Below the pieces are notes generated by a model. It did no database searches. It saw only the letters and a list, made by a program, of their open reading frames with translations, and had not been told where the DNA came from. Below are positions 1-64,000 of a stretch of 64,000 nt of DNA, one piece after another. Source of the DNA: Medakamo hakoo. Its lineage: Eukaryota > Chlorophyta > Trebouxiophyceae > Coccomyxaceae. Within the stretch, counting starts at the first letter, position 1; each line of letters starts with the position of its first letter. A program made the translations under genes and the position numbers. The DNA is taken from contig CP089465.1 in NCBI GenBank assembly GCA_026636295.1, forward strand, positions 248,001 to 312,000. Direction: 5' to 3'.

Positions 1-73
1 GCGCGCGACAGGCCCTCCCCCCCCTCCCCCCTTCAATTTTTTGCACCCCCCCCTCCACCCCCGCCCCACCCAG

Positions 74-803
74 GCCTTTTACCGCCTGACCAACCCGGTC
101 CAACAACTGACCGCCTACGTCTGCGACACCGTCCGGTCCACCGTCCCCCGCCTCACTCTGACCGACGTGTTTGTCAAAAAAGAAGTCATCGCGGCCGCCG
201 TGCGGGACGAGCTGAGTAAGCAGGTCGGGTCGTGGGGGTACACCCTGCTGGGCGCCCTGGTGACGGACGTGTCGCCGGAGCCGTCGGTGCGGGCGGCCAT
301 GAACGAGATCCAGGCCCAGCAACGCCTGCGCCAGGCGGCCAAGGAGAAGGGTGAGGCGACAAGGGGAGGGGAAGGGCAGGCGCGCACACCCAGGCGGCCA
401 GCAAGCATCCCACACACGCGCCCACGCCCACACCACACCCACCCACCCACACACAGCCGAAGCCAACAAAATTCTGGCCGTCACCGCCGCGTCGGCCGAA
501 GCCGAGGCGAAGCGGCTGCAGGGCGAGGGCATCGCCAACCAGCGCAAAGCCATCGTGGCCGGGCTGCGCGAGTCCGTCCGCGCCTTTGACGGCGCCGTGG
601 ACGGCGTCAGCTCCAATGACGTCCTCGCCCTGATGCTAATGACGCAGTGGCTGGACACGCTGCACGCGGTGGGGTCGTCCTCCCGGTCCAACGCCGTGTT
701 CCTGCCGTCGTCGCCCGCGGCGTTCGGGGAGCTGTCGGCGCAGATCACGCAGGCGGTGCTGGCATCGGCGCCTCCGGCGGCGGAGATGATGAGCCGGGAG
801 TGA
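74..803 (+). CDS. Hypersensitive-induced response (HIR) protein, band-7/SPFH family, 5'-truncated by window edge
   Basis: Two exons are visible, 74..350 and 457..803, joined by a GT-AG intron (351-456) in phase 1; an AG acceptor at 72-73 shows that earlier exons lie outside the window. The 207 visible residues cover the C-terminal two-thirds of a HIR protein (usual length about 285). AFYRLTNP, the VFVKKEVI-type helix, the AMNEIQAQQRLR coiled-coil segment, GIANQRKAIVAGLR and VLALMLMTQWLDT all follow the plant HIR pattern in order. HIR proteins are SPFH/prohibitin-fold scaffolds that oligomerise on the inner face of the plasma membrane and are linked to defence signalling in land plants; the role in an alga is inference. 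The N-terminal membrane-anchoring part is not visible. The next gene starts 80 bp downstream on the same strand. Confidence 0.88.
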
Positions 804-883
804 GAGAGGCAGAGGGGCGGGTTGCAACCTTTTTTTTTGTTCCCATCCCACCCCCTTCCTTCTCACACCCTCCAAGAAGAAAA

Positions 884-1159
884 ATGGACGGCGAGACCGC
901 CGCCGGCCTCCTCGCCCGCGCTCGGTACTACTTGCAATTGGGCGAGCGGGACGCGGCCCGTCTGCACGTGGATCTGGCCATCGAATGGCTGACCGTGGCG
1001 CTGGCGGACGTGGAAGAAAACATGGACGGCGAGACCGCCGCCGGCCTCCTCGCCCGCGCCCGGTACTATTTGCGGTTGGGCGAGCGGGACGCGGCCCACA
1101 TGCACCTGGACCTGGCCATCGACTGGCTGACCGCGGCGCTGCGGGACGTGGAGGCGGCG
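884..1159 (+). repeat. Tandem direct duplication, 2 x 138 bp
   Basis: Copies at 884-1021 and 1022-1159 each begin with ATGGACGGCGAGACC. By hand alignment I count about 14 differences in the first 132 positions (close to 90% identity); the last 6 bases differ. The unit length is a multiple of three, so the duplication adds 46 residues to the encoded protein without a frame change. It looks like a fairly recent in-frame exon-internal duplication. Confidence 0.93.
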
Positions 1160-1723
1160 CGGCGGGTCGTCGAGGAGGCGCGGGCGGGCGCGGGCGAGGC
1201 GGGCGCGGCGGGCGCGGCGGGCGCGCCGCCGCTCGTCCACCGCCGCCGGGAGGACGGGGCCGCCGGCGCGGGCAACGGCGCGCTCCCTGGCCAAGACCAG
1301 CCAAGGACGCCTCCATGCGTCGGGCGGCGCATCGGCGCGTGCGTCTGCGGCGCTTGCGACACGTGCCTCGCCGGCCGGGGCGTCGGGTGGGTGGCCGCCG
1401 CAGCGTCCGCGGCCGCGGCGGCGGTCGGCACGTACGCCCGCGGCCGCCTCGCCGCGGTCTGGGCAGGGCGGGCTCGTGCCCGGCCTTCTACCGCCTTCTG
1501 CCGCCGCGTCGTGCTGGTGGCGCTCGGCGCCGCCGCCGCGTGGCTCGTGGCGGAGGGCGCGAGGCGGGCCCTGGGCCGACGACGGGTCGACGACGCCTGG
1601 GCCGCGCTCTCCTCGTCGCCGCTGGGCGGTCGTCGGGTAGGGTGGGGCGGGGCGGCGGCCACCCGGCGCATGCGCGTGAGCCTGGGGAGGAGGCGGGCGT
1701 GGCCGGACAGGTCTTGGTATTGA
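884..1723 (+). CDS. Unrecognised protein with duplicated N-terminal helical repeat and C-terminal hydrophobic segments
   Basis: An intronless 279-residue frame. I do not recognise the family. Residues 1-46 and 47-92 are near copies (MDGETAAGLLARARYYL...), each predicted as a helix pair rich in Ala/Leu/Arg with a TPR-like look, encoded by a 138-bp tandem duplication. The middle is Ala/Gly-rich and low-complexity. A Cys-rich patch (ACVCGACDTC, near residue 155) precedes an Ala-rich hydrophobic stretch and a second one (VVLVALGAAAAWLVAEGA) that could each cross a membrane; the tail is Arg-rich. The start is the first ATG, set in an A-rich context 80 bp after the HIR stop; the second repeat begins with its own ATG at 1022, a possible alternative start. 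The long frame alone is weak evidence at this GC, but the protein-level repeat conservation (many differences are synonymous or conservative) supports coding. Confidence 0.5.
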   Translation: MDGETAAGLLARARYYLQLGERDAARLHVDLAIEWLTVALADVEENMDGETAAGLLARARYYLRLGERDAAHMHLDLAIDWLTAALRDVEAARRVVEEARAGAGEAGAAGAAGAPPLVHRRREDGAAGAGNGALPGQDQPRTPPCVGRRIGACVCGACDTCLAGRGVGWVAAAASAAAAAVGTYARGRLAAVWAGRARARPSTAFCRRVVLVALGAAAAWLVAEGARRALGRRRVDDAWAALSSSPLGGRRVGWGGAAATRRMRVSLGRRRAWPDRSWY

Positions 1724-1880
1724 GGGCGGCGGCGGCAGCGGCGGCGCCCCCCCCCGTGCAGAGGAGAAGACGGACGGTCAGAAAAAAAACCGGGACGCGC
1801 GCGCGCGCGCCCCAAGGAGCCCTTTTTTTTTTCCTTTCCATCCCCCACATCCATCCAATCCACCGCGTGTGGTCCCCTCT

Positions 1881-2719
1881 TCACGCCTTGGGCGGCGGCG
1901 CCGCTTTCGCGGTGGGCGCCGGCGGGCCCGCCGCCTTCTTCCCCGCCGCTCCACCACACTCGCACCCCTCCACCACAAACCGGCCGCCGTCGTCGCCGGT
2001 CTGCGCCCGCGGGCCCGGCCCGCCCGCCGCCCACGCCGCCCCCGGAAACACCAGCCCGCCGTCGTCCCCGCCGAAGACGGCCAGCAACTCGACGGGCTCA
2101 CACCCGCCATTGGAGATGTAGCCGGTCACGCCCGGCCACAGCGCGGCCGCGTCGCCGGGCGCGGCCGGGTGCGAGACGTGCGCCGCGCTGCCGTTGCCCG
2201 CCGGCACGAGCGCGACGCCGACCTCGACCCGCGCCGGCACGGCGGCGCCCGTGTCCAGCACGTACATCAAGCCCGGCGCGCTCGGCACGTACGGGCCCAG
2301 CCCTGTGCAGGGCCCCAACCGGGTCAGGCGGGCGGCCAGGCCCAGGGACCGGCGGGCCGTGTTGTCCAGGCGCAGGCCGGGCGTGGTCAGGGCGGACAGG
2401 TCGACGGCCTGCGTCGACGGGCCGGCCGCCGCGCCATCGGCCGGGCCCAGCGCTGAGCGCAGGGGAAACACGATGTCCGCGCCACCGGCAGCGGAGAGGG
2501 CGGCGGCCGTGGAGCGGAGCGTCTTTTTCTCTGCATGGATGGATGGATGGATGGGCGAGGATGGGCCGTGGGAGGAGGAGCGGGAGTTGGGTAAGCGTGT
2601 GGCTTTTTTTTTTCGTTGATGGCAGGCCACGCCCCAATCCCCTCACCTTGGGCCGCCGCCGCGCTCACTAGTAACGCCACGTAGGCGCACAGCAGACTGA
2701 AGCCCTTGCCGCGCTTCAT
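1881..2719 (-). CDS. Secreted protein, possible degenerate cupin/germin-like
   Basis: Two exons, complement(2647..2719) and complement(1881..2530), separated by an intron with GTGAGG donor and CAG acceptor (phase 1), give 240 residues. Exon 1 encodes a near-perfect signal peptide (MKRGKGFSLLCAYVALLVSAAAAQ), so the product is probably secreted or enters the ER. The mature part has the rhythm of a germin-type cupin: a LSALTTPGLRLDN strand, LGLAARL, a VPARVEVGVALV strand, AALWPG followed by YISNG and VELLAVF, but I do not see the full set of metal-binding His/Glu residues. The C terminus is Cys/Gly/Ala/Pro/Lys-rich. The cupin call is a pattern-level guess; the secretion call is firmer. The gene converges with the repeat gene upstream (157 bp between stops). 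Confidence 0.6.
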
Positions 2720-2882
2720 GGTGAGGGCTCACTGGGCAGGGGATGGAAAGGCGCCCGAACCCCGAGAAAAAAGAATGCGTGTCTGGCGCGGCGGCTGCGC
2801 CAGGCACCCGCGCCCGCCTTCATTCCCTCCATCCCCCACGCCTCCCCCCTCCCCCCCTCTTACCAGCACACACACACCCCTC

Positions 2883-4310
2883 ATGCCTCCGCCCAAGCCC
2901 ACCGACCCCTTCCCGGGCGCGCACGTCCTCATCACCGGCGCCGCGTCCGGCATCGGCGCGGCCTTGGCGGCGTCCGCCACGTCCGCGGGCGCGGCCGCCG
3001 TCTCCATCCTCGACGTCGCGAGGGACGCCGGCGCCGCCACGGCCGCGTCCCTGGCCGCCCAGTCGCCGGTCCCCGGCTTCAAAGCCGCGGCGTTCACGGC
3101 AGACGTGACGGACGCCAAACAGGTGGGGTGTGGGTGGGAGGGACGGGGCGGACGGAGAGAGGAGAGAGAGAAACAGGCCGAGAAGGGGCACCCCTCCCCT
3201 GCCCCCCCCCCTGCCTGTGCCTGTAACAGACACCTCGACCCATCCAACCAACCAAAAAAAAACAGGTCCGGTCCGCCGTCGCCGCCGCCGTCACCGCCCA
3301 CGGCCCGGTCGGCGTCCTCATCGTCAACGCGGGCATCGGTTCCGCCGGTGAGTGCGGGGAGGAGGGGAGGGCGCGGGCGCGCGCCCGTCTTTCTCTCTCT
3401 CTCTCCCCGCTCACCCTCACCCCCACCCCTCCTGTGTCCCCCTCCCTCCCCCCACCCACCGTGCCGCCGCCACGTCACAGCCCTCTTCCTCGACGCGGAC
3501 CCGGCCCACTGGGCCCGGGTCTGGGCCGTCAACGTCCAGGGCGCCGTCCACACCCTGCACGCGGCGCTGCCGGCCATGGCGGCCGACGCGTCGTCGGCGC
3601 GCGGCGGGCCGGCCCGCCGCGCCGTCGTGCTCATGGGCAGCGCCGCCGGCTTCGCGTCCGCGGCCGGCCTGGGCGCGTATTGCGCCTCCAAGGCGGCCCT
3701 GCGCTCCATGGCCGGCACCCTGCGCCTGGAAATGCTGGCCCTGGCCCCCCACCTGACCGTCCACCTGGCCTGCCCCGGCTACGCGGACACGGCCCTCGTC
3801 CGGTCCGGCTGCGCGGGCGGCGGGGCCGCGAGCGCCGCGCTGCACGCCCACCTCGTCCCGCGGACCCTGCCCACGCCGTCGTCCGTGGCCGACGAGGTCG
3901 TGGTCGGCGTCCGGGCCGGCCTGTTCCTGATCCCGTCGGGCGGGGCGGGCGCGACGGCGCTGGCGGCCGCGTCGCGCGACCCCGGCGCGCCTGGCGTCGC
4001 GTGGGTCGCCCGCGCGCTCGGGCCGCGGCCCTACTTCCCCACGTCCCGCGTCGCCGCCGCCCTCACCACCGCCGCGGGCTGGGCCGCAGAGGTCGGCGCC
4101 GCCCCGATCTTGGCCGCGGCGGCCCTGTGGTTCCGCGGCGCGCTGGAGACCAAGACGGGCGCCGCGCTCGCGACCGTGGGCCTCGTGCCCGGCGTCGTGC
4201 CGACCGAAGCCAACGCCCGCCGGGCGACGACGGGGGGTGGGGGCGTCAGCGGCGACGGCGGCAATGGTGGTGGGGCGCCTGTGACGCGCGCGCGCCGCAA
4301 GGTCCAGTGA
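2883..4310 (+). CDS. Short-chain dehydrogenase/reductase, 3-ketodihydrosphingosine reductase (TSC10/KDSR)-like
   Basis: Three exons, 2883..3122, 3266..3347 and 3481..4310, give 383 residues; both introns are GT-AG and the first acceptor is preceded by nine A's. Classical SDR features are intact: TGAASGIG (18-25) for NAD(P) binding, NAG (101-103), WAVNVQG Asn near 125, and a catalytic Ser near 161, Tyr near 174 and Lys near 178 (YCASK). The sequence from LFLDADPAHW through GAVHTLHAALPAM to LEMLALAPHLTVHLACPGYADT resembles TSC10, which reduces 3-ketosphinganine in the ER during sphingolipid synthesis, and the C-terminal hydrophobic stretch (PILAAAALWF) fits a membrane-associated enzyme. However, the N-terminal membrane helix of KDSR is missing, so another lipid-type SDR substrate is possible. 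The tail (4220-4305) is Gly/Arg-rich. Confidence 0.8.
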   Translation: MPPPKPTDPFPGAHVLITGAASGIGAALAASATSAGAAAVSILDVARDAGAATAASLAAQSPVPGFKAAAFTADVTDAKQVGCGWEGRGGRREEREKQAEKGHPSPAPPPACACNRHLDPSNQPKKNRSGPPSPPPSPPTARSASSSSTRASVPPVSAGRRGGRGRAPVFLSLSPRSPSPPPLLCPPPSPHPPCRRHVTALFLDADPAHWARVWAVNVQGAVHTLHAALPAMAADASSARGGPARRAVVLMGSAAGFASAAGLGAYCASKAALRSMAGTLRLEMLALAPHLTVHLACPGYADTALVRSGCAGGGAASAALHAHLVPRTLPTPSSVADEVVVGVRAGLFLIPSGGAGATALAAASRDPGAPGVAWVARALGPRPYFPTSRVAAALTTAAGWAAEVGAAPILAAAALWFRGALETKTGAALATVGLVPGVVPTEANARRATTGGGGVSGDGGNGGGAPVTRARRKVQ

Positions 4311-4459
4311 AGCGAGGGAGTGAGAGAGGGAGAGAGAGGGAGAAAGGTTTCTCGGGTGGGTGGTGGTTTTGCTCCCAGTCGTGTTGCGTCCGCCCCCCTT
4401 CCCATCCCGCCTCTACCTCCCCTCCCTGTATTCACAACGCGCACCATTCCTCCCCACAC

Positions 4460-6444
4460 TCACGCCACGCTCTCCCCGTCCAGCCAGCCCCAGTTGGCCC
4501 ACGCTTCCAGAGCGGCCATGGACACGAGCCAGCCCCACTCCAGCCACGCGGTGGCGCTCAGGCGCGCGCGGACGGTCGCGCCCGCCCACCAGGCGGACGC
4601 CGCGCGGCGGACGCGGCCGCCGCCGCCGCCGCCGCGCCCGGCGCCGCGTCCGGCGGCGGCCGCGACGGCCACCGCGGCCGCGGCGGCCAAGTCAGCCCGC
4701 ACCGCCGCCCGGGCCGCGAACCCCGACGGGGCGCCGGGCGCCAGGGACTGGCCCTTGCACCCGGCAAAGGGCGTGGGCGTGAGCGCGGCCGCAAACGCGG
4801 CCTCGGCCTTTGGGCCCGCCCGGCGGGCGGCCAGCCCGGCCCGGAAGCACTCGATCTGTTGTTTGGGCCCGTGCGGCACGTTGAACCAGACCCAGTCGCA
4901 CGCCAGCCCCAGGCGCGGCCGGCGGCCCAGGAAGGCGTACGAGTGGAGGTCGGCCAGGCCGAGGCCGCCGCCAGCTGGCGGCGCGCCGTCCGCCGGGCCG
5001 AGGCCGGCCAAGAAGGACGGGCGGTCGTTCAGCGCACACCCCAGCGCCACGATGATGACGTCCGCGTCCAGGTTGAACGCCGACCGGGGCGGTGGGGACC
5101 CGGCCCCGGCCGACGCCGTGTCCGCGTCGACGCCGGACAGGGCCAGGCCGCCGGGGCGCACCGCGTCCACGACGCCGGCCACCACGCGCACCCGCCCGCC
5201 CCGCACCAGGCGGAACCAGCCGTCGTGGCACTGGCCCGTGAACAGGCGGGGGCCGGACGGGGACGGCGCCAGACCCGACAGGCCGCAGCGCGCGTACAGG
5301 CGGCCCAGCCAGGCGTTGAGGGACGCGGACGCCACAGCGCGCACAGCGGCGCCGGCGCCCCACCCCCACCTGGCCGCCGGGCAGGCCGCGGCCGCGGCGA
5401 TGGCCAGCTGGCGGGAAAAGGGCGCGATCCACCGGTCCCGCCCCGGGCGGCACAGCAGCGTGACGGACGCCGCGCCCGACGCCGCCGCGGCTTCCGCGGC
5501 TTCCAGGGCAAAGGCGCCCGAGCCGAGGACGACGACGCGCTGGGCGCGTGTGCGCGTTTTTTTTTGTGCGGGGCGGCAGGTGAGGGGGGACAGGAGTGTG
5601 TGTGTGCGTGTGAGTGTGTGTGTGCCCGCCGCTCCAGGCGCCGCACCCGCCTCCTTACCTTGCCGCCGACGGCGCCCGGGTCGCCCGCCACGCAGTCGAC
5701 GCCGCCGACCCTGCCGGCAAAGCTGACCGTCCCGGCGAAAATGCGGCTGCCCTCCTCCAGGCCGGGCGGCAGCCCGCGCTCGGACGGCGACAGCTGGCGA
5801 CCCAGCAGGCCAGTCGCCACGACGACGCTGTCCGCGCCGACGCGGTGCCGGCTGGCGGTCGGCGCGCCACCCGCCCGCCGCCCGCCCGCCCCGCCGCCGC
5901 CGCCGCCGCCGCCCTCGACCCACTCCACCCAAAACCCGCCGGCGGGGCCGCCCTCTGTCACGGCCGTCACGGTCGCGCCCCGCCGAGTCAGGCCCGCGAC
6001 GCCGGCCTCGTGGCCGTACTGCTCAACGGCGGCGCGGACGGTCGGCGCGTCGACGCGGGCGAGGGCGGTGGGGGCGCGGGCGGCCGCGGCCGCGGCCGTG
6101 CGCCGCCACCACCACTCGCCCCGCGCGTCGCCTCCTCCTTCCGCGCCCGCTTGCTTCGTCAGCCGGGGCGGCCCGGGCGGCGCGTCCCACTCGTACAGGC
6201 AGGACGCCGCTTGCAGGCGGGAGTGCGCATTCGCGGCCGTCGCCCACACGCCGCCGGCGGGCACGGGCGCCGGGGACGCCTCCAGGACGAGGACCGACGC
6301 GCCGTCGCGCGCCGCGAGCGCGGCCGCGGCCAGGGTCCCGCACAGGCCGCCGCCGATGACGACGACTTCGACGGGCGGGTGGCTGGTGATGGGGGGAGGG
6401 GCGGGCGCCGGACCGGCGGCGGCGCGGCGGGTGGAGGGCGGCAT
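4460..6444 (-). CDS. FAD-dependent monooxygenase (FMO-like flavoprotein)
   Basis: Two exons, complement(5659..6444) and complement(4460..5539), joined in phase 0 (GTAAGG donor; acceptor downstream of an A9 run), give 621 residues. A first Rossmann motif, GGGLCG at 31-36 with an acidic Glu at 55, binds FAD; a second, GSGAFA at 268-273, is placed where FMO-type enzymes bind NADPH. The order FAD motif, HSRLQ-like region, NADPH motif and an ATG-like VVVATG/VIIVALG pair matches flavin-containing or Baeyer-Villiger-type monooxygenases, which oxygenate N, S or C=O groups using NADPH and O2. The fingerprint F-x-G-x3-H-x3-W/F is only partly visible (FAGTVSFAG), so the subclass is unsure. A Trp-rich C-terminal stretch (SAWWAG, EWGWLVS, WANWGWL) may be a membrane anchor. 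It is tail-to-tail with the SDR gene (149 bp between stops). Confidence 0.8.
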
Positions 6445-6643
6445 GATGCTTGGGGACGGGCGGGGAGGGGAATGGGGGAGAGAGAGAGGGGGGGGGGGAG
6501 GCGGACGGTCGCGCGCCGGGCCCGCCTCCATTTTTTGTCCAGTCCACCCCGTTTTTTTTTTCTGTACGCAAAGAAAAAACTGACACACGCACGCCCCCCT
6601 CCCCCTGCCCACCCATCTCCACCCCTCTCCTCCACCCCTCCTC

Positions 6644-8420
6644 TCAAATGCGCACCGCGTAATCGCCCGCCACGCACAGCTTGCGCACCCACTTGTCCAC
6701 GCCGTACCCGCCCTTCTCCCACACTTTCAGGTACTGCACGCGCAGGCCGGACGCCGCGTACGCGGGCAGGGAGAAGGACAGCGAGGCGGGCGGGCGGGAC
6801 CAGGGCCGGGCCTCGCGCGTCGTCGCGACCAGGTCGACGTTGGCCAGCAGCGTCGCCTCCGTCTGGCCGGGCACGCGCCGCATCTTCCAAATCACCGCGC
6901 CCTTTTTGGGGTCGTACTTGGCCTTGCCGGCCGACACGTGGCAGGCCGCCGCCGCCGTCGTGGGCGGCACCGGGACGGCCAGGCTCACGCCCGTCGCGGC
7001 CAGGCGGGCGTCGAAGCCCGCCTTCAGGCGGACGGCCACCTCCACGCGCGTGCGCCCGACGTGCGTGACGGTCGGCAGGACGCGGAAGGGCAGGGCCACG
7101 CCGTCGGCGCACCGGTACCGCATCAGCTCGAACTCGCCGTCGGGCGGGACGAAGGCGGCGACGCGGTCGGCGTTGAACCGGCCCAAGTTGACGCACGGGT
7201 GGAAGGTGACGTCCTGGGAAGGGTGTGTGTGTGTGTTTTGTTGGGGTGTGTGGGGTGGGTGGGGTGGGTGGGGCGTGGGCGTGGGCGTGGGGACAGGACA
7301 CGCACACCCCCCTCCCCTCTCTCCCCCCTCCGTCCCACCCCTCCCCCCCACACTCCCCACGCCACAAACGCACCTCCACCCGGTCGTTCAGGCCCAGCTT
7401 GACGTCCGGCATGCCGGACAGGAAGGCCTTCATCGTGACGCGCCCCACGACTTCGGCGCGCAGCGTCGCGCCGCGCGACGACACGAGCGCGTCGACCGTC
7501 TCGACGATGTCCAGAAACACTTCGTTGCGCTTGTATTTGATTCCCGGCGGCCGCCAGCCGACCGCGCCCGTGACTTGGAGCGTGGCGGCCGCGGCCTGGG
7601 CGGCGCGCTTGGCGGCGGCGCCCGACCCGCCGCCCAGCGACGCCAGGCCGCCGCCGCCCAGGGCCGCGCCCAGCAGGCCGCGCTGGAAAATGTAGGCTTT
7701 GAGGGCCGCGGGGTCGGTGACCTGGGGCACGCCCCAGTCCGCCACCTCGTCCAGCAGCTCCAGGACCAGGACAAAGTTGGAGCGCAGGGCCGCCTCCGTG
7801 CACTCGCCGCCGCAGTAGGACCGGATGGCGGCGACGGTGCGGGACAGCACGCTGAGGCCGGCCATGGCATTGCTGTTGGAGCCGCGGGGCGCGAGGGCGA
7901 TGACGTGGACGTCGTCGGCGCGCAGGTGCAGGACGGACGCCGAGCCGAGCTGTGTGCATGTGTGAGTGTGTGGAATGGGGGTGGGTGTGGGGGCGGCGGT
8001 GGGTCGGCGCGCGCGAGGGGGGGGGGCGCCACGCACACGCCCCTTCACCCCGCCCTCGAGAGCACTCACCTGGCGCACGGGCGGCGGAGCGGCGTGCGAC
8101 CGGGACGCGGAGGGGCCTGCGCCCAGGATGTGGGTGCGGAAGGCGGCGACGAGGGACGGGCTGCGCGTGTGGGGGTGGGCGGGGGAAGGGGGGAGGGGAG
8201 GAGGGGGCCATGGTCAAGCGTGCGCGGAGACCGAATGGGTGCCCGCCCGGAGCACGGACACGGACCGAAAAAACGACGCGCCCGCGGCCTCCCAACACAC
8301 GCCGCCGCCTCCCCCCACGCCCACGCCCACCCAAGCTCACTCTGGCTCGTCCCGGTAGTGGCGGGCGAGCAGGACGTCGCCCTTCAAGTTTAAAAAGTAG
8401 ATGGAGGAGAGCGCGGACAT
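6644..8420 (-). CDS. AP2M: AP-2 complex subunit mu (clathrin adaptor medium chain)
   Basis: Four exons, complement(8341..8420), (8070..8160), (7374..7949) and (6644..7213), give 438 residues, the usual mu length. The N terminus (SSIYFLNLKGDVLLARHYRDE) is the longin-type start of plant AP-2 mu; TLQVTGAVGWRPPGIKYKRNEVFLDIVETVD, FLSGMPDVKLGLND, VNLGRFNADRVAAFVPPDGEFELMRYR and SGLRVQYLKVWEK mark the mu-homology domain that binds YxxPhi sorting signals and PIP2. Against plant AP-2 mu, only the acidic/Lys-rich loop before DVTFHPCVN appears shortened. The product is a core subunit of the AP-2 tetramer, which loads cargo into clathrin-coated pits at the plasma membrane. All introns have GTGAG(T/C) or GTGCGT donors. 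The gene is divergent from gamma-CA (420 bp between starts). Confidence 0.96.
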
Positions 8421-8840
8421 TGGGCCCCGCGTTCACAGCGCGTGTGTTTGGACCGTGTGTTTTTTCGATGGGGCAGGCGCGCTCCAACAGGGCGCAGTCA
8501 AGAGGGAGGTCCAGACGCCTGGCTCTCCGGCGGGCGCGGGTGGGATGGGCCAGGGAGGCGGGTGCCAGGCCCGTCGGTCGGTTTTTGTCGCGCCCGTTCG
8601 CAGGCGCGCGGCGGAAGGGGGCTGTGAAGTCCCCTCCCCCCCCTTCACACCGCTCTTCTGTTTTCACGCGCGGCTCAGGGCCCGGCACACAAGCGCTGAT
8701 TCCCCCTTCGGCGCACACGCCCTGAGACGCACGGCCACCCGCTGAAAGCCCCGGCCGTTCTGATTGGAAGGGCAACAGAGCGCCCCGAGCACACCTCGCT
8801 CTTCATTTGCCCGCGCCGTTGCCGTCCCTCTCGCAGCAAA
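8421..8840. promoter_or_regulatory. Divergent intergenic region between AP-2 mu and gamma-CA genes
   Basis: This 420-bp gap lies between two starts pointing outward, so it must contain both promoters and 5' leaders. I see no convincing TATA box, a T7 run at 8460-8466, and no conserved coding signal on either strand. The functional assignment is positional only. Confidence 0.5.
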
Positions 8841-9782
8841 ATGTCGTCGCCCGCGCCCCTGCGCCTCTTAGGAGGGTTGTGCCGCGGGTTTGGCAAGGCG
8901 CTGGACGGCGTGGGCAAGGCCCTTCAAGGCCGGCTGGCGTCGCCGGAGAAAGGTGAGGGTGTGGGACGGGGCGCGGGAAGAGGGGTGGGGGGTGCGGCGC
9001 TCGGCGTCGATCGGCCCGCGCCCCGCTCGACCTCCCCGCCCCCCCTCCTCCACCCTCCACTCCATCCCCGTCACACCCCATCAACCACCACAGTCTCCGC
9101 CCACCGCACCCTCCTCCCCTGGGCCGGGGTGTCCCCCTCCCTCGCCCCGTCCTCCTTCGTCGCGCCGTCGGCGTCCGTGATCGGAGCCGTGAGCCTGGGA
9201 GAGCGGGCGTCGGTGTGGTACGGCGCGGTGCTGCGCGCCGACGTCGGGGCCATTTCCGTCGGGCCCGACTCCAACGTCCAGGACAATGCGATCATCCACG
9301 TGGCCCGCCACAACGCGGCGGGCACGGTGGCGGGGACGACCATCGGGGCCCGCGCCACGGTCGGGCACGGCGCGATCGTGCACGCGGCGTCCGTCGGCGA
9401 CGGCGCGTTTGTGGGCATGGGGTCCGTGCTCCTGGACGGGTGCGTGGTGGAGGCGGGCGCCATCGTGGCGGCCGGCGCCCTCGTCCCGCCGGGGACGACG
9501 ATTCCGGGCGGCGAAGTGTGGGGCGGGCGGCCGGCCCGCAAGTTGAGGGCCGCGGCGCCGGGCGAGGCGGATTTCGTCGCGGCCGCGGCCACCCGGTATG
9601 CCGGGCTGGCGGCCGTCCACGCCGCCGAGGCGGCGTCGTCCCCGGCCGAGCGGGCGGACGCGGCGGCGCGGCGGGCCGACGCCCGGGAGCGCGGAGCCGA
9701 CTACGACTCCCACCTGGGCCTGGCCCGCGACCCGGTGAGCCGGGACGTCCTGCCGTCGCCGGGGAGCCACCTGCCCGCCTGA
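8841..9782 (+). CDS. Gamma-type carbonic anhydrase-like subunit of mitochondrial complex I
   Basis: Two exons, 8841..8952 and 9094..9782 (phase 1, GTGAGG donor), give 266 residues, the normal plant gamma-CA length. The N terminus (LLGGLCRGFGKALDGVGKALQGRL) matches the plant leader before the left-handed beta-helix, which is marked by hexapeptide turns: SVWYGAVLRADV, ISVGPDSNVQDNAIIHVAR, TIGARATVGHGAIVHAASVGDGAFVGMGSVLLDG, IVAAGALVPPG and GEVWGGRPARKLR. The three zinc-ligand His positions (IIHVA, VGHGAIVH) are present, so this copy may bind metal. In plants and algae these proteins form a trimeric domain on the matrix side of the complex I membrane arm; catalytic activity in vivo is not settled. 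The C terminus continues past the helix with the usual Ala-rich helical region. Confidence 0.95.
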   Translation: MSSPAPLRLLGGLCRGFGKALDGVGKALQGRLASPEKGEGVGRGAGRGVGGAALGVDRPAPRSTSPPPLLHPPLHPRHTPSTTTVSAHRTLLPWAGVSPSLAPSSFVAPSASVIGAVSLGERASVWYGAVLRADVGAISVGPDSNVQDNAIIHVARHNAAGTVAGTTIGARATVGHGAIVHAASVGDGAFVGMGSVLLDGCVVEAGAIVAAGALVPPGTTIPGGEVWGGRPARKLRAAAPGEADFVAAAATRYAGLAAVHAAEAASSPAERADAAARRADARERGADYDSHLGLARDPVSRDVLPSPGSHLPA

Positions 9783-9826
9783 GGAGGGGTGGGTGGGGTG
9801 GGTGGGTAGGTGGACGGTGGACGGGA

Positions 9827-9873
9827 GGGGGGGGGGGGGGGGGGGGGGGCGCGCGCGCGCGCGTGTGTGTGTG
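9827..9873. repeat. Compound simple repeat: G23, then (CG)n, then (GT)n
   Basis: About 23 consecutive G's (9827-9849) are followed directly by alternating CG and then GT dinucleotides, in the 271-bp space between the convergent gamma-CA (ends 9782) and AP-1 sigma (ends 10054) genes. The rest of this gap is G- or C/T-rich with no gene. Confidence 0.95.
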
Positions 9874-10053
9874 ATGTGCGCGGCTCCAGGGGCTGACGGG
9901 GGGCGGTCGCTGCGTGTGTGGTTTCCTCTGTCCGCCTGTGTGTGTGTCGTGCGCCTGCCTCCCAACCGGCGTGTTCTACCATTCCCTTTTTTTTTCCCTT
10001 CCACCCGCGCCCCACCACACCCTCTCTCCCACCCACCCCCTCTCTCTCTCACC

Positions 10054-10967
10054 TCACACCTCGCCCGCCCCCAGCGCCGCCTCCACAATGCCAAGGCTGC
10101 CCGCCTTTTCCGCTTCCACCGCCGCGTCCGCGGCCGCGACCGCCCGGGCCGCCGCCCCCCGCCCCGGCTCCACGGGCACGCCGCCCACGACCAGCTCGTC
10201 CAGGGCGTGGTGCGCCACGTGGAAATTAAACACCAGGTCCAGCTCGCACACGTTGCCGAAGATGGCGTCCAGGACTTCGACGTACAGGTGGGCGGTGGCC
10301 AAGGCGGCCAGCTCGTTGTCGCCGGGCGTGCTGGTCGTCACTTGCCCCTCACCCGGCGCGCTCGCGGCGCTCGGCCCGTCGATGCCCAGCACGAAAAACA
10401 GGGAGGCGTACCGCCGGTAGACGACTCGAAAATCGGCCACTTCCAGGATGTTGCAGGCTTTGGGGGACCGGGCCAGGACGGTGGACGTCAGCTCGCGGAC
10501 GAGCTGGCGTGGTGTCGGGGGGGGGGGCGGGGGAGGGGGGACGCGCCGTGAGAGGGGTGGAAGGCCCTTTTTTTTTTGTTTCCGGGCGCCGCCACCCCCA
10601 CCCCGCAGCCACCCGCACCCACACCACACACCCTCTCACCTTGGCTTTTTCCTTGGGCGGCAGCGGCACGTACCACTTGGCCAGGCGGACCTTGCCCTGG
10701 CGGGAGATGAGCAGGACAAACCGGATCTGGGGAGGACGGGGGTGGGGGGACGGGGGTGGTGGAGGCAGAGAGGGTGGTGAGGGAGTGCGCGCGGGCGAGC
10801 GGCGCCGAGGTGCCTCGCGCAGCGCGGCTCACCGGCGGAGGGCAGCTCGGCCGCCGCCGCTCCCACCCGCGGCGCGATCCTGGCCCGTGCGCGCTGGCAT
10901 TGTGGCGGCGCGGGCACGGGCGGGCGCCTGGGCGTGGGGTGACGCAAGGGGGGACCGAACGCACCAT
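10054..10967 (-). CDS. AP1S: AP-1 complex subunit sigma (clathrin adaptor small chain)
   Basis: Three exons are proposed: complement(10965..10967), which is just the ATG, complement(10640..10726) and complement(10054..10503), for 179 residues. Exon 2 ([19 protein letters not shown]) and exon 3 ([81 protein letters not shown]) follow AP-1 sigma closely. A Met is needed immediately before IRFVLL, and ATG followed by GTGCGT at 10967-10959 supplies it through a 238-nt intron; this first exon is the least certain part. An insertion of about 20 Ser/Pro/Gly-rich residues lies after GID, a surface loop. The AP-1 complex sorts cargo between trans-Golgi and endosomes. It is divergent from the MA3 gene. 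Confidence 0.9.
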
Positions 10968-11390
10968 CGGCCCTGCGTCTGGGCTCGCGCCCCGCCTCGC
11001 TTTCCGGCGCCGCGCGCCTCAAGCAGGCGGCGCGCTGGGCGGGGACGCGCGCGCTGGGTGCACGCGCGCGCCTGGGAGGAGGAGAGAGGCGCGCGTGCGA
11101 GGCTTCCGGGCCCCGCCGCGAGCACAGAAGACGCTGCAATGGCCCACGGCCGCGGCCGCGGCCCCGCCCCACAGCAGCGACGCAAACGGGCGTGCAGAGG
11201 GTTGGGCGCCCAGGACACACACAAACCCCGCCCGCCCCGGGGGCGGCGTCGCCCCTGTCGCTCGCAAACCCCGTCAGTGAAAGCAGCAGGCTTCACCCCA
11301 CTCTGCACACGCGGCGCGCGCCTCTCGGAAGCGCGCTCGCCGCCCCGCACCCTACGGACAACCTCCCCCCCCACCGCAGAGCCTCTCCCC
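10968..11390. promoter_or_regulatory. Divergent intergenic region between AP-1 sigma and MA3-protein genes
   Basis: A 423-bp interval between outward-facing starts. It is GC-rich with several GCGCGC runs and lacks a clear TATA box. No frame here shows family-level similarity, so the interval is read as two promoters plus leaders. Assignment is positional. Confidence 0.45.
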
Positions 11391-14300
11391 ATGCCCCGCG
11401 ACACAAAGCCCGACGCCCCGGCGGACCCGCCCGCCGCCCCGCTGTTGACCGATGCGCAACGCGCAGCCCTGGAGGCCGCTCTCGCATCCAAAAAGAAGGA
11501 GAAAGGTGAGTGCGGCTGGGGCGCGGGGGTGGGGGTGGACTCGTCCCCGTCCGCGTTCGCCATGCGGTGCTCCGTCGCCCCCTCCCCCAGCCCTCCCACC
11601 CCACCCCCACCGCCCGCCACTCCCCCTCCCTCCTCCCCTCCCCCAGGCGCCAAGTCCGACGCGGGCGGCCTGTTCGCCCCCCGCCCCAAGCCCACCCTGG
11701 GCGGTCAGTCCTCAGCCCCGCGCGGCATCGCCGGCTCGTCCGGCGGCGGCGGCGACCGCCACACCGCGCGGTCGGGGTGGGGCGGCGCCGGGCGCGGCGG
11801 CCCCAAAAAAGGCGGCGCGGGCGGGCGGTTCACCTGGGGCGCGGCGGGCGACGAGTTGGCCGACGACGCGGCGTGGGCCGGCCTGAAAGTCGGGTCCGCG
11901 CCCCGGGGCCCGGGCGGCTGGCACCCGAACGCCCAGGGCGCGGCGGGGCCGGCCGGCGCCTCGCTCGGCCGGCGCCGGTCGTCGCTCGACGCCCGCCGGC
12001 CGGCCGCGTCCGCGCCGCCCGGCCCGCCGTCCTCCTGGACGCCCGACCCGGCCATCGCCCTGGACCGGGGCGACCCGAACTACGACTCCGACGACGCCCG
12101 CGTCGCGGTCGGCGGCCGCGGGAGCGGGAGCTGGGGCGGCGGAGGCGGGCGTGCGGGCGCTCCCGCCCGGCCGCACCCCAGCCTGGAGGCCCGCATCGCG
12201 GAGTACAAGGCGGCCGTCTCCGCCCTGCTGGCCGAGTTTTTCTGCTCGGGCGACGTGGCCGCGGCCGCGGCCGGCCTGGCCGACCTGGGCGCGCCCGGCT
12301 TCGACGCCTTCTTCGTCAAACGGGCGGTGACGGCGGCGCTGGACCGCGGCGCGCGCGAGCGCGAGGCGACCTCCCGCCTGCTGGCCGCCCTGGCGGGCGG
12401 CGGCCCGTCCGCCGTCCTGCGCCCGTCCGCCCTGGCGTCCGGCCTGCGCGACGCCGCGGCGTCCACCGACGACCTGGCGCTGGACGTGCCGGGCGCGCAC
12501 GGCCTCGTCGGCACGTTTGTCGCGCGCGCGGTCGCCGACGACGCGCTGCCGCCGGCGTTCCTCGACTCCCTGCCCTCCGGGCCGACGCCCGGGGCGGGCG
12601 GCGGCGCGGCGGCCGTCCGTGCCGCGGCGTCGGACGCCCTGGCCGCCCCGCACGCGGCGGAGCGGCTGGCCCGGTGCTGGGGCGCCGCGTTCGCGGCGGA
12701 CGCGGGCGAGGACGGGGTGGACGGGGGCGCGCTCGACGCGGACGAGCTCGGGTCCGCGTCGCCGCCCCCGCGCTCCCGCCCGCCGCCCCCGCCGTCCTCC
12801 TCCCCACCGCTCCTCCCATCCTGCCCGCTCGTCGTGGGCCGCTTCGCCGCCGTCCGGGCCGCGGTGGCGTCCCTGGTGTCCGAGTACCTGGCGTCCGGGG
12901 ACGCCGGCGAAGCGGGCGCGTGCCTGCGCGGCCTGGCCGTGCCCTTTGCCCACCACGAAGCCGTCAAGCAGGCGGTGACGGCGGCGCTGGAGGCCGGGTG
13001 CCCGCCCGGCGGCGACCCGGTGGCCGGGCCCTCGTTCGGGGCCGTGGCCGCGCTGCTGGCCGGCTGGGCGGGCAGCGGCCTCGTCTCCGCCTCCCAGATG
13101 GCGGCGGGCTTTGACCGCGTGTCGGCGGCGCTGCCGGACACGGCCCTGGACGCGCCGAGCGCGCCCGCCACCTTTGCGGCCCTGGTGGCCGCGGGCGTGG
13201 CCGGCGGGTGGCTGGACCCCGACGCCGCGGGCGGCCGGGCCGGGCGGGCGGCGCTGCCTGGCGGCGGCGGCGGCGGCGGCGGCGCTGCCGCGTCCGGTCC
13301 GCCCGGTCCGCCCGCCGCCGACGGAGATGACGCGGCGTCCCTGGCGGCGCTCACCTCCGCGGCCGTCGCGGCCCTGGAAGCCGAGGCCGCGGCCGTCGGC
13401 GGGGGGGGCGGCGCCGGCGCGCACCACTACCACCCGCCCAGCGCCCGCGCGCTCGCCTACAAAGCCGCCGCGGTCGCCGCCGTCCGCGAGTTTTTCGCGT
13501 CGGGCGACGTGGACGCGGCGGACGCGGCCCTGGCGTCCGCGGCCGTGAGCGCGCGGTCCTCGCCGGCCACGCTGGGCGGCGCGGCCGTCAAGGCGGCCGT
13601 CCGCGCCGCGGTCGACCGCCGGCCGCGCGAGTGCGAGGCGGCGGCCCGGCTGCTGGCGGCCCTGGCGGCCCGCGGCTCGCTGCCCCGCCCCGCCATCGCC
13701 GCCGGCTTTGCCCGCCTGCTGGCCGGCGCTGAGGACCTGACGCTGGACGCCCCCGCCGCGCCGGGGCTGCTGGCCCTGTTCCTGGCGCGGGCCGTCGTCG
13801 ACGGCCTGCTGCCGTCTGGCTTCCTCGCGGCGCTCGTCCCGCACCTGCCGCCGTGCTCGCTGGCCGTCTCCGTCGTGGAAGCGGCGGGCGCGCACCTGGG
13901 TGCGCCCGGCGGGGCGGCGGCCGTGCGCGGGGCGTGGACGACGGCCGGCGCGCCCTGCGGGCCGGCTGGTGGCGGAGACGCGGCCGCGGCCGCGGCCGCG
14001 CCCACGCCCGCCGGGCTGCGCGCCGCCCTCCGGTCCGCCCTGGACGCGTATTACGCCTCCGGCGACGCGGCGGCCGTGCGGTCGACTCTGCACGCCCTGG
14101 CCGCACCTTTCTACCACCACGAGCTGGTGCGGGCGGCGTTGGGCGACGCGGTCGGCGCGGACGGCGGGGCGTGGGACGCCCTCCTGGCCAAGAGTGGCGG
14201 GGGCGGGGGCGGGGGCGGGGGCGGCCCGCCGCCCGCGCCGTCCCTGCCGCCCACCGCCCGGTCCGCTCTGGCGCTGTTGGCGTCTCTGGCGGCCTCCGGC

Positions 14301-14462
14301 GACGTCTCCACCACGCAAGCGGCCGGCGGCGTGGCGCGGTTCGAGGGCGGCCTGGACGGGCTGCTGGCGGCGGTGGGGCCGGGCGCGCGCGCGCGCGCGA
14401 CCGCGCTGCTGGCGGCGGGTCGGGCGGCGGGGGCGCTGCCGCCACCGTCGGCGGAAGAGTGA
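11391..14462 (+). CDS. MA3-domain translation regulator with four MA3 repeats (plant MRF type, PDCD4-related)
   Basis: Two exons, 11391..11505 and 11647..14462 (phase 1), give 976 residues. After a charged, Gly-rich N-terminal region (FAPRPKPTLGG, NYDSDD near residue 225), four MA3 domains follow at about 217-345, 436-563, 638-766 and 827-973. Each begins with a FFxSGD-type helix (LLAEFFCSGDVAAA, LVSEYLASGDAGEA, VREFFASGDVDAA, LDAYYASGDAAAV) and has the VKxAVTAALD and LLAAL helices. Four MA3 copies is the architecture of plant MRF proteins, which bind eIF4A and tune translation under TOR and energy control; animal PDCD4 has two. Linkers are long and of low complexity. The fourth domain is interrupted by a Gly run (14196-14222), so it may fold less well. 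Confidence 0.9.
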   Translation: MPRDTKPDAPADPPAAPLLTDAQRAALEAALASKKKEKGECGWGAGVGVDSSPSAFAMRCSVAPSPSPPTPPPPPATPPPSSPPPGAKSDAGGLFAPRPKPTLGGQSSAPRGIAGSSGGGGDRHTARSGWGGAGRGGPKKGGAGGRFTWGAAGDELADDAAWAGLKVGSAPRGPGGWHPNAQGAAGPAGASLGRRRSSLDARRPAASAPPGPPSSWTPDPAIALDRGDPNYDSDDARVAVGGRGSGSWGGGGGRAGAPARPHPSLEARIAEYKAAVSALLAEFFCSGDVAAAAAGLADLGAPGFDAFFVKRAVTAALDRGAREREATSRLLAALAGGGPSAVLRPSALASGLRDAAASTDDLALDVPGAHGLVGTFVARAVADDALPPAFLDSLPSGPTPGAGGGAAAVRAAASDALAAPHAAERLARCWGAAFAADAGEDGVDGGALDADELGSASPPPRSRPPPPPSSSPPLLPSCPLVVGRFAAVRAAVASLVSEYLASGDAGEAGACLRGLAVPFAHHEAVKQAVTAALEAGCPPGGDPVAGPSFGAVAALLAGWAGSGLVSASQMAAGFDRVSAALPDTALDAPSAPATFAALVAAGVAGGWLDPDAAGGRAGRAALPGGGGGGGGAAASGPPGPPAADGDDAASLAALTSAAVAALEAEAAAVGGGGGAGAHHYHPPSARALAYKAAAVAAVREFFASGDVDAADAALASAAVSARSSPATLGGAAVKAAVRAAVDRRPRECEAAARLLAALAARGSLPRPAIAAGFARLLAGAEDLTLDAPAAPGLLALFLARAVVDGLLPSGFLAALVPHLPPCSLAVSVVEAAGAHLGAPGGAAAVRGAWTTAGAPCGPAGGGDAAAAAAAPTPAGLRAALRSALDAYYASGDAAAVRSTLHALAAPFYHHELVRAALGDAVGADGGAWDALLAKSGGGGGGGGGGPPPAPSLPPTARSALALLASLAASGDVSTTQAAGGVARFEGGLDGLLAAVGPGARARATALLAAGRAAGALPPPSAEE

Positions 14463-14664
14463 GAGGGAGAGAGGGACGGGAACGGAGGGGAGGGGTGTGG
14501 GAAGCGGGAGGGCGCGGGACGCGTGCTGCTGCTGCTGCTGCTGCTGTGCGGCTTTTTGTCGACCTGGGGGGGGGGGTCGGAGGGGGAGGGGTGTGTGCGT
14601 GTGTGCGTCGGTCGCGTTTTTTTTTCTGTTGCCTTTCCACTAAAAAAACAGGGGGAGGGCCGCT
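14463..14664. repeat. Convergent 3' gap with (GCT)7 microsatellite
   Basis: The 202-bp space between the MA3 gene stop and the MFS gene stop carries a seven-unit GCT/CTG trinucleotide run at 14525-14545 and a G9 run near 14567-14575, plus T9 at 14618-14626. It can only hold overlapping or abutting 3' untranslated regions. Confidence 0.85.
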
Positions 14665-16900
14665 CTACACCCGCTGCGCGCCGCCTCCACCCCCACCCCC
14701 GCCGCCCGGCGCCGGGCCACCGACCACGACAGGCTTCACGTCCGGGGCGATGAGCGGGAGGACGAGGCCGTACGCCAGGGCGCCCGCCGCGCCGATGCCG
14801 GCCAGGCCGCCCGCGGCCGCGCGGTACGACCCCGTCGCGGCGCGCGCCGCGCCAAAGAGCGCGGGCCCCACCAGGCCGCCCGCGTTGCCCAGGCCGTTGG
14901 TGACGGCGTACCCCACCGCCGCGGCCGGGCCGGCCAGGAAGGAGGCCGGGTACGAGGAGACGACGCCCGCGCAGGCGAAGACCTGGGCGGACAGGAGCAG
15001 GCAGGCAAAGGCGGCGGCGGACCGGGCGGGGGTGAGGGGGGCGGGCGGCCCGCCGCCGCCCGGCGACGCGGGGCCGGGCAGCGCCGCCGCCAGGCCCGCC
15101 AGCCCCACCACGCACACGCCGATCGGCCAGACGACGTGCCACCGCCGCTCGCCCGTCAGTTTGGAGTGGCGGCCGTTGAGCAGGGTGGCGGCGGCCGCGA
15201 CGCCAAAGGGGATGGCGGACAGGGCGGCGGCCGCGGCCACGCGCCCCGTGCGCGGCGGGTGCGCTGTGTGCGCTGTGTTGTGTCCCCCGCCCCCGCCCAG
15301 GATGGCGTCGACCAGCAGGGGCGTCCAGTACAGGGTCGCGTACTTGCAGGCGGACACCGCGACTTCCATGGCGCCCAGGGCCCACGTGCGCCAGGTGCCG
15401 GCGCCCGCGCGCGCGTCGGCCGCGGCGAGGCGGGCCCAGCGGCGCGGGCCGCCCGGCGGGAGGGGGGAGGCCGGCGGCGGCGCGCACTGGCCGGCCGGCC
15501 CGCCGCCGCTGCCGCCGCCCTCGGCGAGCTTGGCGCCGGCCGCTTGGCGCGCGGTCAGCCACGCCCGCTCGTCGGGCGTCAGGAAACGGGCGGACGCCGG
15601 GTCGCTGGGCAGGCGGGCGACCCACAGGGCGAGGAGCTGTGTGTGGGCGGGGGAGACGGTTTTTTTGTGTGTGAGGGTGGGGGTGGGGGTGGGGGCGCAC
15701 AAAAACATACGGGGGACGCAAAAGGGGGGGGGGTGAAAAAGCCCGACGACCCGCGCCCGGGCGCAAAAAGCGAGCGCGGTCCGTGCGCGTCACACACACA
15801 CTCCAACTCTCACCAGCGTGGGCACGGCCTCGGCAATGAACAGCCACCGCCACCCGGCCACGCCGGCGAGCCCGTCGGCGGCGAGCAGGCCCGCGGCCAG
15901 CGGCCCGCCCGCGATCTGGGCGACGGACACGCACGCCAGCAGGGCCGCGTACGCGTGCGCGATCTCGGCGGGGGCGTAAAACGCTTGCAGCGTCGCCCAC
16001 ATCAGGGGGAACGTGCCCGCCTCCGCGATGCCCAGGGCGATGCGCGTGACGTAAAAGGAGGCGGGCGTCGAGACGGCGGCCATCGCGGCCGCGGCCGTCC
16101 CCCACGCCACGCAGCAGGCCGCCAGGCCGGCGGGCGCGCCGCCCGGCATGAACCGGATGATGAGCCAGACGAGGGGCACTTGGGGGAGGCAGTAGCCCAG
16201 GAAGAAGAGGGAGGCGCCGTACCTGAGTGGCCGCCGGGAGTGGGGGGTGGAGGGCGGGGGGGATGGGGTTTTTGAGCGGCGCGCCACTGACCGCTTTTTT
16301 TTTCCGGCTGTCCTTCCGCTGCCGCCGCCCGCCCCACCCACCCTCCTCAAAAAAAAACTCACCCGTACTGGGCTTCAGTGATGCCCGTCGCTGCCCGCAT
16401 CGGCAGGGCGGCAAAGGCGAGGTTGGACCTGCATCGGTGTGTGTGTGGGGGGGGGGAGGGGAGCGGGCGGCACTGAGGGCTGGCGGTCCAAGGCCCCACA
16501 AGCCTGGAGGCCCGGGGAGCGGCCGCGGCGCCGTGAGGGGGGAGCGGCTCCCCCTCCCTCTCCCACCTCACCTGTCCAGGTAATTGACCAGGGTCAGCGT
16601 GCACAGGGCGGGCAGCAGCCCCCGGCCCACCTTGGCCGCGATGGCAGGGGAGACAGCCGACGCCGGGACGGACGGGGCTGGGTGCGGGTGGTGCGGCGAG
16701 ATGGCCGGACCCCCGCCCCCTCCGCCCCCGTTTTCAATGCCGTCAAAGGTGGCGGCCGCCAGGCCGAGGGCGGAAGACGAGGTGGTGAAGGGCGGGCCGG
16801 AGGGGCTGCCCGGCTCGCCGCCCAGGAGGGAGGTGCGCTCGCTAGTTGTGGCGGCGAGCGCCAGGGTTGGCGGAGGAGGGAGCGGCGCCCTGTCCACCAT
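14665..16900 (-). CDS. Major facilitator superfamily anion:cation symporter (ACS family-like)
   Basis: Four exons, complement(16572..16900), (16363..16428), (15814..16222) and (14665..15636), give 591 residues with about 12 membrane segments. The ACS-family signature spans the exon joins: VNYLDRSNLAFA, then GITEAQYGYGASLFFLGYCLPQVPLVW, then the loop-2/3 region MPGGAPAGLAAC and RIALGIAEAGTFPLMW. The second half has TLYWTPLLVDAIL, WPIGVCVVGLAG and SSYPASFLAGPAAAVGYAVTNGLGNAGGLVGP, typical of the phthalate/allantoate and hexuronate transporter branch of organic-anion symporters. Substrate is unknown. The roughly 80-residue soluble N-terminal region is Pro/Gly-rich and does not look like a transit peptide. 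I took the ATG at 16900; an in-frame ATG at 17029 is possible. Two introns carry long T or A runs. Confidence 0.87.
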
Positions 16901-17607
16901 GTCCGCGCCCTCCGCCCCCCTCACCGCGTCGTGCGGCGCCCGGGGGATTGCGCCGTGGCGTGCGCGCGGGCGTCCGGCGCCCGACTGGGGGGTGGCGTCC
17001 CCGTCCGAGGCCGGGGGCGTGGCGCGCATGCCTCGAGCGCGTGTGCAGAGTGGGGGGAGGGAGGAGGAGGGAGCAGAGCACTCGCTGCCCGCCGCGTCTG
17101 CCACTGCTGCGACACTGCGAGGGAGGCAAGAACAGAAGGGCGGGCGGGGCTTTGCTCACCCCTCTCCGCAGCTGAGAGCGCGCACACCGTCCCTCTCACA
17201 CCGCGCCCACGCGAGCAGGGTGCCTCCCGTGGTGGGACAAGCCCTGAAGAGAACACACACGCCGCCGGGGTGCGTTTTTTTTCTGTTTGTTGGCCAGGAA
17301 CCCATTCGGCTTCTGCGCACAGCAGCCCCGCCGCGCGGCCGCGCTCCGCGCCTCCCCTGATCGCGTCGCGCCCGCAGGTCGATGATCCAGGCACAGGGTG
17401 TGCCTGCGACGTGGGAAAATCAGGGTTTGAATGCGCGGGCCGTGTGCGGCGGGCCGTTGCACGCCAGCCATCGGCGCTCGCGGCCGCCTCCCCCCCCTTC
17501 TCCCATCCATCCAGCGGCCGGGGCGCCCTCCCTCCCTCCCCCGCTCACACACCCCTCCACACACACCCATTTCCCCCCCTCCCTCAGCACCGAAGGCGCG
17601 CAACACC
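16901..17607. promoter_or_regulatory. Divergent intergenic region between MFS and RuvB-like 1 genes
   Basis: About 700 bp without a supported gene. The left part may encode an N-terminal extension of the MFS protein if the ATG at 17029 is used. The right part (17440-17600) is strongly C/T-rich with CCCCTCCC tracts ending in CCCTCAGCACC, which resembles the 3' end of an intron, so the RuvB-like mRNA may have a spliced 5' leader. Confidence 0.4.
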
Positions 17608-19062
17608 ATGCGCATCGAGGAAGTGGCGTCCACGGCCAAAGCCGCCCGCGTCGCGGCCCACACCCACATCCGGGGCCTGGGCCTCGGCCCCGACGGGTGC
17701 GCCCTCCCGGCCGCCGCCGGCTTCGTGGGCCAGGCCCCCGCCCGGGAGGCGTGCGGCATTGTGGTCGACCTCATCAAAGCCAAGAAAATGGCGGGGCGGG
17801 CCCTGCTGCTGGCGGGCGCGCCCGGCACGGGCAAGACCGCGCTTGCGCTCGGCATCTCGCAGGAGCTCGGCGCGCGCGTGCCCTTCTGCCCGCTCGTCGC
17901 GTCGGAAGTCTTCTCCGCGGAAGTCAAGAAGACGGCCGTCCTGATGGAGCACTTTCGCCGGGCCATCGGCCTGCGCATCCGGGAGACCAAGGAAGTGTAC
18001 GAGGGCGAGGTGACGGAGCTGACGCCGGAGGAGGTGGTCGCCCCGCCGCCCCTGGCCGGCGGCGGCGGGCCCGGCGGCGGCTCGACCTACGGCAAAGCCG
18101 TCTCCCACGTGATCCTGGGCCTGAAGACCGCGCGCGGGTCCAAGCAGCTGCGCCTGGACCCGGCCATCCACGCCGCCCTGCTGCGCGAAAAGGTGGCGCC
18201 GGGGGACGTCGTGTACCTGGAAGCCGCGTCGGGCGCGGTGCGCCGCGTCGGGCGGTGCGCGGCCCACGCCGGCGCGTACGACCTGGGCGGCGAGTCCTAC
18301 GTCCCCCTGCCGACGGGCGACGTGCACAAGCGGCGGGAGGTCGTCCAGGACGTCACGCTGCATGATCTGGACGCGGCCAACGCCCGGCCGGGCGGCGCGG
18401 GCGGCGCGGGTGCGGGCACGCGCGACCTGGCGGCCGCCCTGGCCGCCGCGTCCGGCGGCCGCCCCCGCAAGACCGAAATCACGGACAAGCTGCGGGCGGA
18501 AGTCAACGCGGCCGTGGACCGCCACATCGAGGCGGGCGTGGCCGAACTCGTCCCCGGCGTCCTGTTTATCGACGAGGCGCACATGCTCGACGCCGACTGC
18601 TTCGCCTGGCTGAACCGGGCGCTGGAGTCCCCGCTGTCGCCCGTCGTCGTCCTGGCGACCAACCGGGGCGTGTGCCCCGTGCGCGGCAGTGGCGCCGCCG
18701 ACGGCTCCGGCGCCGTCTCCTCGCCGCACGGCATCCCCGTCGACCTGCTCGACCGCCTGGTCATCGTGCGGACGGTCCCGTACACCCCGGCCGAGGCGGC
18801 CCAGGTCCTGGCGCTGCGGGCGGGCGTGGAGGGCGTGGCCCTGGCGGACGCGGGTGCCCTGGCGGCCCTGGGGGCGATCGCCGCGTCCGCGTCGCTGCGC
18901 CACGCGGCGGCCCTGCTGTCGCCTGCGGCCGTGCTGGCGGGCGCGGCCGGGCGGGAGGCCGTGACCGCCGACGACGTGGCGGCGGCGCGGTCGCTGTTTA
19001 TGGACGCGCGGGCGAGCGCGGCCGTGCTGGCGGCGGCGGCGCCCGGGGAGTATGTTGGGTGA
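17608..19062 (+). CDS. RVB1: RuvB-like AAA+ ATPase 1 (pontin/TIP49a)
   Basis: One intronless frame of 484 residues (eukaryotic RUVBL1 is about 456). It is recognisable throughout: [55 protein letters not shown], Walker A GAPGTGKT at 70-77, [46 protein letters not shown] with Walker B Asp322-Glu323, and [24 protein letters not shown] and the [13 protein letters not shown] sensor-2 region. The Gly-rich insert after PEEV and the Ala-rich insert after NARP account for the extra length and lie in the DNA-binding insertion domain region. RVB1 works as a hetero-hexamer with RVB2 in INO80/SWR1 chromatin remodelling, snoRNP assembly and the R2TP chaperone. The first ATG fits the family start exactly. 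Confidence 0.97.
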
Positions 19063-19277
19063 AGGAGAGGGGGGAGGGAGGGGGGGGGGGCGTGCGCGCG
19101 GCCGTGTGTGTGTCTTTGCGAACGGAGGTGAACAGGGGAAAGGTCGTGCGGAGGCCCGTGCTCTGTGCGCGCACATGCCACTCACTCCGTCTTTCTCGCG
19201 CGTGCGCCGCGCATCAGCCGTCACTCGCACGCGCACTCGAGTCCGTCACACAGCAGTCTACGTCAACTCCCTTATTC

Positions 19278-20659
19278 ATGGGCCGTAAACGCGGCCACGG
19301 TGGCAGCGGCGGCGGCGGCGGACCGGACAAGAAGCGCGGCGGCGGCGGCAGTGCCGGCGGCCCTCCCCCCTCGACGTCCGGCGATCCTGCCGCGCCCGGC
19401 CCAGCCCGCCAGGGTGACGCCTATGACGCGGACAAGGTGCGCGCGCGCTGCTGAAGAGAGAGTGGGGGGAAGCGAGCGCCGTCCTTCTCTCTCCCTTCTC
19501 GGCTAGCCGGCGCGCGACGGCCCGCACCCTCAACCGCGCCCTCCCCCACCCCGCACCTCCCAGGGCCGCGCCGGCCACCCGCGGAAACGCTTCTACCGCG
19601 CCCGCGCCCACGCCAATCCACTGAACGACGGTTACTACGCCGACCTGCCAGACGCGCCGGGGGACGCGCGCTGGGAGGCGCTGTACCCGGAAGCCTTCGC
19701 GGCGGCGAGGGCGGAGGGCCGCCCCCCACCGACCGTGACCTCCGCTGACGTCGGCTGCGGCTTTGGGGGGCTGCTGGTCCGGCTGGCGCCCCACCTGGCG
19801 CCGGGCGAGCTGGCGCTGGGTATCGAGCTGCGGGACAAGGTGTGCGACTACGTCCGCGTCCGCGCGGCGGCGTTGAGGGCGGGCGGCGGGGGTGGGAGTG
19901 GGGGTGGGGGCGGGGAGGGCGGCGGCGGCGCGGACGCCGCCGCCGCTCCGACCGCGCCCAGCCCCACGCCCGTCCCGCGCGGCACCAACATCGCGGCCCT
20001 GCGCGTCAACGCCCAGCGCCACCTGCCGTCCCTGTTCCGCCCCCGCTCCCTGGCCCGGCTCTTCTTCCTGTTCCCCGACCCGCACTTCAAAGCGCGCACA
20101 GCGCGGCGGCGCATCGTCAGCCCCGCCCTGGCGGGCGAGTATGCGGCGCTGCTGGCGCCGGGCGGCATCCTGTACACGGCGACGGACGTGGAGGAGTTGG
20201 GCGGCTGGATGCGGCGGACGGTGCGTGGCTGTGTGTGTTTGGGTTTGGGACGGACGGGGGTGTGGGGGTGTGGGTGGGGTTGGGGGGGGGCGACCCTCTC
20301 GACGCGGCCCCCCTCTTTCCCACTCTCCCTCCCTCACGTGCACTCGGACCGGGGGCGCCACCCCCCACCCAAAACACAACACACAGTTGGACGCGCACCC
20401 CATGTACCGCCGCCTGTCTCCGTCCGCCCTGGCCTCCGACCCGGCCGCCGGCCTGCTGACCGAAGGCACGGAGGAGGGGCAGAAAGTCGCGCGCGCGCGT
20501 GGGACCGTGTGGGTCAACGTGTACGTGCGGCTGGCGGGGGCGCGGAGTCCGGGCGCCGTGGCGGCCGATCAGGCGGCGGACGATGCAGCTGGCAGCGAGG
20601 CGGGCGTGGGGTGGGAGGTCGTGGCGGCGGCGGCGGCGGCGGGCAAGGCGGGCGTGTGA
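19278..20659 (+). CDS. TRM8: tRNA (guanine-N7-)-methyltransferase, METTL1/TRM8 type
   Basis: Three exons, 19278..19436, 19564..20220 and 20387..20659, all joined in phase 0, give 362 residues. After a Gly/Lys/Arg-rich N terminus comes the eukaryotic motif HPRKRFYRARAHANPLND, the SAM-binding ADVGCGFGGLL (114-124), the GIELRDKVCDYV acidic loop, NIAALRVNAQRHLP, the catalytic-region LFFLFPDPHFK, RRRIVSPALAGEYAALL, YTATDVEELGGWM, HPMYRRL and the C-terminal TEEGQKV. The enzyme installs m7G46 in the variable loop of cytoplasmic tRNAs with a TRM82/WDR4 partner, which is not in this window. A Gly/Ala insert (about 40 residues) lies between the acidic loop and NIAALR. It lies 215 bp downstream of RVB1 on the same strand. 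Confidence 0.95.
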
Positions 20660-21335
20660 GGAAAAGGTGTGGAGAGTGGGGCAGGGCGTGTGGGATGCTC
20701 GCAGACTCACCATCCCTGCTCGCGCGTGGACACACAGAGGTGAGGAGGGACGGCAGTGTGGGGCTCTGTTTCTTGGTGCGCGCGCCCCTCTCGACTTGCC
20801 AGCTTGGCCCTCTGCGCCGCCGTCGCGGGGGTGACGAGGCGGCGAGCGGCGCACCTGGCCTCGTGGGGCGGCAGCAAGCAGCGGCCGGCCATTTGTTCGC
20901 TGATGCCGCGCCGTCGACGCGCCGCTGGCGGGCACGGCGCGCGCAGTAGTCGAGCCACGACAAGCGCATGAGGGGCTGCGGCGTGTCGTCTGCCCAGTCG
21001 TGCATTGATTGCCCGCTCACTTGGCCGCCCTCGCGCCGCGTGAGCCGTCCATTCGTTCGCGTGCGAAACGGCCGGCCCGCATGCAAACGGTCGCTCCGCT
21101 CTCCTGCGCCTCGCACCACCCCTCCTCGCCCCCAACTCGCCGTCCGTCAGCCCCAGAAGGCGGGCAAGGCCATTTGCTCTCAGAATTGCTTCAATGCGAG
21201 ATATTCCCTGACTTCTCACATGCGCCTTTCCTTCCGACGAAAAAAAAAATCAGACACGCACACACTCGGCGGGCCGACGACCGCCAACCCCGCCCGTCCC
21301 TCCGTCTCACCCCAAAAACCATCGACTCAAGCACC
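20660..21335. other. Gene-free interval upstream of aquaporin
   Basis: About 676 bp. No frame gives a recognisable protein and no RNA gene is evident. It has lower GC than its neighbours near 21160-21260, including an A9 run at 21240-21248 about 90 bp before the aquaporin ATG, and probably contains that gene's promoter and leader. Confidence 0.45.
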
Positions 21336-22631
21336 ATGGCCGACGCCGCCGCTCCAGCCAAACCCCGCTTCGGCGCCCGGGTCAAAGACACGCTCAACGA
21401 CTGGGCCGCCCGCCCGCAGCCCGTCTCCCCCCTCGAAAAGTACGTCCCCGAAAAGCTCAAGGGCCAGTGGCAGGTCTTCCCCTTCACCTTCCCCCGCCTG
21501 GCCGAGCCCGTCAACTCGGCCTTCCTGAAAGCGGCGGGGGCCGAGTTCTTTGGCATGGCCATGTTCCTGTTCATTTCCATTGCGTCCGTCGTCTTCTCGT
21601 GCGTGGAGGACGACGCCAACAAAGTGAACGAGCTGGGCGAGAGCACGTGCGTTTTTTTTTGAACAGGGGGCGGCGTGTGTTCAGGCGTCGGCGGTGTTGT
21701 GGGGACGCGCGCCGCGTGCGCCTGGCGCGCCGTGCCGCGCCACACGAAGCGGCGCGCGACGCCCGCGGTGTCGGGTGTGGGGTGTGCGTCCGCGCCGCGG
21801 CGCGCCCTTGCACGGGGTCCACCTTCCTCACGCCCACCCCCACCCTGCCCCATCCCATCCTCCCCCCCACCCCCCCCCCACCCCCCTTTCCCCGCGCGCA
21901 GGTGCCTCCTCAACTCGGGCCGCGTCTTCCCCATCGCCACCACGTTTGGCCTGGCCATCTTTGCCATGGTGTACGCCACGGCCTCGTACTCGGGCGGCCA
22001 CCTCAACCCGGCCGTCACCATCGGCGCCCTGCTCGCCGGCAAGGTCTCGTGCCTGCGCGCGGTCTTTTACATCGGCTCCCAGCTGTGCGGCGGCCTGCTC
22101 GGCGTCGCGTGCGTGCGCGCCATCGACAAGACGCTCTACCTGCAAGCGGGCGGCGGGGCCAACCAGCTGTCCGCGGCCGTCTCCAGCGCGTCCGGCGTCC
22201 TGCTGGAATTCCTGCTGACGTTTGCGCTCATGTTTGTCATCCTGTGCGCGACGGACAGCACCCGGTACCGGGGCGTCGCCCACCTGCCGGTCCTGGCGCC
22301 GCTGGCCATCGGCGTCACCGTCCTCATCGCGCACCTGGCCGCCATCCCCGTCGACGGCTGCTCCCTCAACCCGGCCCGGTCCTTCGCGACGGCCGCCATC
22401 TCGTGGAACTGGCGCTCGCAGTGGCTGTTCTGGGTGGGGCCCATCCTCGGCGCGGCCGTCGCCACCTGGGTGTACGAGCTCGGCTTCCGCCCGGACTGGG
22501 ACCCGGCCCTGGACATGGGCGGCGGCGGTGCGGGCGGGGAGGCGGCCGGCGGCGCGCCGGCGGCGGGCGCGGGCGGGTCCGGCGCGGCCGTCAAGCCGTC
22601 TGTCTACCCGGCCAACGCCGCGCTGGTGTGA
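21336..22631 (+). CDS. Aquaporin (major intrinsic protein, PIP/AQP1-like water channel)
   Basis: Two exons, 21336..21646 and 21902..22631 (donor GTGCGT followed by a T run), give 346 residues. Six membrane helices, with NPA boxes at 139-141 (GGHLNPAVT) and 260-262 (CSLNPARS). The selectivity filter can be partly read: helix-5 His (LIAHLAAIP), Arg263 after the second NPA, and a Cys in the loop-E position where AQP1 has its mercury-sensitive Cys and plant PIPs have Thr. This pattern predicts an orthodox water pore. The N terminus is long and cytosolic (about 60 residues, VSPLEKYVPEKLKGQWQVFPF), unlike plant PIPs, and the C-terminal tail is Gly/Ala-rich. Plasma membrane location is inferred. Splicing restores ESTCLLNSGRVF across the intron. 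Confidence 0.95.
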
Positions 22632-23214
22632 GGAGGGGGCGCGCGGCTGCGCGCGCGCGTGATTTTCAATAACAGTCAAAACACGAATAAGTCTATGGAC
22701 GTGAGGGGAAGTGGGGGGTTTTGTCACGAAAAAAGTGGGGGCGCGCGAAGAAGTACGCGCGTTTTTTTCTTGCTGGATGGGTGGCGGGGGGCCAGGGCGG
22801 CGGGCCAGGGCGGCGGGCCAGGGCTGCGGGCCCAGACGCGAGAACGCTCTCTCTCTCTCTCCGCCCGAGAAGAGAGACAGAGGGGGCCCGGCCACCCCTC
22901 CTCCCTCTTCCCACCGCATTTCAGGTGCGTGTGCGTGTATGTGCTCGTGCTCCCTGGGCCTGGGCAAGGATAGCTGAGCCGAGGCGCGGCAGCCAGCGCA
23001 GTCGCAGGCAAGCGAGCGGCGGTTGGCCGCATTGCTATTTTTTCCGCGTCTGCCCACGCCAGCCTTCCCCAGCCCACCCACCGCCCACAACGCCAGTAGC
23101 TGACATGCCTGGTATTGTGCGAGGGCGGATGACGCCGCCCCCCAAAACTCACATCCCCGCCCCTCTCCCAGTTTTGGACTGTCCAAGGCGCGCGCCGCCG
23201 CGCCGAGGAAAGCC
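22632..23214. other. Gene-free interval with 3 x 13-bp tandem repeat
   Basis: About 583 bp between the aquaporin stop and the next gene on the same strand. It contains three copies of a 13-bp unit beginning GGGCCAGGG at 22789-22827 and a (CT)n-like run at 22849-22860. No protein- or RNA-coding signal was seen. It must hold the aquaporin 3' end and the promoter of the next gene. Confidence 0.55.
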
Positions 23215-25026
23215 ATGCGTGTCCGCGAGCCCGCGCCCCGACGCGCCGCCCGCCCCAGCCCCTGGGGTGGGGCCCTGACCCTGATGGCATCACTTATGCT
23301 GGCTCTGGTCGCGGGCGGACACGGGCAGGTGGTTGGGGCGGCCGTCAATGCGACGGTGACGGCAGCTGCCGCGCCGCTGGTCGCCGCCGCCGCGCCCGCC
23401 GCGGCGCCTCCGCCGCCGCCGCTCCACCTCCAGCCCCTGGCAGAGCGCGTGGTCGCCGCTGCCGCCCCGGCGCCCGGTCCAGCCGCCGCCAAGGCCGTCT
23501 CCGGACCGCCCAAACCCCGGCCGGTGGCGCCACCGCCGCCGCCGTCGCCCGCCCCGTCCCCCACCCCGCCGCCCGACCAAACGGACTTGGAAGCCCTCTT
23601 CTCCGCGGCCGCCGCGGCCCGGGACCGGGCCCGCAACACGGCGGCCGAGTTGAGGGCGGCGCTGCCGCCGCTCTTTGGGCTGGAGGAAGCGGAAGCGCCG
23701 GCGCCCGCGCCGCCGCCGCCCCCGCCACCACGCCCGCGCCCGCCCGCCCCGACCCGCCCTGCGTCGCTGGCGTTGGAAGACGGCACGCAAGTCGTCACGG
23801 CGGCCGCGTCTCCCGGCACGGCCGCCCTGCTGCGCGCCGTCAACATTGCTCTGCTGAATCCGAGTGGACCGGCGACGGTGTCCCAAGCCGCCGCGGCGGC
23901 GGCGGCGGGCGGCGGTGGGGCCGGGAGGCGCGCGCCACCCGCCTCCAACAGCAACGACGCCGCCGCCGCGACCGCCATTTTGGCCGCGGCCGACGCGGCG
24001 GCCGCGGACACCTCGTCGTCCTCCTCATCGCCTGGCAGCACTGCTGCCCTGGGCGCGGACCAGGCGGCCGTCCTGCGCGCGGTGTCGGCCGCGCTGGCGG
24101 CCGCGCCGCCGCCGCCGCCGCCGCCGCCGCCTCAGCAAGACGCCTCCTCCACCCCACCCGCCACGCCCTCCACGACCGACGCCCTGGCAGACGCCCTGCG
24201 CGACGCCCTGGCCGCCGTCGCCGGCGGGAGCAGCGCCGCCAGCGCGGCAGGCGGCGGCAGCGGCGGCGGCGGTGAAGCTGCCGGCGGGCTGACTGTGACG
24301 GAGGCGGCCAAGCTCGCGGCGGCCGTCGCGGCCGAGTACCGTGCCGCCGCGGCAGCGGACGCCATTCCAGAGGGGCGCACTCCAGTCGGCCGGGCGGCGG
24401 CGCGGCTGGCGGCCGCCGCCGCCACGCTGCGCGTGTCGCCGAGCCCGCCAGGCGGCCCGCCGGGCGCGCCGGCCTTTGACGTCTCCTTCGGCCTCCCGCC
24501 GCCGGCCGCCCCCGCCGGGGGAGGTGGCGCTGTGCTGAGCACTGTGGGTGGGAGTGCGGACGAGCCGGGCGTGGCGGACGCGCCGGCCACGCTCGTCCTG
24601 CCGCTGAACGGCGTGGGCGCGGGCGGCGGCGGCGGCCTCGGCCGCGCCTTTGCCGCGCTGAAACGCCACGGCACGCCCGCCGGCGGCAAGAATGCGACGG
24701 CGCCCCCCTCCCAAGGCCGTCCGCCCGTCAACCCGGTGGAGGGCGTGCGCCAGTACTTGGCCGCCCGGGCGGCGGCGGCGTCCGGGCTGGGCGCGGAGGA
24801 AGCGGCGGCCGTGGCGCGCGAGGGCCCCCCCCGCCCGCCGCAGCCGCGCCCGCCGCCGCCCAGCGCCGACGGCGCTCCCACGGAAATCACCATCGTTTCC
24901 TCTTCCCCGCACTGGCTGGCGTGGCCCACCCTGCCGACGCCGCGCCCGCTGCCCGCGCCGCGGAAAGGGACAAGGGCGGGTGGGAGGACGGCGGCAGAGG
25001 TGGTGGAGGGAGGAGGGGACGGGTGA
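23215..25026 (+). CDS. Secreted Ala/Pro-rich low-complexity protein, unrecognised
   Basis: An intronless 603-residue frame. A basic N terminus followed by LTLMASLMLALVAGGHGQ looks like a signal peptide, so a secreted or cell-wall protein is likely. The body alternates polyproline stretches (PPPPP blocks near 60-65, 100-120, 160-175, 290-300) with Ala-rich helices; two segments, TAALLRAVNIALLN and QAAVLRAVSAALAA, look like diverged internal repeats. Two N-x-T/S sites near the start (NATVTA) and end (NATAPP) could be glycosylated. The overall texture is like algal hydroxyproline-rich wall proteins, but I do not recognise a domain. Long frames are expected by chance at this GC, so the call rests on the signal peptide at the frame start and the length without a stop. 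Confidence 0.5.
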   Translation: MRVREPAPRRAARPSPWGGALTLMASLMLALVAGGHGQVVGAAVNATVTAAAAPLVAAAAPAAAPPPPPLHLQPLAERVVAAAAPAPGPAAAKAVSGPPKPRPVAPPPPPSPAPSPTPPPDQTDLEALFSAAAAARDRARNTAAELRAALPPLFGLEEAEAPAPAPPPPPPPRPRPPAPTRPASLALEDGTQVVTAAASPGTAALLRAVNIALLNPSGPATVSQAAAAAAAGGGGAGRRAPPASNSNDAAAATAILAAADAAAADTSSSSSSPGSTAALGADQAAVLRAVSAALAAAPPPPPPPPPQQDASSTPPATPSTTDALADALRDALAAVAGGSSAASAAGGGSGGGGEAAGGLTVTEAAKLAAAVAAEYRAAAAADAIPEGRTPVGRAAARLAAAAATLRVSPSPPGGPPGAPAFDVSFGLPPPAAPAGGGGAVLSTVGGSADEPGVADAPATLVLPLNGVGAGGGGGLGRAFAALKRHGTPAGGKNATAPPSQGRPPVNPVEGVRQYLAARAAAASGLGAEEAAAVAREGPPRPPQPRPPPPSADGAPTEITIVSSSPHWLAWPTLPTPRPLPAPRKGTRAGGRTAAEVVEGGGDG

Positions 25027-25327
25027 CGGGGGGGGAAGGAGGGGGGGGTGCGCCCTGCCTAGCTTTCTTTTTTTGCCTGATGTGTGTGACAGACGCATGT
25101 TGCATTGCTGCACATTCTCGTCGGTGGGGGCGGAGTGGGGCGCGGCCCCAGGCACGGGGGGGGGTGCGCGTACTCGCCGTCGCTGTCGTCGGCGATGGTC
25201 GCCGGGGAGGGGGAGGTGGGGGCGAGTGGCTAGGTTTGCCCGCGCCCGCACAGCAGACGTCCGAAACGCACAGAAAAGAGCAGCAGCGCCCTCGCTCTCT
25301 CTCCTCCTTTTCCCTCTCCCCTCTCGG
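25027..25327. promoter_or_regulatory. Gap between secreted-protein gene and AsnRS gene
   Basis: A 301-bp same-strand gap that probably holds the upstream 3' end and the AsnRS promoter and leader. It is G-rich then C/T-rich near the ATG. No other feature was seen. Confidence 0.4.
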
Positions 25328-27633
25328 ATGCGCGCTGGCCAGCGCACGGGCGGGTCGTCACAGCGGTCAATGCTGCTGGCCCGGCAGGGCGCGAGGTGAG
25401 GAGCCGGGGCGATGCCCTTTTCTCGAGACAACGCGTGGCGCGAATTCTTCGGGCCGGGAGGAGACCAAACGCACGGGCACGCCCCACTCACCTCCTCCAT
25501 GCGCACACACCATTGCTCAACTCACTAACAGGCGAGGCGCCTCCCTGTCCTCCTCTCTGCGGCGGGCTTTTGTCCATGGCGGGTGTGGGGTGAGCGCGGC
25601 CGCGAGCAGCAGCAACGCTGCCGCTGCCGCTGCGGCCGGAGCAACCGCCGTCGCACCTCCCACCGCCGTGCCGTCCGGTGCGGGCACGCCGCCGCCCTTT
25701 GCTAAGCGAGAGACGATCAAGGACTTACAGGTGAGTGGTGGGGGAGAGAGAGAGGGAGAGAGAGGGAGACGGATTGGTCGCGGCGGCGGTCGGAGGAAAA
25801 AAAAAAGCACACCGCGCAACCACTCGTCCCCGCCTCCACCCACTCAAAACAACAGGCCGCCGGCCCGGCCGCGGTGGGCCGGGCCATCACCCTGGGCGGC
25901 TGGGTCCGCACCGTCCGCAACCAAAAGGGCGTTACATTCTTGGACCTGACGGACGGGTCGGGGCCGGGCGGGCTGCAGTGCGTCCTCACGCCGGCCACGG
26001 GCGGGCGCACCGGGTGGGACGGCGTCCAGGCGGGCGCGACCCCGACGGGCGCGGCCGTCTCCGTGTCGGGCACGCTCGTCCCTTCGAAAGGCGGGCGCCA
26101 AGCCTTTGAACTCGCCGCCGAGAGTGTGGACTTGATCGGTCCGTGCGACGCGGCGGCCTACCCCCTCCAAAAAAAGCGGCACACACGCGAGTTTTTGCGC
26201 GGCGTCGCCCACCTCCGCCCGCGCACCGCGACGCTGGGCGCCGCCATGCGCGTCCGGTCCTCCCTCGCCCAGGCCACGCACGCCTTTTTCGCGCAGGCCG
26301 GCTTCCAGTACATCCACACGCCGCTCATCACCGCCTCCGACTGTGAGGGCGGCGGCGAAGCCTTCCAAGTGACGACGCTGTTGTCGCCCGTGGACGCCGC
26401 CCTGGCGGGCGGTGGCGCAGCCAGCCCGGCAGAGCTGGCGGCCGCGGAAGCCGCGGTCTCCGCCGCCGGCTCCGCCGTCCGGGCAGCCAAAGAAGCTGGG
26501 TCTGGCGTCGCGCCGGCTTTAGCGGCCCTGGCGGAAGCCAAGGCAGCGCTGGCGGTCGTGGCGGGGCGCCGCGCCGCGGCGGCCGGCCCCGCCCGCCGCC
26601 CAGACGGGCGGGGCGTCGACTACGCCTCCGACTTTTTCGGGAAAGCCGCTTTCCTGACTGTCTCTGGCCAGTTGCAGGGTGAGGCGGCCGCCTGTGCGCT
26701 GGGCGACATCTACACGTTTGGTGCGTTCGCGCCCTTGTCTTGTGCTTGCTTCCCGTCCTGCTTTGTGTGCGGGGCTGCTGTTTGCCTCCCCCCCCCCGCC
26801 CACCCCACCCGCCCACCCGCCCCCCTTCGTCCCACACTCTCAAAAAAAAAAAAACAGGCCCGACCTTCCGCGCCGAAAACTCCAACACCCCACGCCACCT
26901 GGCTGAATTCTGGATGATCGAACCCGAAATGGCGTTTGCGGACTTGGGGCGGGCCATGAGCACGGCGGAAGCGTTCATCAAGGCCGCCCTGGCGGCCGTC
27001 CTGGCCGCCTGCCCCGCCGACCTCGCGGCCCTGGACGCCGCCGCCGCCGCGTCCGCGCCACCCGGCTCGCCCGACGCGGCGCCCGGCGTGCTGCTGGCCC
27101 GCCTGGAACGGCTGGCGGGCCCGGCCCGCTTCCACACGCTGTCGTACACGGACGCGGTGTCGGAACTGGAAGCAGCGGCCGCGCGCAAACCGGGCAGCTT
27201 TGAGTTTCCCATCGCCTGGGGCGGCGACCTGGCGGCCGAACACGAGCGCTGGTTGGTGGACGCCGCGTTTGGCGGCGACCCCGTCTTCATCACGGACTGG
27301 CCGGCCGACATCAAAGCCTTTTACATGAAGGCCAACGACGATGGGCGGACGGTGGCGGCGATGGACCTGCTGGCGCCCAAGGTCGGGGAGCTGGCGGGCG
27401 GGTCGGCGCGCGAGGACGACCTGTCAAAGCTGCTGTCCCGGGCGGCAAAGGCCGGCCTGGACCTGGGGCCGGGCTCGGACCTGGCCTGGTACGCGGACCT
27501 GCGGCGCTTTGGCGGCGTCCCGCACGCCGGCTTTGGCGTCGGCTTTGAGCGCCTGGTCCAGCTGGCGACGGGCCTGGATAACATCCGCGACTGCATCCCT
27601 TTCCCACGGTACCCCGGCCACGCTGAGTTTTGA
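25328..27633 (+). CDS. Asparaginyl-tRNA synthetase, bacterial-type, organelle-targeted
   Basis: Four exons, 25328..25395, 25532..25730, 25856..26720 and 26858..27633, give 635 residues. Exons 1-2 encode an Arg/Ser/Ala-rich, acid-free presequence (SMLLARQGARRGASLSSSLRRAF) typical of mitochondrial/plastid import. The OB-fold anticodon-binding domain follows (ITLGGWVRTVRNQKGVTFLDLTDGS), then class-II motif 1 (TPLITASDCEGGGEAF), FFGKAAFLTVSGQLQ, motif 2 (TFRAENSNTPRHLAEFWMIEPEMAF) and motif 3 (GVGFERLVQLATGLDNIRD). It is closest to the bacterial/organellar AsnRS, so it charges tRNA-Asn in plastids and mitochondria. An insert of about 75 Ala-rich residues separates motif 1 from VDYASDFFGK. Intron 3 ends with an A12 run before CAG. 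Confidence 0.95.
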
Positions 27634-28209
27634 TGAAAGGCAGGGGGGGCGCGTGTGGAGCGTGCGGGGCGGTCTTTCATTCTTGTGTGGGACGTGCGGC
27701 GGCGGGAATGGGTGGAAGGAGGCAGAAAGGGCCTCGGGCAGGGGGGGGGGGGGGGGGGATAGGGCGCGGGCGCATGCCTGCCTCGATGGGCCGTGCATTG
27801 TGTGACTGACTGGAGAAAAAAAGAGAGAGAGGCACGGGGACGGCTGTTTTGTTGCACGGGGCCCGCCCGCCCATCTCTCTTCTCCGTGGGGGTGAAACGC
27901 AAGAATGGGGCGGTGGTGTTTTCGGATTTCAGGTTCGTAGTGAACAAAAAGAAGAAAGCGCGCTGAATTAAGCATTCTTCACGTCGCGCCGAAGGGGGGG
28001 GCTAGGCAGGTAAGCAGTGCTTCTGAATGGGATGTTGAAGAATCGCGTGTTTGCTCATCGGGGGAAGAAAAGAGAGAAAAAGGGGGGTGGGGTGGGGTGG
28101 GGGTGGGGGTGGGGGGGGGGGCGTGGAGGGGTCAGGCCGGTGCGGGTGCGGAACCGCACCTGCCCCTCCCACCTCCGGGGGGGAGCACACTTCGCTTTCC
28201 TTTCCCACA
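27634..28209. other. Convergent gene-free interval with G18 run
   Basis: About 576 bp between the AsnRS stop and the stop of the EXORDIUM-like gene. It contains 18 consecutive G's at 27741-27758 and a second G-rich block at 28082-28125. GC is lower in the middle (27870-28060). No gene was recognised on either strand. Confidence 0.55.
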
Positions 28210-30262
28210 TCACCGCAGGTCGCAGTGGCCCTCGCTCGCCCGGTTGGCCCAGTTGAGCTGGATGAGGAAGTGGCGGCCCCCGACCTTGGTGTTGGCCACC
28301 CCGCCGCTCAGCACGCCGCCGTCCGCCGTCTCGCCAGGTGGCGGCGGCGGCGGGCGGTACACGTTGCCGTACGCCCACGCGCACTTGTCCGCGTTCTCGT
28401 TGCCGGAGCCGTCGTACCAGGCGTCCAGGGCCGGGTCGGACGCGGCTTCCGTGATTTCGTGGGCCAGGATGGACGCCATGCCGTCCGCCTCCACGTTGCC
28501 GTTGGGGGACGCGTCCGACTGGCCTGCGCACGCGGACGTGCAGCGCAGCGTCGACCCGACGAACAGGTACTTGAAGGGCCGGCCCCGGCCGTCGCGGGCG
28601 GTGGAGTGCCAGCCGCAATAGTTTTGGCAGAACGACCCCGTGGCGTCGGAGCCCTGGGACATGCCGCGCGGCGTGAAGACGGCGTAGATGGCGTCGGGCG
28701 AGTACGGCAGGCGGCCGTCGGCCAGGGCGCAGGCCACGACCTTGGCCAGGTCGACGTCGGACAGCGCGGTCTTGCCCGGCCAGCAGCCGTCGGCCGGGCC
28801 GGCCACGTCGACGGACGAGCCGAAGGACAGCTGGGCGGACAGGGGCGTCCCCGCCCGGTTCATGTAGGTCGTCTGCACGCCCAGCCAGGCCGACCCGCCC
28901 AGCCCCCGCCCAAAGTCGGCCAGGATGGACCGCGTGGTCGGCAGCCAGCCGCTCCCGATGAACACGTAGTGCAGGGCCGGCGGCGCCAGCATCATTTCCC
29001 CGCCCCAGTACTGGATGCCGTACTCGCCAAAGGGGACGGTGGTGGGAGTGGCGCCTTTGTCGGGGGCCGGACCGGGCGGGGCGGCCGGCGGCGGCGGCGG
29101 CGGGGCGGCGGCGCCGGCGCCACTGGCGCCCAGGCCTTCGCCCTCGGCCTTGACGCGCGCGCCGCCGCCCCCGCCCCCGCCCGCCGGCGTCGGCGGGGGC
29201 GCCGGCGTCTCGGCCTCAATGGCCACGGCCACGTCCTCGACCGGTGCGACCACGATGCGCGACGACGGCAGCGGGACGCGGGACGGCGCCGCGTTTTCCG
29301 TCGACACCATGATGTCCTTGGCGCGCTCCAGCAGCGCCGAGCGCTCGTGGTCCGGCTCAAACCCGGGCGACAGGCCGGGGACGGACGTGGCCGCGGTCTG
29401 CGTCTCCCAGTACAGGTTGGGGCCGACGCCGCCGGGGCCGGAGACGGTCGACCAGGGGGCGGTGGGGAGGAGGGGGGTCATGTGGTCGGGGACGGCCTGG
29501 GGAGGAGGAGTGTGTAGGGCGGGCGGGCGGGGAGGGAGGGGAGTGAGGGGACGGCGCTGCGTGTGGAGTGTTTTTCCTCCACCCCTCTCTCTTTTCTGGT
29601 CCGCCAACTGCCCCTCCACCCCAACCCACGCACTTTGCGCACGCCCGCCTTGCCCCGGGCGATGACGACGTCCACGAACGAAAAAGTCTCGATGGGGCAG
29701 CCTTCCAAGGGACAGGGGTCGCCGGGCGCGGTCAGGCCGGCCGCGGACGCCGCGGTCGTCGCGGCTTGCGCCGGCGGGTTCGGCACAAAGCCGCCGCCGC
29801 CGGCCAGAGAGATGCCGCCTCCCACGCCGGACGGTTCGTCCTGGGAAGGTGTCTTGGCCGCCAGGTTGATGGAGGCCGGGGCCGAGGCCTGTTTGTGGTG
29901 GGGAGGGAGGGAGGGAGGGGGGGAGCGGCGTGAGCCAATGCAAAGGCGCCGCGACCGACAGCTGCACACGAAACCCCGCCCTCAAAGCCCTTACCGGCCC
30001 GGCCGCCGCTTCCTCCAGCAGCTTACGCGGCGGGGTGGGCGAGGCCTGAGGAGTGTGTGTTGGTGGGAGACGAGGGTGGAGGCGTGAGGGCGTGGGGCGC
30101 GGGGGAAGAAGGCAGCACATCTCCGCCCGCCACGCTCCTCGGCGGGCAGCTGCGACGCTGCCACAAACCAAAAAAACGCACCGCACCGCCGCCCGCCAGC
30201 AGCAGGGCCGCCAGCGCCGCGGACGCCGCCACGGCGACGGTGCCAGGACGCGCTGGCGCCAT
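28210..30262 (-). CDS. EXORDIUM-like (PHI-1 family) secreted protein
   Basis: Four exons, complement(30182..30262), (29995..30045), (29634..29888) and (28210..29496), all phase 0, give 557 residues. Exon 1 is a signal peptide (VAVAASAALAALLLAGGGA). After a Pro/Ala-rich middle, the EXORDIUM domain starts at YGIQYWGGEMML and continues through IYAVFTPRGMSQG, FCQNYCGWHSTA, LFVGSTLRCTSACAG, then MASILAHEITEAASDPALDAWYDGSGNENADKC in which the HExxE-like HEITE and the GMxSIxAHE block are the family hallmark, ending with FLIQLNWANRASEGHC. Plant EXORDIUM proteins are extracellular and promote growth downstream of brassinosteroid and carbon status; their biochemical activity is unknown, though the HE motif hints at a metalloprotease-like fold. 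Starts 167 bp from the divergent ER thioredoxin gene. Confidence 0.9.
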
Positions 30263-30429
30263 AGTGCGTGCTGTTGCTCTCGCTGTCTCTGTGCCTTTCC
30301 GTGTGCCTGTCCTCCTCCTCGCGGGCCCACAAGAACGAGTAGTGAGTGGGAGGAAAGCAGCGGCGCCCGGCGCGGCACTCTCTTACTTTTTTTTCTACCG
30401 GCCGTCCAACGGCGCGCACACGCACAACC
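30263..30429. promoter_or_regulatory. Short divergent promoter region (EXORDIUM-like / ER thioredoxin-like)
   Basis: Only 167 bp separate the two ATGs, so the two promoters must overlap. The sequence has C/T-rich stretches and a T10 run at 30387-30396, some 35 bp before the plus-strand ATG; no TATA box stands out. Confidence 0.5.
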
Positions 30430-31213
30430 ATGCGTGCCTCACGTACATCCCTGCTCCTCCTCCTCCTCTTGGGCCTGGCCGCCTTTGCCGCGCCGGGCGT
30501 GGACGGCGCCGTGAAAGCCGGCGCAAAAAAATCGAGCATCGGCGTCGTCGACACGGATGAAGACGGCGACGACGACGGCGTGGCGGCGGGATACGGCGAC
30601 CTGGGCTGGATCAGTGTGGCCGAGTACGAGGTACGAGGGGAGGTAGGGCGGGCAGGGATGGGGCGCCGGCGTGCGACGGCGGGTGACGGAGCGCGCGCGC
30701 GTCGCGCCCGCGCCATGCCTGCGCTCTCACTCGCAACCCGCTGCCCCCGCCCCCGTCCCCCCATCCACACCGCGCGCGACACACCCAACACAGAAGCTCG
30801 ACCTGTCCAAAAACAAAAAGCCCATCTTTTTCCTGCTGTCCCAGCCCTGGTGCGGCGCGTGCCGGGCCCTGAAAGACTCCCTGACCAAAAACCAGGCGGC
30901 CCTGAAGCCTGTGGCCCGCGATTTCGTGATGGTCAACGCGGCGGGCGACGGGCCGATGGCCGCCCTGACCAAACTGCACCCCGCCTTCGCCAAGCTGGGC
31001 GGGTACGTGCCGCGTGGGGCCTTTGCGACGCCGGCCGGCACGCTCCGGCCAGAGTTGCGGGCCCCCGGCAATGACGCCGGCTCGCCCTACCCGCACTTTT
31101 ACCCGGACGCCAACGCGGTGGGTGGGGGGCTGGTGGCCGCCCGGGCGCGCATGGCCAAGGCGGGGTTGTTGGGCGGCGGCGGCGGCAGGGCTGCGGGTCA
31201 GACGGAATTGTAA
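30430..31213 (+). CDS. ER thioredoxin-domain protein, TXNDC12/ERp18 (AGR) type
   Basis: Two exons, 30430..30630 and 30794..31213 (phase 0), give 206 residues. A signal peptide (SLLLLLLLGLAAFAAPGVDG) is followed by an acidic stretch (TDEDGDDDG) and then by the thioredoxin fold: KPIFFLLSQPWCGACRALKDSL with active-site Cys87-Gly-Ala-Cys90, the same CGAC found in TXNDC12. FVMVNAAGDGPMA, GGYVPRGAFATPAGTLRPEL and YPHFYPDANAVGGGL match the rest of that family, including the cis-Pro region (YVPR). ERp18 is an ER oxidoreductase that introduces or isomerises disulfides. The C terminus is QTEL, a possible weak variant of the KDEL-type retrieval signal (human TXNDC12 ends EDEL). Confidence 0.9.
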
Positions 31214-31343
31214 AGGAGAGAGAGGGAGGGAGGGGTGCGTCTGTGTTTCTGTGGGGTCGAGGCGCGTCGCGTGGGCCTCTCGCCCAGTCCACGCAGGTTG
31301 CAACCACCGCCCCACGCCCGGGGCTCACCCCCCCCCCTCCCCC

Positions 31344-33749
31344 TCACGCCGCGGCCGCACAGCTGCCGTCCTCCCTCAGCACGCCCGGCAGCAGGACGGC
31401 CCGGCCGCCCACGACCGCGTTGGTGACGAGGGCGGGCTCGCCAGTGGCGGCGGGCGCGGGCGCGGGCGGTGCGGGCGGCGGGAAGGCCCACGCGCATGCA
31501 GTGCCCGGCTCCAGGCCGTCGCCGTGCCAGCCGTCCAGCAGCGGGTCGGCGGCCGCCGCCACGGTCAGCGCGGCCAGGTTGTGGGCCAGGGCCGCCAGGG
31601 TCGCGCCCTCTTCCGACGTGCCGTTGCCGCCCGGCGACACCGGCCACTGCGGCGCGCACGCGGCCGGGCAGCGGGCGGGCGAGCCGGCAAACGCGAGTGC
31701 AAAGCGCCGCCCGGCCGCGTCGGCCGCGGGGGCGTGCCAGCCGCAGTGGTCGGAGCAGAGCGCGCCGATGCCGCCGTCGGCGTCGCCGCCGCCGCCGTCT
31801 TGGGCCGTGCCCGCGTCGCCCAGGACGAGGAACAGGGCGGAGGCCGGGTCGGCGGCCGCGCGCCCGCGCTCGCGCACGCACGCCGCGACCGACGCGACGC
31901 CGGTCGGGGACAGGGAGCGCGCGCCGCCCTCCGGCCCGCCGCCCTCCCCGACCATCCAGCACGCGTCCGAAGGTCCTGTCACCCAGACGGGCGACGCGGC
32001 CGCCAGCAGGGGGGCGGCCGCCCCGCCGGGCGCCAGGCGCGCCGTGGAGGCGGCCCACCACTTGGTCCCGCCCAGGCCGCCCAGGAAAGCGACGACGCCC
32101 GCCCGCGCGGACCGGGTCCAGGCGGGGCCGTAAAACACCGGGACGACGACGACGGTGCCGCCATCCATCAGGGTCGGGCCGCCGTGGTGGGTGAGGACGC
32201 CGGCGGGCGGGCCGGTAGACGCAGGCCGGGCGGACCGCCAGGAGAGCGCCGCCGCGGACGGCAGCGCCGGCTCGGCGCCCGCGCCGCCCTTGCCCTCTTC
32301 TTCTCCCTCTTTGCGTCCGTCCTCCTTTTGGGCGGCGACCATGGCGGCCGTCATGGCGGCGCGCGTGGGTGCGTCCGGCAAAGAGGCCGCTGCAGGAGGG
32401 GCCAGCTCGTCGGACGGCGGCGCGACGGCGGCGGCGGCCTCCGCGCCTCCGCCCTCCTTCACCGGCGCCGCGCGGGGCGGCACCACCACCGCCGCGCCGC
32501 CGCCGCCGCCACCCAGTTTTGTGCCGGACGCCGCGTCAAGCAGCGCAAAGGGCCCCGTTGTCGGCGGGGTGGTGGCGGACGCGGTGGCAGCGGCCTGGGC
32601 GGACGACGACGGAGAAACGGCCAGGCGCGGTGCGCCGCGCCTCGGCGCGAGGGACGCCGCCCCACCGCCCGCCGCGGCTTGGCCGTCCGCCAGCGTGAAG
32701 GGCGCGGCCGCCGGAGCCGGGCCGGCTGCCTTGGCGGCCGCCTTCCCCGCCTCCGACGACGCGCCGTCCAGGGCGAAGCGGGCGCCCTGTTGCCGGTCGG
32801 CTATGGTGGAGGTGGACGGGCCTGCGAGCGGGTCGGCCAGCCGGGACCCGTCGGCGGCGGCAGCCTGGGAGGGCGTCGGCGGCTCGGCACCCCCTTCTGC
32901 TGCAGGCGCCGACGGCGGTGGAGCGACTGCGGCGGGTTTGGGCAGCGGCAAGCCGGCCGCGGCCGCGACCTCGGCCAGCGCGGCCGCCAGCCCTTGGGCG
33001 GCGGGCGACGCGCGCGTGGTCACAGCGTCCGCCTCCTGCGGCGTGTCCGCCACCAGCGACGCGGCCCGCTTCTCGTCCCAGTCGGCCGGCGGGACGGACC
33101 CGTCGGCGGCGCGGTAGCGGGACGCCCGCGTGGCGGGCGGAGACGGCGGGACGGCGGCGCCAGGCGGCGGGGCGGCCTTGCCAGCCCCGCCGGCGCCGCC
33201 CGCGCCGGCAGCCCGGCGGTCGGCCGGCGGCGACACGTCGCCGCCACGGCTGCCGCGCTCCGTCACCCTGTCGATCAGGGCAGCCGCCGCGCGTGCAGCC
33301 TCTGCAGCACGCCCACCGGGGGGAACGGGCAGGCCGGCGCCGGCGCCGCCGTCGAGCGGGGCCGGCGGCGCGCGTGCGCGCTGAGGGCGCGGGCCCGCCA
33401 GCCCAGTCACCGGCGCGGCCGGACCGACGCCGCCGCCGCGCCGCCCGCCATCGTTGTCCACAGCCGCCTGCGGCACGGCCGTCGTCTCGGCCGCCACCAC
33501 TTCCGCCGCCTGCTCCGCCGTCTGCGTCGCGTCGCCCAACACGCCGTTGGGTGAGAGGAATGCAGCGGTGCGCGCGGCCGCGCGCGCGAGCTCGGCCGCG
33601 CCGCCGCCGGCGACGTCCAGCGGATTGTTGTTGCTGGATGTTGTGGCTTGAGAGGCGGCTCTTTCAGGACCAGACGCGAGGGCGAGGGCGGCCGCCAGGG
33701 CCAGGACGGCGCGGAGGCGCGGCCGTGAGTGATGAGCTGGGCGGCGCAT
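31344..33749 (-). CDS. EXORDIUM-like protein 2, divergent, with long Ala/Pro-rich N-terminal region
   Basis: An intronless frame of 801 residues. The start has a signal peptide (AVLALAAALALASG). About 500 residues of Ala/Pro/Gly-rich sequence precede the EXORDIUM domain: GPTLMDGGTVVVVPVFYGPAW, KWWAASTARL, LFLVLGDAG, ALCSDHCGWHAPA, LAFAGSPARCPAACAPQWPVSPGGNG, then ATLAALAHNLAALTVAAAADPLLDGWHG. The last segment aligns with the HExxE block of the first copy, but His is followed by Asn-Leu and the Glu positions are lost, so any metal-dependent activity is probably gone. The CxxxCGWH and Cys-x3-Cys patterns shared with the first copy suggest a common disulfide-bonded fold. The two EXORDIUM-like genes flank the thioredoxin gene on the opposite strand; they are probably old tandem duplicates. 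Confidence 0.85.
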   Translation of the reverse strand: MRRPAHHSRPRLRAVLALAAALALASGPERAASQATTSSNNNPLDVAGGGAAELARAAARTAAFLSPNGVLGDATQTAEQAAEVVAAETTAVPQAAVDNDGGRRGGGVGPAAPVTGLAGPRPQRARAPPAPLDGGAGAGLPVPPGGRAAEAARAAAALIDRVTERGSRGGDVSPPADRRAAGAGGAGGAGKAAPPPGAAVPPSPPATRASRYRAADGSVPPADWDEKRAASLVADTPQEADAVTTRASPAAQGLAAALAEVAAAAGLPLPKPAAVAPPPSAPAAEGGAEPPTPSQAAAADGSRLADPLAGPSTSTIADRQQGARFALDGASSEAGKAAAKAAGPAPAAAPFTLADGQAAAGGGAASLAPRRGAPRLAVSPSSSAQAAATASATTPPTTGPFALLDAASGTKLGGGGGGAAVVVPPRAAPVKEGGGAEAAAAVAPPSDELAPPAAASLPDAPTRAAMTAAMVAAQKEDGRKEGEEEGKGGAGAEPALPSAAALSWRSARPASTGPPAGVLTHHGGPTLMDGGTVVVVPVFYGPAWTRSARAGVVAFLGGLGGTKWWAASTARLAPGGAAAPLLAAASPVWVTGPSDACWMVGEGGGPEGGARSLSPTGVASVAACVRERGRAAADPASALFLVLGDAGTAQDGGGGDADGGIGALCSDHCGWHAPAADAAGRRFALAFAGSPARCPAACAPQWPVSPGGNGTSEEGATLAALAHNLAALTVAAAADPLLDGWHGDGLEPGTACAWAFPPPAPPAPAPAATGEPALVTNAVVGGRAVLLPGVLREDGSCAAAA

Positions 33750-33993
33750 TGGCGGTGCACCCTTCGCTTTCGACGGCTTTCGGAACGGTTTGCACGCGGC
33801 TCGCCACCCAACTGTTGCGGGCGCCGAAAGTTGGTGACTCTAGAGAAGCGCCTGGGAACGAGGGGCTTTGCAGAGAAGTGGCGCCGCCGCCCGCGCGTGC
33901 GTCTTTCTCGGAGCGCAGCAGCGGCGCCGCGTTGCTTTATTCGGCAAGTGCGCGCGCGCTCGGCCCCCCCCTCTCCCCTCTCCCCTCCATCCC

Positions 33994-34673
33994 TCACTTC
34001 TTCTCTTCCCCCGCCACCGCCGCCCCACCGCCATCCAGGCGCCGCAACGCGGGCGTCGACCACGCGTAGTCCTTGACCAGCCCCCACTCCGGCGCCCCCC
34101 GGCCGAAGTTGGCCTTGAAGGCGGCCCCAAACGCGCGCTGGGCGGCCTTGAACTCGGGCGTGGAAAAGGACAGGCGCGGGTCCTCGGCCGCGCGCGCGGC
34201 TTCGAGCTGGGGTGGGTGAGTGGGTGGGTGGGGTGGGGGGTGGGGGGCGGGGTGGAGGGGGGCGGCGACACGGCGGGAGGGCGGGGAGGGGGGCGCGAAG
34301 AGGCGCACCCCCCGCCCCTCCCCGCCCCGCCTCTCTCCCTCTCTCCAGGCGCGCCCGCCGGGGCAGTTTCGGGCGCAGGTGGGGGAGAGAGGCGCCCGTC
34401 CCCCGCCCTCCCTCCCCTCCCTCTCTTGCCTTCTTGACGTGCGCCCGCATCTCGGCCAGCAGGGCTTGTTGCTCAGGGTTGGCCGGGTCGGCCCGGGCCG
34501 CGAGGTCGTCCTGTCGTCGTGCCGTTTTTTTTTTTTTTTTTGTTAGGCGGGTGTGTGTGTGTGTGGAGAGGCAAGGGGTTGGGGAGAGAGGGGAGGCCCC
34601 CCCGCCGCGCGTTCCCGCCCCGTCCAAGGGAATGGACCGCCCTGGGACTCACCAGCTTGGCCGCGTCCGCCAT
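33994..34673 (-). CDS. Small soluble protein, unrecognised, with a GC-AG intron
   Basis: Three exons, complement(34653..34673), (34430..34510) and (33994..34206), all phase 0, give 104 residues. The charged, helical sequence (MADAAKLDDLAARADPANPEQQALLAEMRAHVKKLEAA in pieces, then DPRLSFSTPEFKAAQRAFGAAFKANFGRGAPEWGLVKDYAWSTPALRRL) has clear codon-level coherence across exons but I cannot name the family. It resembles the size and texture of small mitochondrial respiratory or carrier-associated subunits; that is only an impression. Intron 2 needs a GC donor (AAG then GCAAGA), which matches the GC-intron consensus; a weaker GT donor (CAC then GTCAAG) four codons earlier is the alternative. A run of 17 A's (minus strand) sits close to the first acceptor. 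Confidence 0.65.
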
Positions 34674-34873
34674 GGGCGCGTGGGTGGGGAGGGAAGGAGG
34701 GTGCGTGCGCCTTTTGATGGAGCGGGGGGCAATGAGGGAAGTGAGGGGGCGCGGAGGGTTGGGGGGCCCGCTCGCTCACCCCCCTCGCCTGCACTCACCC
34801 GAACGCCGCCGGCCGCGCGCTCTTGCCCCGCCCGTGCGTCGCTCGTTTCGCCCACACTCACACACCCAATCTC

Positions 34874-36478
34874 ATGACGGTCGGCATTCCTGCGGACGCC
34901 GTCCTCGTCCCGACGTCCGCCACGGAGCCGTGCGTGGCCGTGGCCGACCTGGCGGTGGAAGTGGTGCGTCGCTTTTTTTGTCGATCGGGGGCCGCCGCGC
35001 TTTTTTTTGCCGCGCCCCGCAGGCCCGCATCCCGCGCTTTCCCCTTCCTTCTTTCCTTTGCGCTGAGGGCTTGAGGGACCCTGCACACGCCGGCCCATCG
35101 AGCGCTGCCCAAATTCTCACAAACTCGTTCTCACACATCCAACAGGCCGGCGCCCCTGCCTCCGTCGCTTCGACCGTCGCGGCTGCCGTCTCCGGCCGCA
35201 AGCACGCCGACGTCGTCACGGCCTTGCTCCCGCACGTGCCGGCCTTAGTGGCCAAGGCCGACGCCAAAGGCGAGTTGCGAGCGGGAGGGGAGAGAGGGAA
35301 AGGGGAGCTGCCAGGCGGGGACGACACCGCCGAATCCTCGCGCCGTCCGCCCCCCACCCACCCCCACACCCATCCCACCCCTCCGCCCTCAACCGAAAAA
35401 AACACACACAGACGCCGAGACCGCCCTGGCCGTCCTGGCCGCCGCCGTCGGCAAGGCCGCTACTGAAGACGCCGGCGCCGCGGGCAAAGCCGCCGAGGCT
35501 CTGGCGGCCGCCCTGGAAAAGGCCGAGGGCGGCACGGGCCCGCGCGCCGCGGCGCTGGCCGCGCTCGCGGCCGCCGCGCCGCCCGGGCCGGGCCGGGCCG
35601 CCGCCCTGCGCGCCGGCCTGGCCCTGGCCGTGGCCGACCCGGCCGGCTCCGCGCCCGCGGGCCTGGCCGCCCGCGCCCGCGCCCGCGGCGCCGCGTGGGC
35701 GGCTGCCGCCGCCGCGGGCGACGTGTCGGTCGAAGCCTCGCTGCTCCTGGCCGCGGCCGACGCCGTGCGCGCGTCGCCGGGCGGCGCCCGCCCGGGCCCG
35801 GCCCGGGACGCGGCGGCGTTGGCGTGCCGCGCCCTGGCCCTCTTGGACGCACGGGCGCCCGCGGCCGCCCTGGCCGCGGCCGCGCCCGCCGCCGCGGCCG
35901 CGGCCGCGCGCTGGCTCGCCTCGCCCGACGCGCTGGGCTGGGAGCTGGTGGCCTCGCCCGCCGTGCGGGCGCTGGCCAAGTCCGGCGTCGCGGGCCACGC
36001 GGCCCTGCTGGCCGCCGTCGACGCCGTCCTGGCGGGCGACCCCGCCGCCGCGGCGCAGGCAATCGCGGGGGCGGGGCCCGGCGCGCCGCCGGCGCCCGCC
36101 GTCGCGGCCAAGGCCACGGCCGTCGCCCTGCTGGCCGCCGCCGACAAGGCGGCGGCCGGTGAGGGCGAGGCGTCCTCCTCCTCCGCCCCGTCCGGAGCCC
36201 GGGGCGCGGGCGGCCGCCTGTCCTTCGAGGCCGTGGAAGCGGCGCTGGGGCTCGCGCCCGGCGGCGCGGAGCGTGCGCTCGTCTCCGCGGCGGGCGCGGG
36301 CGGCGGCGCGCTCGACATCCGCATCGACGGCGCGGCCCGGTCCGCGACCGTGCGGCGGCGGACGCCGGGGGCGCCGCACGACGCGGACGGGTGGGCGGCG
36401 CTGGCCGGCAGCCTGGCGGCGTGGCGCGACGCGGCGGCGGCCGTCCGCGACGCGCTGGCGCGGCCGGGCGGTGCTTGA
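34874..36478 (+). CDS. EIF3M: Eukaryotic translation initiation factor 3 subunit M (PCI domain)
   Basis: Three exons, 34874..34963, 35146..35269 and 35412..36478, give 426 residues. Frame continuity between exons 2 and 3 (LVAKADAKDAETALAVLA) requires a GC donor, AAAG then GCGAGT at 35270; no GT donor nearby gives an open frame. The body is a chain of Ala-rich helices. The C-terminal winged-helix of the PCI domain is the clearest part: LSFEAVEAALGLAPGGAERALVSA, GALDIRIDGAARSATVRR, then WAALAGSLAAWRDAAAAV, matching the eIF3m/COP9-type W-x2-L-x3-LAxWR ending. eIF3m is one of the octamer core subunits of eIF3, acting on the 40S ribosome in initiation. The family call is strong for PCI and good for eIF3m; strong Ala bias lowers certainty. 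Confidence 0.82.
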
Positions 36479-36732
36479 CGCCGCCCGCCGCCAGGGGACG
36501 CGCCCAGGCGCGGGGGGCGGGGGGAGGTGGCGCGCCTGCTCCACCGCAGAGGGGGAGGGGTGTGTGGATTGGCGCTGTGTGTGAAACGAAAAAAGAAAGG
36601 CAGGCAGCAGTCCGTCCGTGCGCGTGGCGGGAGAGCGGGCGGGCGGCTAGGCGCGCGCGACGGAACGAACAAACAAAAAGGGGCCCGTCGTGGCTTTCAC
36701 ACACGCGCGCCCCTCCTCCTCCCACAATGCTC

Positions 36733-37143
36733 TCACTCCCCTGGAGTGAGAGCTGCTCCCAGGCTGCTGCCGACCTCCTCCGCCTCAGCACCCGTCCGCA
36801 CGGGAAAGGCGTCGACCGTCGTCTGGATGACGGGCCGGGCGAGGGCGAGGAGCAGCGCGACGCAGCCGACCAGGGCGGCCACCCCCCCGCCGATCGTGAG
36901 GTACCCCGCCGCCGCCGAGTCCCAGAAGCCGGGCGGCGCGTCCGCTTGAAAGTCCTGGTCCGTGGGGAGGGGCGGGCGGGCGGGGGTGCGGGGCGGTTCG
37001 GCGCGCAGCGGCGCGAGGCGGGCGATGCGGCGAGCACACGGAACGACGGCGGCGGCGCGCGGCCCGGCGGCGCGGGCGGACGCGGACCGGGCGTCGGTAC
37101 ACGACAGGGCTGCCGACGGCAGGGAGCAGGAGGCGGCCGCCAT
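36733..37143 (-). CDS. Predicted plastid-targeted single-pass membrane protein, unknown
   Basis: An intronless 136-residue frame. The first 55 residues are rich in Ala, Ser and Arg with almost no acids (CSLPSAALSCTDARSASARAAG...), as in chloroplast transit peptides. A short soluble part (DQDFQADAPPGFWDSAAAG) leads into one hydrophobic segment, YLTIGGGVAALVGCVALLLALA, and a soluble tail ending SSLGAALTPGE. The layout resembles small thylakoid or envelope proteins with a lumenal or stromal W-containing motif before the helix, but I do not recognise it. It is tail-to-tail with eIF3m (254 bp between stops) and ends 120 bp upstream of the next stop, so it is well isolated as a unit. Confidence 0.6.
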   Translation of the reverse strand: MAAASCSLPSAALSCTDARSASARAAGPRAAAVVPCARRIARLAPLRAEPPRTPARPPLPTDQDFQADAPPGFWDSAAAGYLTIGGGVAALVGCVALLLALARPVIQTTVDAFPVRTGAEAEEVGSSLGAALTPGE

Positions 37144-37262
37144 GGTTCAGTCCCCGAAAAACGAGGAAAAAAAAAGACGAATAGCAACACTGACCCGACC
37201 ACACTCCTCCATCCTCCCACCCCCGCGCGGCACCCCGACCCAACCCCACACACAGTGCGATC

Positions 37263-40200
37263 TCACTGCTGCCGGCACGCGCCCGCGTCGCTGTCCGCCT
37301 CCGCCGCCGCCGCCGCTGCCGCCGCCTCCGCCGGCGCCATAGAAGCAGCCTCATCCCCCTCCCCGCCCTCTCCCGCCGGCGGGACGACGACAGGAGGAGG
37401 AGGAGGGGGAGGCGCGGCGGGCGCGGGCGGGGGCGCGGCCGCGCCTGCGGGCGCAGCCTCCGCCTCCGCGGCCGCAGCCGTCGCCGGCGGCGGCGGTGGC
37501 GCCACCACAGGCGCCGGCGCCTCCTGCTGCAGCAGCGCCTCCGGCGTCAGGCGGCCGTCCACGGCGGCCGCCCGCGCCCAGGTCAGGGCCCACAGGTCGA
37601 CGGGGCCGGTCGGCGGGGCGTCGGGCGGGCCGGCCGGGTCGGCCGCGGCGGCCCACCCCGGCGCGAGCAGCCCGGCGCCGGCGACGACCAGCAGCGCGTT
37701 TTTCGTGGCTTCGGCCGACGCTTCGCCCAGGCTGACCGCGCCGCCGGACGGGCCCCGCCCGGCGCGAGACGCTTCCGCCGCCACCAGCAGGGCCCGGTCC
37801 CAGACGCGGCCAAAGGCGGGGCCGACGGTGAGGGGGGGAGGTGGGGGGGCGCCGGGCAGCCCGGCGCCGCCGCCGCTGTGCACGCGCGCCAGGACGGCCG
37901 CCGGGTCGGGCGCGCCGTCCGCGGCCAGCCCACCCAGGTTGGCCAGCACCGCTTTCCACAGGGCTTTGACGCCGGAGGCCAGCGCGGCGGACGCGGCGTC
38001 CCGGGCGGCGGGGCCCGCGGCGGACCGGCCGCCGGACGACCCTGCGAGCGCGGCCAGCCGGGCCAGGGCGGGCGCCACGTCGTCCGCCAGCGCGGCCGCC
38101 CACGCCGGCGGGGGGACGCAGCCCAGGCGTTCGCCCGCTGCCAGGGCGGTGGGCAGCGCCGCCGCCGCGGCGGACCGGACGGCCGGGTCCGCGTCGGCGG
38201 ACGCCAGGCCGGCCAGACAGCGGACGGTCAGCGCCCACAGCGCGCCCGGGGCCGGCGGCGGCGCGTCGTCGTCGTCCGCGCCGACCACGACGGCGGCCGA
38301 CGCGTCCAAGGCCGCCGCGCCCTCCAACCCGCCGCCGCCGCCGCCGCCGCCACCGGACGAGCCCAGCCAGGCGGCGGCCGCGGCCATCGCGGCGACCGCG
38401 TCGAGCGCCGCGCCTGGCGGCGCACCCTTTGCCCGCCCCTCCGCCACGCCCGCCAGGGCGGCTAGGATGTGCGGGTACCCCGCCGCGCAGAGGCAGGGCG
38501 ACCAGGGCGGGTTGGACGAGGACGGAGGCTGCGCGGGCGCGGCGGCGGCGGCCAGCAGGGCGGCGACGGCGTCCCCGCCCGCGCCCGGGTGCATGGCGGC
38601 GCCGGCCAACAACCCCGCCAGCGCCCGCCACCCGCGCGCCGTGCGGATGGCGGGGCCCGCAGGGCCGGAGACCAGGGTGCGCAGGCCGGCTGCCAAGCGC
38701 GGCGCCAGGTCCCAGGCGGCGGCGGGCGGGAGGCGGGCGAGCAGGGCGAGCGTGCGGAGGGGGCCGGCGTCGACCGCGGACGCGGCGGCCGGCCCGCCGC
38801 TGCGGCTCCACGGCAGCAGGGCGCCCGCGGCGCGGATGGCGCCGAGGGCGGCGCGGGCCGTGACGGGCCGGGCGCCCGGTGGGCAGGTGGAAGACGAGGA
38901 GGCCGGGCCGGAGACGCCAGGGACGGAGGGCGTGGCCCCCACCGCGACGTGCGCGCTGTGCGCGAGCGCCGCGCCGACCAGGTCGTGGGCGGGCGGCCAG
39001 GCCAGGGCCAGGCGGTCCCGGTTGCGGGTGGCCAGGGCCAGGGCCAGCTCCAAGCAGACTTCCGCGCCGGCCGTGTCTCCCGCCGTGGACGCGGCGGCGG
39101 ACGCGCCGGCGGCGCCGGGCGCCCCCGGGCCGCCCGCGGCCGCGGCAAGCTCGGCCCGCCCGGCCGCCGCGGCCGCGCCCACCAGCTCGGCCAAGGCCTC
39201 CGCCCGCAGGAATTTGGAGTCGGCGACGGCGTCGGCCACGCCGCAAGCCGCTGCTCCAGCCCGGGCGGAAGCCAGGAGCGTGGACGTGGCGGCGGCCGCG
39301 GCGGCGGCCGCGTCAGCGTCGCCGCCCGCCGCGGTGACGGCGGCCGCGGCCGCCGCCGCGGCGGCCGCGTCGTCGTCTTCCGGCGGGCCGGGCGGGCCGC
39401 TGCCATCACCTCCGCTCCCGCCGCCGTCAATGGAGATGAGGGACGAAATGGCGCGGGAGATGAGGGAGCCGCCGCCGCCCTTGGACCGCCCACGCGGCGG
39501 GGGTGGGAGGGGCAGGCCGGACGGCGTGGGCGCGGGCGGCGGCGGGGACGCGTCCCCGCCCGCGACGCCGCCGCCCGTCCCGCCACCGCCACCGCCGCCG
39601 CCTCCGCCCAGCGCAAACGCGTCGGGCGGCAGCAGTCCAGCCGCGTGCAGGCGCACAATCACATCCACGACCGCCCGCCACCCGCCGCGCAGGCAGTCGC
39701 CGTAGCGGGACGCGACGGCGAACAGGGCGGCCGCCGCGCCGCGCGCGCGCGCGTCGGCCCCAAACTCCAACGCCCCGCCGCGGGCGGGCGGGAGGCCGGC
39801 GGACGCGGCGGCCGCGCAGCCCAGCTCCAGGGCGCCCGCAGCGTGGGCGGCTAGGCAGGCCGCGACGGCGTCGACCGCGTCGTCCACCCGGTGGTGGGCG
39901 CCGACGCGGGCGAGCAGGGTGAGGCCGTGGACGGCCGAGGCCGCGGCCGCGGCGGCGGGCGGCGCAGCCTCGTCGTCCAGGCCGCCCGCCGCGGCCGCCG
40001 CGGCGGAGACCGGGTCCGCCGCGCCCAGGGCCAGGCGGGCGCGCGGGATGCCGGGTCCGGCGGGCTCGCCGTTGGGCAGCGCGCCCGGCGTGGCGGCGCC
40101 GTCCAGCGCGGTCGCGAGCGCGGCCGCGGCCGGACCCCAGACAGAGCGCAGGGCGGCCGCGTCCAGCGCTCGGGCGGCGCGCGGTGCGGACGCGGCCGCG

Positions 40201-43200
40201 ACGTCCGCGCGCGCGCCGCGCGGCGTCCGCGCCTCGGCCGCCAGGCGGGACCAGAGCGCGGGCGGTGGGCCGGCCGCGGCGGCGGCGGCCCGGGCGGCAG
40301 CGGCCGCGGCCGCGGCCGCGGCCGCGCCACCGCGCCCACCTCCGCGCCCTCCCGCGGCGGCTGCTGCGCTCGCCGCCGCGGCGGCCGCACCGTCGGGAGT
40401 GGCCAGGGCGAGCGGAGACGCGACGATGGAGGCGTACAAAGCCTCCAAAAACGGCTGCGGCAGGTCGGCCCCGCCGTTGATGCCGCGGTTGTTGCGCACA
40501 AACTCGCCGACCGTCATTTTCCTCTTCACTTGGGCGTTGTGCGCGTCCGTGTTGAGCATGATGGCGGAGTACCCGAGCACGTACGCGGCGTCGGCGTGGG
40601 CAAACAGGCCCGGGTTGGCGGCCGCGTACCGGGACCCGAACACTTCCATGATGCGCGAGATCTTTTGGGCTTCGCCCGGCAGGCGGAAGCAGGACAGGAA
40701 GGCCCGCAGCGCGCCGTCAAAGGTGGACCCGCCGAAGTCAAAGGTCTCGCCGAAGGCGGCAAGAGTGGCGACGGCAAAGTCGTCGGCTTCGCCCAGGAAG
40801 TCGCCGACCGTGTCCTTGGACAGGCCGGGGCAGAAGCGGAGCAGGGCGGCCGCGTCGGACGGCCCCGGCGGCGACAGCGCGAGGCCGGCGGCCGCCAACC
40901 TCTCCAGCCCGCGGGCCGGGTCCCGGTTGAACGCGTCCGCGACGGCGGCCAGGCGGGCTTTGACGGCCCTCTCGGCCAGGGCGGCACGGACGATGCTGGA
41001 GGAGGAGGAGGAGGGCGCGGGCGCGCCGGCCGTGCTCACGCTGCCGGCGCGGCGGCCGCGCCGGCTCGCGCGGCACGCGCCACCACCCGGCCGCGCCGGC
41101 GGCGGCGACGGCAGCCCCGCCCGCACGGCCGCCCACACGGCCGCCGCATCCGCGTCGGACAGGCCGTCTTCTGTCCAGGGGAGAGGGGCGGGCGGAGGGG
41201 TGGCACTGGACGCGGCGGACGCGTCGGCCTGCTGCGGCTGCAGCGGCGGCGGCGGCGGCGGCGGCGCCAACAGCGCGGCCGCCTCTTCGTCCAGCGACTC
41301 GTCGCCCGACGAGTCGTCGTCCTCGCCGCCGCCGGTTCCACCGCCTCCAACACAACCGCGGTCGATCTCGGCCAGCAGCGCCACCACCGCGTCGAGCGCG
41401 ACGTCGTGGACGGCGGACCGCGGCCCGCCGGCCGGCGCGGCCGCGCGCGCGAGCGCGCCGACGAGCCCTTCCAGAAGGTCGGGCCGGTCGGCGCGGCAGT
41501 CGCCGTTGAGGAAGGCCGCCCGGGCAAAGCCGGGCAGGCGAGCCAGGTCGGCCACGGCTTCCAAGGCCGCGAGTTGGCGGGCGGTGGCGGCGCGCGCGGC
41601 AGCCGCGGACGCGGCGGCGGACGAGGCGGTCGGTGAGGCGAGCGACGCGGCGGCGGGGTGGGCGCCGCCGCCGGCGTTGCCCACGCCCGCCGCCGCCGGC
41701 AGCAGGCAGGAGGCCAGGAACGCGCCGACCTGTAAAAAGAGGGCGCCGCCCAGGTGGGTGTAGGCAGCCGCGGCGACGGCTGCCGCGCCGGCCAGGAGGC
41801 CGGCGCCAGACGCGCCGCCGTCGGCGCCCGGCGGCCCGGACGGCGGGGACGCGGACGCGGCGACGGCCGACGCGAGCGCCGCCCACATGGGTTCGGCGAG
41901 CAGGGCCATGGCCGGCGGGTGGGCGGCCCACCCGGGCCCGCCCGCATCCAGGGCGGCCAGGAGGAGGCGGACGCCGAGCGGGGCGAGGCCGGCCGACGGC
42001 GCGTCGGCGCGCGTGCGCCCGCCCGGCGGGGCCGGCGGCGCGCCCGCCAGCGTGATCACAAAGCCAAGCACCTCCACCGCGGACGCTGTGCCAAAGGGCG
42101 CGTGCTGGGGTGGGGCCGGCTCGGGCGGCGCGGACGCGGCAGGGACGGGAGGCGGGGCGGGCGGCGTGGTGGGAGGGCGGGGCGCGGGCGCGGGCGTCGT
42201 CGACCCACCACCACCCCCGCCCGCGACCGCTGCCGCGACGGCCGCCGCCGCGATGGCTTTGGCCGCCGCGCCGCCGGGAGTGGACGGCTGGCCGTCACCG
42301 GCCGCTGAGCCGTTGGTCGCTCCGTTGGCACGGGGCGGGCTGGGCGGGGGGCGCTCGTCCTCGCCCGGCGCCAGGGCGGCCGCGGCCGCCGCGGCAGCCG
42401 CCGCCGCGGCCGCGACCACGCCTGCGGCGACGGCTTCCCGCGTCGCGTCATCTTCCACGTGCAGGCGGGGCGAGGCCGGGCGTGGCGGCGGGGTCAGGGC
42501 CGCCTCTGCGGCATCCAGCGACGACACGGCCACGGGCGCGGGCGACGCCGCAGCGGCGGGCGTGGGGGCGGACGACGGCGGCAGCGCGGCGGGCGCGGCC
42601 GCGCCACCACCACCACCCTCACCCCCACCCACCGCGGGCGGCAGGCGGCCGACCTGGCCGCACACCAGGCGGACGAGGAGGACGAGCGTGTCCCGCGCCG
42701 CCGCCGCCAACGGGCCCGCACCCAGCGAAGCAGCGCACACGGGCGCGGGCGCGCCCGGCGTGTTCGCCCCGCTGCCGCCACTCCCACCACCGCCGACGCT
42801 CCCGCCCACGCCCGCGGCCGCGTGCTGCGCGATGCGGAACGCCGCCTGGAAGGCGTCGATGACGTCGTCGTCCGACAGGGCGGACCGGGCCAGGGGAGAG
42901 GCGGCTGCCGCGGAAATGACGGACAAGACTTTCAGGAGCGTGGCCGAGTCGGCGGCGGCGGCCGCGGCCGCGGCCGCGGCGCTCGTCGGGCCGCCGCTGC
43001 TCAACCCGCCGCCCGCGGCCGAGCCGGCGGGCGAGAATTTCGCACGCGTCGCCGCCCGGGCGGCCGTGCGGACAGCGGCCGCGGCAGCAGCACTGTCCGC
43101 TGACCCGTGCACCAGGCCGCCATCCGTCAGGCACAGGTGCAGGGCGTCCAGGGCGGCCGCGACCGCGGCAGCGGCGGGCGGGGGCGGGGGCGGGGGCGGG

Positions 43201-43843
43201 GGCGCGTCGTCGTCCTCTCCAGCGGGCGGTGGCGGTGGCACGGCGGGCCCCGCCGCCGCGGCCGCGAAGGGGCCCACGTACTCCCGCGGGTCCACGGCGC
43301 TCAGGTCCGTCCAGTGCAGGGCCCGGCGGCGCAGCGACCGGAGGTCGGCCAGGACGGGCTCCTCGGCGACCGGGTCGAACGAGACGCGCTGCGAGCGTTT
43401 TGAAAGGGGAGGGAGGGGGGGGGTGAGTGAGAGGGGAGAAGTAAAACGGCGTCAAGAAACCCGACCGACGCCATGCATGCCACCCCACACCCACTCCAGG
43501 CTGATGACAGCGGTGTGTGTCTGTCACAGGGAGGGGTGGCGGTGGGTGCAGTGCGGCGCAACGCTGCGCTGCGACGCTGCAAACGAGATCGATGCTTCTC
43601 GTTGCTTCGCGCTCTCAATGGCCTCGTCGGAAAACCCCACGGCCATCAGCCCACACGGCCCCCATCCTATCTCACCGTCGAGTACCGGGCGGCCGCCCGG
43701 GACGCGGCCGCCGCGCGGACGGCGGCCGCGACGGCGGCCGCTTCGGACGCCAGGGCCAGGGACGCGCGAGGCGGGGTCGTGTGTGGCGGTGGAAAGGTGA
43801 TGGCGGCTGGGCCGGGAGCCAGGGCCGGACCGGGGTCCACCAT
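37263..43843 (-). CDS. GNOM/GBF1-type large ARF guanine-nucleotide exchange factor (Sec7 domain)
   Basis: Two exons, complement(43676..43843) and complement(37263..43388), joined in phase 0, give 2097 residues. The N-terminal region has the DCB-like helix (LASEAAAVAAAVRAA), then VLADLRSLRRRALHWTDLSAVDPREYVGPF and a LLKVLSVISAAAASPLARSAL segment, a pattern specific for the GBF1/GNOM group rather than BIG. The Sec7 domain lies at about 855-1052: FRLPGEAQKISRIMEVF carries the glutamic finger Glu962, and VLGYSAIMLNTDAHNAQVKRKMTVGEFVRNNRGINGG follows. Downstream HDS-type helical domains are Ala-rich. These proteins load GTP on ARF1 at Golgi and endosomes to recruit coats. Tyr996, Ser997, Asp1004 and Met1014 are the four residues known to confer brefeldin A sensitivity. 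Homopolymeric Ala and Gly/Pro tracts enlarge it. Confidence 0.93.
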
Positions 43844-44071
43844 GGTGGATGCTGAGGCGCACGCGCCGCTGGGCGCGCCGCTCGTGCGGCGGGCCGGCCC
43901 AAATAAAAAAAACAGAGGCGCGTGCGCGCGCCTGCTCTCCGCACCGGGCGCGCGCGGTTTGGGTGAGTGGCGGGCTGCAGAGCTGTGTTTGGGTCGCTCG
44001 GGCTTTGTTTTTACACGCGCAGGGGGCGGACCAAGGCGCGGTGGGACCCTTTGACCCGCAACGCATCCCAA

Positions 44072-45107
44072 ATGCTGCTGCGCACGCCCACGCCGCGCTG
44101 CACTGCACTGGCTCCAGGAGTCTGGGCCGAGCGCGCCGCCGTCGCGCGTGCACCGCCGCCCAGCGCCGCGCCGCCGCCGCGCCTGGTGCCTTGCTCGTCG
44201 TCTCGGAGCCGCACGCCCCCAGCCCGCGACGTCGCCTCCGCTGCGGGCGCGGACAGGCCGGGCGCGTCTGACGCCAGGTGTGTTGGGAGGAAGGGAGGAA
44301 AGCGGCGGCGGCTCCGGTTCTGTTCGTCGCAATGCCTGTTTTTTCGCCCCGGCCCTTTCCTGCGCCCCCACCACCCTCGCCCAGCGCTCTCACCATCCCA
44401 TCCACCATCCCACCCACCTCCCATCCCGCCCGTCCCATGCTCCCCGTCCACGCAGGCCCGCCCGCCGCCGCCTCATCATGATGCGGCACGCCCCCTCGGA
44501 AGACACGCCGCCGGGCGCCAGCCAGCGCGTCCGCGACCACGACCGGCCCATCACTCCCGCCGGCGCGGCCGCGGCCGCGGCCGTCGCGCGCGCCCTCGCC
44601 GCCAAAGGCTGGCTGCCCGACCTCATCCTCGCGTCCGACGCGGCCCGGTCCCGGCAGACGCTGGCGGCCATGGCGGAAGCCGTGCCGGAGCTGGCGGCCG
44701 CGCCCGCCCACTTCAGGGGCGCCCTGTACACCGCGGCCGCGCTGGACGGCCAGACCGCGCCCGCCCTGGCGGCCGCCCTGGCGGAGGCGGGGTGCGCGGA
44801 CGACGACGAGGACTGCGAGGTGGTCCTGCCCTCCCCGCCGGCGTCGGCGGCGTCGGCGCCCCCGCCACCGTCCACGCCGCCGTGCACCGTCCTGGCGCTC
44901 GGCCACAACAAGGGGTGGGAGGAAGCCGCGTCGGCGCTGGCGGGCTGCGCGGTCCGCCTGGAAGCCGCGACGGCCGCCCTGCTGGAGGAGGCGGTCGTCG
45001 CTGCCGCCAGCCCCCCGTCCTGGCCGGCCGCCCTGCTGGCGGGGGATGGTGAGGGCGGGGAGGGGAGTGGGTGGACGCTGGTGGGGTTGGTCAGCGCGGA
45101 CGGGTGA
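44072..45107 (+). CDS. SixA-like phosphohistidine phosphatase (histidine phosphatase superfamily), probably plastid-targeted
   Basis: Two exons, 44072..44277 and 44456..45107 (phase 2), give 285 residues. Exon 1 is an Ala/Pro/Arg/Ser-rich presequence (MLLRTPTPRCTALAPG...) consistent with plastid import. The catalytic domain starts at RRRLIMMRHAPSED, with the RH(A/G) phosphohistidine motif, and continues with DHDRPITPAG, LPDLILASDAARSRQTL, CTVLALGHNKGWEEAASALAG (second catalytic His) and a final GWTLVGLVSADG. This is the SixA layout, in which the phosphatase removes phosphate from phosphohistidine; plant plastid members are uncharacterised, so the substrate is unknown. An acidic insert (CADDDEDCEVV) followed by a Pro-rich loop lies between them. 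A TGTAA candidate poly(A) signal lies 62 nt after the stop. Confidence 0.88.
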
Positions 45108-45950
45108 GCCGGTGGCGGCTGTTGACGGGGAGGGGGGCGCTGCCTGTGGATGAGAGGGGGCTTGTGCATGTAACATGGGACACACGAAGCGGGTTGTTGT
45201 TGGTGCCTTAGCTATGAAGGCATCGCGGGCGGTGGGGTGGTGAGGGCGCGCGCTCCATCCTGGCCCGCCCGTCGTCGTCGGGGTCGAGAGAGAGGGGAAA
45301 CGCGCGCGGACGAACAAGAAAAAAAAACAGAGGGCTTTTACACGTGTGCGTGAACCCTTGCCGCGCGTGGCGAGCACGCGCCCCCGAGCCCGAAAAACAG
45401 GTGTGTGTCTGCATGTGTGCAAGGCGGTCGGGAAGCGGCGCAGCGGGCTCGGGCTCAGAGAACAAAATGGACCGGTCTAAAAAAGCAAAATTGTGCCTGC
45501 GGCGCGCGCCTGGAGGGGAAAAGAATGGTGGCGGGGGGGTGAGGGGTGGTGCTTTTTTTTTCCGTCGGAAAAAAAAAAAAAAAAACCACCCCCTCCCCGT
45601 CGGCGCGCGCCGGCAGGGCCGCATATTTAAAATACTCGCGCTCATTGCCGCGCACAAAAAAACAGAGGAGGGAGAGAGAGGCCCGGCAGCGCGCGTGCCT
45701 GGGCCTTTGTCACACACCAAGGGCCCTTAGACGGGGCGGAAAAGGTTTTGATTCGGAAAGCGAAAATTCTTCAGAGCAAGGGAATGTTGGGGTGGAAAAA
45801 AGTCTTGTGTGCGTGTGTGGGGGGGCGCGCGCGCGCGCACGCAAGGCACGCGCATGCACACAGGCACGCACACTAAAAAAATTCGTGGTGTTTTTTTTTT
45901 GGCCTGGGCGGGTGGGTGGTGGAGGGTTTGGGGGGTACCTCCCCCCTCCA
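45108..45950. other. Gene-free convergent interval with A/T-run inverted repeat
   Basis: About 840 bp between the SixA-like stop and the CCT-gene stop. It contains an inverted repeat at 45553-45577 (T9CCG, T, CGGA9) flanked by GGGGTGG and CCACCCC, an AT-rich spot (TATTTAAAATA at 45623-45633), and short T/A homopolymers. No credible gene was seen on either strand. Confidence 0.6.
45169..45173 (+). terminator. Candidate TGTAA polyadenylation signal after SixA-like gene
   Basis: TGTAA, the characteristic green-algal poly(A) signal, lies 62 nt downstream of the stop. The pentamer is rare in this GC-rich sequence. Most other genes here lack one, so this is suggestive only. Confidence 0.4.
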
Positions 45951-46826
45951 TCACCGCTGGTGGCCGCCCGCCGCAAAGAAAGCTTCCGCGGCCGCTTTCG
46001 ACAGGAACCGCCCGTTCACGCGTGGGCGCCGGTCCGCGTTGGCTTTGCGCTTGGCGTACAAGATCGCCGGCGGCTTGGCGGCCAGGCCCGCCGCGCGGCG
46101 CGCCTTTTTCGCGCGCCAGGCGGCCAGGGCGGCAGCACGCGACCGCCCGCCACAGGCGGCGCTGTCCGCCGCGTCCGCCGCAGCGGCAGCGGCTTCAGCC
46201 TCCTCGGCCGCCGCCACCGCGGCGGACGCGATGCGGCGCCCCGACCGCGTGGTGCGGCGGGGCGGGGACGGCCGCCGCGCCCGGGCGGGCGACCCGCCGG
46301 ACGAGGCGGGCGGCGTGGCCGGGCCGCGCGGCGGTGGGGGGGGTGGCGACGCGGCCGACGGCGGCGGCGGCAGCGGCGCCGCCGCCGCCGCGAACGCGGT
46401 CACCGCGCTGGAAGATTCCCAGAGCAAGGCGGACACGCTGTCCACGGCGGAGCCCAGGGCCCGGCACAGGATGGCGGAAGCCGCCTCCCAGTCCAGGGCG
46501 GACGGCGGCGGCGGCGGCAGGGGTGGGGGCGGCGGCGCGAGCGGCGGCGCCGCGTCGTGCGAGCCCGCGCGCGGGGTGGCGGGCCCGGTCTGGCCGCCGC
46601 CCGCCTCCTCGCCGGCAGCAGGCGTGTTCCAGGCTGCGGCCAGGTCACTGGTGGAGGGCAAGGTCTTGACGGTCGGCCAGCAGGCGCCGGGCCAGCAGGC
46701 GGGCTGGAGGGGTGATGGGGACGGGGGGTGGAGAGACACGAGCGTTGAGCGTGCCTAGGCAAGTCGACGACATCGAGGGACTCCGACGCCCGCGATTTTT
46801 TGCGTGCACCTCCCTCAAAACTCACC
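45951..46826 (-). CDS. CCT-domain protein (5' end unresolved)
   Basis: The last exon, complement(45951..46703), is clear (251 codons); an upstream exon ends at 46826 (CTCGAG then GTGAGT), reading ...SDLLYALE in phase 0. I could not find a convincing start exon, so the 5' end is incomplete. The C terminus has a CCT motif: RSRAAALAAWRAKKARRAAG, then KPPAILYAKRKANADRRPRVNGRFLSK, the basic nuclear-import and DNA/HAP-complex binding region of CONSTANS, CONSTANS-like and TOC1 proteins, but no B-box or response-regulator domain is visible, so it belongs to the CCT-motif (CMF) type. Such proteins are nuclear transcription regulators tied to light and circadian output. The middle (about 60 residues) contains a WxxA helix followed by Pro- and Ala-rich linkers. 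Confidence 0.78.
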
Positions 46827-47549
46827 TCGAGGGCGTACAGTAGGTCTGACGTGTGTTGAGGGCGGTGTGAAAGGGGAGGCGGGTGTGCGTGCGAGCATGG
46901 CCATGCGCGCGGCGGCGGCGCTTCCGTCGGTACCCCAACGGCTTAGGCCCGCGAGCCCCAAACTTTTTCGAGTCCGGGCCCACTGCCGGCAGGTGGCGCC
47001 ACCGCGTCCCTCCTCCGGCTCGCGCGTGCGAGGCTCCAGCACTCGATCCTCGTTGTGCTTGGCGCCAAAGCTCGGCACCGAGGGCATGGCGGCCGTGGCA
47101 GAGGCCAGACGCTGATGAGCGTGCGCATTTGCTCGCCGCCCGCGCTCGCGTTCGGTACAAAACGCACCAGTCATGGGAGGCGGCGGCGTGCCGTTGACGC
47201 GCGGCGGTCAAGGCCGGGTGGCGGCCGGCTCCAGGCTTGCTTTGGAAGGGGGACGCCCCCTGTGTCGAAGGCGGGCGGACGCGGAGCGCGGGGGGACGAC
47301 GGGAAAGGTTTTTGTAGTGAGAGCCGCTTTGAGAACTGGCCGGCCGCCCAGCCCAGCCCAGCCAGCCGGGCCACGCCCCTCCACTCATATCTTTCCAGAG
47401 CCGGGCCAAGATCCGGCCCAAATCTCCACTGCTGGCCCCACTGCTGCTGTGTCTGTGTCTTTTTTGCCGGGCTCCCCTCCCCTCCCCTTCCCCACCACCC
47501 CACCACCCCCTGCACTTTCTCCCATGTCCCATGATTTCTCTCCTCCTCC
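46827..47549. other. Interval likely holding missing 5' exon(s) and promoter of CCT gene
   Basis: About 720 bp between the visible CCT exons (minus strand, start lies here) and the OSCA-like gene stop at 47550. The right part (47340-47520) is a C/T-rich stretch and includes a near-direct repeat of CAGCCCAGCC. I see no independent gene; one or more short first exons of the CCT gene are expected here. Confidence 0.4.
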
Positions 47550-50500
47550 TCACCCCACGACGCGCGCCGCCCGCACCGCCGGCGCATACGGTTGGATGCC
47601 GCCCCACCCCACCCAGGGCGAGCCGTCCCAGGGCGCCCACCCAGCCGCGCGCGGGCGCAGGGCCGGCGGCGTGTAGGCCCGCCCGTCCGGCACCGCCCGC
47701 GGCGCGGCCGCCGCCAGGAGCCCGGGCGCGCGCCCGCCCCCGCCCACCGCCGCTTTGTCGGCGCGGGACGTGGCACGCCAGTACCACAGCCCCACGCCGA
47801 CGGGCGTGAGAATCGCGAGCGCGCCGCCGACGTAATATGCTTCCTTGGCGACGAGGGCACAGCCCGTGAAGAAGCCGTGGGCGGCCAGGCACCAGCCCCC
47901 GCCCGCGCGCGCGCAGCGCCAGGGCGCCGCCCCGCCGCTCTCGTACGCGCGCTCGTACACGTACAGCAGCTGGTACCGCCACACCACCCACGCCCCCGCG
48001 CACCAGGCGGCGGCGAAGGGCAGGGCGAGGGGCGCGACCGCGCCGTACGCGAGGGCGATGGCGAACAGGACGAAGGCGACGCCGCCCAGCTCGCGCCCCG
48101 TGCGGAAGGAGACTTGGGGCAGGGTTGCCGACGCCGCCCGGGCGGGGGAGCCGGGCGGCGGGCGGGCGAGGCGCAGCCGGCGCAGCAGGGTGGCCAGGGG
48201 CACCGCGCACGGCCACAGCAGGCGAAACGGGACGAGGAGGAGGGTCTGGGTCTGCAGGTACTGGATGAAGAAGTTGGAGGAGGCGGGGAGGGCCTGGTGG
48301 GGTGGGGCGGGTGTATGCGGGTGGGTGGGTGGGTGGGTGGGCGGGCGGGGCCGGGGGAAAGGGGGGCGGGCGGTGAGTCGGGGGAGAGTCGAGGCGCCGG
48401 ACCAAAAATTAAAAAAAAAAAAACGCACCGACCCGACCAGGCGGTACAGGTCGCCCGGGTTGGCCAGGGCGGCGGGCAGGGTTTGCAGGGCGGACCCGGA
48501 CAGCATGCCGCCGAGGACGACGTTGAAGAACGTCCAGACAAAGCTGGAGTGGGGGTGGGGGAGCGAGGGTGGGGCGGGCGGGCGTGAGGGGCCGGGGCGG
48601 GGGCGGGCGAGTGGAAAAAAAAAGCACGCGCGCACAAGCAAAAACGCACAAGCACCAGAACACGCGCGTGTCCAGCCCGGACAGGCTCACATCCGCCCTC
48701 AACAGTTGCACGCCCCGCATCAGGGCGCGCGGCATGACCAGGCACGACCAGGCCGCCAGGCCCAGCGAGGGCAGCCAGCCTGTCAGCAGGGACCGGGCCA
48801 GGGACGGGTCGGGCGAGCAGAAGGCGCGGCGGGCGGGCGCCCAGGCCGCCGGCAGTGGCCCGCGCCCTGCGCCGGCTGTGCAAATGGCAAACTGGATGTT
48901 GGCGGCCGCGCCCGCGAAGATGCCGACGGGCAGGCAGATGAAGAGGGCGAGCCAGGCGAGCCCGGCGGCGCGCGACCGCGTGCGGGCGGCGCCCGGCGGG
49001 GCCGCCAGGTTCTGCCAGGCGACCTCGTCGGCCCCCGGGGCGGGCAGGACGCGGAAGGCCCGGCCCCACCCCTCTGGGAAGGCGGGCACGGCGGACGCGG
49101 CGGCCGCCGCGGCCTGCGTGGCGAAGAGCGCGACAAAGGCGGTCGCGGCCTCGCCCCGGTCGGCTGACGCCAGGGCGGCCTGTTGGGCGACCAGGACGGC
49201 GGCCTCGGCGTCGCGGGCGGAGGCGGCCGCCACGTCCACGGCGTCCACCGCGCCGGGACGCGAGCCGCCGCCGCCCGCGCCGCCCGCCTCCTCGTCCGGG
49301 TGTGGGCGGCGCCGCGCGCGCGCGCGGCCCCTGCGCACGCGGACGACCGGGCGCGGGCGGCCGGCCGCGTCCGCGGCCGCGGCCGCGGCCTCCGCCGCCT
49401 CCAGCCGCACGCACGCGGCGTCCCAGGCCAGCAGGGCCGCGTGCACGGGCGCCGCGTCCTGGACGGGCACGCAGCCCAGGTAGTCGCCCGGGCACAGGCG
49501 GGCAAAGACCGCGTCGACCAGGGGTCGGCCGCCCAGCCGGGAGGCGGCCGCAAACCAGGCGGCGGGCGGGGCGCGCGGGTCCAGGGACCGGGTGGTGGTG
49601 GCTGGCGGCGGCGGGACGGGCGGGGAGGGCGCGCACGCGGCGGCGCGCGCGGGCGGCGGGACGGGCGGACCGCCGCCACCGCCGGCGCTGGTGGCGGTCT
49701 CGCCCACCCGCCCACCGCCGCCCCCCTTTTCGTGGAAGAAGGCGGCGGCCGCTGTTTTAACGCGCAGCGGGGCAACGCACGCGCTGAGCAGAGAGGACAG
49801 GCCCGACCCGCAGCCGAGCTCGGGGTGGGGGTGGGGCGGCGGCGGCGGTGCGCCTTGCCCACCCGCGGCCGCCGCCGCCGCCGCGGCCTCCAAGCCCGCC
49901 GCCGCCGCGACCACGTCCTCCTCCGGCCCGCCGCCCTCAGCCGACCCGGGCGCGCTCCCAGGCACGGTCGTGGACCGCCACTTCAGGCTGGACGAGGCGC
50001 GGCGGACGGCGCGGCTGACCGGGCCGGACGCACCACCGCCGCCGCGGCGCGCGGCCGGCGGCGGCGGCGGCGGCGGCGGGACGTCCAGGGCCAGCGCCGC
50101 GTACAGCTCCGCCGGCACGGCCGCCGCGCGTCCGTCCGGGCCCAGGACGCGCAGCGTTTTGCGGAACGGTGCGGGCGCGCGGGCCGGGATGGTCAGGCTG
50201 GACCCGTCGGCGGGGTGGACCAGCGTCAGGCCGTCGGCCCAGTACCGGGCGAGGCGGGACGGCGGCGGCTGGTGGGCCGGGGGCGGCGGCGGCGGGGGTG
50301 GCGGCGGGTGCGGCGGGAGTGGCTCGTCGCCCGGGCCGGGGGACGGCGACCGGGAGCCGGGGTCGGCGGGTGCGGCGGCGCCTGCCCCCCCTGCTGCCCC
50401 GGCGCGGTGCGGGAGCGGGCGCTGGCGGGCGGCCAGGTCGCGCTCGTGGCCCGCCGCGGCCGCCGCGCCGAGCGACGCGCCGGGGCGGGGCGGCGGGGCG

Positions 50501-51249
50501 GCGCCGCCGCCCCGCCCGCCCGCGGCGGGCACCCAGTCCACCAGCACCGGCTCGCCGGACGACAGGTACAGCTGGCGCAACAGCAAGAATTCCGCCTGGA
50601 ATTTGTCGAGCAAGTAGCAGCCCCAGAGCACGACCAGGACGGAGAAGGCCGCGGGCAGCCAGGCTTCGCGCGACCCGGGCGCGACGTGCGCGAGGGAGAG
50701 GCGGGAGAGCGTCGCGGCGCCGGCCGCCCGCTCCGCGTCCGACGCGGCCAGCGCGTCGAGCCAGCCCCGCCCCGCGCCCAGCGCGTCCGGGCCCACGCCG
50801 CCGCGGGCGTAGACGGGCAGGAGGACGGAGCACCCCACCAGCGCGGCGGGGAAGAAGAAGAGGACGCCAAAGGACAGGACGCGGTGGGTGACGAGCGCGT
50901 CGAGGCCGGCGCTGCGCGCGAGGTCCGCGTCGGGCGTGGCCAGCGTCGGCCAGACCCACTCGTACACTTGACGGAAAGTGCCCAGGCCCGGCTGGGGTGG
51001 CGGCCGCACAATGACGGACGGCAGCCGCAGGCGGGCGGTGTAGAACGGGATGGCGCCGCGCAGGGCGCCAAAGGCCAGCAGGCACGCCGCGCCGAGCGCC
51101 GCGTTGGTGAAGAGGCCGGACACGATTTGGGAGTCGGTGACCCGGTTGTTGTAAATGACGAGCGGGGGAGGCAGCGTGGACGGGTCGCCGGGCGCGGTCT
51201 CATTGCGCTCCATGAGCGGCAAGCCCAGGCGGTCGAAGACGCCGGCCAT
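47550..51249 (-). CDS. OSCA/CSC1-like (DUF221) osmosensitive cation channel
   Basis: Three exons, complement(48650..51249), (48429..48543) and (47550..48293), give 1152 residues. Helix order is as in OSCA/TMEM63: an N-terminal helix (SGLFTNAALGAACLLAFGALRG), ACC/ARLRLPSV, a loop with YEWVWPTLATPDADLARSAGLDALVTHRVLSFGVLFFFP (helix 1), LLPVYARGG, LPAAFSVLVVLWGCYLLDKFQAEFLLLRQLYLSS, then a long cytosolic loop (about 500 residues, Pro/Ala/Gly-rich), WQNLAAPPGAARTRSRAAGLAWLALFICLPVGIFAGAA, FVWTFFNVVLGGMLSG, NFFIQYLQTQTLLLVPFRLL and the last helices. These proteins are stress- and stretch-gated Ca2+-permeable channels of plasma membrane. The long insert in the cytosolic loop is unusual. The first donor could also be at 48655; the GTGCGT choice restores phase 2. 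Divergent from the FUSC gene. Confidence 0.9.
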
Positions 51250-51661
51250 GGTGTTGGGTGGGGGGAGTGGAGGGGGTCGAGGGGATGGGGGGGGGGCTGA
51301 CGGCCGACTGCCGCTCGTCGTCCTTCCGACACGCCCGCCACAGCTCAGGAGCGGTTCGCCCCGATTCAGGCGCACACCGAGGTGTTCTGTAGGTGTCGGC
51401 GCCGCACCGGGATTGGGCCGTCCGGCTCGGCCCGGGCGCCCACGCCCCGCGCTAGCTTCCCGAGCGGCCGCTTGGGAAGTCGGAGGAGTGAAAAGCATGC
51501 CTTTTTCCCCACACTCGCATTGTTCTCCTTGAGGAGAGGCGGGCGCGTCCCGCGCGGCCGCTCCTTCGCACACACGGGTGCGTTGGGGCGTGTGTGTACT
51601 GGCCTCCCGACTTGTGAGAGAGGGCTGGTGCGAGGCACGCGTGGCGCGCGTCAAATCAATC
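51250..51661. promoter_or_regulatory. Divergent intergenic region between OSCA-like and FUSC-type transporter genes
   Basis: 412 bp between two outward starts. G8 run near 51289 and a C/T-rich middle; no TATA box or other clear element. Read as two promoters. Confidence 0.45.
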
Positions 51662-54600
51662 ATGCCACCGCCGCCGCACGCGCTGGCCGACCACCCCGCG
51701 CCCCCGCCATCCGAGTCGGACGCGCCCAGCTCGGCCGCCCGGGGTGGCGGCGCCTCGCCCACGCCCGCCGCTTGCGACTGGCGCACTGCCGCGTCCCTGA
51801 TCGACCGCGCCAATGCCACGCCGCGCAAGGGCGGACTCGGCAGCCTGCTGGCCGCCGTCGGCGAGGAGGAGGGAGAAGAGGCGGGGGGCGGCGGCGTGGA
51901 GGCGGTCGCCGGACACCCTGCGCGCCCACCCCGCCGCCGCTCGCTGGGCGCGGCGCTCACCGCCTTTGCCGACGCGGGCGGCGGCGCCGTCCGCAACTCG
52001 GTCCAGCTGGCCCTGGGCTTTGCGCTCGCCTGCCTGCCGTCCATCGTCGGCCCGCGCTGGTCGCCCCTGTTCCCGGGCGCGTGCACGTCCCCGACCTTCT
52101 TCCTGGTCGCCATGCTGCAGATGTCGCCCACCGCCGCGGTGGGCGTCCGCCTGACGTCGGTGGCCGCCCTCATTGGTCCGGCCGTCGTGGGATCCTTGGC
52201 CGGGGGTGGCGTCGTCTCCGCCGCCGCGGCGGCCGCCCCCCACCCGGCCGGCTGGGCGTTTCCCGTGCTGTGCGCCGTCCTGGCCGCCCCTCTCGTCGCG
52301 CTCGCGGCCATCGTCAGGTCGACCCCGCACGTCGCCCCCCACGTCGGCGGCATGGGCCTGGTCCTGGCCCTGGCCGGCGGGTCCACCATCCTGGGCGCCG
52401 CGGCCGCCCTGACCGCGGGCGCCGCCGGGGTCGGGCACGGCCGCCCGCCGCCGCACGTCCTGCACGGCCACTGGTGGCGGGTGGTGGTGCCGACCATTGC
52501 TTCGTTTGCGGTCAGCGGGGTGGCGACGGTCGTCGCGTCGCTGACGCTGCCTGCGCTCGCGTCCGTCGACGTCGAAGCCGTGGCGGGCCGGGCGCTGGCC
52601 GGGTGCGGCGAGGCCCTGGCCCACACGGCCGCCCGCCTCTTTGCGGTCGCGGCCGACCCGACGGCGTCCGACCTGGCGCGGGCCGACTCCAAGGGTGACC
52701 CCCTCCCACCGGCGGGCGCGGGCGCGGCGGCCTTGCCGCCCGCGCCCGTCGTGCTGGTGGGCGGCGGCGGCGGGCGCGGCGACGCGTCCGGCCCGCCCCC
52801 GCCCGACGACGCGCCCGCCCTGCTCATGCAGCGCGAGCCCGCCGAGTCGCCCGCGTTCGAAGCCTGGTGGGCCCGGCTGTGCGCGCCCGTCGACGTGCCG
52901 GGCAGTGGGTCGGGGGCGGGGCACGCCGGGAGTGGTGGGCGGGCGCCTGGGCACGGCGGCGGCCCGCACGCCGGCCTGTTTGCGTCCGTCCTGGGTGCCG
53001 GCAGCCGGCGCGCGGGTGGCGGTGGGCCGCCGCCGCCTGCCCCGCCGCCGCTCCCGCCGCCGCCACCGGCGCCGCCGCCGTTGAAAGCGACGGCCGCCGC
53101 CCTGGCCCTGTCCCGCCCGCTGTCCGACCCGGGCCCGCCCATCGGCGCGCTGCGGCCGCTGATCGGGGCGGCGCGCGCGGCGCTGGCCGCCGCCCGCGTC
53201 GAGCCGCCGAGCCTGCGTGGGTGCGCGTCCCGGCCGTTTTGCCCCGACGCCTGGGCCCGGCTCCTGGCGGCGGTGGACGCGCTGGTGACGGCCCTGTCCG
53301 CCCTCCAAGCCGTGGCGGGCGACGACACCGCCCTGTCCGACACGCGCCAGCTGTACCCGCCGCGGCTGGAGGGCGCGCTGCGCGAGGCACTGGCGGCGTC
53401 CGTGTCCTGCCTGTCCACCCTGGCGGCGCGGGTGGGGGACGCGGCGGGCGGCGCGCCCGTCCGGTGCGACGACGACCTGCCCGCCACGGACTGGGCCCGC
53501 ACGTGCGCGCGGCTGCGGGCCGCGATGGCCGAGTCCGTGGAAGGGTACGTCGCGCGCGCGCGGTCCGGCCGGCCGGGCGCGCCCGTGCTGCTGCCGTCGG
53601 CGTACACCGCGCGCTCGCACGCCTTTGCGTACGTGTCGTCCGCGGCTGTGGTGCGCTGCGTCGCCGAGGTGGACGCTGCGGCCGCCGCCGCGCTGGGTTG
53701 CGGGGGCGGCGGCGGGCGGCGGAGCGACGGCTGCGCCGCCGGCGGCACGCCCGCGCACCGCCCGCCGCCGGCCGCCTGGGCGGCCGACCTCGCCCGCATT
53801 GTCCTGTGCGTGCCCGTCTGGGCGGCGCTGGGCCGGGCCGCCCGCATCGCGGTGCGCAAGGCCAAGCGGTGGCTGACCAGCCTGCCGGCGCGGCGGTTGG
53901 GCGCGGCGGGCGGCCCGCCGGCGTCGCCACGCAGCCGTGCGCTGCCCCCGCCCGCCCGCCGGCCGCCTGGCCCGCGGCCGTGGCGCGTCGCCGTCGCGGC
54001 CGTCAAATATTTCGCGACCGTGTGGGTCGCCCTGGCGGCGTGCCTGGCCGCCATTGCCGGCTCCCCCGCCCTGGCCCGCCTGGGCCCGCTGGCCGGCCTG
54101 ATCGCGGCGGCGCTGACCGCGTCGGACAAAGTGGAGGCGACGCTCCAAAAGACGGGCCTGTGGCTGGGCGCGACGGCCGCCGGCGGCCTCCTGGGCGGCG
54201 CCCTGTCCTCCGTCCCCGGCCTGGCCGCCTCGCCCCCCGCCATTGCCGGCATCCTGGTCGCGTCGGCCGCCCTGGTCGGCGCGGGCGCGCGCACCGGCTT
54301 CCGCACGGCCGCGACGCTGACCCTGCTCACCCTGTCGTCCATCGCGCTGTGCGAGGTCAGCGGCGGCGCCACGCAGGCCGCGTGCGCGGCCGGTCCCCAC
54401 ACCAACCCGTGGTGCGGCCTGGCCGGCGGCAGCGGCGTGGTGCGCCTGCCTGTGTGGACGGCCGTGGCGGGGCGGGCGGTCGCGGTCGCGGCCGGCGTGC
54501 TGCTCGCCCAGGCGATCTGCGGCGCCGTCGCGCCCTGGTATGTCTCCGACTGGGCGTGCGCCGTCGTCGGCGCGGCGCTCCGCGACGGCGCCGAACCGTT

Positions 54601-55516
54601 CATGGAAGCGCAGGCCCTGAGGTTTGTGCGCGGCGGCCGGGCGGCGTGGGTGGCGGCGGCGGGCGCGCGCGGGCAGCGCCTCGACGACGACGACGACGAC
54701 GACGGCGCCGGCAGCAGCGGCCCCGGCCCGGACGAGGAAACGCCGGCGCGCCGCCCCCGCCCCGCGTACGGCCTCATCGCCGCCATGCCGCACCCGCTCC
54801 CGCCGTCCGGTTTTGACCCCCTGCCCCTGCGCGACCAGCGTGGGCGGCCGCTGTCGCCCGCCACCGACCCCGGCGCCGCCCTCCAGGCGGCCGTCGCGGC
54901 CCCCCTGGTCGAAGCGCAGGCGGCCCTCGCCCGCGAGTCGACGGCCTGGGACCGGGGCGTGCTGTCCACGCCGGCGTCTGTGCGCACGCTGCTGCGGTCC
55001 GCGCTGGCGTTGCTGGACGCCCTGGCCGCCCTGTCTTTCGCGCTGGACCCGTCCATCGTCGGCGGCGGCGGCGGAGGTGGAGGCGACGACGAGGGGCTGA
55101 CCGGCATCCTGTACGAAGCCTACGTGTGCTCGTTTTGGGGGGCCTTCACGGCCGTGTTTGGGTCGCTGCGGTCCCTCGTAGCCGCGATCGCCGACCACCT
55201 GGTGGCCGTGCACGCGCACGCGCGGGGGTGGACGGAATGCGTGGGGCGGGGGGCGGCGCCCACCGCGCCGGGGCGGGCGGCGCGCACGCGCGCGGCCTTG
55301 CAAGCGGCCCTGGCCGACCTCGCGGCCAAGCGCCGGGCGTCCATCGCGGCCCAGGCGGACGCGAGGCGGGCGTACCATGCCGCCATGGCGGCCGCCACCG
55401 ATGCGGCCCCCTTCTTCGCGCACCGGGACATCACGCGCCACCTGGCGTTCATGGGCGCGCTCATCAAGTGCTCCAACCGCGTGCAGGGCGTGGCGGCGGC
55501 GGCGCTGGCGGTGTGA
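51662..55516 (+). CDS. FUSC-family (fusaric acid resistance/BRE4-like) multi-pass transporter
   Basis: An intronless 1284-residue frame with two membrane halves. The first (VQLALGFALACLPSIV, FFLVAMLQMSPTAAVGVRL, LGPVVGSL, AGWAFPVLCAVLAAPLVALAA, GLVLALAGGSTILGA, VVPTIASFAVSGVATV) spans about 110-320; a long cytosolic stretch with helices and poly-Pro blocks follows; the second half (AAVKYFATVWVALAACLAA, LGPLAGLIAAALTASDKVEATLQKTGLWLGATAAGGLLGG, GILVASAALVGAGARTGFRT, FRTAATLTLLTLSSIAL, WTAVAGRAVAVAAGVLLAQAI) has the VEATLQKT...GxxxG motif shared with FUSC, aluminium-activated malate transporters and fungal BRE4. These efflux or anion transporters have varied substrates; none can be assigned. 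A poly-Asp run (DDDDDDDD near residue 1010) and a C-terminal helical region complete it. Confidence 0.82.
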   Translation: MPPPPHALADHPAPPPSESDAPSSAARGGGASPTPAACDWRTAASLIDRANATPRKGGLGSLLAAVGEEEGEEAGGGGVEAVAGHPARPPRRRSLGAALTAFADAGGGAVRNSVQLALGFALACLPSIVGPRWSPLFPGACTSPTFFLVAMLQMSPTAAVGVRLTSVAALIGPAVVGSLAGGGVVSAAAAAAPHPAGWAFPVLCAVLAAPLVALAAIVRSTPHVAPHVGGMGLVLALAGGSTILGAAAALTAGAAGVGHGRPPPHVLHGHWWRVVVPTIASFAVSGVATVVASLTLPALASVDVEAVAGRALAGCGEALAHTAARLFAVAADPTASDLARADSKGDPLPPAGAGAAALPPAPVVLVGGGGGRGDASGPPPPDDAPALLMQREPAESPAFEAWWARLCAPVDVPGSGSGAGHAGSGGRAPGHGGGPHAGLFASVLGAGSRRAGGGGPPPPAPPPLPPPPPAPPPLKATAAALALSRPLSDPGPPIGALRPLIGAARAALAAARVEPPSLRGCASRPFCPDAWARLLAAVDALVTALSALQAVAGDDTALSDTRQLYPPRLEGALREALAASVSCLSTLAARVGDAAGGAPVRCDDDLPATDWARTCARLRAAMAESVEGYVARARSGRPGAPVLLPSAYTARSHAFAYVSSAAVVRCVAEVDAAAAAALGCGGGGGRRSDGCAAGGTPAHRPPPAAWAADLARIVLCVPVWAALGRAARIAVRKAKRWLTSLPARRLGAAGGPPASPRSRALPPPARRPPGPRPWRVAVAAVKYFATVWVALAACLAAIAGSPALARLGPLAGLIAAALTASDKVEATLQKTGLWLGATAAGGLLGGALSSVPGLAASPPAIAGILVASAALVGAGARTGFRTAATLTLLTLSSIALCEVSGGATQAACAAGPHTNPWCGLAGGSGVVRLPVWTAVAGRAVAVAAGVLLAQAICGAVAPWYVSDWACAVVGAALRDGAEPFMEAQALRFVRGGRAAWVAAAGARGQRLDDDDDDDGAGSSGPGPDEETPARRPRPAYGLIAAMPHPLPPSGFDPLPLRDQRGRPLSPATDPGAALQAAVAAPLVEAQAALARESTAWDRGVLSTPASVRTLLRSALALLDALAALSFALDPSIVGGGGGGGGDDEGLTGILYEAYVCSFWGAFTAVFGSLRSLVAAIADHLVAVHAHARGWTECVGRGAAPTAPGRAARTRAALQAALADLAAKRRASIAAQADARRAYHAAMAAATDAAPFFAHRDITRHLAFMGALIKCSNRVQGVAAAALAV

Positions 55517-55669
55517 GGGCGGGCAGAGGTCGGGCTAGAATGTAGTAGAAACCGGGAAGAAAAGAGAAGGGGAAGAGGGAGCGTCACCGTGGACGGACGG
55601 ACGGGAGGAGGGGTCGACACACAAAAAGGAGGAGGGGTGCCTGCGCGCGCTGTTTTTTGTTTTCAGCCC

Positions 55670-56787
55670 TCACGCCGGGTGGACTCGCTTCCCCTCCGCC
55701 ACCAGCTCCCGCAGCACGCGCTCCACGATCGCGACATTCCCTTCCCTGGCCGGCGCACTCTCCGACGTCAGCCTCAGCACGCCGGAGTGCGGGTTGTACC
55801 GCGGCCCCGCGACGAGCGCGACGTGCCTCGCCGCGTCGTCGCTCAGCCCGGCTTCGGCCGCGAGGTCGGCGAGCTTCACGGACGCGACGACTTTCCGGTT
55901 GGCGGGGTGGTCGGCGCCGGCGGGTCCGGCATGCAGCACAGCCCGCGTCTCCCAGCACACAACCTGGCGGGCGCCTGGGCGGGGCGGGGCGTCGCCGTCT
56001 TCCACCGCGCCCTTCTTCCCCCCTTTTTTCGCGTCCGCCAGCGCCGCCTTCAACGCCGCCGCCACGTCCTCCACTCCCCGCGGCTGGTAGAAGTAAGGGA
56101 ACGTGTTTTGCAGGTCGTACAGGTGGGCGCCAGCCGGGACCTCGCGCGCGGCTTCGAGCTGTTGGGTGGTGGTGGGGGTGTACGTCACGGGCGGGCGGGG
56201 CGTGAGATGGGAGAGGGTCCGGGGTCGAGACGCGAGTCGACGACGCGTCCCAAGCCGAGCGTCTTTGCGCAAAGACAAAGCACGCGCGTGCTGCGCCCGC
56301 GAGTTGCTTCCTTTCTCTTCCGCCCACCCACTCCAGTCTCCCGACGCACATCATCCTCCAGCTCCTGGCTGACTGCCCAGGACCCCGCGACGCGGCGGGA
56401 CGGCTTGCGGCCGCGTGGGCCTTTTCCAGCGGGTTTGGACGGCGACGCATCGGCCGACGATGACGTCGACGGCGCGGCGTCGGCGGAGTTGGCGTCGTCT
56501 GGAGAGCGAATGGGGGAAGTCGTCGTCAGTCATGTGGCGAATCCACTTCCGTCCTCATTGGCGGACGTGTGATGCAAGCGGGAAAAGGGGGACGGAGGCG
56601 GTGTTTTCCTTCACGCGACGACGGCGGGGGCAACACGAGCGAAAACAAAACAGATCGGCTTCCCCGCACACGCTAACCAGTCCCGCCCACCTTTCGTGGC
56701 CAGCCACCGGGCAAAGGCCGGGGTCGCAGGGGAGGCCGCGCGGCGGCCGCTCGCGGCCAAGGCGGACGCGGCGGCGCGGGACAGCAT
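55670..56787 (-). CDS. Mitochondrial ribosomal protein mS35 (MRPS35-like)
   Basis: Three exons, complement(56691..56787), (56350..56498) and (55670..56158), give 244 residues. Exon 1 is a classic mitochondrial presequence (MLSRAAASALAASGRRAASP...FARWLATK). The middle exon is acidic/Ser-rich, then basic. Exon 3 contains LHDLQNT-like LYDLQNTFPYFYQP, then a conserved C-terminal block RKVVASVKLADLAAEAGLSDDAARHVALVAGPRYNPHSGVLRLTSESAPAREGNVAIVERVLRELVAEG, the MRPS35 signature (K-V-x-L, xLAGxRYNPxxxxLxLxxxxxxxREQN). The protein is a small-subunit mitoribosome component near the mRNA channel entry/head. The first donor GTGGGC is non-standard but gives TKDDANSADAAP in frame. Gene is head-to-head with the glycosyltransferase gene (168 bp). 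Confidence 0.9.
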
Positions 56788-56955
56788 GAGTAGTCGTCGT
56801 TTTTTTCTCCCTCCTCGTTTGGCAGACTGAGGCGCCGGGCCGGCCGTCGTGCCCTGCGCGCTCAGCGCGCTCGGCACACACGACCTATTGTTTTTTTTTT
56901 CTTCGCGCCGCAGAGTGCGTGTGGGCGGGGCGCCCCGCCCTCGTCGCCCTCGACC
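56788..56955. promoter_or_regulatory. Short divergent promoter region (mS35 / glycosyltransferase)
   Basis: 168 bp between outward ATGs. It carries a T10 run at 56891-56900, about 55 bp upstream of the glycosyltransferase ATG; otherwise GC-rich. Positional inference only. Confidence 0.5.
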
Positions 56956-58383
56956 ATGGCGCCGCCGCCCCACCTGCGCCGCCTCCTCACCTCACCCCCA
57001 GCCACCGCGCGGAACCGCCACCGCCACGGCCGGTTTTTCCGCGCCCTCGTCGCCGCGGCCGCGCTCTGCCTCGCGCTCGCCGCCCGCGCGCAGCGCCGCC
57101 GCCACGCCCCGCCCACGCCCTCGTCCGCCGCTCCACCACCTCTGGCCGCATCAGCCATGGCCATTCTCCTCGACGCCCGCACCGAGGTCGGCGTCCCTGC
57201 CACCGCCGTCGCCGCCAACGCGCAGTGCTGGCTCGCGCGCGCCGGCCTGCTGCAACCACCGTCCTCGCCCGTCACGCTGCTCGCGCCGTCCACGCCCGCC
57301 GCCGCCATCTTCAATGTGAACTGGGGTCGGGAGAGTGGTGGCGGTGCGCGCGCCGTGGCGGGCGGCGCCCGCACCGGCCGGGCCCTGGCCACCGCCGCGC
57401 TCGCCGCGGGGCGCGGCTTCGTTCTGACCTCGCCCTCGGACGTGTGGTTGGGCGACGCCCGGCTGGCGGTGCTGGCGTCCGCCACGGCCGCCGGCGTGCA
57501 CGAGCGGCCTGGGTGTGACGTGGGCGTCGTGAGCGACGGGAACGCGACGTCGGCCCTGCTGGCGGTGCGGCCGACGCGGGCGGGGCGGGCGTGGTGGGCG
57601 GCGGCCGTCGCGTGCGAGACCGCCGCCGCCCACGGCGGCGGCGGCCGGCGCGCCGGGCCGGGCTCGGACCGCCCTCGTCCGCTCATCTCGCCCGCCTGCG
57701 CGGCCGACGCGGGCGCGGCCGTGCCGGCGGCGCTGGCGTGCGCGGCCGACGCGTCCCTCGTCTCTCCCTCCCTGGCGCACTTTGACGCGGCCGGCCCCGC
57801 GGCGACCGGCGTGTGGCCGGCCCTCGTCCGGGCGGGGGGCGCGGCTGGCCAAGCCGACCTGCTGGACCGCGGCCTGTGGACGGTGTCCACGGCCGGCCGG
57901 GGCGGGTGTGCGGCCGACCCGCCGTTGGACCAGGGCCGCGCGGCCGCCGCGCTCGACCCGCCGTCCCCGCCCCACCCCGCTGCGCTCCGCCTCCGCGTCC
58001 GCGTCCTGACCATGGACAGGCCCGCGAGCCTGGCCCGGCTCCTGGCTTCCCTGATCGCCGCGCACTACCCGCCCGGGCTCGTCCTGCCGCTGGAGGTCTC
58101 GGTCGACGCGCCTGCCCCGGGCGCGCCGCCGCCCACGCTCGCCGCGCACGCGCGCACGGTCGCCCTGGCCTCCTCCCTGCTCTGGCCGCACGGCCCGCTG
58201 ACCGTGGACGTCGCGCCGTCCCCGCGTGGCTTGGTCGCCCAGTGGCTGGGCTGGCGGCCGACGCGCGGGGACGAGGCGTGCCTGGTGCTGGAGGACGACG
58301 TCGAAGTCAGTCGGTCGTGGCACGGGTGGGCCGCCCCGCTCCTGGCCGAGTACTGGGCCGCTGGCGGCGGCGGCGGGAGTGGG

Positions 58384-58414
<31 letters not shown>

Positions 58415-59151
58415 GGCCGGCCTCCCGCCTGGCGTCCATCTCCCTGTCGTCGCAAAACAAGGTCGTCGGCGAAGTGGGCGGCACGCGGCAACTGTACGGC
58501 GCGGCGCCCGTCGGTCGGTTTTTGGGCAGCGGCAACCCGCCCGCCCGCCCGTCGCCTTTGTACCTCGCGGCCCAGGCCTCGTCCTGGGCGCCCATCCTGC
58601 TGCCGCGGCCGTGGGCGCACTTCCTGGACTGGTACGGCGCCGGCCGGCCGCCCCTGCCGGCAGGGCGGGGCGGGCGGCCGTCCCCCTGCCTGCCCGGCCT
58701 GGCCTCCAACCAGTGGTGGGCGACCGCCGCCCGCCCCGGCCAGATCTGGACGGCCTGGTGGCACGCGTTCGGGGCGCGGGCGGGGTACGTGACCCTGTAC
58801 GCCCACCCGGACGCGCGGCCGCAGGCCATCAACCACAAAGAACCGGGCGAGCACTTTAAGAAAAAGGCCGCCGCGGACGGGGCGCTGGAGGTGGAGGGCG
58901 GCGGTGGTGGTGGTGGTGGAGGCGGGGAGGACGCGCGCGCCGCGGCCGCCCCGCCGCCGCCGTTTGCGTCCCTCCCCGTCTTCGACCTGCACATGCGCCC
59001 CCTCGGCCCCGCGGGCGGGCCTGGTGGGCTGCGGGCCCTGGCCCTGCGTTCCGCCGTCGCCGGCGGCTTTGGCAACGGGTCGTGCGGGTGGGTGGGGATG
59101 CGCGGGAAGGACGTGACCTGGTTGGGCGAGTGGGAGGGAGGGAGCGTGTGA
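56956..59151 (+). CDS. Type-II membrane glycosyltransferase, GT-A fold, unassigned family
   Basis: An intronless 731-residue frame. A basic N terminus followed by LVAAAALCLALAARA is a signal-anchor, as in Golgi glycosyltransferases. After an Ala-rich stem, the catalytic region starts at LRLRVRVLTMDRPASLARLLASLIAAHYPPG, an early Rossmann-like strand, then SVDAPAPG, LVAQWLGW and ACLVLEDDVEVSRSWHGWAAPLL, whose EDDVE acidic triplet corresponds to the metal-binding DxD of GT-A enzymes. Further conserved-looking segments are SISLSSQNKVVGE, SSWAPILLPRPWAHFLDWY, NQWWATAARPGQIWTAWWHAFG and INHKEPGEHFKKKA. This matches a set of eukaryotic algal proteins distantly like GNT-I/GT2 enzymes, but donor and acceptor are unknown. 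A Gly run (58365-58412) and another near 58900 are low-complexity loops. Confidence 0.75.
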
Positions 59152-59271
59152 CGCGAGAGATGGAGGGAGAGAGGCCGCGCCTTTTTTTTTCGCCCCGCGC
59201 TCGTCACAGCAGAGACCGACAGCTCGCGCCCTCTCCTCCATCGGCGCGCCCGCCCGTCCCACGCACCCGAC

Positions 59272-60441
59272 ATGGCGCGCCCGTCCCACGTCCAAGCGAG
59301 CCGGCCCCTAGCCCTGGCCTGCGCCGCGCTGGCGGCGTACCTGCTCGTTTTCGGGCGGGGCGGCGGCGGGCAGTGCACGCATGCGTCCGCCGTCGGCACC
59401 GCGTCTGTCTTGAACAACGCCACGGCGCACGCGCCGCCCGTGCTCGACCCGCCCTCGGTGCCCTCTGGGGGCCATGTGAAGCCACCGTCGCCTCCGGCCC
59501 TGGTGTGGGCCGGCCCCAAAGACGCGGCCGTGTCGCGGCGGGTGGTGTGCGACGCCACGAAAATCAAACACTCGCCCTCTGTCGGCGCCGCACTCACCCC
59601 GCCTCTGAAAGTCGACGACGTGCTCACCCACCTGGTGAAAGCCGCCAAGGCTGCCTCCTCCAGCGTCACGGTCCTGGACGTGGGCGCCAACGCCGGCCAG
59701 ACGGCGGCCACGCTCGCGGCAGCGGGCGCGGACCGGGTCGTCTCGTTTGAGCCGCACCCGCGGACGTGCGCCGCGTTCCTGGAGGCCGCGGCCCGGCTGC
59801 CCAACGCGTCGCGCGTGGACCTGGTGTGCGCGGGCGTCGGCGCGGAGGCGGGCCTGACCGAGTTTGTCGAGGTCGCGGAGTCCACGTCCTTCATGGAACG
59901 CCCCGCCAGTGGCGGCGCCCCCCGGGCCGCGACGGGCCGGACGATGGTCGTGCCCACCGTCACGCTCGCCGCCGCGGCGTCCGCGCTGGGCCTGGGCACG
60001 GGCGGCGTGTCCGTGCTGAAGACGGACACCCAGGGCCGGGAAGCCGGCGTCCTGCTGGGCTACGGCCCGGACCGGCTGGCCGCGACGCCGGCCGTCGTCC
60101 TGGAGTACTCGTTTGGCCTGCTGCGCGCGGCGGGGACGGGCCACGGCGCCCTGCTCCACTTCTTGGCCGACGCCGGGTTCCAGTGCTCGTACCTGGCCAA
60201 GCACGTCATCGGCGGCACGGTGCCCTGGCCGCGGGAGGTGGGGGCCGCGGCCGGCGGGTGCGTGGGCTTCGACGCGTTCGTGTCGGCCGTGAAGGGCGGG
60301 TGGACCAACCTGTGGTGCGAAAACGTGCGCATGACAGGCGGCGGCGGAGGGGGTGGGAGGGGCGGGAGCGGGGGTGGTGGTGGGCGCAAGGCCGGCGCCG
60401 GGAGTGGTGGGGGCGGTGGTGGGCGCCCGCCGCCCGCGTGA
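59272..60441 (+). CDS. FkbM-family SAM-dependent methyltransferase
   Basis: An intronless 389-residue frame. An N-terminal hydrophobic segment (LALACAALAAYLLVFG) suggests a signal-anchor, so the enzyme probably faces the ER/Golgi lumen or outside. The SAM-binding motif I is VTVLDVGANAGQTAATLAAAGADRVVSFEPHPRTCAAF; the FkbM pattern continues with VDLVCAGVGAEAGLTEFVEV, then VSVLKTDTQGREAGVLLGYG (the KTDTQGxE acidic motif) and VVLEYSFGLL, LLHFLADAGFQCSYL, GCVGFDAFVSAV. FkbM enzymes O-methylate polyketides (FK506) or sugar hydroxyls. The C-terminal 45 residues are a Gly/Arg tail. It lies 120 bp after the glycosyltransferase on the same strand and converges with the PKS gene. Confidence 0.88.
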   Translation: MARPSHVQASRPLALACAALAAYLLVFGRGGGGQCTHASAVGTASVLNNATAHAPPVLDPPSVPSGGHVKPPSPPALVWAGPKDAAVSRRVVCDATKIKHSPSVGAALTPPLKVDDVLTHLVKAAKAASSSVTVLDVGANAGQTAATLAAAGADRVVSFEPHPRTCAAFLEAAARLPNASRVDLVCAGVGAEAGLTEFVEVAESTSFMERPASGGAPRAATGRTMVVPTVTLAAAASALGLGTGGVSVLKTDTQGREAGVLLGYGPDRLAATPAVVLEYSFGLLRAAGTGHGALLHFLADAGFQCSYLAKHVIGGTVPWPREVGAAAGGCVGFDAFVSAVKGGWTNLWCENVRMTGGGGGGGRGGSGGGGGRKAGAGSGGGGGGRPPPA

Positions 60442-60512
60442 AGGGCCCGTCTCTCTGTCTCTCTCCTTCCCTGCTTCCTGCCTCCGGCGCGGTGTGTGCG
60501 TGTGTGAGTGCG

Positions 60513-60517
60513 TGTAA
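60513..60517 (+). terminator. Candidate TGTAA polyadenylation signal after FkbM gene
   Basis: TGTAA occurs 72 nt after the FkbM stop codon and before the convergent PKS stop, the position expected for a green-algal poly(A) signal. Single occurrence, suggestive only. Confidence 0.4.
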
Positions 60518-60597
60518 TGCTGAAACTGTGCATCTTGTGTGTTTTCACGGTATCCATCCCTCCTGCCATGAAAGAAAAAACACTCGTCCCTCGAACA

Positions 60598-63500
60598 TCA
60601 AAACCCGTCCACTTTCACCGTCCACGCGTCGCCGTCGTAGTGGACGTGCGTGCGGCCCGCGGCCGCCGCGGCTTCAGCCAGGCGCGCCCCGAACTGAGCG
60701 ACCCTGCGGCTGGAGGGCGGGTGGCCCGGCCGCCTCGACGACGGCGGCGGCGCCATGCCGCACAGCGTGACCAGGGCGGGCACGTTGAGGCCGGCGCCCC
60801 GGCCCGGCTTCTGTCCGCTGTCCCACCCGTCGTACACAGCCACGTGCCCGGGCTCGACCGTCAGCGCGGCCGCGACGTCCAGGCCCCGGACGTCGACGGG
60901 CGCCAGGAAGGTCACCTCGCCGACGCCCGCCCGGCCGACGGTGAAGCGGGGCAGGGCGGCCAGGCCCGCTTCGTCCAGGGCCGCCAGGGCGGGCGCGTCG
61001 GGGACCGTGAACCAGGCGCCGTCGGGTGGCAGGACGGGGAGGAGGCCCGGGTCCAGGGCGGGCCGGGCGGATGGACGACGGGCGCGGTGGCGGTGGCGGT
61101 GGTCCCAGTCGCGGCCGGCCGGCCGGGCCGTGTCCGGGTCGGCGCCTGCAGGCAGGTGACCGGTGGCCGGTCCGCCGCCGCCTTCCCCTCCACTCACAGC
61201 AGACGAGCGCCGGTGGTGGCGGTGGCGCCGCCGACGGTGGTGGTGGCGGCGGGCGGTGTCGGGGTCGTCGACCGCCGGGTCCTTGCCCACGCCGCCGCCT
61301 GGTCCGACCTCGACCGCCGGCAGCGCGGCCGCGACGGCCGCGCCCAACTCCGCGACGGACGGGTAGTCAAACGCCAGCGTGGCCGGCAGGTCCAGCCCCG
61401 TGGCAGACGACAGCGTGCGCCGCAAGTCAACGGCGCCGACCGAGTCGACGCCCGCGGCCAATAGGGGTTCGGTGGGCGCGAGCGGGCGGCCGGCCGCGGC
61501 AGACGCCGCGTCCGCTGCCAGGGCCGTCGCCCACGCCAATCTGCCGGCCGCGTCCAGGCCGTGCCAGGGTGGCAGCGACACGGCCGTGCGCGGCGGCGGT
61601 GGGGTGTGCTGGCGGCTGGGGTGGGAGGGCAGGGTGGGCGGCAGCGACGCGGCCGCGGCGAGCGGGCGGGGTGGGCGCGGGGGGCGCGGCGGCCCAGGGC
61701 CGGCCTCCGTGTCCGCCGTGTCCGCCAGGTCGGCGTAAAAGGCCCACCGGTGCCGGCCCCCGCCACCGGACAGTAAAGCCGGAATCTCCAACGCCGCCAC
61801 AGCCAGGGCGGCGGGCGTCTCCACGCCGCCGCCCACCACCCGCCCCAGCGGCGCCAACCCCGCCACCGCGTCCAGGCTGCCCATGCCCGCCCGCGCGAGG
61901 CGGGCGCGCAGGGCCGGGTCCGCCGCCATGCCGCCGCCGCCGCCCCAGGCGCCGTACTGCAAGGCAGTGGAGGGCAGGCCGGCCGCGTGCGTGCGGCCGA
62001 CGAGCGCGTCCAGGGCCGCGTTGGCGGCGGCGTAGGCGGCCTGGCCGGCAGAGCCCAACAGTCCGGCGACGGACGAGAAGGCGGCGGCGGAGGACAGGGG
62101 CAGGCCCGCGGCCGCGCGGGCCAGGGCGGCGGCGGCGACAGCCTTGGGCGCGCCGGTTGTGCGCACGTCGGCCGGCGTCGTGCGGGCGAGGGCGCCGTCC
62201 GCCAGTGCGCCGGCGGCGTGGACGGACGCGGCCAGCCGGTGTGAGGACGCGCAGCGGGCCAGGGCCGACGCGCCGGCCCGGGTGGCCGCGTCCGCCGAGA
62301 CGCAGGTCAGGGCGGTGGCGGGTGCGGCAGCAGCCGCCAGCACAGGCGGCGGCGCCCGCCCCGCCCGCCCAGCCGCGATGAGGTGGGGCGGCCGGGCGAG
62401 GCCGCCGCCGCCCTCCGCCAGGAACGCGAGGACGAGCGCGCCCAGGCCGCCCAGGCCGCCCGTGACGAGGGCGGCGCCGGTGCGGCAGCGGGACGGCGTG
62501 GCGGCGGCTGTGCGGCGCGTCCGGCGCAGCGCGGGTGCAGTCGCCAGGCCGGACGCCGCGACGGCCGCGCCGTGCGGGGTGTCCAGGCCGGGCGGGAGGG
62601 GGGTGGTGGAGGTGGGCGGCCGCGCGCGCGGCCGCGCCCATCCGTCCGCTTCCACCACGCCCACGGCCACGCCCAGTTCCGCGGCGGCGGCGCGGGCCAG
62701 GCCGGTGGCGGCCGCACACGTGACGGCGGTGTGCGTCGCGCCGGCCGGGCGGGCCGGGCCGGCGGCGTCGCAGCAGCCGACGACAGAGGCTGCCAGGCGC
62801 GGCGGCGGCGCGGCCGCTGGCCCGCCGCCCACCACCGCCCGCAGCGCGGCCAAGGCGGACGCCGGGTGGGCGGACGCGGTGGCTGTCAGACCTGGCACGC
62901 GCCAGGAGACGGGGGTGCGGTGGCGCGGTGGGGCGGGTGCGGCGGACACAACCTCCGTCGCCCGGCCTTCCACCGCCCACTCGACCTGGCGACGGGCGGG
63001 GGGTGGGGGCGGTGGCGGTGGCGGTGACGGTGCCACCTCCATGGCCGCAGCCAGCAGCCCGGCCGCCTGGAAGGCGGGAGAGGTGGACGGGCCGCCGCCC
63101 AGCACAGCCGACGCGGCGGAAGCGAGGCCGCCACCGCCCACGCCGCCGTCTTCGGCCGTCGCCCAGGCCCGGCCGCCGCCGCCGCTGTCGCCGCCGTCGC
63201 CGTCGCGCGTCGCCAGCACACACCCGGCGCCGACGGGGACCCGCGGCTCGCCGCTGCCCAAGGCCAGGCACAGGTGGAAGGCCGCGTCGCCCGTGGCGGG
63301 GTGGATGGCGTGGGTGGTGCAGTCGGACGGAGGGGCCAGGGAGGCGAGGGCGAGGGGGCGGGTGGTGGCGGGCAGGGCGCGGAGGATGGGCAGGCGAGGC
63401 GGGCGGGCGGGTGGACGGTCGACGGCCGCACCGACGCCAGCCAGGTCGCCCGTCAGGTGGGTGGTGGCCGCCCCCCTCCCCACGCGGACCCGGCCTGTGA

Positions 63501-64000
63501 CCAGGTCAATGGTCACGTCCACGTCCAGGCCGGAAGCCGCGGGCAAGGCGGCCGGCGCCGCGATGGCCGCGCCCGTGAGCGCGGGGGGCGGGCCGACGGC
63601 CGCGAGCGCGACGGGCGACCAGCCCAGCGCCGCGCCGGCCGCCAGGACGGCTCCAAACAGGGCCGCAGCCGGGATGAGTGCCCGGCCCCGCACCCGGTGC
63701 TGGCGCAACAGGGCCGTGGGCGGGGAGGCGCCGACGCCCGCCCACGCCAGCGTGGCGGTGGACGTGGACGCGCGCGAGGCAGACAGGCCGGGCGGCGGCG
63801 GCGGCGGGGCCGGCCACGCCCGCGCCCGGCGCCAGGGCAGGGACGTTGACGGTGGGACAGAGCCTGTGGCAGGCCCGCCGACCACCAGGGCGTGCGCGTT
63901 GACGCCGGACATGCCGAAGGAGGACGCGCCGGCCGCGGGGCGGGGGGAGGTGTGACCGACCGGCAGCAGCCAGGGAGACGGGCCGTGTCCACGGGGCGCA
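60598..64000 (-). CDS. Modular type-I polyketide synthase, C-terminal part, fused to a NUP98 autoproteolytic-domain-like C terminus; 5'-truncated by window edge
   Basis: One open frame from the window edge (first full codon at 63999) to the stop at 60598-60600, 1133 residues seen. In order: the C-terminal end of a KS domain (SSFGMSGVNAHAL near 63915); a dehydratase with the active-site pattern H-x3-G-x4-P (HRVRGRALIP near 63690); a long region with Gly-rich loops; a ketoreductase with NADPH motif GAALVTGGLGGLG (near 62470) and Ser/Tyr/Asn active-site block FSSVAGLLGSAGQAAYAAAN; an ACP with phosphopantetheine Ser in GVDSVGAVDL (near 61440). Then a His/Arg-rich linker (RRHHHRRRRHRHHRR) leads to a NUP98-like domain: AWFTVPDAPALAALDEAGL, PRFTVGRAGVGEVTFLAPVDVRGLDV, AGLNVPALVTL, GDAWTVKVDGF-stop. 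No thioesterase is seen. Confidence 0.85.
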   Translation of the reverse strand, partial: APRGHGPSPWLLPVGHTSPRPAAGASSFGMSGVNAHALVVGGPATGSVPPSTSLPWRRARAWPAPPPPPPGLSASRASTSTATLAWAGVGASPPTALLRQHRVRGRALIPAAALFGAVLAAGAALGWSPVALAAVGPPPALTGAAIAAPAALPAASGLDVDVTIDLVTGRVRVGRGAATTHLTGDLAGVGAAVDRPPARPPRLPILRALPATTRPLALASLAPPSDCTTHAIHPATGDAAFHLCLALGSGEPRVPVGAGCVLATRDGDGGDSGGGGRAWATAEDGGVGGGGLASAASAVLGGGPSTSPAFQAAGLLAAAMEVAPSPPPPPPPPPARRQVEWAVEGRATEVVSAAPAPPRHRTPVSWRVPGLTATASAHPASALAALRAVVGGGPAAAPPPRLAASVVGCCDAAGPARPAGATHTAVTCAAATGLARAAAAELGVAVGVVEADGWARPRARPPTSTTPLPPGLDTPHGAAVAASGLATAPALRRTRRTAAATPSRCRTGAALVTGGLGGLGALVLAFLAEGGGGLARPPHLIAAGRAGRAPPPVLAAAAAPATALTCVSADAATRAGASALARCASSHRLAASVHAAGALADGALARTTPADVRTTGAPKAVAAAALARAAAGLPLSSAAAFSSVAGLLGSAGQAAYAAANAALDALVGRTHAAGLPSTALQYGAWGGGGGMAADPALRARLARAGMGSLDAVAGLAPLGRVVGGGVETPAALAVAALEIPALLSGGGGRHRWAFYADLADTADTEAGPGPPRPPRPPRPLAAAASLPPTLPSHPSRQHTPPPPRTAVSLPPWHGLDAAGRLAWATALAADAASAAAGRPLAPTEPLLAAGVDSVGAVDLRRTLSSATGLDLPATLAFDYPSVAELGAAVAAALPAVEVGPGGGVGKDPAVDDPDTARRHHHRRRRHRHHRRSSAVSGGEGGGGPATGHLPAGADPDTARPAGRDWDHRHRHRARRPSARPALDPGLLPVLPPDGAWFTVPDAPALAALDEAGLAALPRFTVGRAGVGEVTFLAPVDVRGLDVAAALTVEPGHVAVYDGWDSGQKPGRGAGLNVPALVTLCGMAPPPSSRRPGHPPSSRRVAQFGARLAEAAAAAGRTHVHYDGDAWTVKVDGF

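Follow-up and report, generated by a model that had tools for sequence, protein, structure and literature searches.

A homologue of the NUP98 autoproteolytic domain at the C-terminal end of a predicted giant trans-AT polyketide synthase of the green alga Medakamo hakoo

A long reading frame of M. hakoo, predicted to encode a giant trans-AT type I polyketide synthase (PKS), ends in what the sequence comparisons support as a true homologue of the autoproteolytic domain (APD) of the nucleoporin NUP98, located where the release domain of the synthase would sit. We consider it probable that this second, diverged copy of the NUP98 APD acts as a C-terminal binding module that replaces the thioesterase (TE). 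The enzyme itself is of a familiar type; what is new is the type of ending. The original prediction knew of no described PKS of such architecture, and no published report of a PKS with a nucleoporin or NUP98 domain was found in the literature searched. If real, the architecture would represent a reuse of the NUP98 binding domain outside the nuclear pore, and the tail makes the release or handing-on of the chain, as well as the cellular location of TE-less giant algal PKSs, open to experiment in an alga that can be cultured and has a small genome of about 16 Mb. The window, by which we mean the whole stretch of 64,000 nucleotides that was analysed, corresponds to C16:248001-312000 in a genome of 15.64 Mb and 16 contigs; coordinates without a contig name refer to the window (Table 1).

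Table 1. Features of the 3' part of the PKS frame (aa, amino acid position in the frame).
Feature	Position in window	Strand	Remarks
3' part of the PKS frame, last 1133 codons and stop	60598..64000	(-)	Continues to C16:334607, beyond the window
Last DH motif, HRVRGRALIP	63670..63699	(-)	aa 7637
Last KR	61942..62478	(-)	Pfam KR at aa 8044-8222; TGGLGGLG at aa 8049
Region in which no ATG begins in the three frames of the strand	60757..61883	(-)	The flanking ATGs begin at 61884 and 60756
Last ACP, GVDS motif	61318..61557	(-)	By motif; limits approximate
Linker from last ACP to APD, Gly/His/Arg-rich, in-frame	61027..61290	(-)	aa 8440-8527; core-like synonymous bias, poor log-odds
Candidate 52-nt GT-AG intron, GTGAGT...CTGCAG	61146..61197	(-)	If spliced, APD out of frame and product ends at aa 8547
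NUP98-type APD (Nucleoporin2/S59), ending ...WTVKVDGF	60601..61014	(-)	Profile and PDB-sequence matches
TGA stop	60598..60600	(-)	Directly after the Phe aligned with the NUP98 cleavage-site Phe (HF/S)

The stop-free frame comprises 8669 codons on the minus strand (C16:308598-334607), contains no N, and corresponds to a protein of about 840 kDa before splicing. As had been predicted, one uninterrupted frame runs from the KS, DH, KR and ACP motifs into the tail, up to the TGA stop. A Pfam scan in three pieces, together covering 8667 of the 8669 codons, revealed KS, DH, KR, ER-type and ACP domains but, at E-values up to 0.001, no AT. According to the motif positions, the frame opens with ACP-KS and its last module reads KS-DH-KR-ACP; the first ACP, recognised by its motif, is interrupted by an 87-nt intron. 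The DTACSS and HGTGT motifs are kept in all six KS domains. From these conserved active-site motifs, the repeated KS, KR, DH and ACP domains and the lack of an AT match, we conclude that the frame codes for a trans-AT type I PKS. Genome-wide, the KS profile gave at least 22 matches, six of them in this frame, ten in a frame on contig C1, and the others in single-KS frames or exon pieces. Among the matches listed for the AT profile there are two AT loci, which are candidate partners for the PKS; so small a number is expected of chlorophyte trans-AT PKSs (PMC4661987). The giant trans-AT PKSs described for the chlorophytes Chlamydomonas (PKS1) and Chlorella variabilis (Shelest et al. 2015, PMC4661987) are likewise very large and multimodular, with no AT in the chain and a free-standing AT. 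In the legend of a Chlamydomonas PKS figure, TE is one of the domain abbreviations explained (PMC7073580), whereas the M. hakoo PKS on C16 ends in a NUP98 APD. The string 'nucleopor' does not occur in the main text of either paper, and 'polyketide' is absent from that of the paper on the M. hakoo genome (PMC9871001).

That the tail is homologous to the Nucleoporin2 domain of NUP98, as the original prediction proposed, was confirmed by profile and sequence searches. The last 138 residues matched Pfam PF04096 (Nucleoporin2) with 72.3 bits (E = 6e-20, cut-off 28.4) over positions 4-143 of the 148 in the profile, and a search of the whole genome with the same profile returned the tail with 74.2 bits. 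The limits given earlier for the tail were right to within a few residues. With phmmer against PDB sequences, the APDs of NUP98, Nup145N and Nup116 ranked on top (best match 5e0q, 3e-11); 22 of the 23 sequences in the list were nucleoporins, the remaining one being unrelated and weak (0.16). A chance or low-complexity match is rejected, as the profile and PDB scores are far above noise. The AlphaFold model, run without an alignment, was of poor quality (pLDDT 42). The tail resembles the APDs of NUP98, Nup145N and Nup116 in covering nearly the whole profile, in its FT-G and GLN-PA-VTL motifs and in its end at the cleavage Phe, but it differs from them in being joined to a PKS instead of FG repeats, in having neither the His nor the Ser of the cleavage site, and in having nothing after the Phe. 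A NUP98-type repeat region before the APD was not encountered, the 8669-aa PKS containing no GLFG and 23 FG.

The tail aligns with the solved APDs to its final residue (...WTVKVDGF as against ...WVFKVNHF in 5e0q). Where NUP98 reads VDHF/S, the PKS reads VDGF followed by the stop, so that the His and the Ser of the site are absent. The Phe aligned with the C-terminus of the PKS is the residue before the point of NUP98 self-cleavage. Since the HF/S site is lost, no self-cleavage is expected, and the description of the tail as 'autoproteolytic-type' in the original prediction is not supported in that wording; an active autopeptidase is made unlikely by the GF and TGA in place of the site. Judged from its sequence, the PKS APD has the appearance of a binding domain that is 'mature' from the start, and not of a protease. 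An end at the NUP98 cut point, combined with the loss of His and Ser, suggests that the domain would be made directly in its mature, ligand-binding form, emerging already trimmed and without any proteolysis. The coincidence of the tail end with the cut-site Phe had not been remarked on in the original prediction.

The alga has a canonical NUP98-96 gene as well. It is located on contig C5, and its frame encodes GLFG repeats (12 GLFG and 40 FG within 500 residues), an APD with HFSRYGL at aa 1026, and then Nup96 (E = 7.6e-41). The Nucleoporin2 profile matched the tail and this gene only, and gave no third APD in the genome. The two APDs share 42% identity (56/133). That the tail was copied recently from the NUP98 of this alga is rejected, on the grounds of this low identity and of 13 positions at which the tail and Xenopus Nup98 agree against the alga's NUP98. 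The PKS APD has not evolved faster than the genuine NUP98 APD: with Xenopus Nup98 as the outgroup, 14 changes were unique to the tail and 13 to the alga's NUP98 in 136 columns (p = 0.85), a coarse test because at 51 of these columns no two of the three sequences agree. The tail retains 32 of the 46 positions common to the alga's NUP98 and Xenopus and equals the alga's NUP98 at only 26 of the 90 others (Fisher p = 8e-6), both comparisons being based on a single outgroup sequence and a single automatic alignment. The substitutions are thus NUP98-like, and an APD that was held to the pattern of its family is most likely translated, with the PKS frame as the one obvious way to reach it.

How the tail is expressed can be judged from the region that joins it to the synthase. 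No ATG begins between 61884 and 60756, and the APD is therefore probably read through from the PKS; a tail that is an independent, ATG-started gene adjoining the PKS is made unlikely by the lack of an ATG at the junction. Codon scores agree with coding in the PKS frame: in the APD windows from aa 8531 onwards, frame 0 always scored best (41.3, 34.4, 25.0, 8.8, 11.5 and 18.5), with a reference in the PKS core of 23.3 on average (sd 9.6) and frame 0 ahead in 199 of the 200 core windows. The synonymous-codon score per codon was 0.75 for the tail, compared with a core mean of 0.65 (sd 0.15, 90 windows) and an off-frame core mean of 0.11 (maximum 0.60). For the linker the codon test is two-sided. 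Its synonymous bias fits frame 0 (0.61) and frame 1 almost equally (0.59), but the full log-odds do not fit frame 0, with -2.6, -11.3, 1.5 and 3.7 in four overlapping windows as against 7.4, 15.6, 5.1 and 3.0 in frame 1. Frame 1 is interrupted by a stop at 61196, and the amino acids of the linker are odd, with His/Arg runs. Downstream, a convergent frame for an FkbM methyltransferase ends at 60441, which leaves little space for additional exons after the APD. From these observations we infer that the PKS and the APD are translated as one protein, in which the APD would fold and bind a partner.

Three alternatives to this interpretation concern what is made and what it does. If the 52-nt candidate intron were used, the main PKS mRNA would end at aa 8547 and the APD frame would be a leftover or belong to a minor isoform. 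Its consensus donor (GTGAGT) and acceptor (CTGCAG) and the poor codon log-odds of the linker are in favour of this, and a second GT-AG pair in the linker (145 nt) is likewise frame-breaking; donor and acceptor patterns revealed no GT-AG pair in the linker with a length divisible by three. However, the candidate is shorter than any of the clear introns compared (87, 100 and 122 nt), its acceptor lacks, by eye, the C-rich tract that these have, and splicing out the tail would leave a family-constrained APD untranslated and with no ATG of its own. We therefore regard use of this intron in the main mRNA as improbable, while a small share of the transcripts may be spliced there and so lose the APD. 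The APD could instead be made by a separate short gene or an internal transcript, for example as an ACP-APD product whose initiator Met lies at 61884 or 61929, or which has a non-AUG start. Two in-frame ATGs are indeed present beside the end of the last KR, but both sit within the continuous PKS frame, and we judge such a product to be very unlikely. A third alternative is that the APD is still chemically active and releases the polyketide by autoproteolysis or an N-O shift. It would fit the position of the APD, which is that of a release domain, and the Pfam description of the parent domain as an autopeptidase; with the His and Ser of HF/S gone and the chain stopping at Phe, the sequence makes it extremely unlikely.

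Binding in place of release, the reading that we prefer, is consistent with what the end of the synthase lacks. A TE search listed four loci, none of them on C16; two were above the cut-off, one at the C-terminal end of the PKS on C1 and the other on C5. Neither did the Pfam scan reveal a reductase as a C-terminal release domain. With E-values up to 1 allowed, Nucleoporin2 is the single Pfam match of the final 240 residues, and the claim that a NUP98 domain sits in place of the release domain is hence upheld. Since no TE match lies on C16, the APD occupies the place of a release or docking domain. Most likely, it would be a protein-binding module in place of the thioesterase, which would keep the last ACP beside a partner protein. 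By family precedent, this partner would be a Nup82/Nup88-type beta-propeller or a peptide; by the logic of an assembly line, it could instead be a second PKS, that on C1. The reading as a docking domain was absent from the original prediction, which suggested a tether to a NUP88/NUP82-like or other partner, and we judged it to be equally natural. The two partner readings are weighted about equally, and their odds overlap with those of the overall explanation given at the outset.

In the tether reading, the APD would bind a Nup88/Nup82-type propeller and anchor the synthase on the cytoplasmic side of the nuclear pores, which we consider possible by analogy, though doubtful. In Chaetomium, the autoproteolytic domain of Nup145N is described as interacting with the Nup82 propeller (PMC5653651), and the genome paper of M. 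hakoo calls its nucleoporins highly conserved (PMC9871001). Together with a weak Nup88 homologue at C8:257719 (22.4 bits, E = 1.5e-4; 20.6 bits, E = 1.1e-4 in a second search), these make a Nup88-type tether the family precedent. It is also in line with an APD that changed no faster than that of NUP98, but the Nup88 match falls under the Pfam cut-off of 24.4. Nor do we know of a biological reason why a PKS should sit at the nuclear pore, which counts against such a tether. The docking reading, in which the TE-less C16 PKS passes its chain to the C1 PKS and the APD binds the N-terminal extension of the latter as a C-terminal docking domain, is tentative to a similar degree. The ends of the two proteins are complementary: the C16 PKS has an ACP motif followed by a KS at its start and no TE match, while the C1 frame (13,646 codons, 10 KS) ends in ACP-TE. 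The N-terminus of the C1 PKS (MDARALLA..., ATG at C1:159528) consists, as read from the sequence, of an extension of about 160 residues and then a KS, with neither ACP nor ligase, and C1 gave no AMP-binding matches; the Pfam scan of the C1 frame covered its last 1401 aa. The APD is located where C-terminal docking domains sit, and beyond C16 and C1 the KS matches listed are single-KS frames. On the other hand, the C1 extension has no similarity to the N-terminal peptide of the alga's Nup96, which naturally adjoins the APD (473 of 1000 shuffles scored as high), the loading ACP of C16 is known from its motif, and the two genes are located on different contigs. A rather unlikely, speculative extension of the docking reading is that evolution co-opted a domain of the nuclear pore to dock the two proteins of a eukaryotic polyketide assembly line, C16 (six KS modules) passing the chain on to C1 (ten KS modules and a TE) by means of the pre-trimmed APD.

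Docking domains of PKSs and non-ribosomal peptide synthetases (NRPSs), such as the beta-hairpin domain that pairs with a short linear motif (PMC9113145), resemble the C16 tail in being terminal binding modules, a role that is predicted here, on TE-less subunits and beside the last carrier protein. The C16 APD belongs to a different family, and the string 'eukaryot' does not occur in the main text of that review (PMC9113145). In two collections that are not algal, none of 23 pattern matches in viral contigs and none of 53 in prokaryote genomes was confirmed as the same tail. Within the linker, a DPDTAR repeat gave an alignment score of 38, barely above the maximum of 36 obtained in 500 simple shuffles.

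The first ACP of the giant trans-AT type I PKS on contig C16 is broken by an apparent GT-AG intron of 87 nt, which keeps the reading frame; the mature protein therefore probably lacks 29 or more of the residues encoded by its open frame. At the other end, the linker between the last ACP and the NUP98-type autoproteolytic domain (APD) is basic and rich in His and Arg (RRHHHRRRRHRHHRR), and immediately precedes the APD. Read in another frame, the same DNA gives a Pro-rich sequence, and whether the His/Arg-rich sequence is the real reading of the linker is uncertain.

The PKS is adjoined on its upstream side by a kinesin motor gene on the same strand, and is convergent with an FkbM-type methyltransferase frame, with 156 nt from stop to stop.

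Coordinates of the linker, the intron, the flanking genes and two frames on other contigs
Feature	Location	Strand	Remarks
Basic His/Arg-rich linker	window 61080-61280	-	just N-terminal to APD
Apparent GT-AG intron	C16:333693-333779	 	87 nt; aa 277-305 of PKS frame
Kinesin motor gene	C16:334611-337355 (L020 611-3355)	-	 
FkbM-type methyltransferase frame	window 59155-60441	+	 
Second giant PKS	C1:117793-158733, first exon from C1:159528	-	open frame, KS, thioesterase
Frame with three AMP-binding domains	C10:282022-289800	 	3903 codons

The second giant PKS, on contig C1, has an open frame of 13,646 codons with ten KS domains, the first split by a 122-nt intron, and ends in a thioesterase. Two of the three AMP-binding domains in the contig C10 frame have identical scores, and this frame is perhaps an NRPS with duplicated modules.
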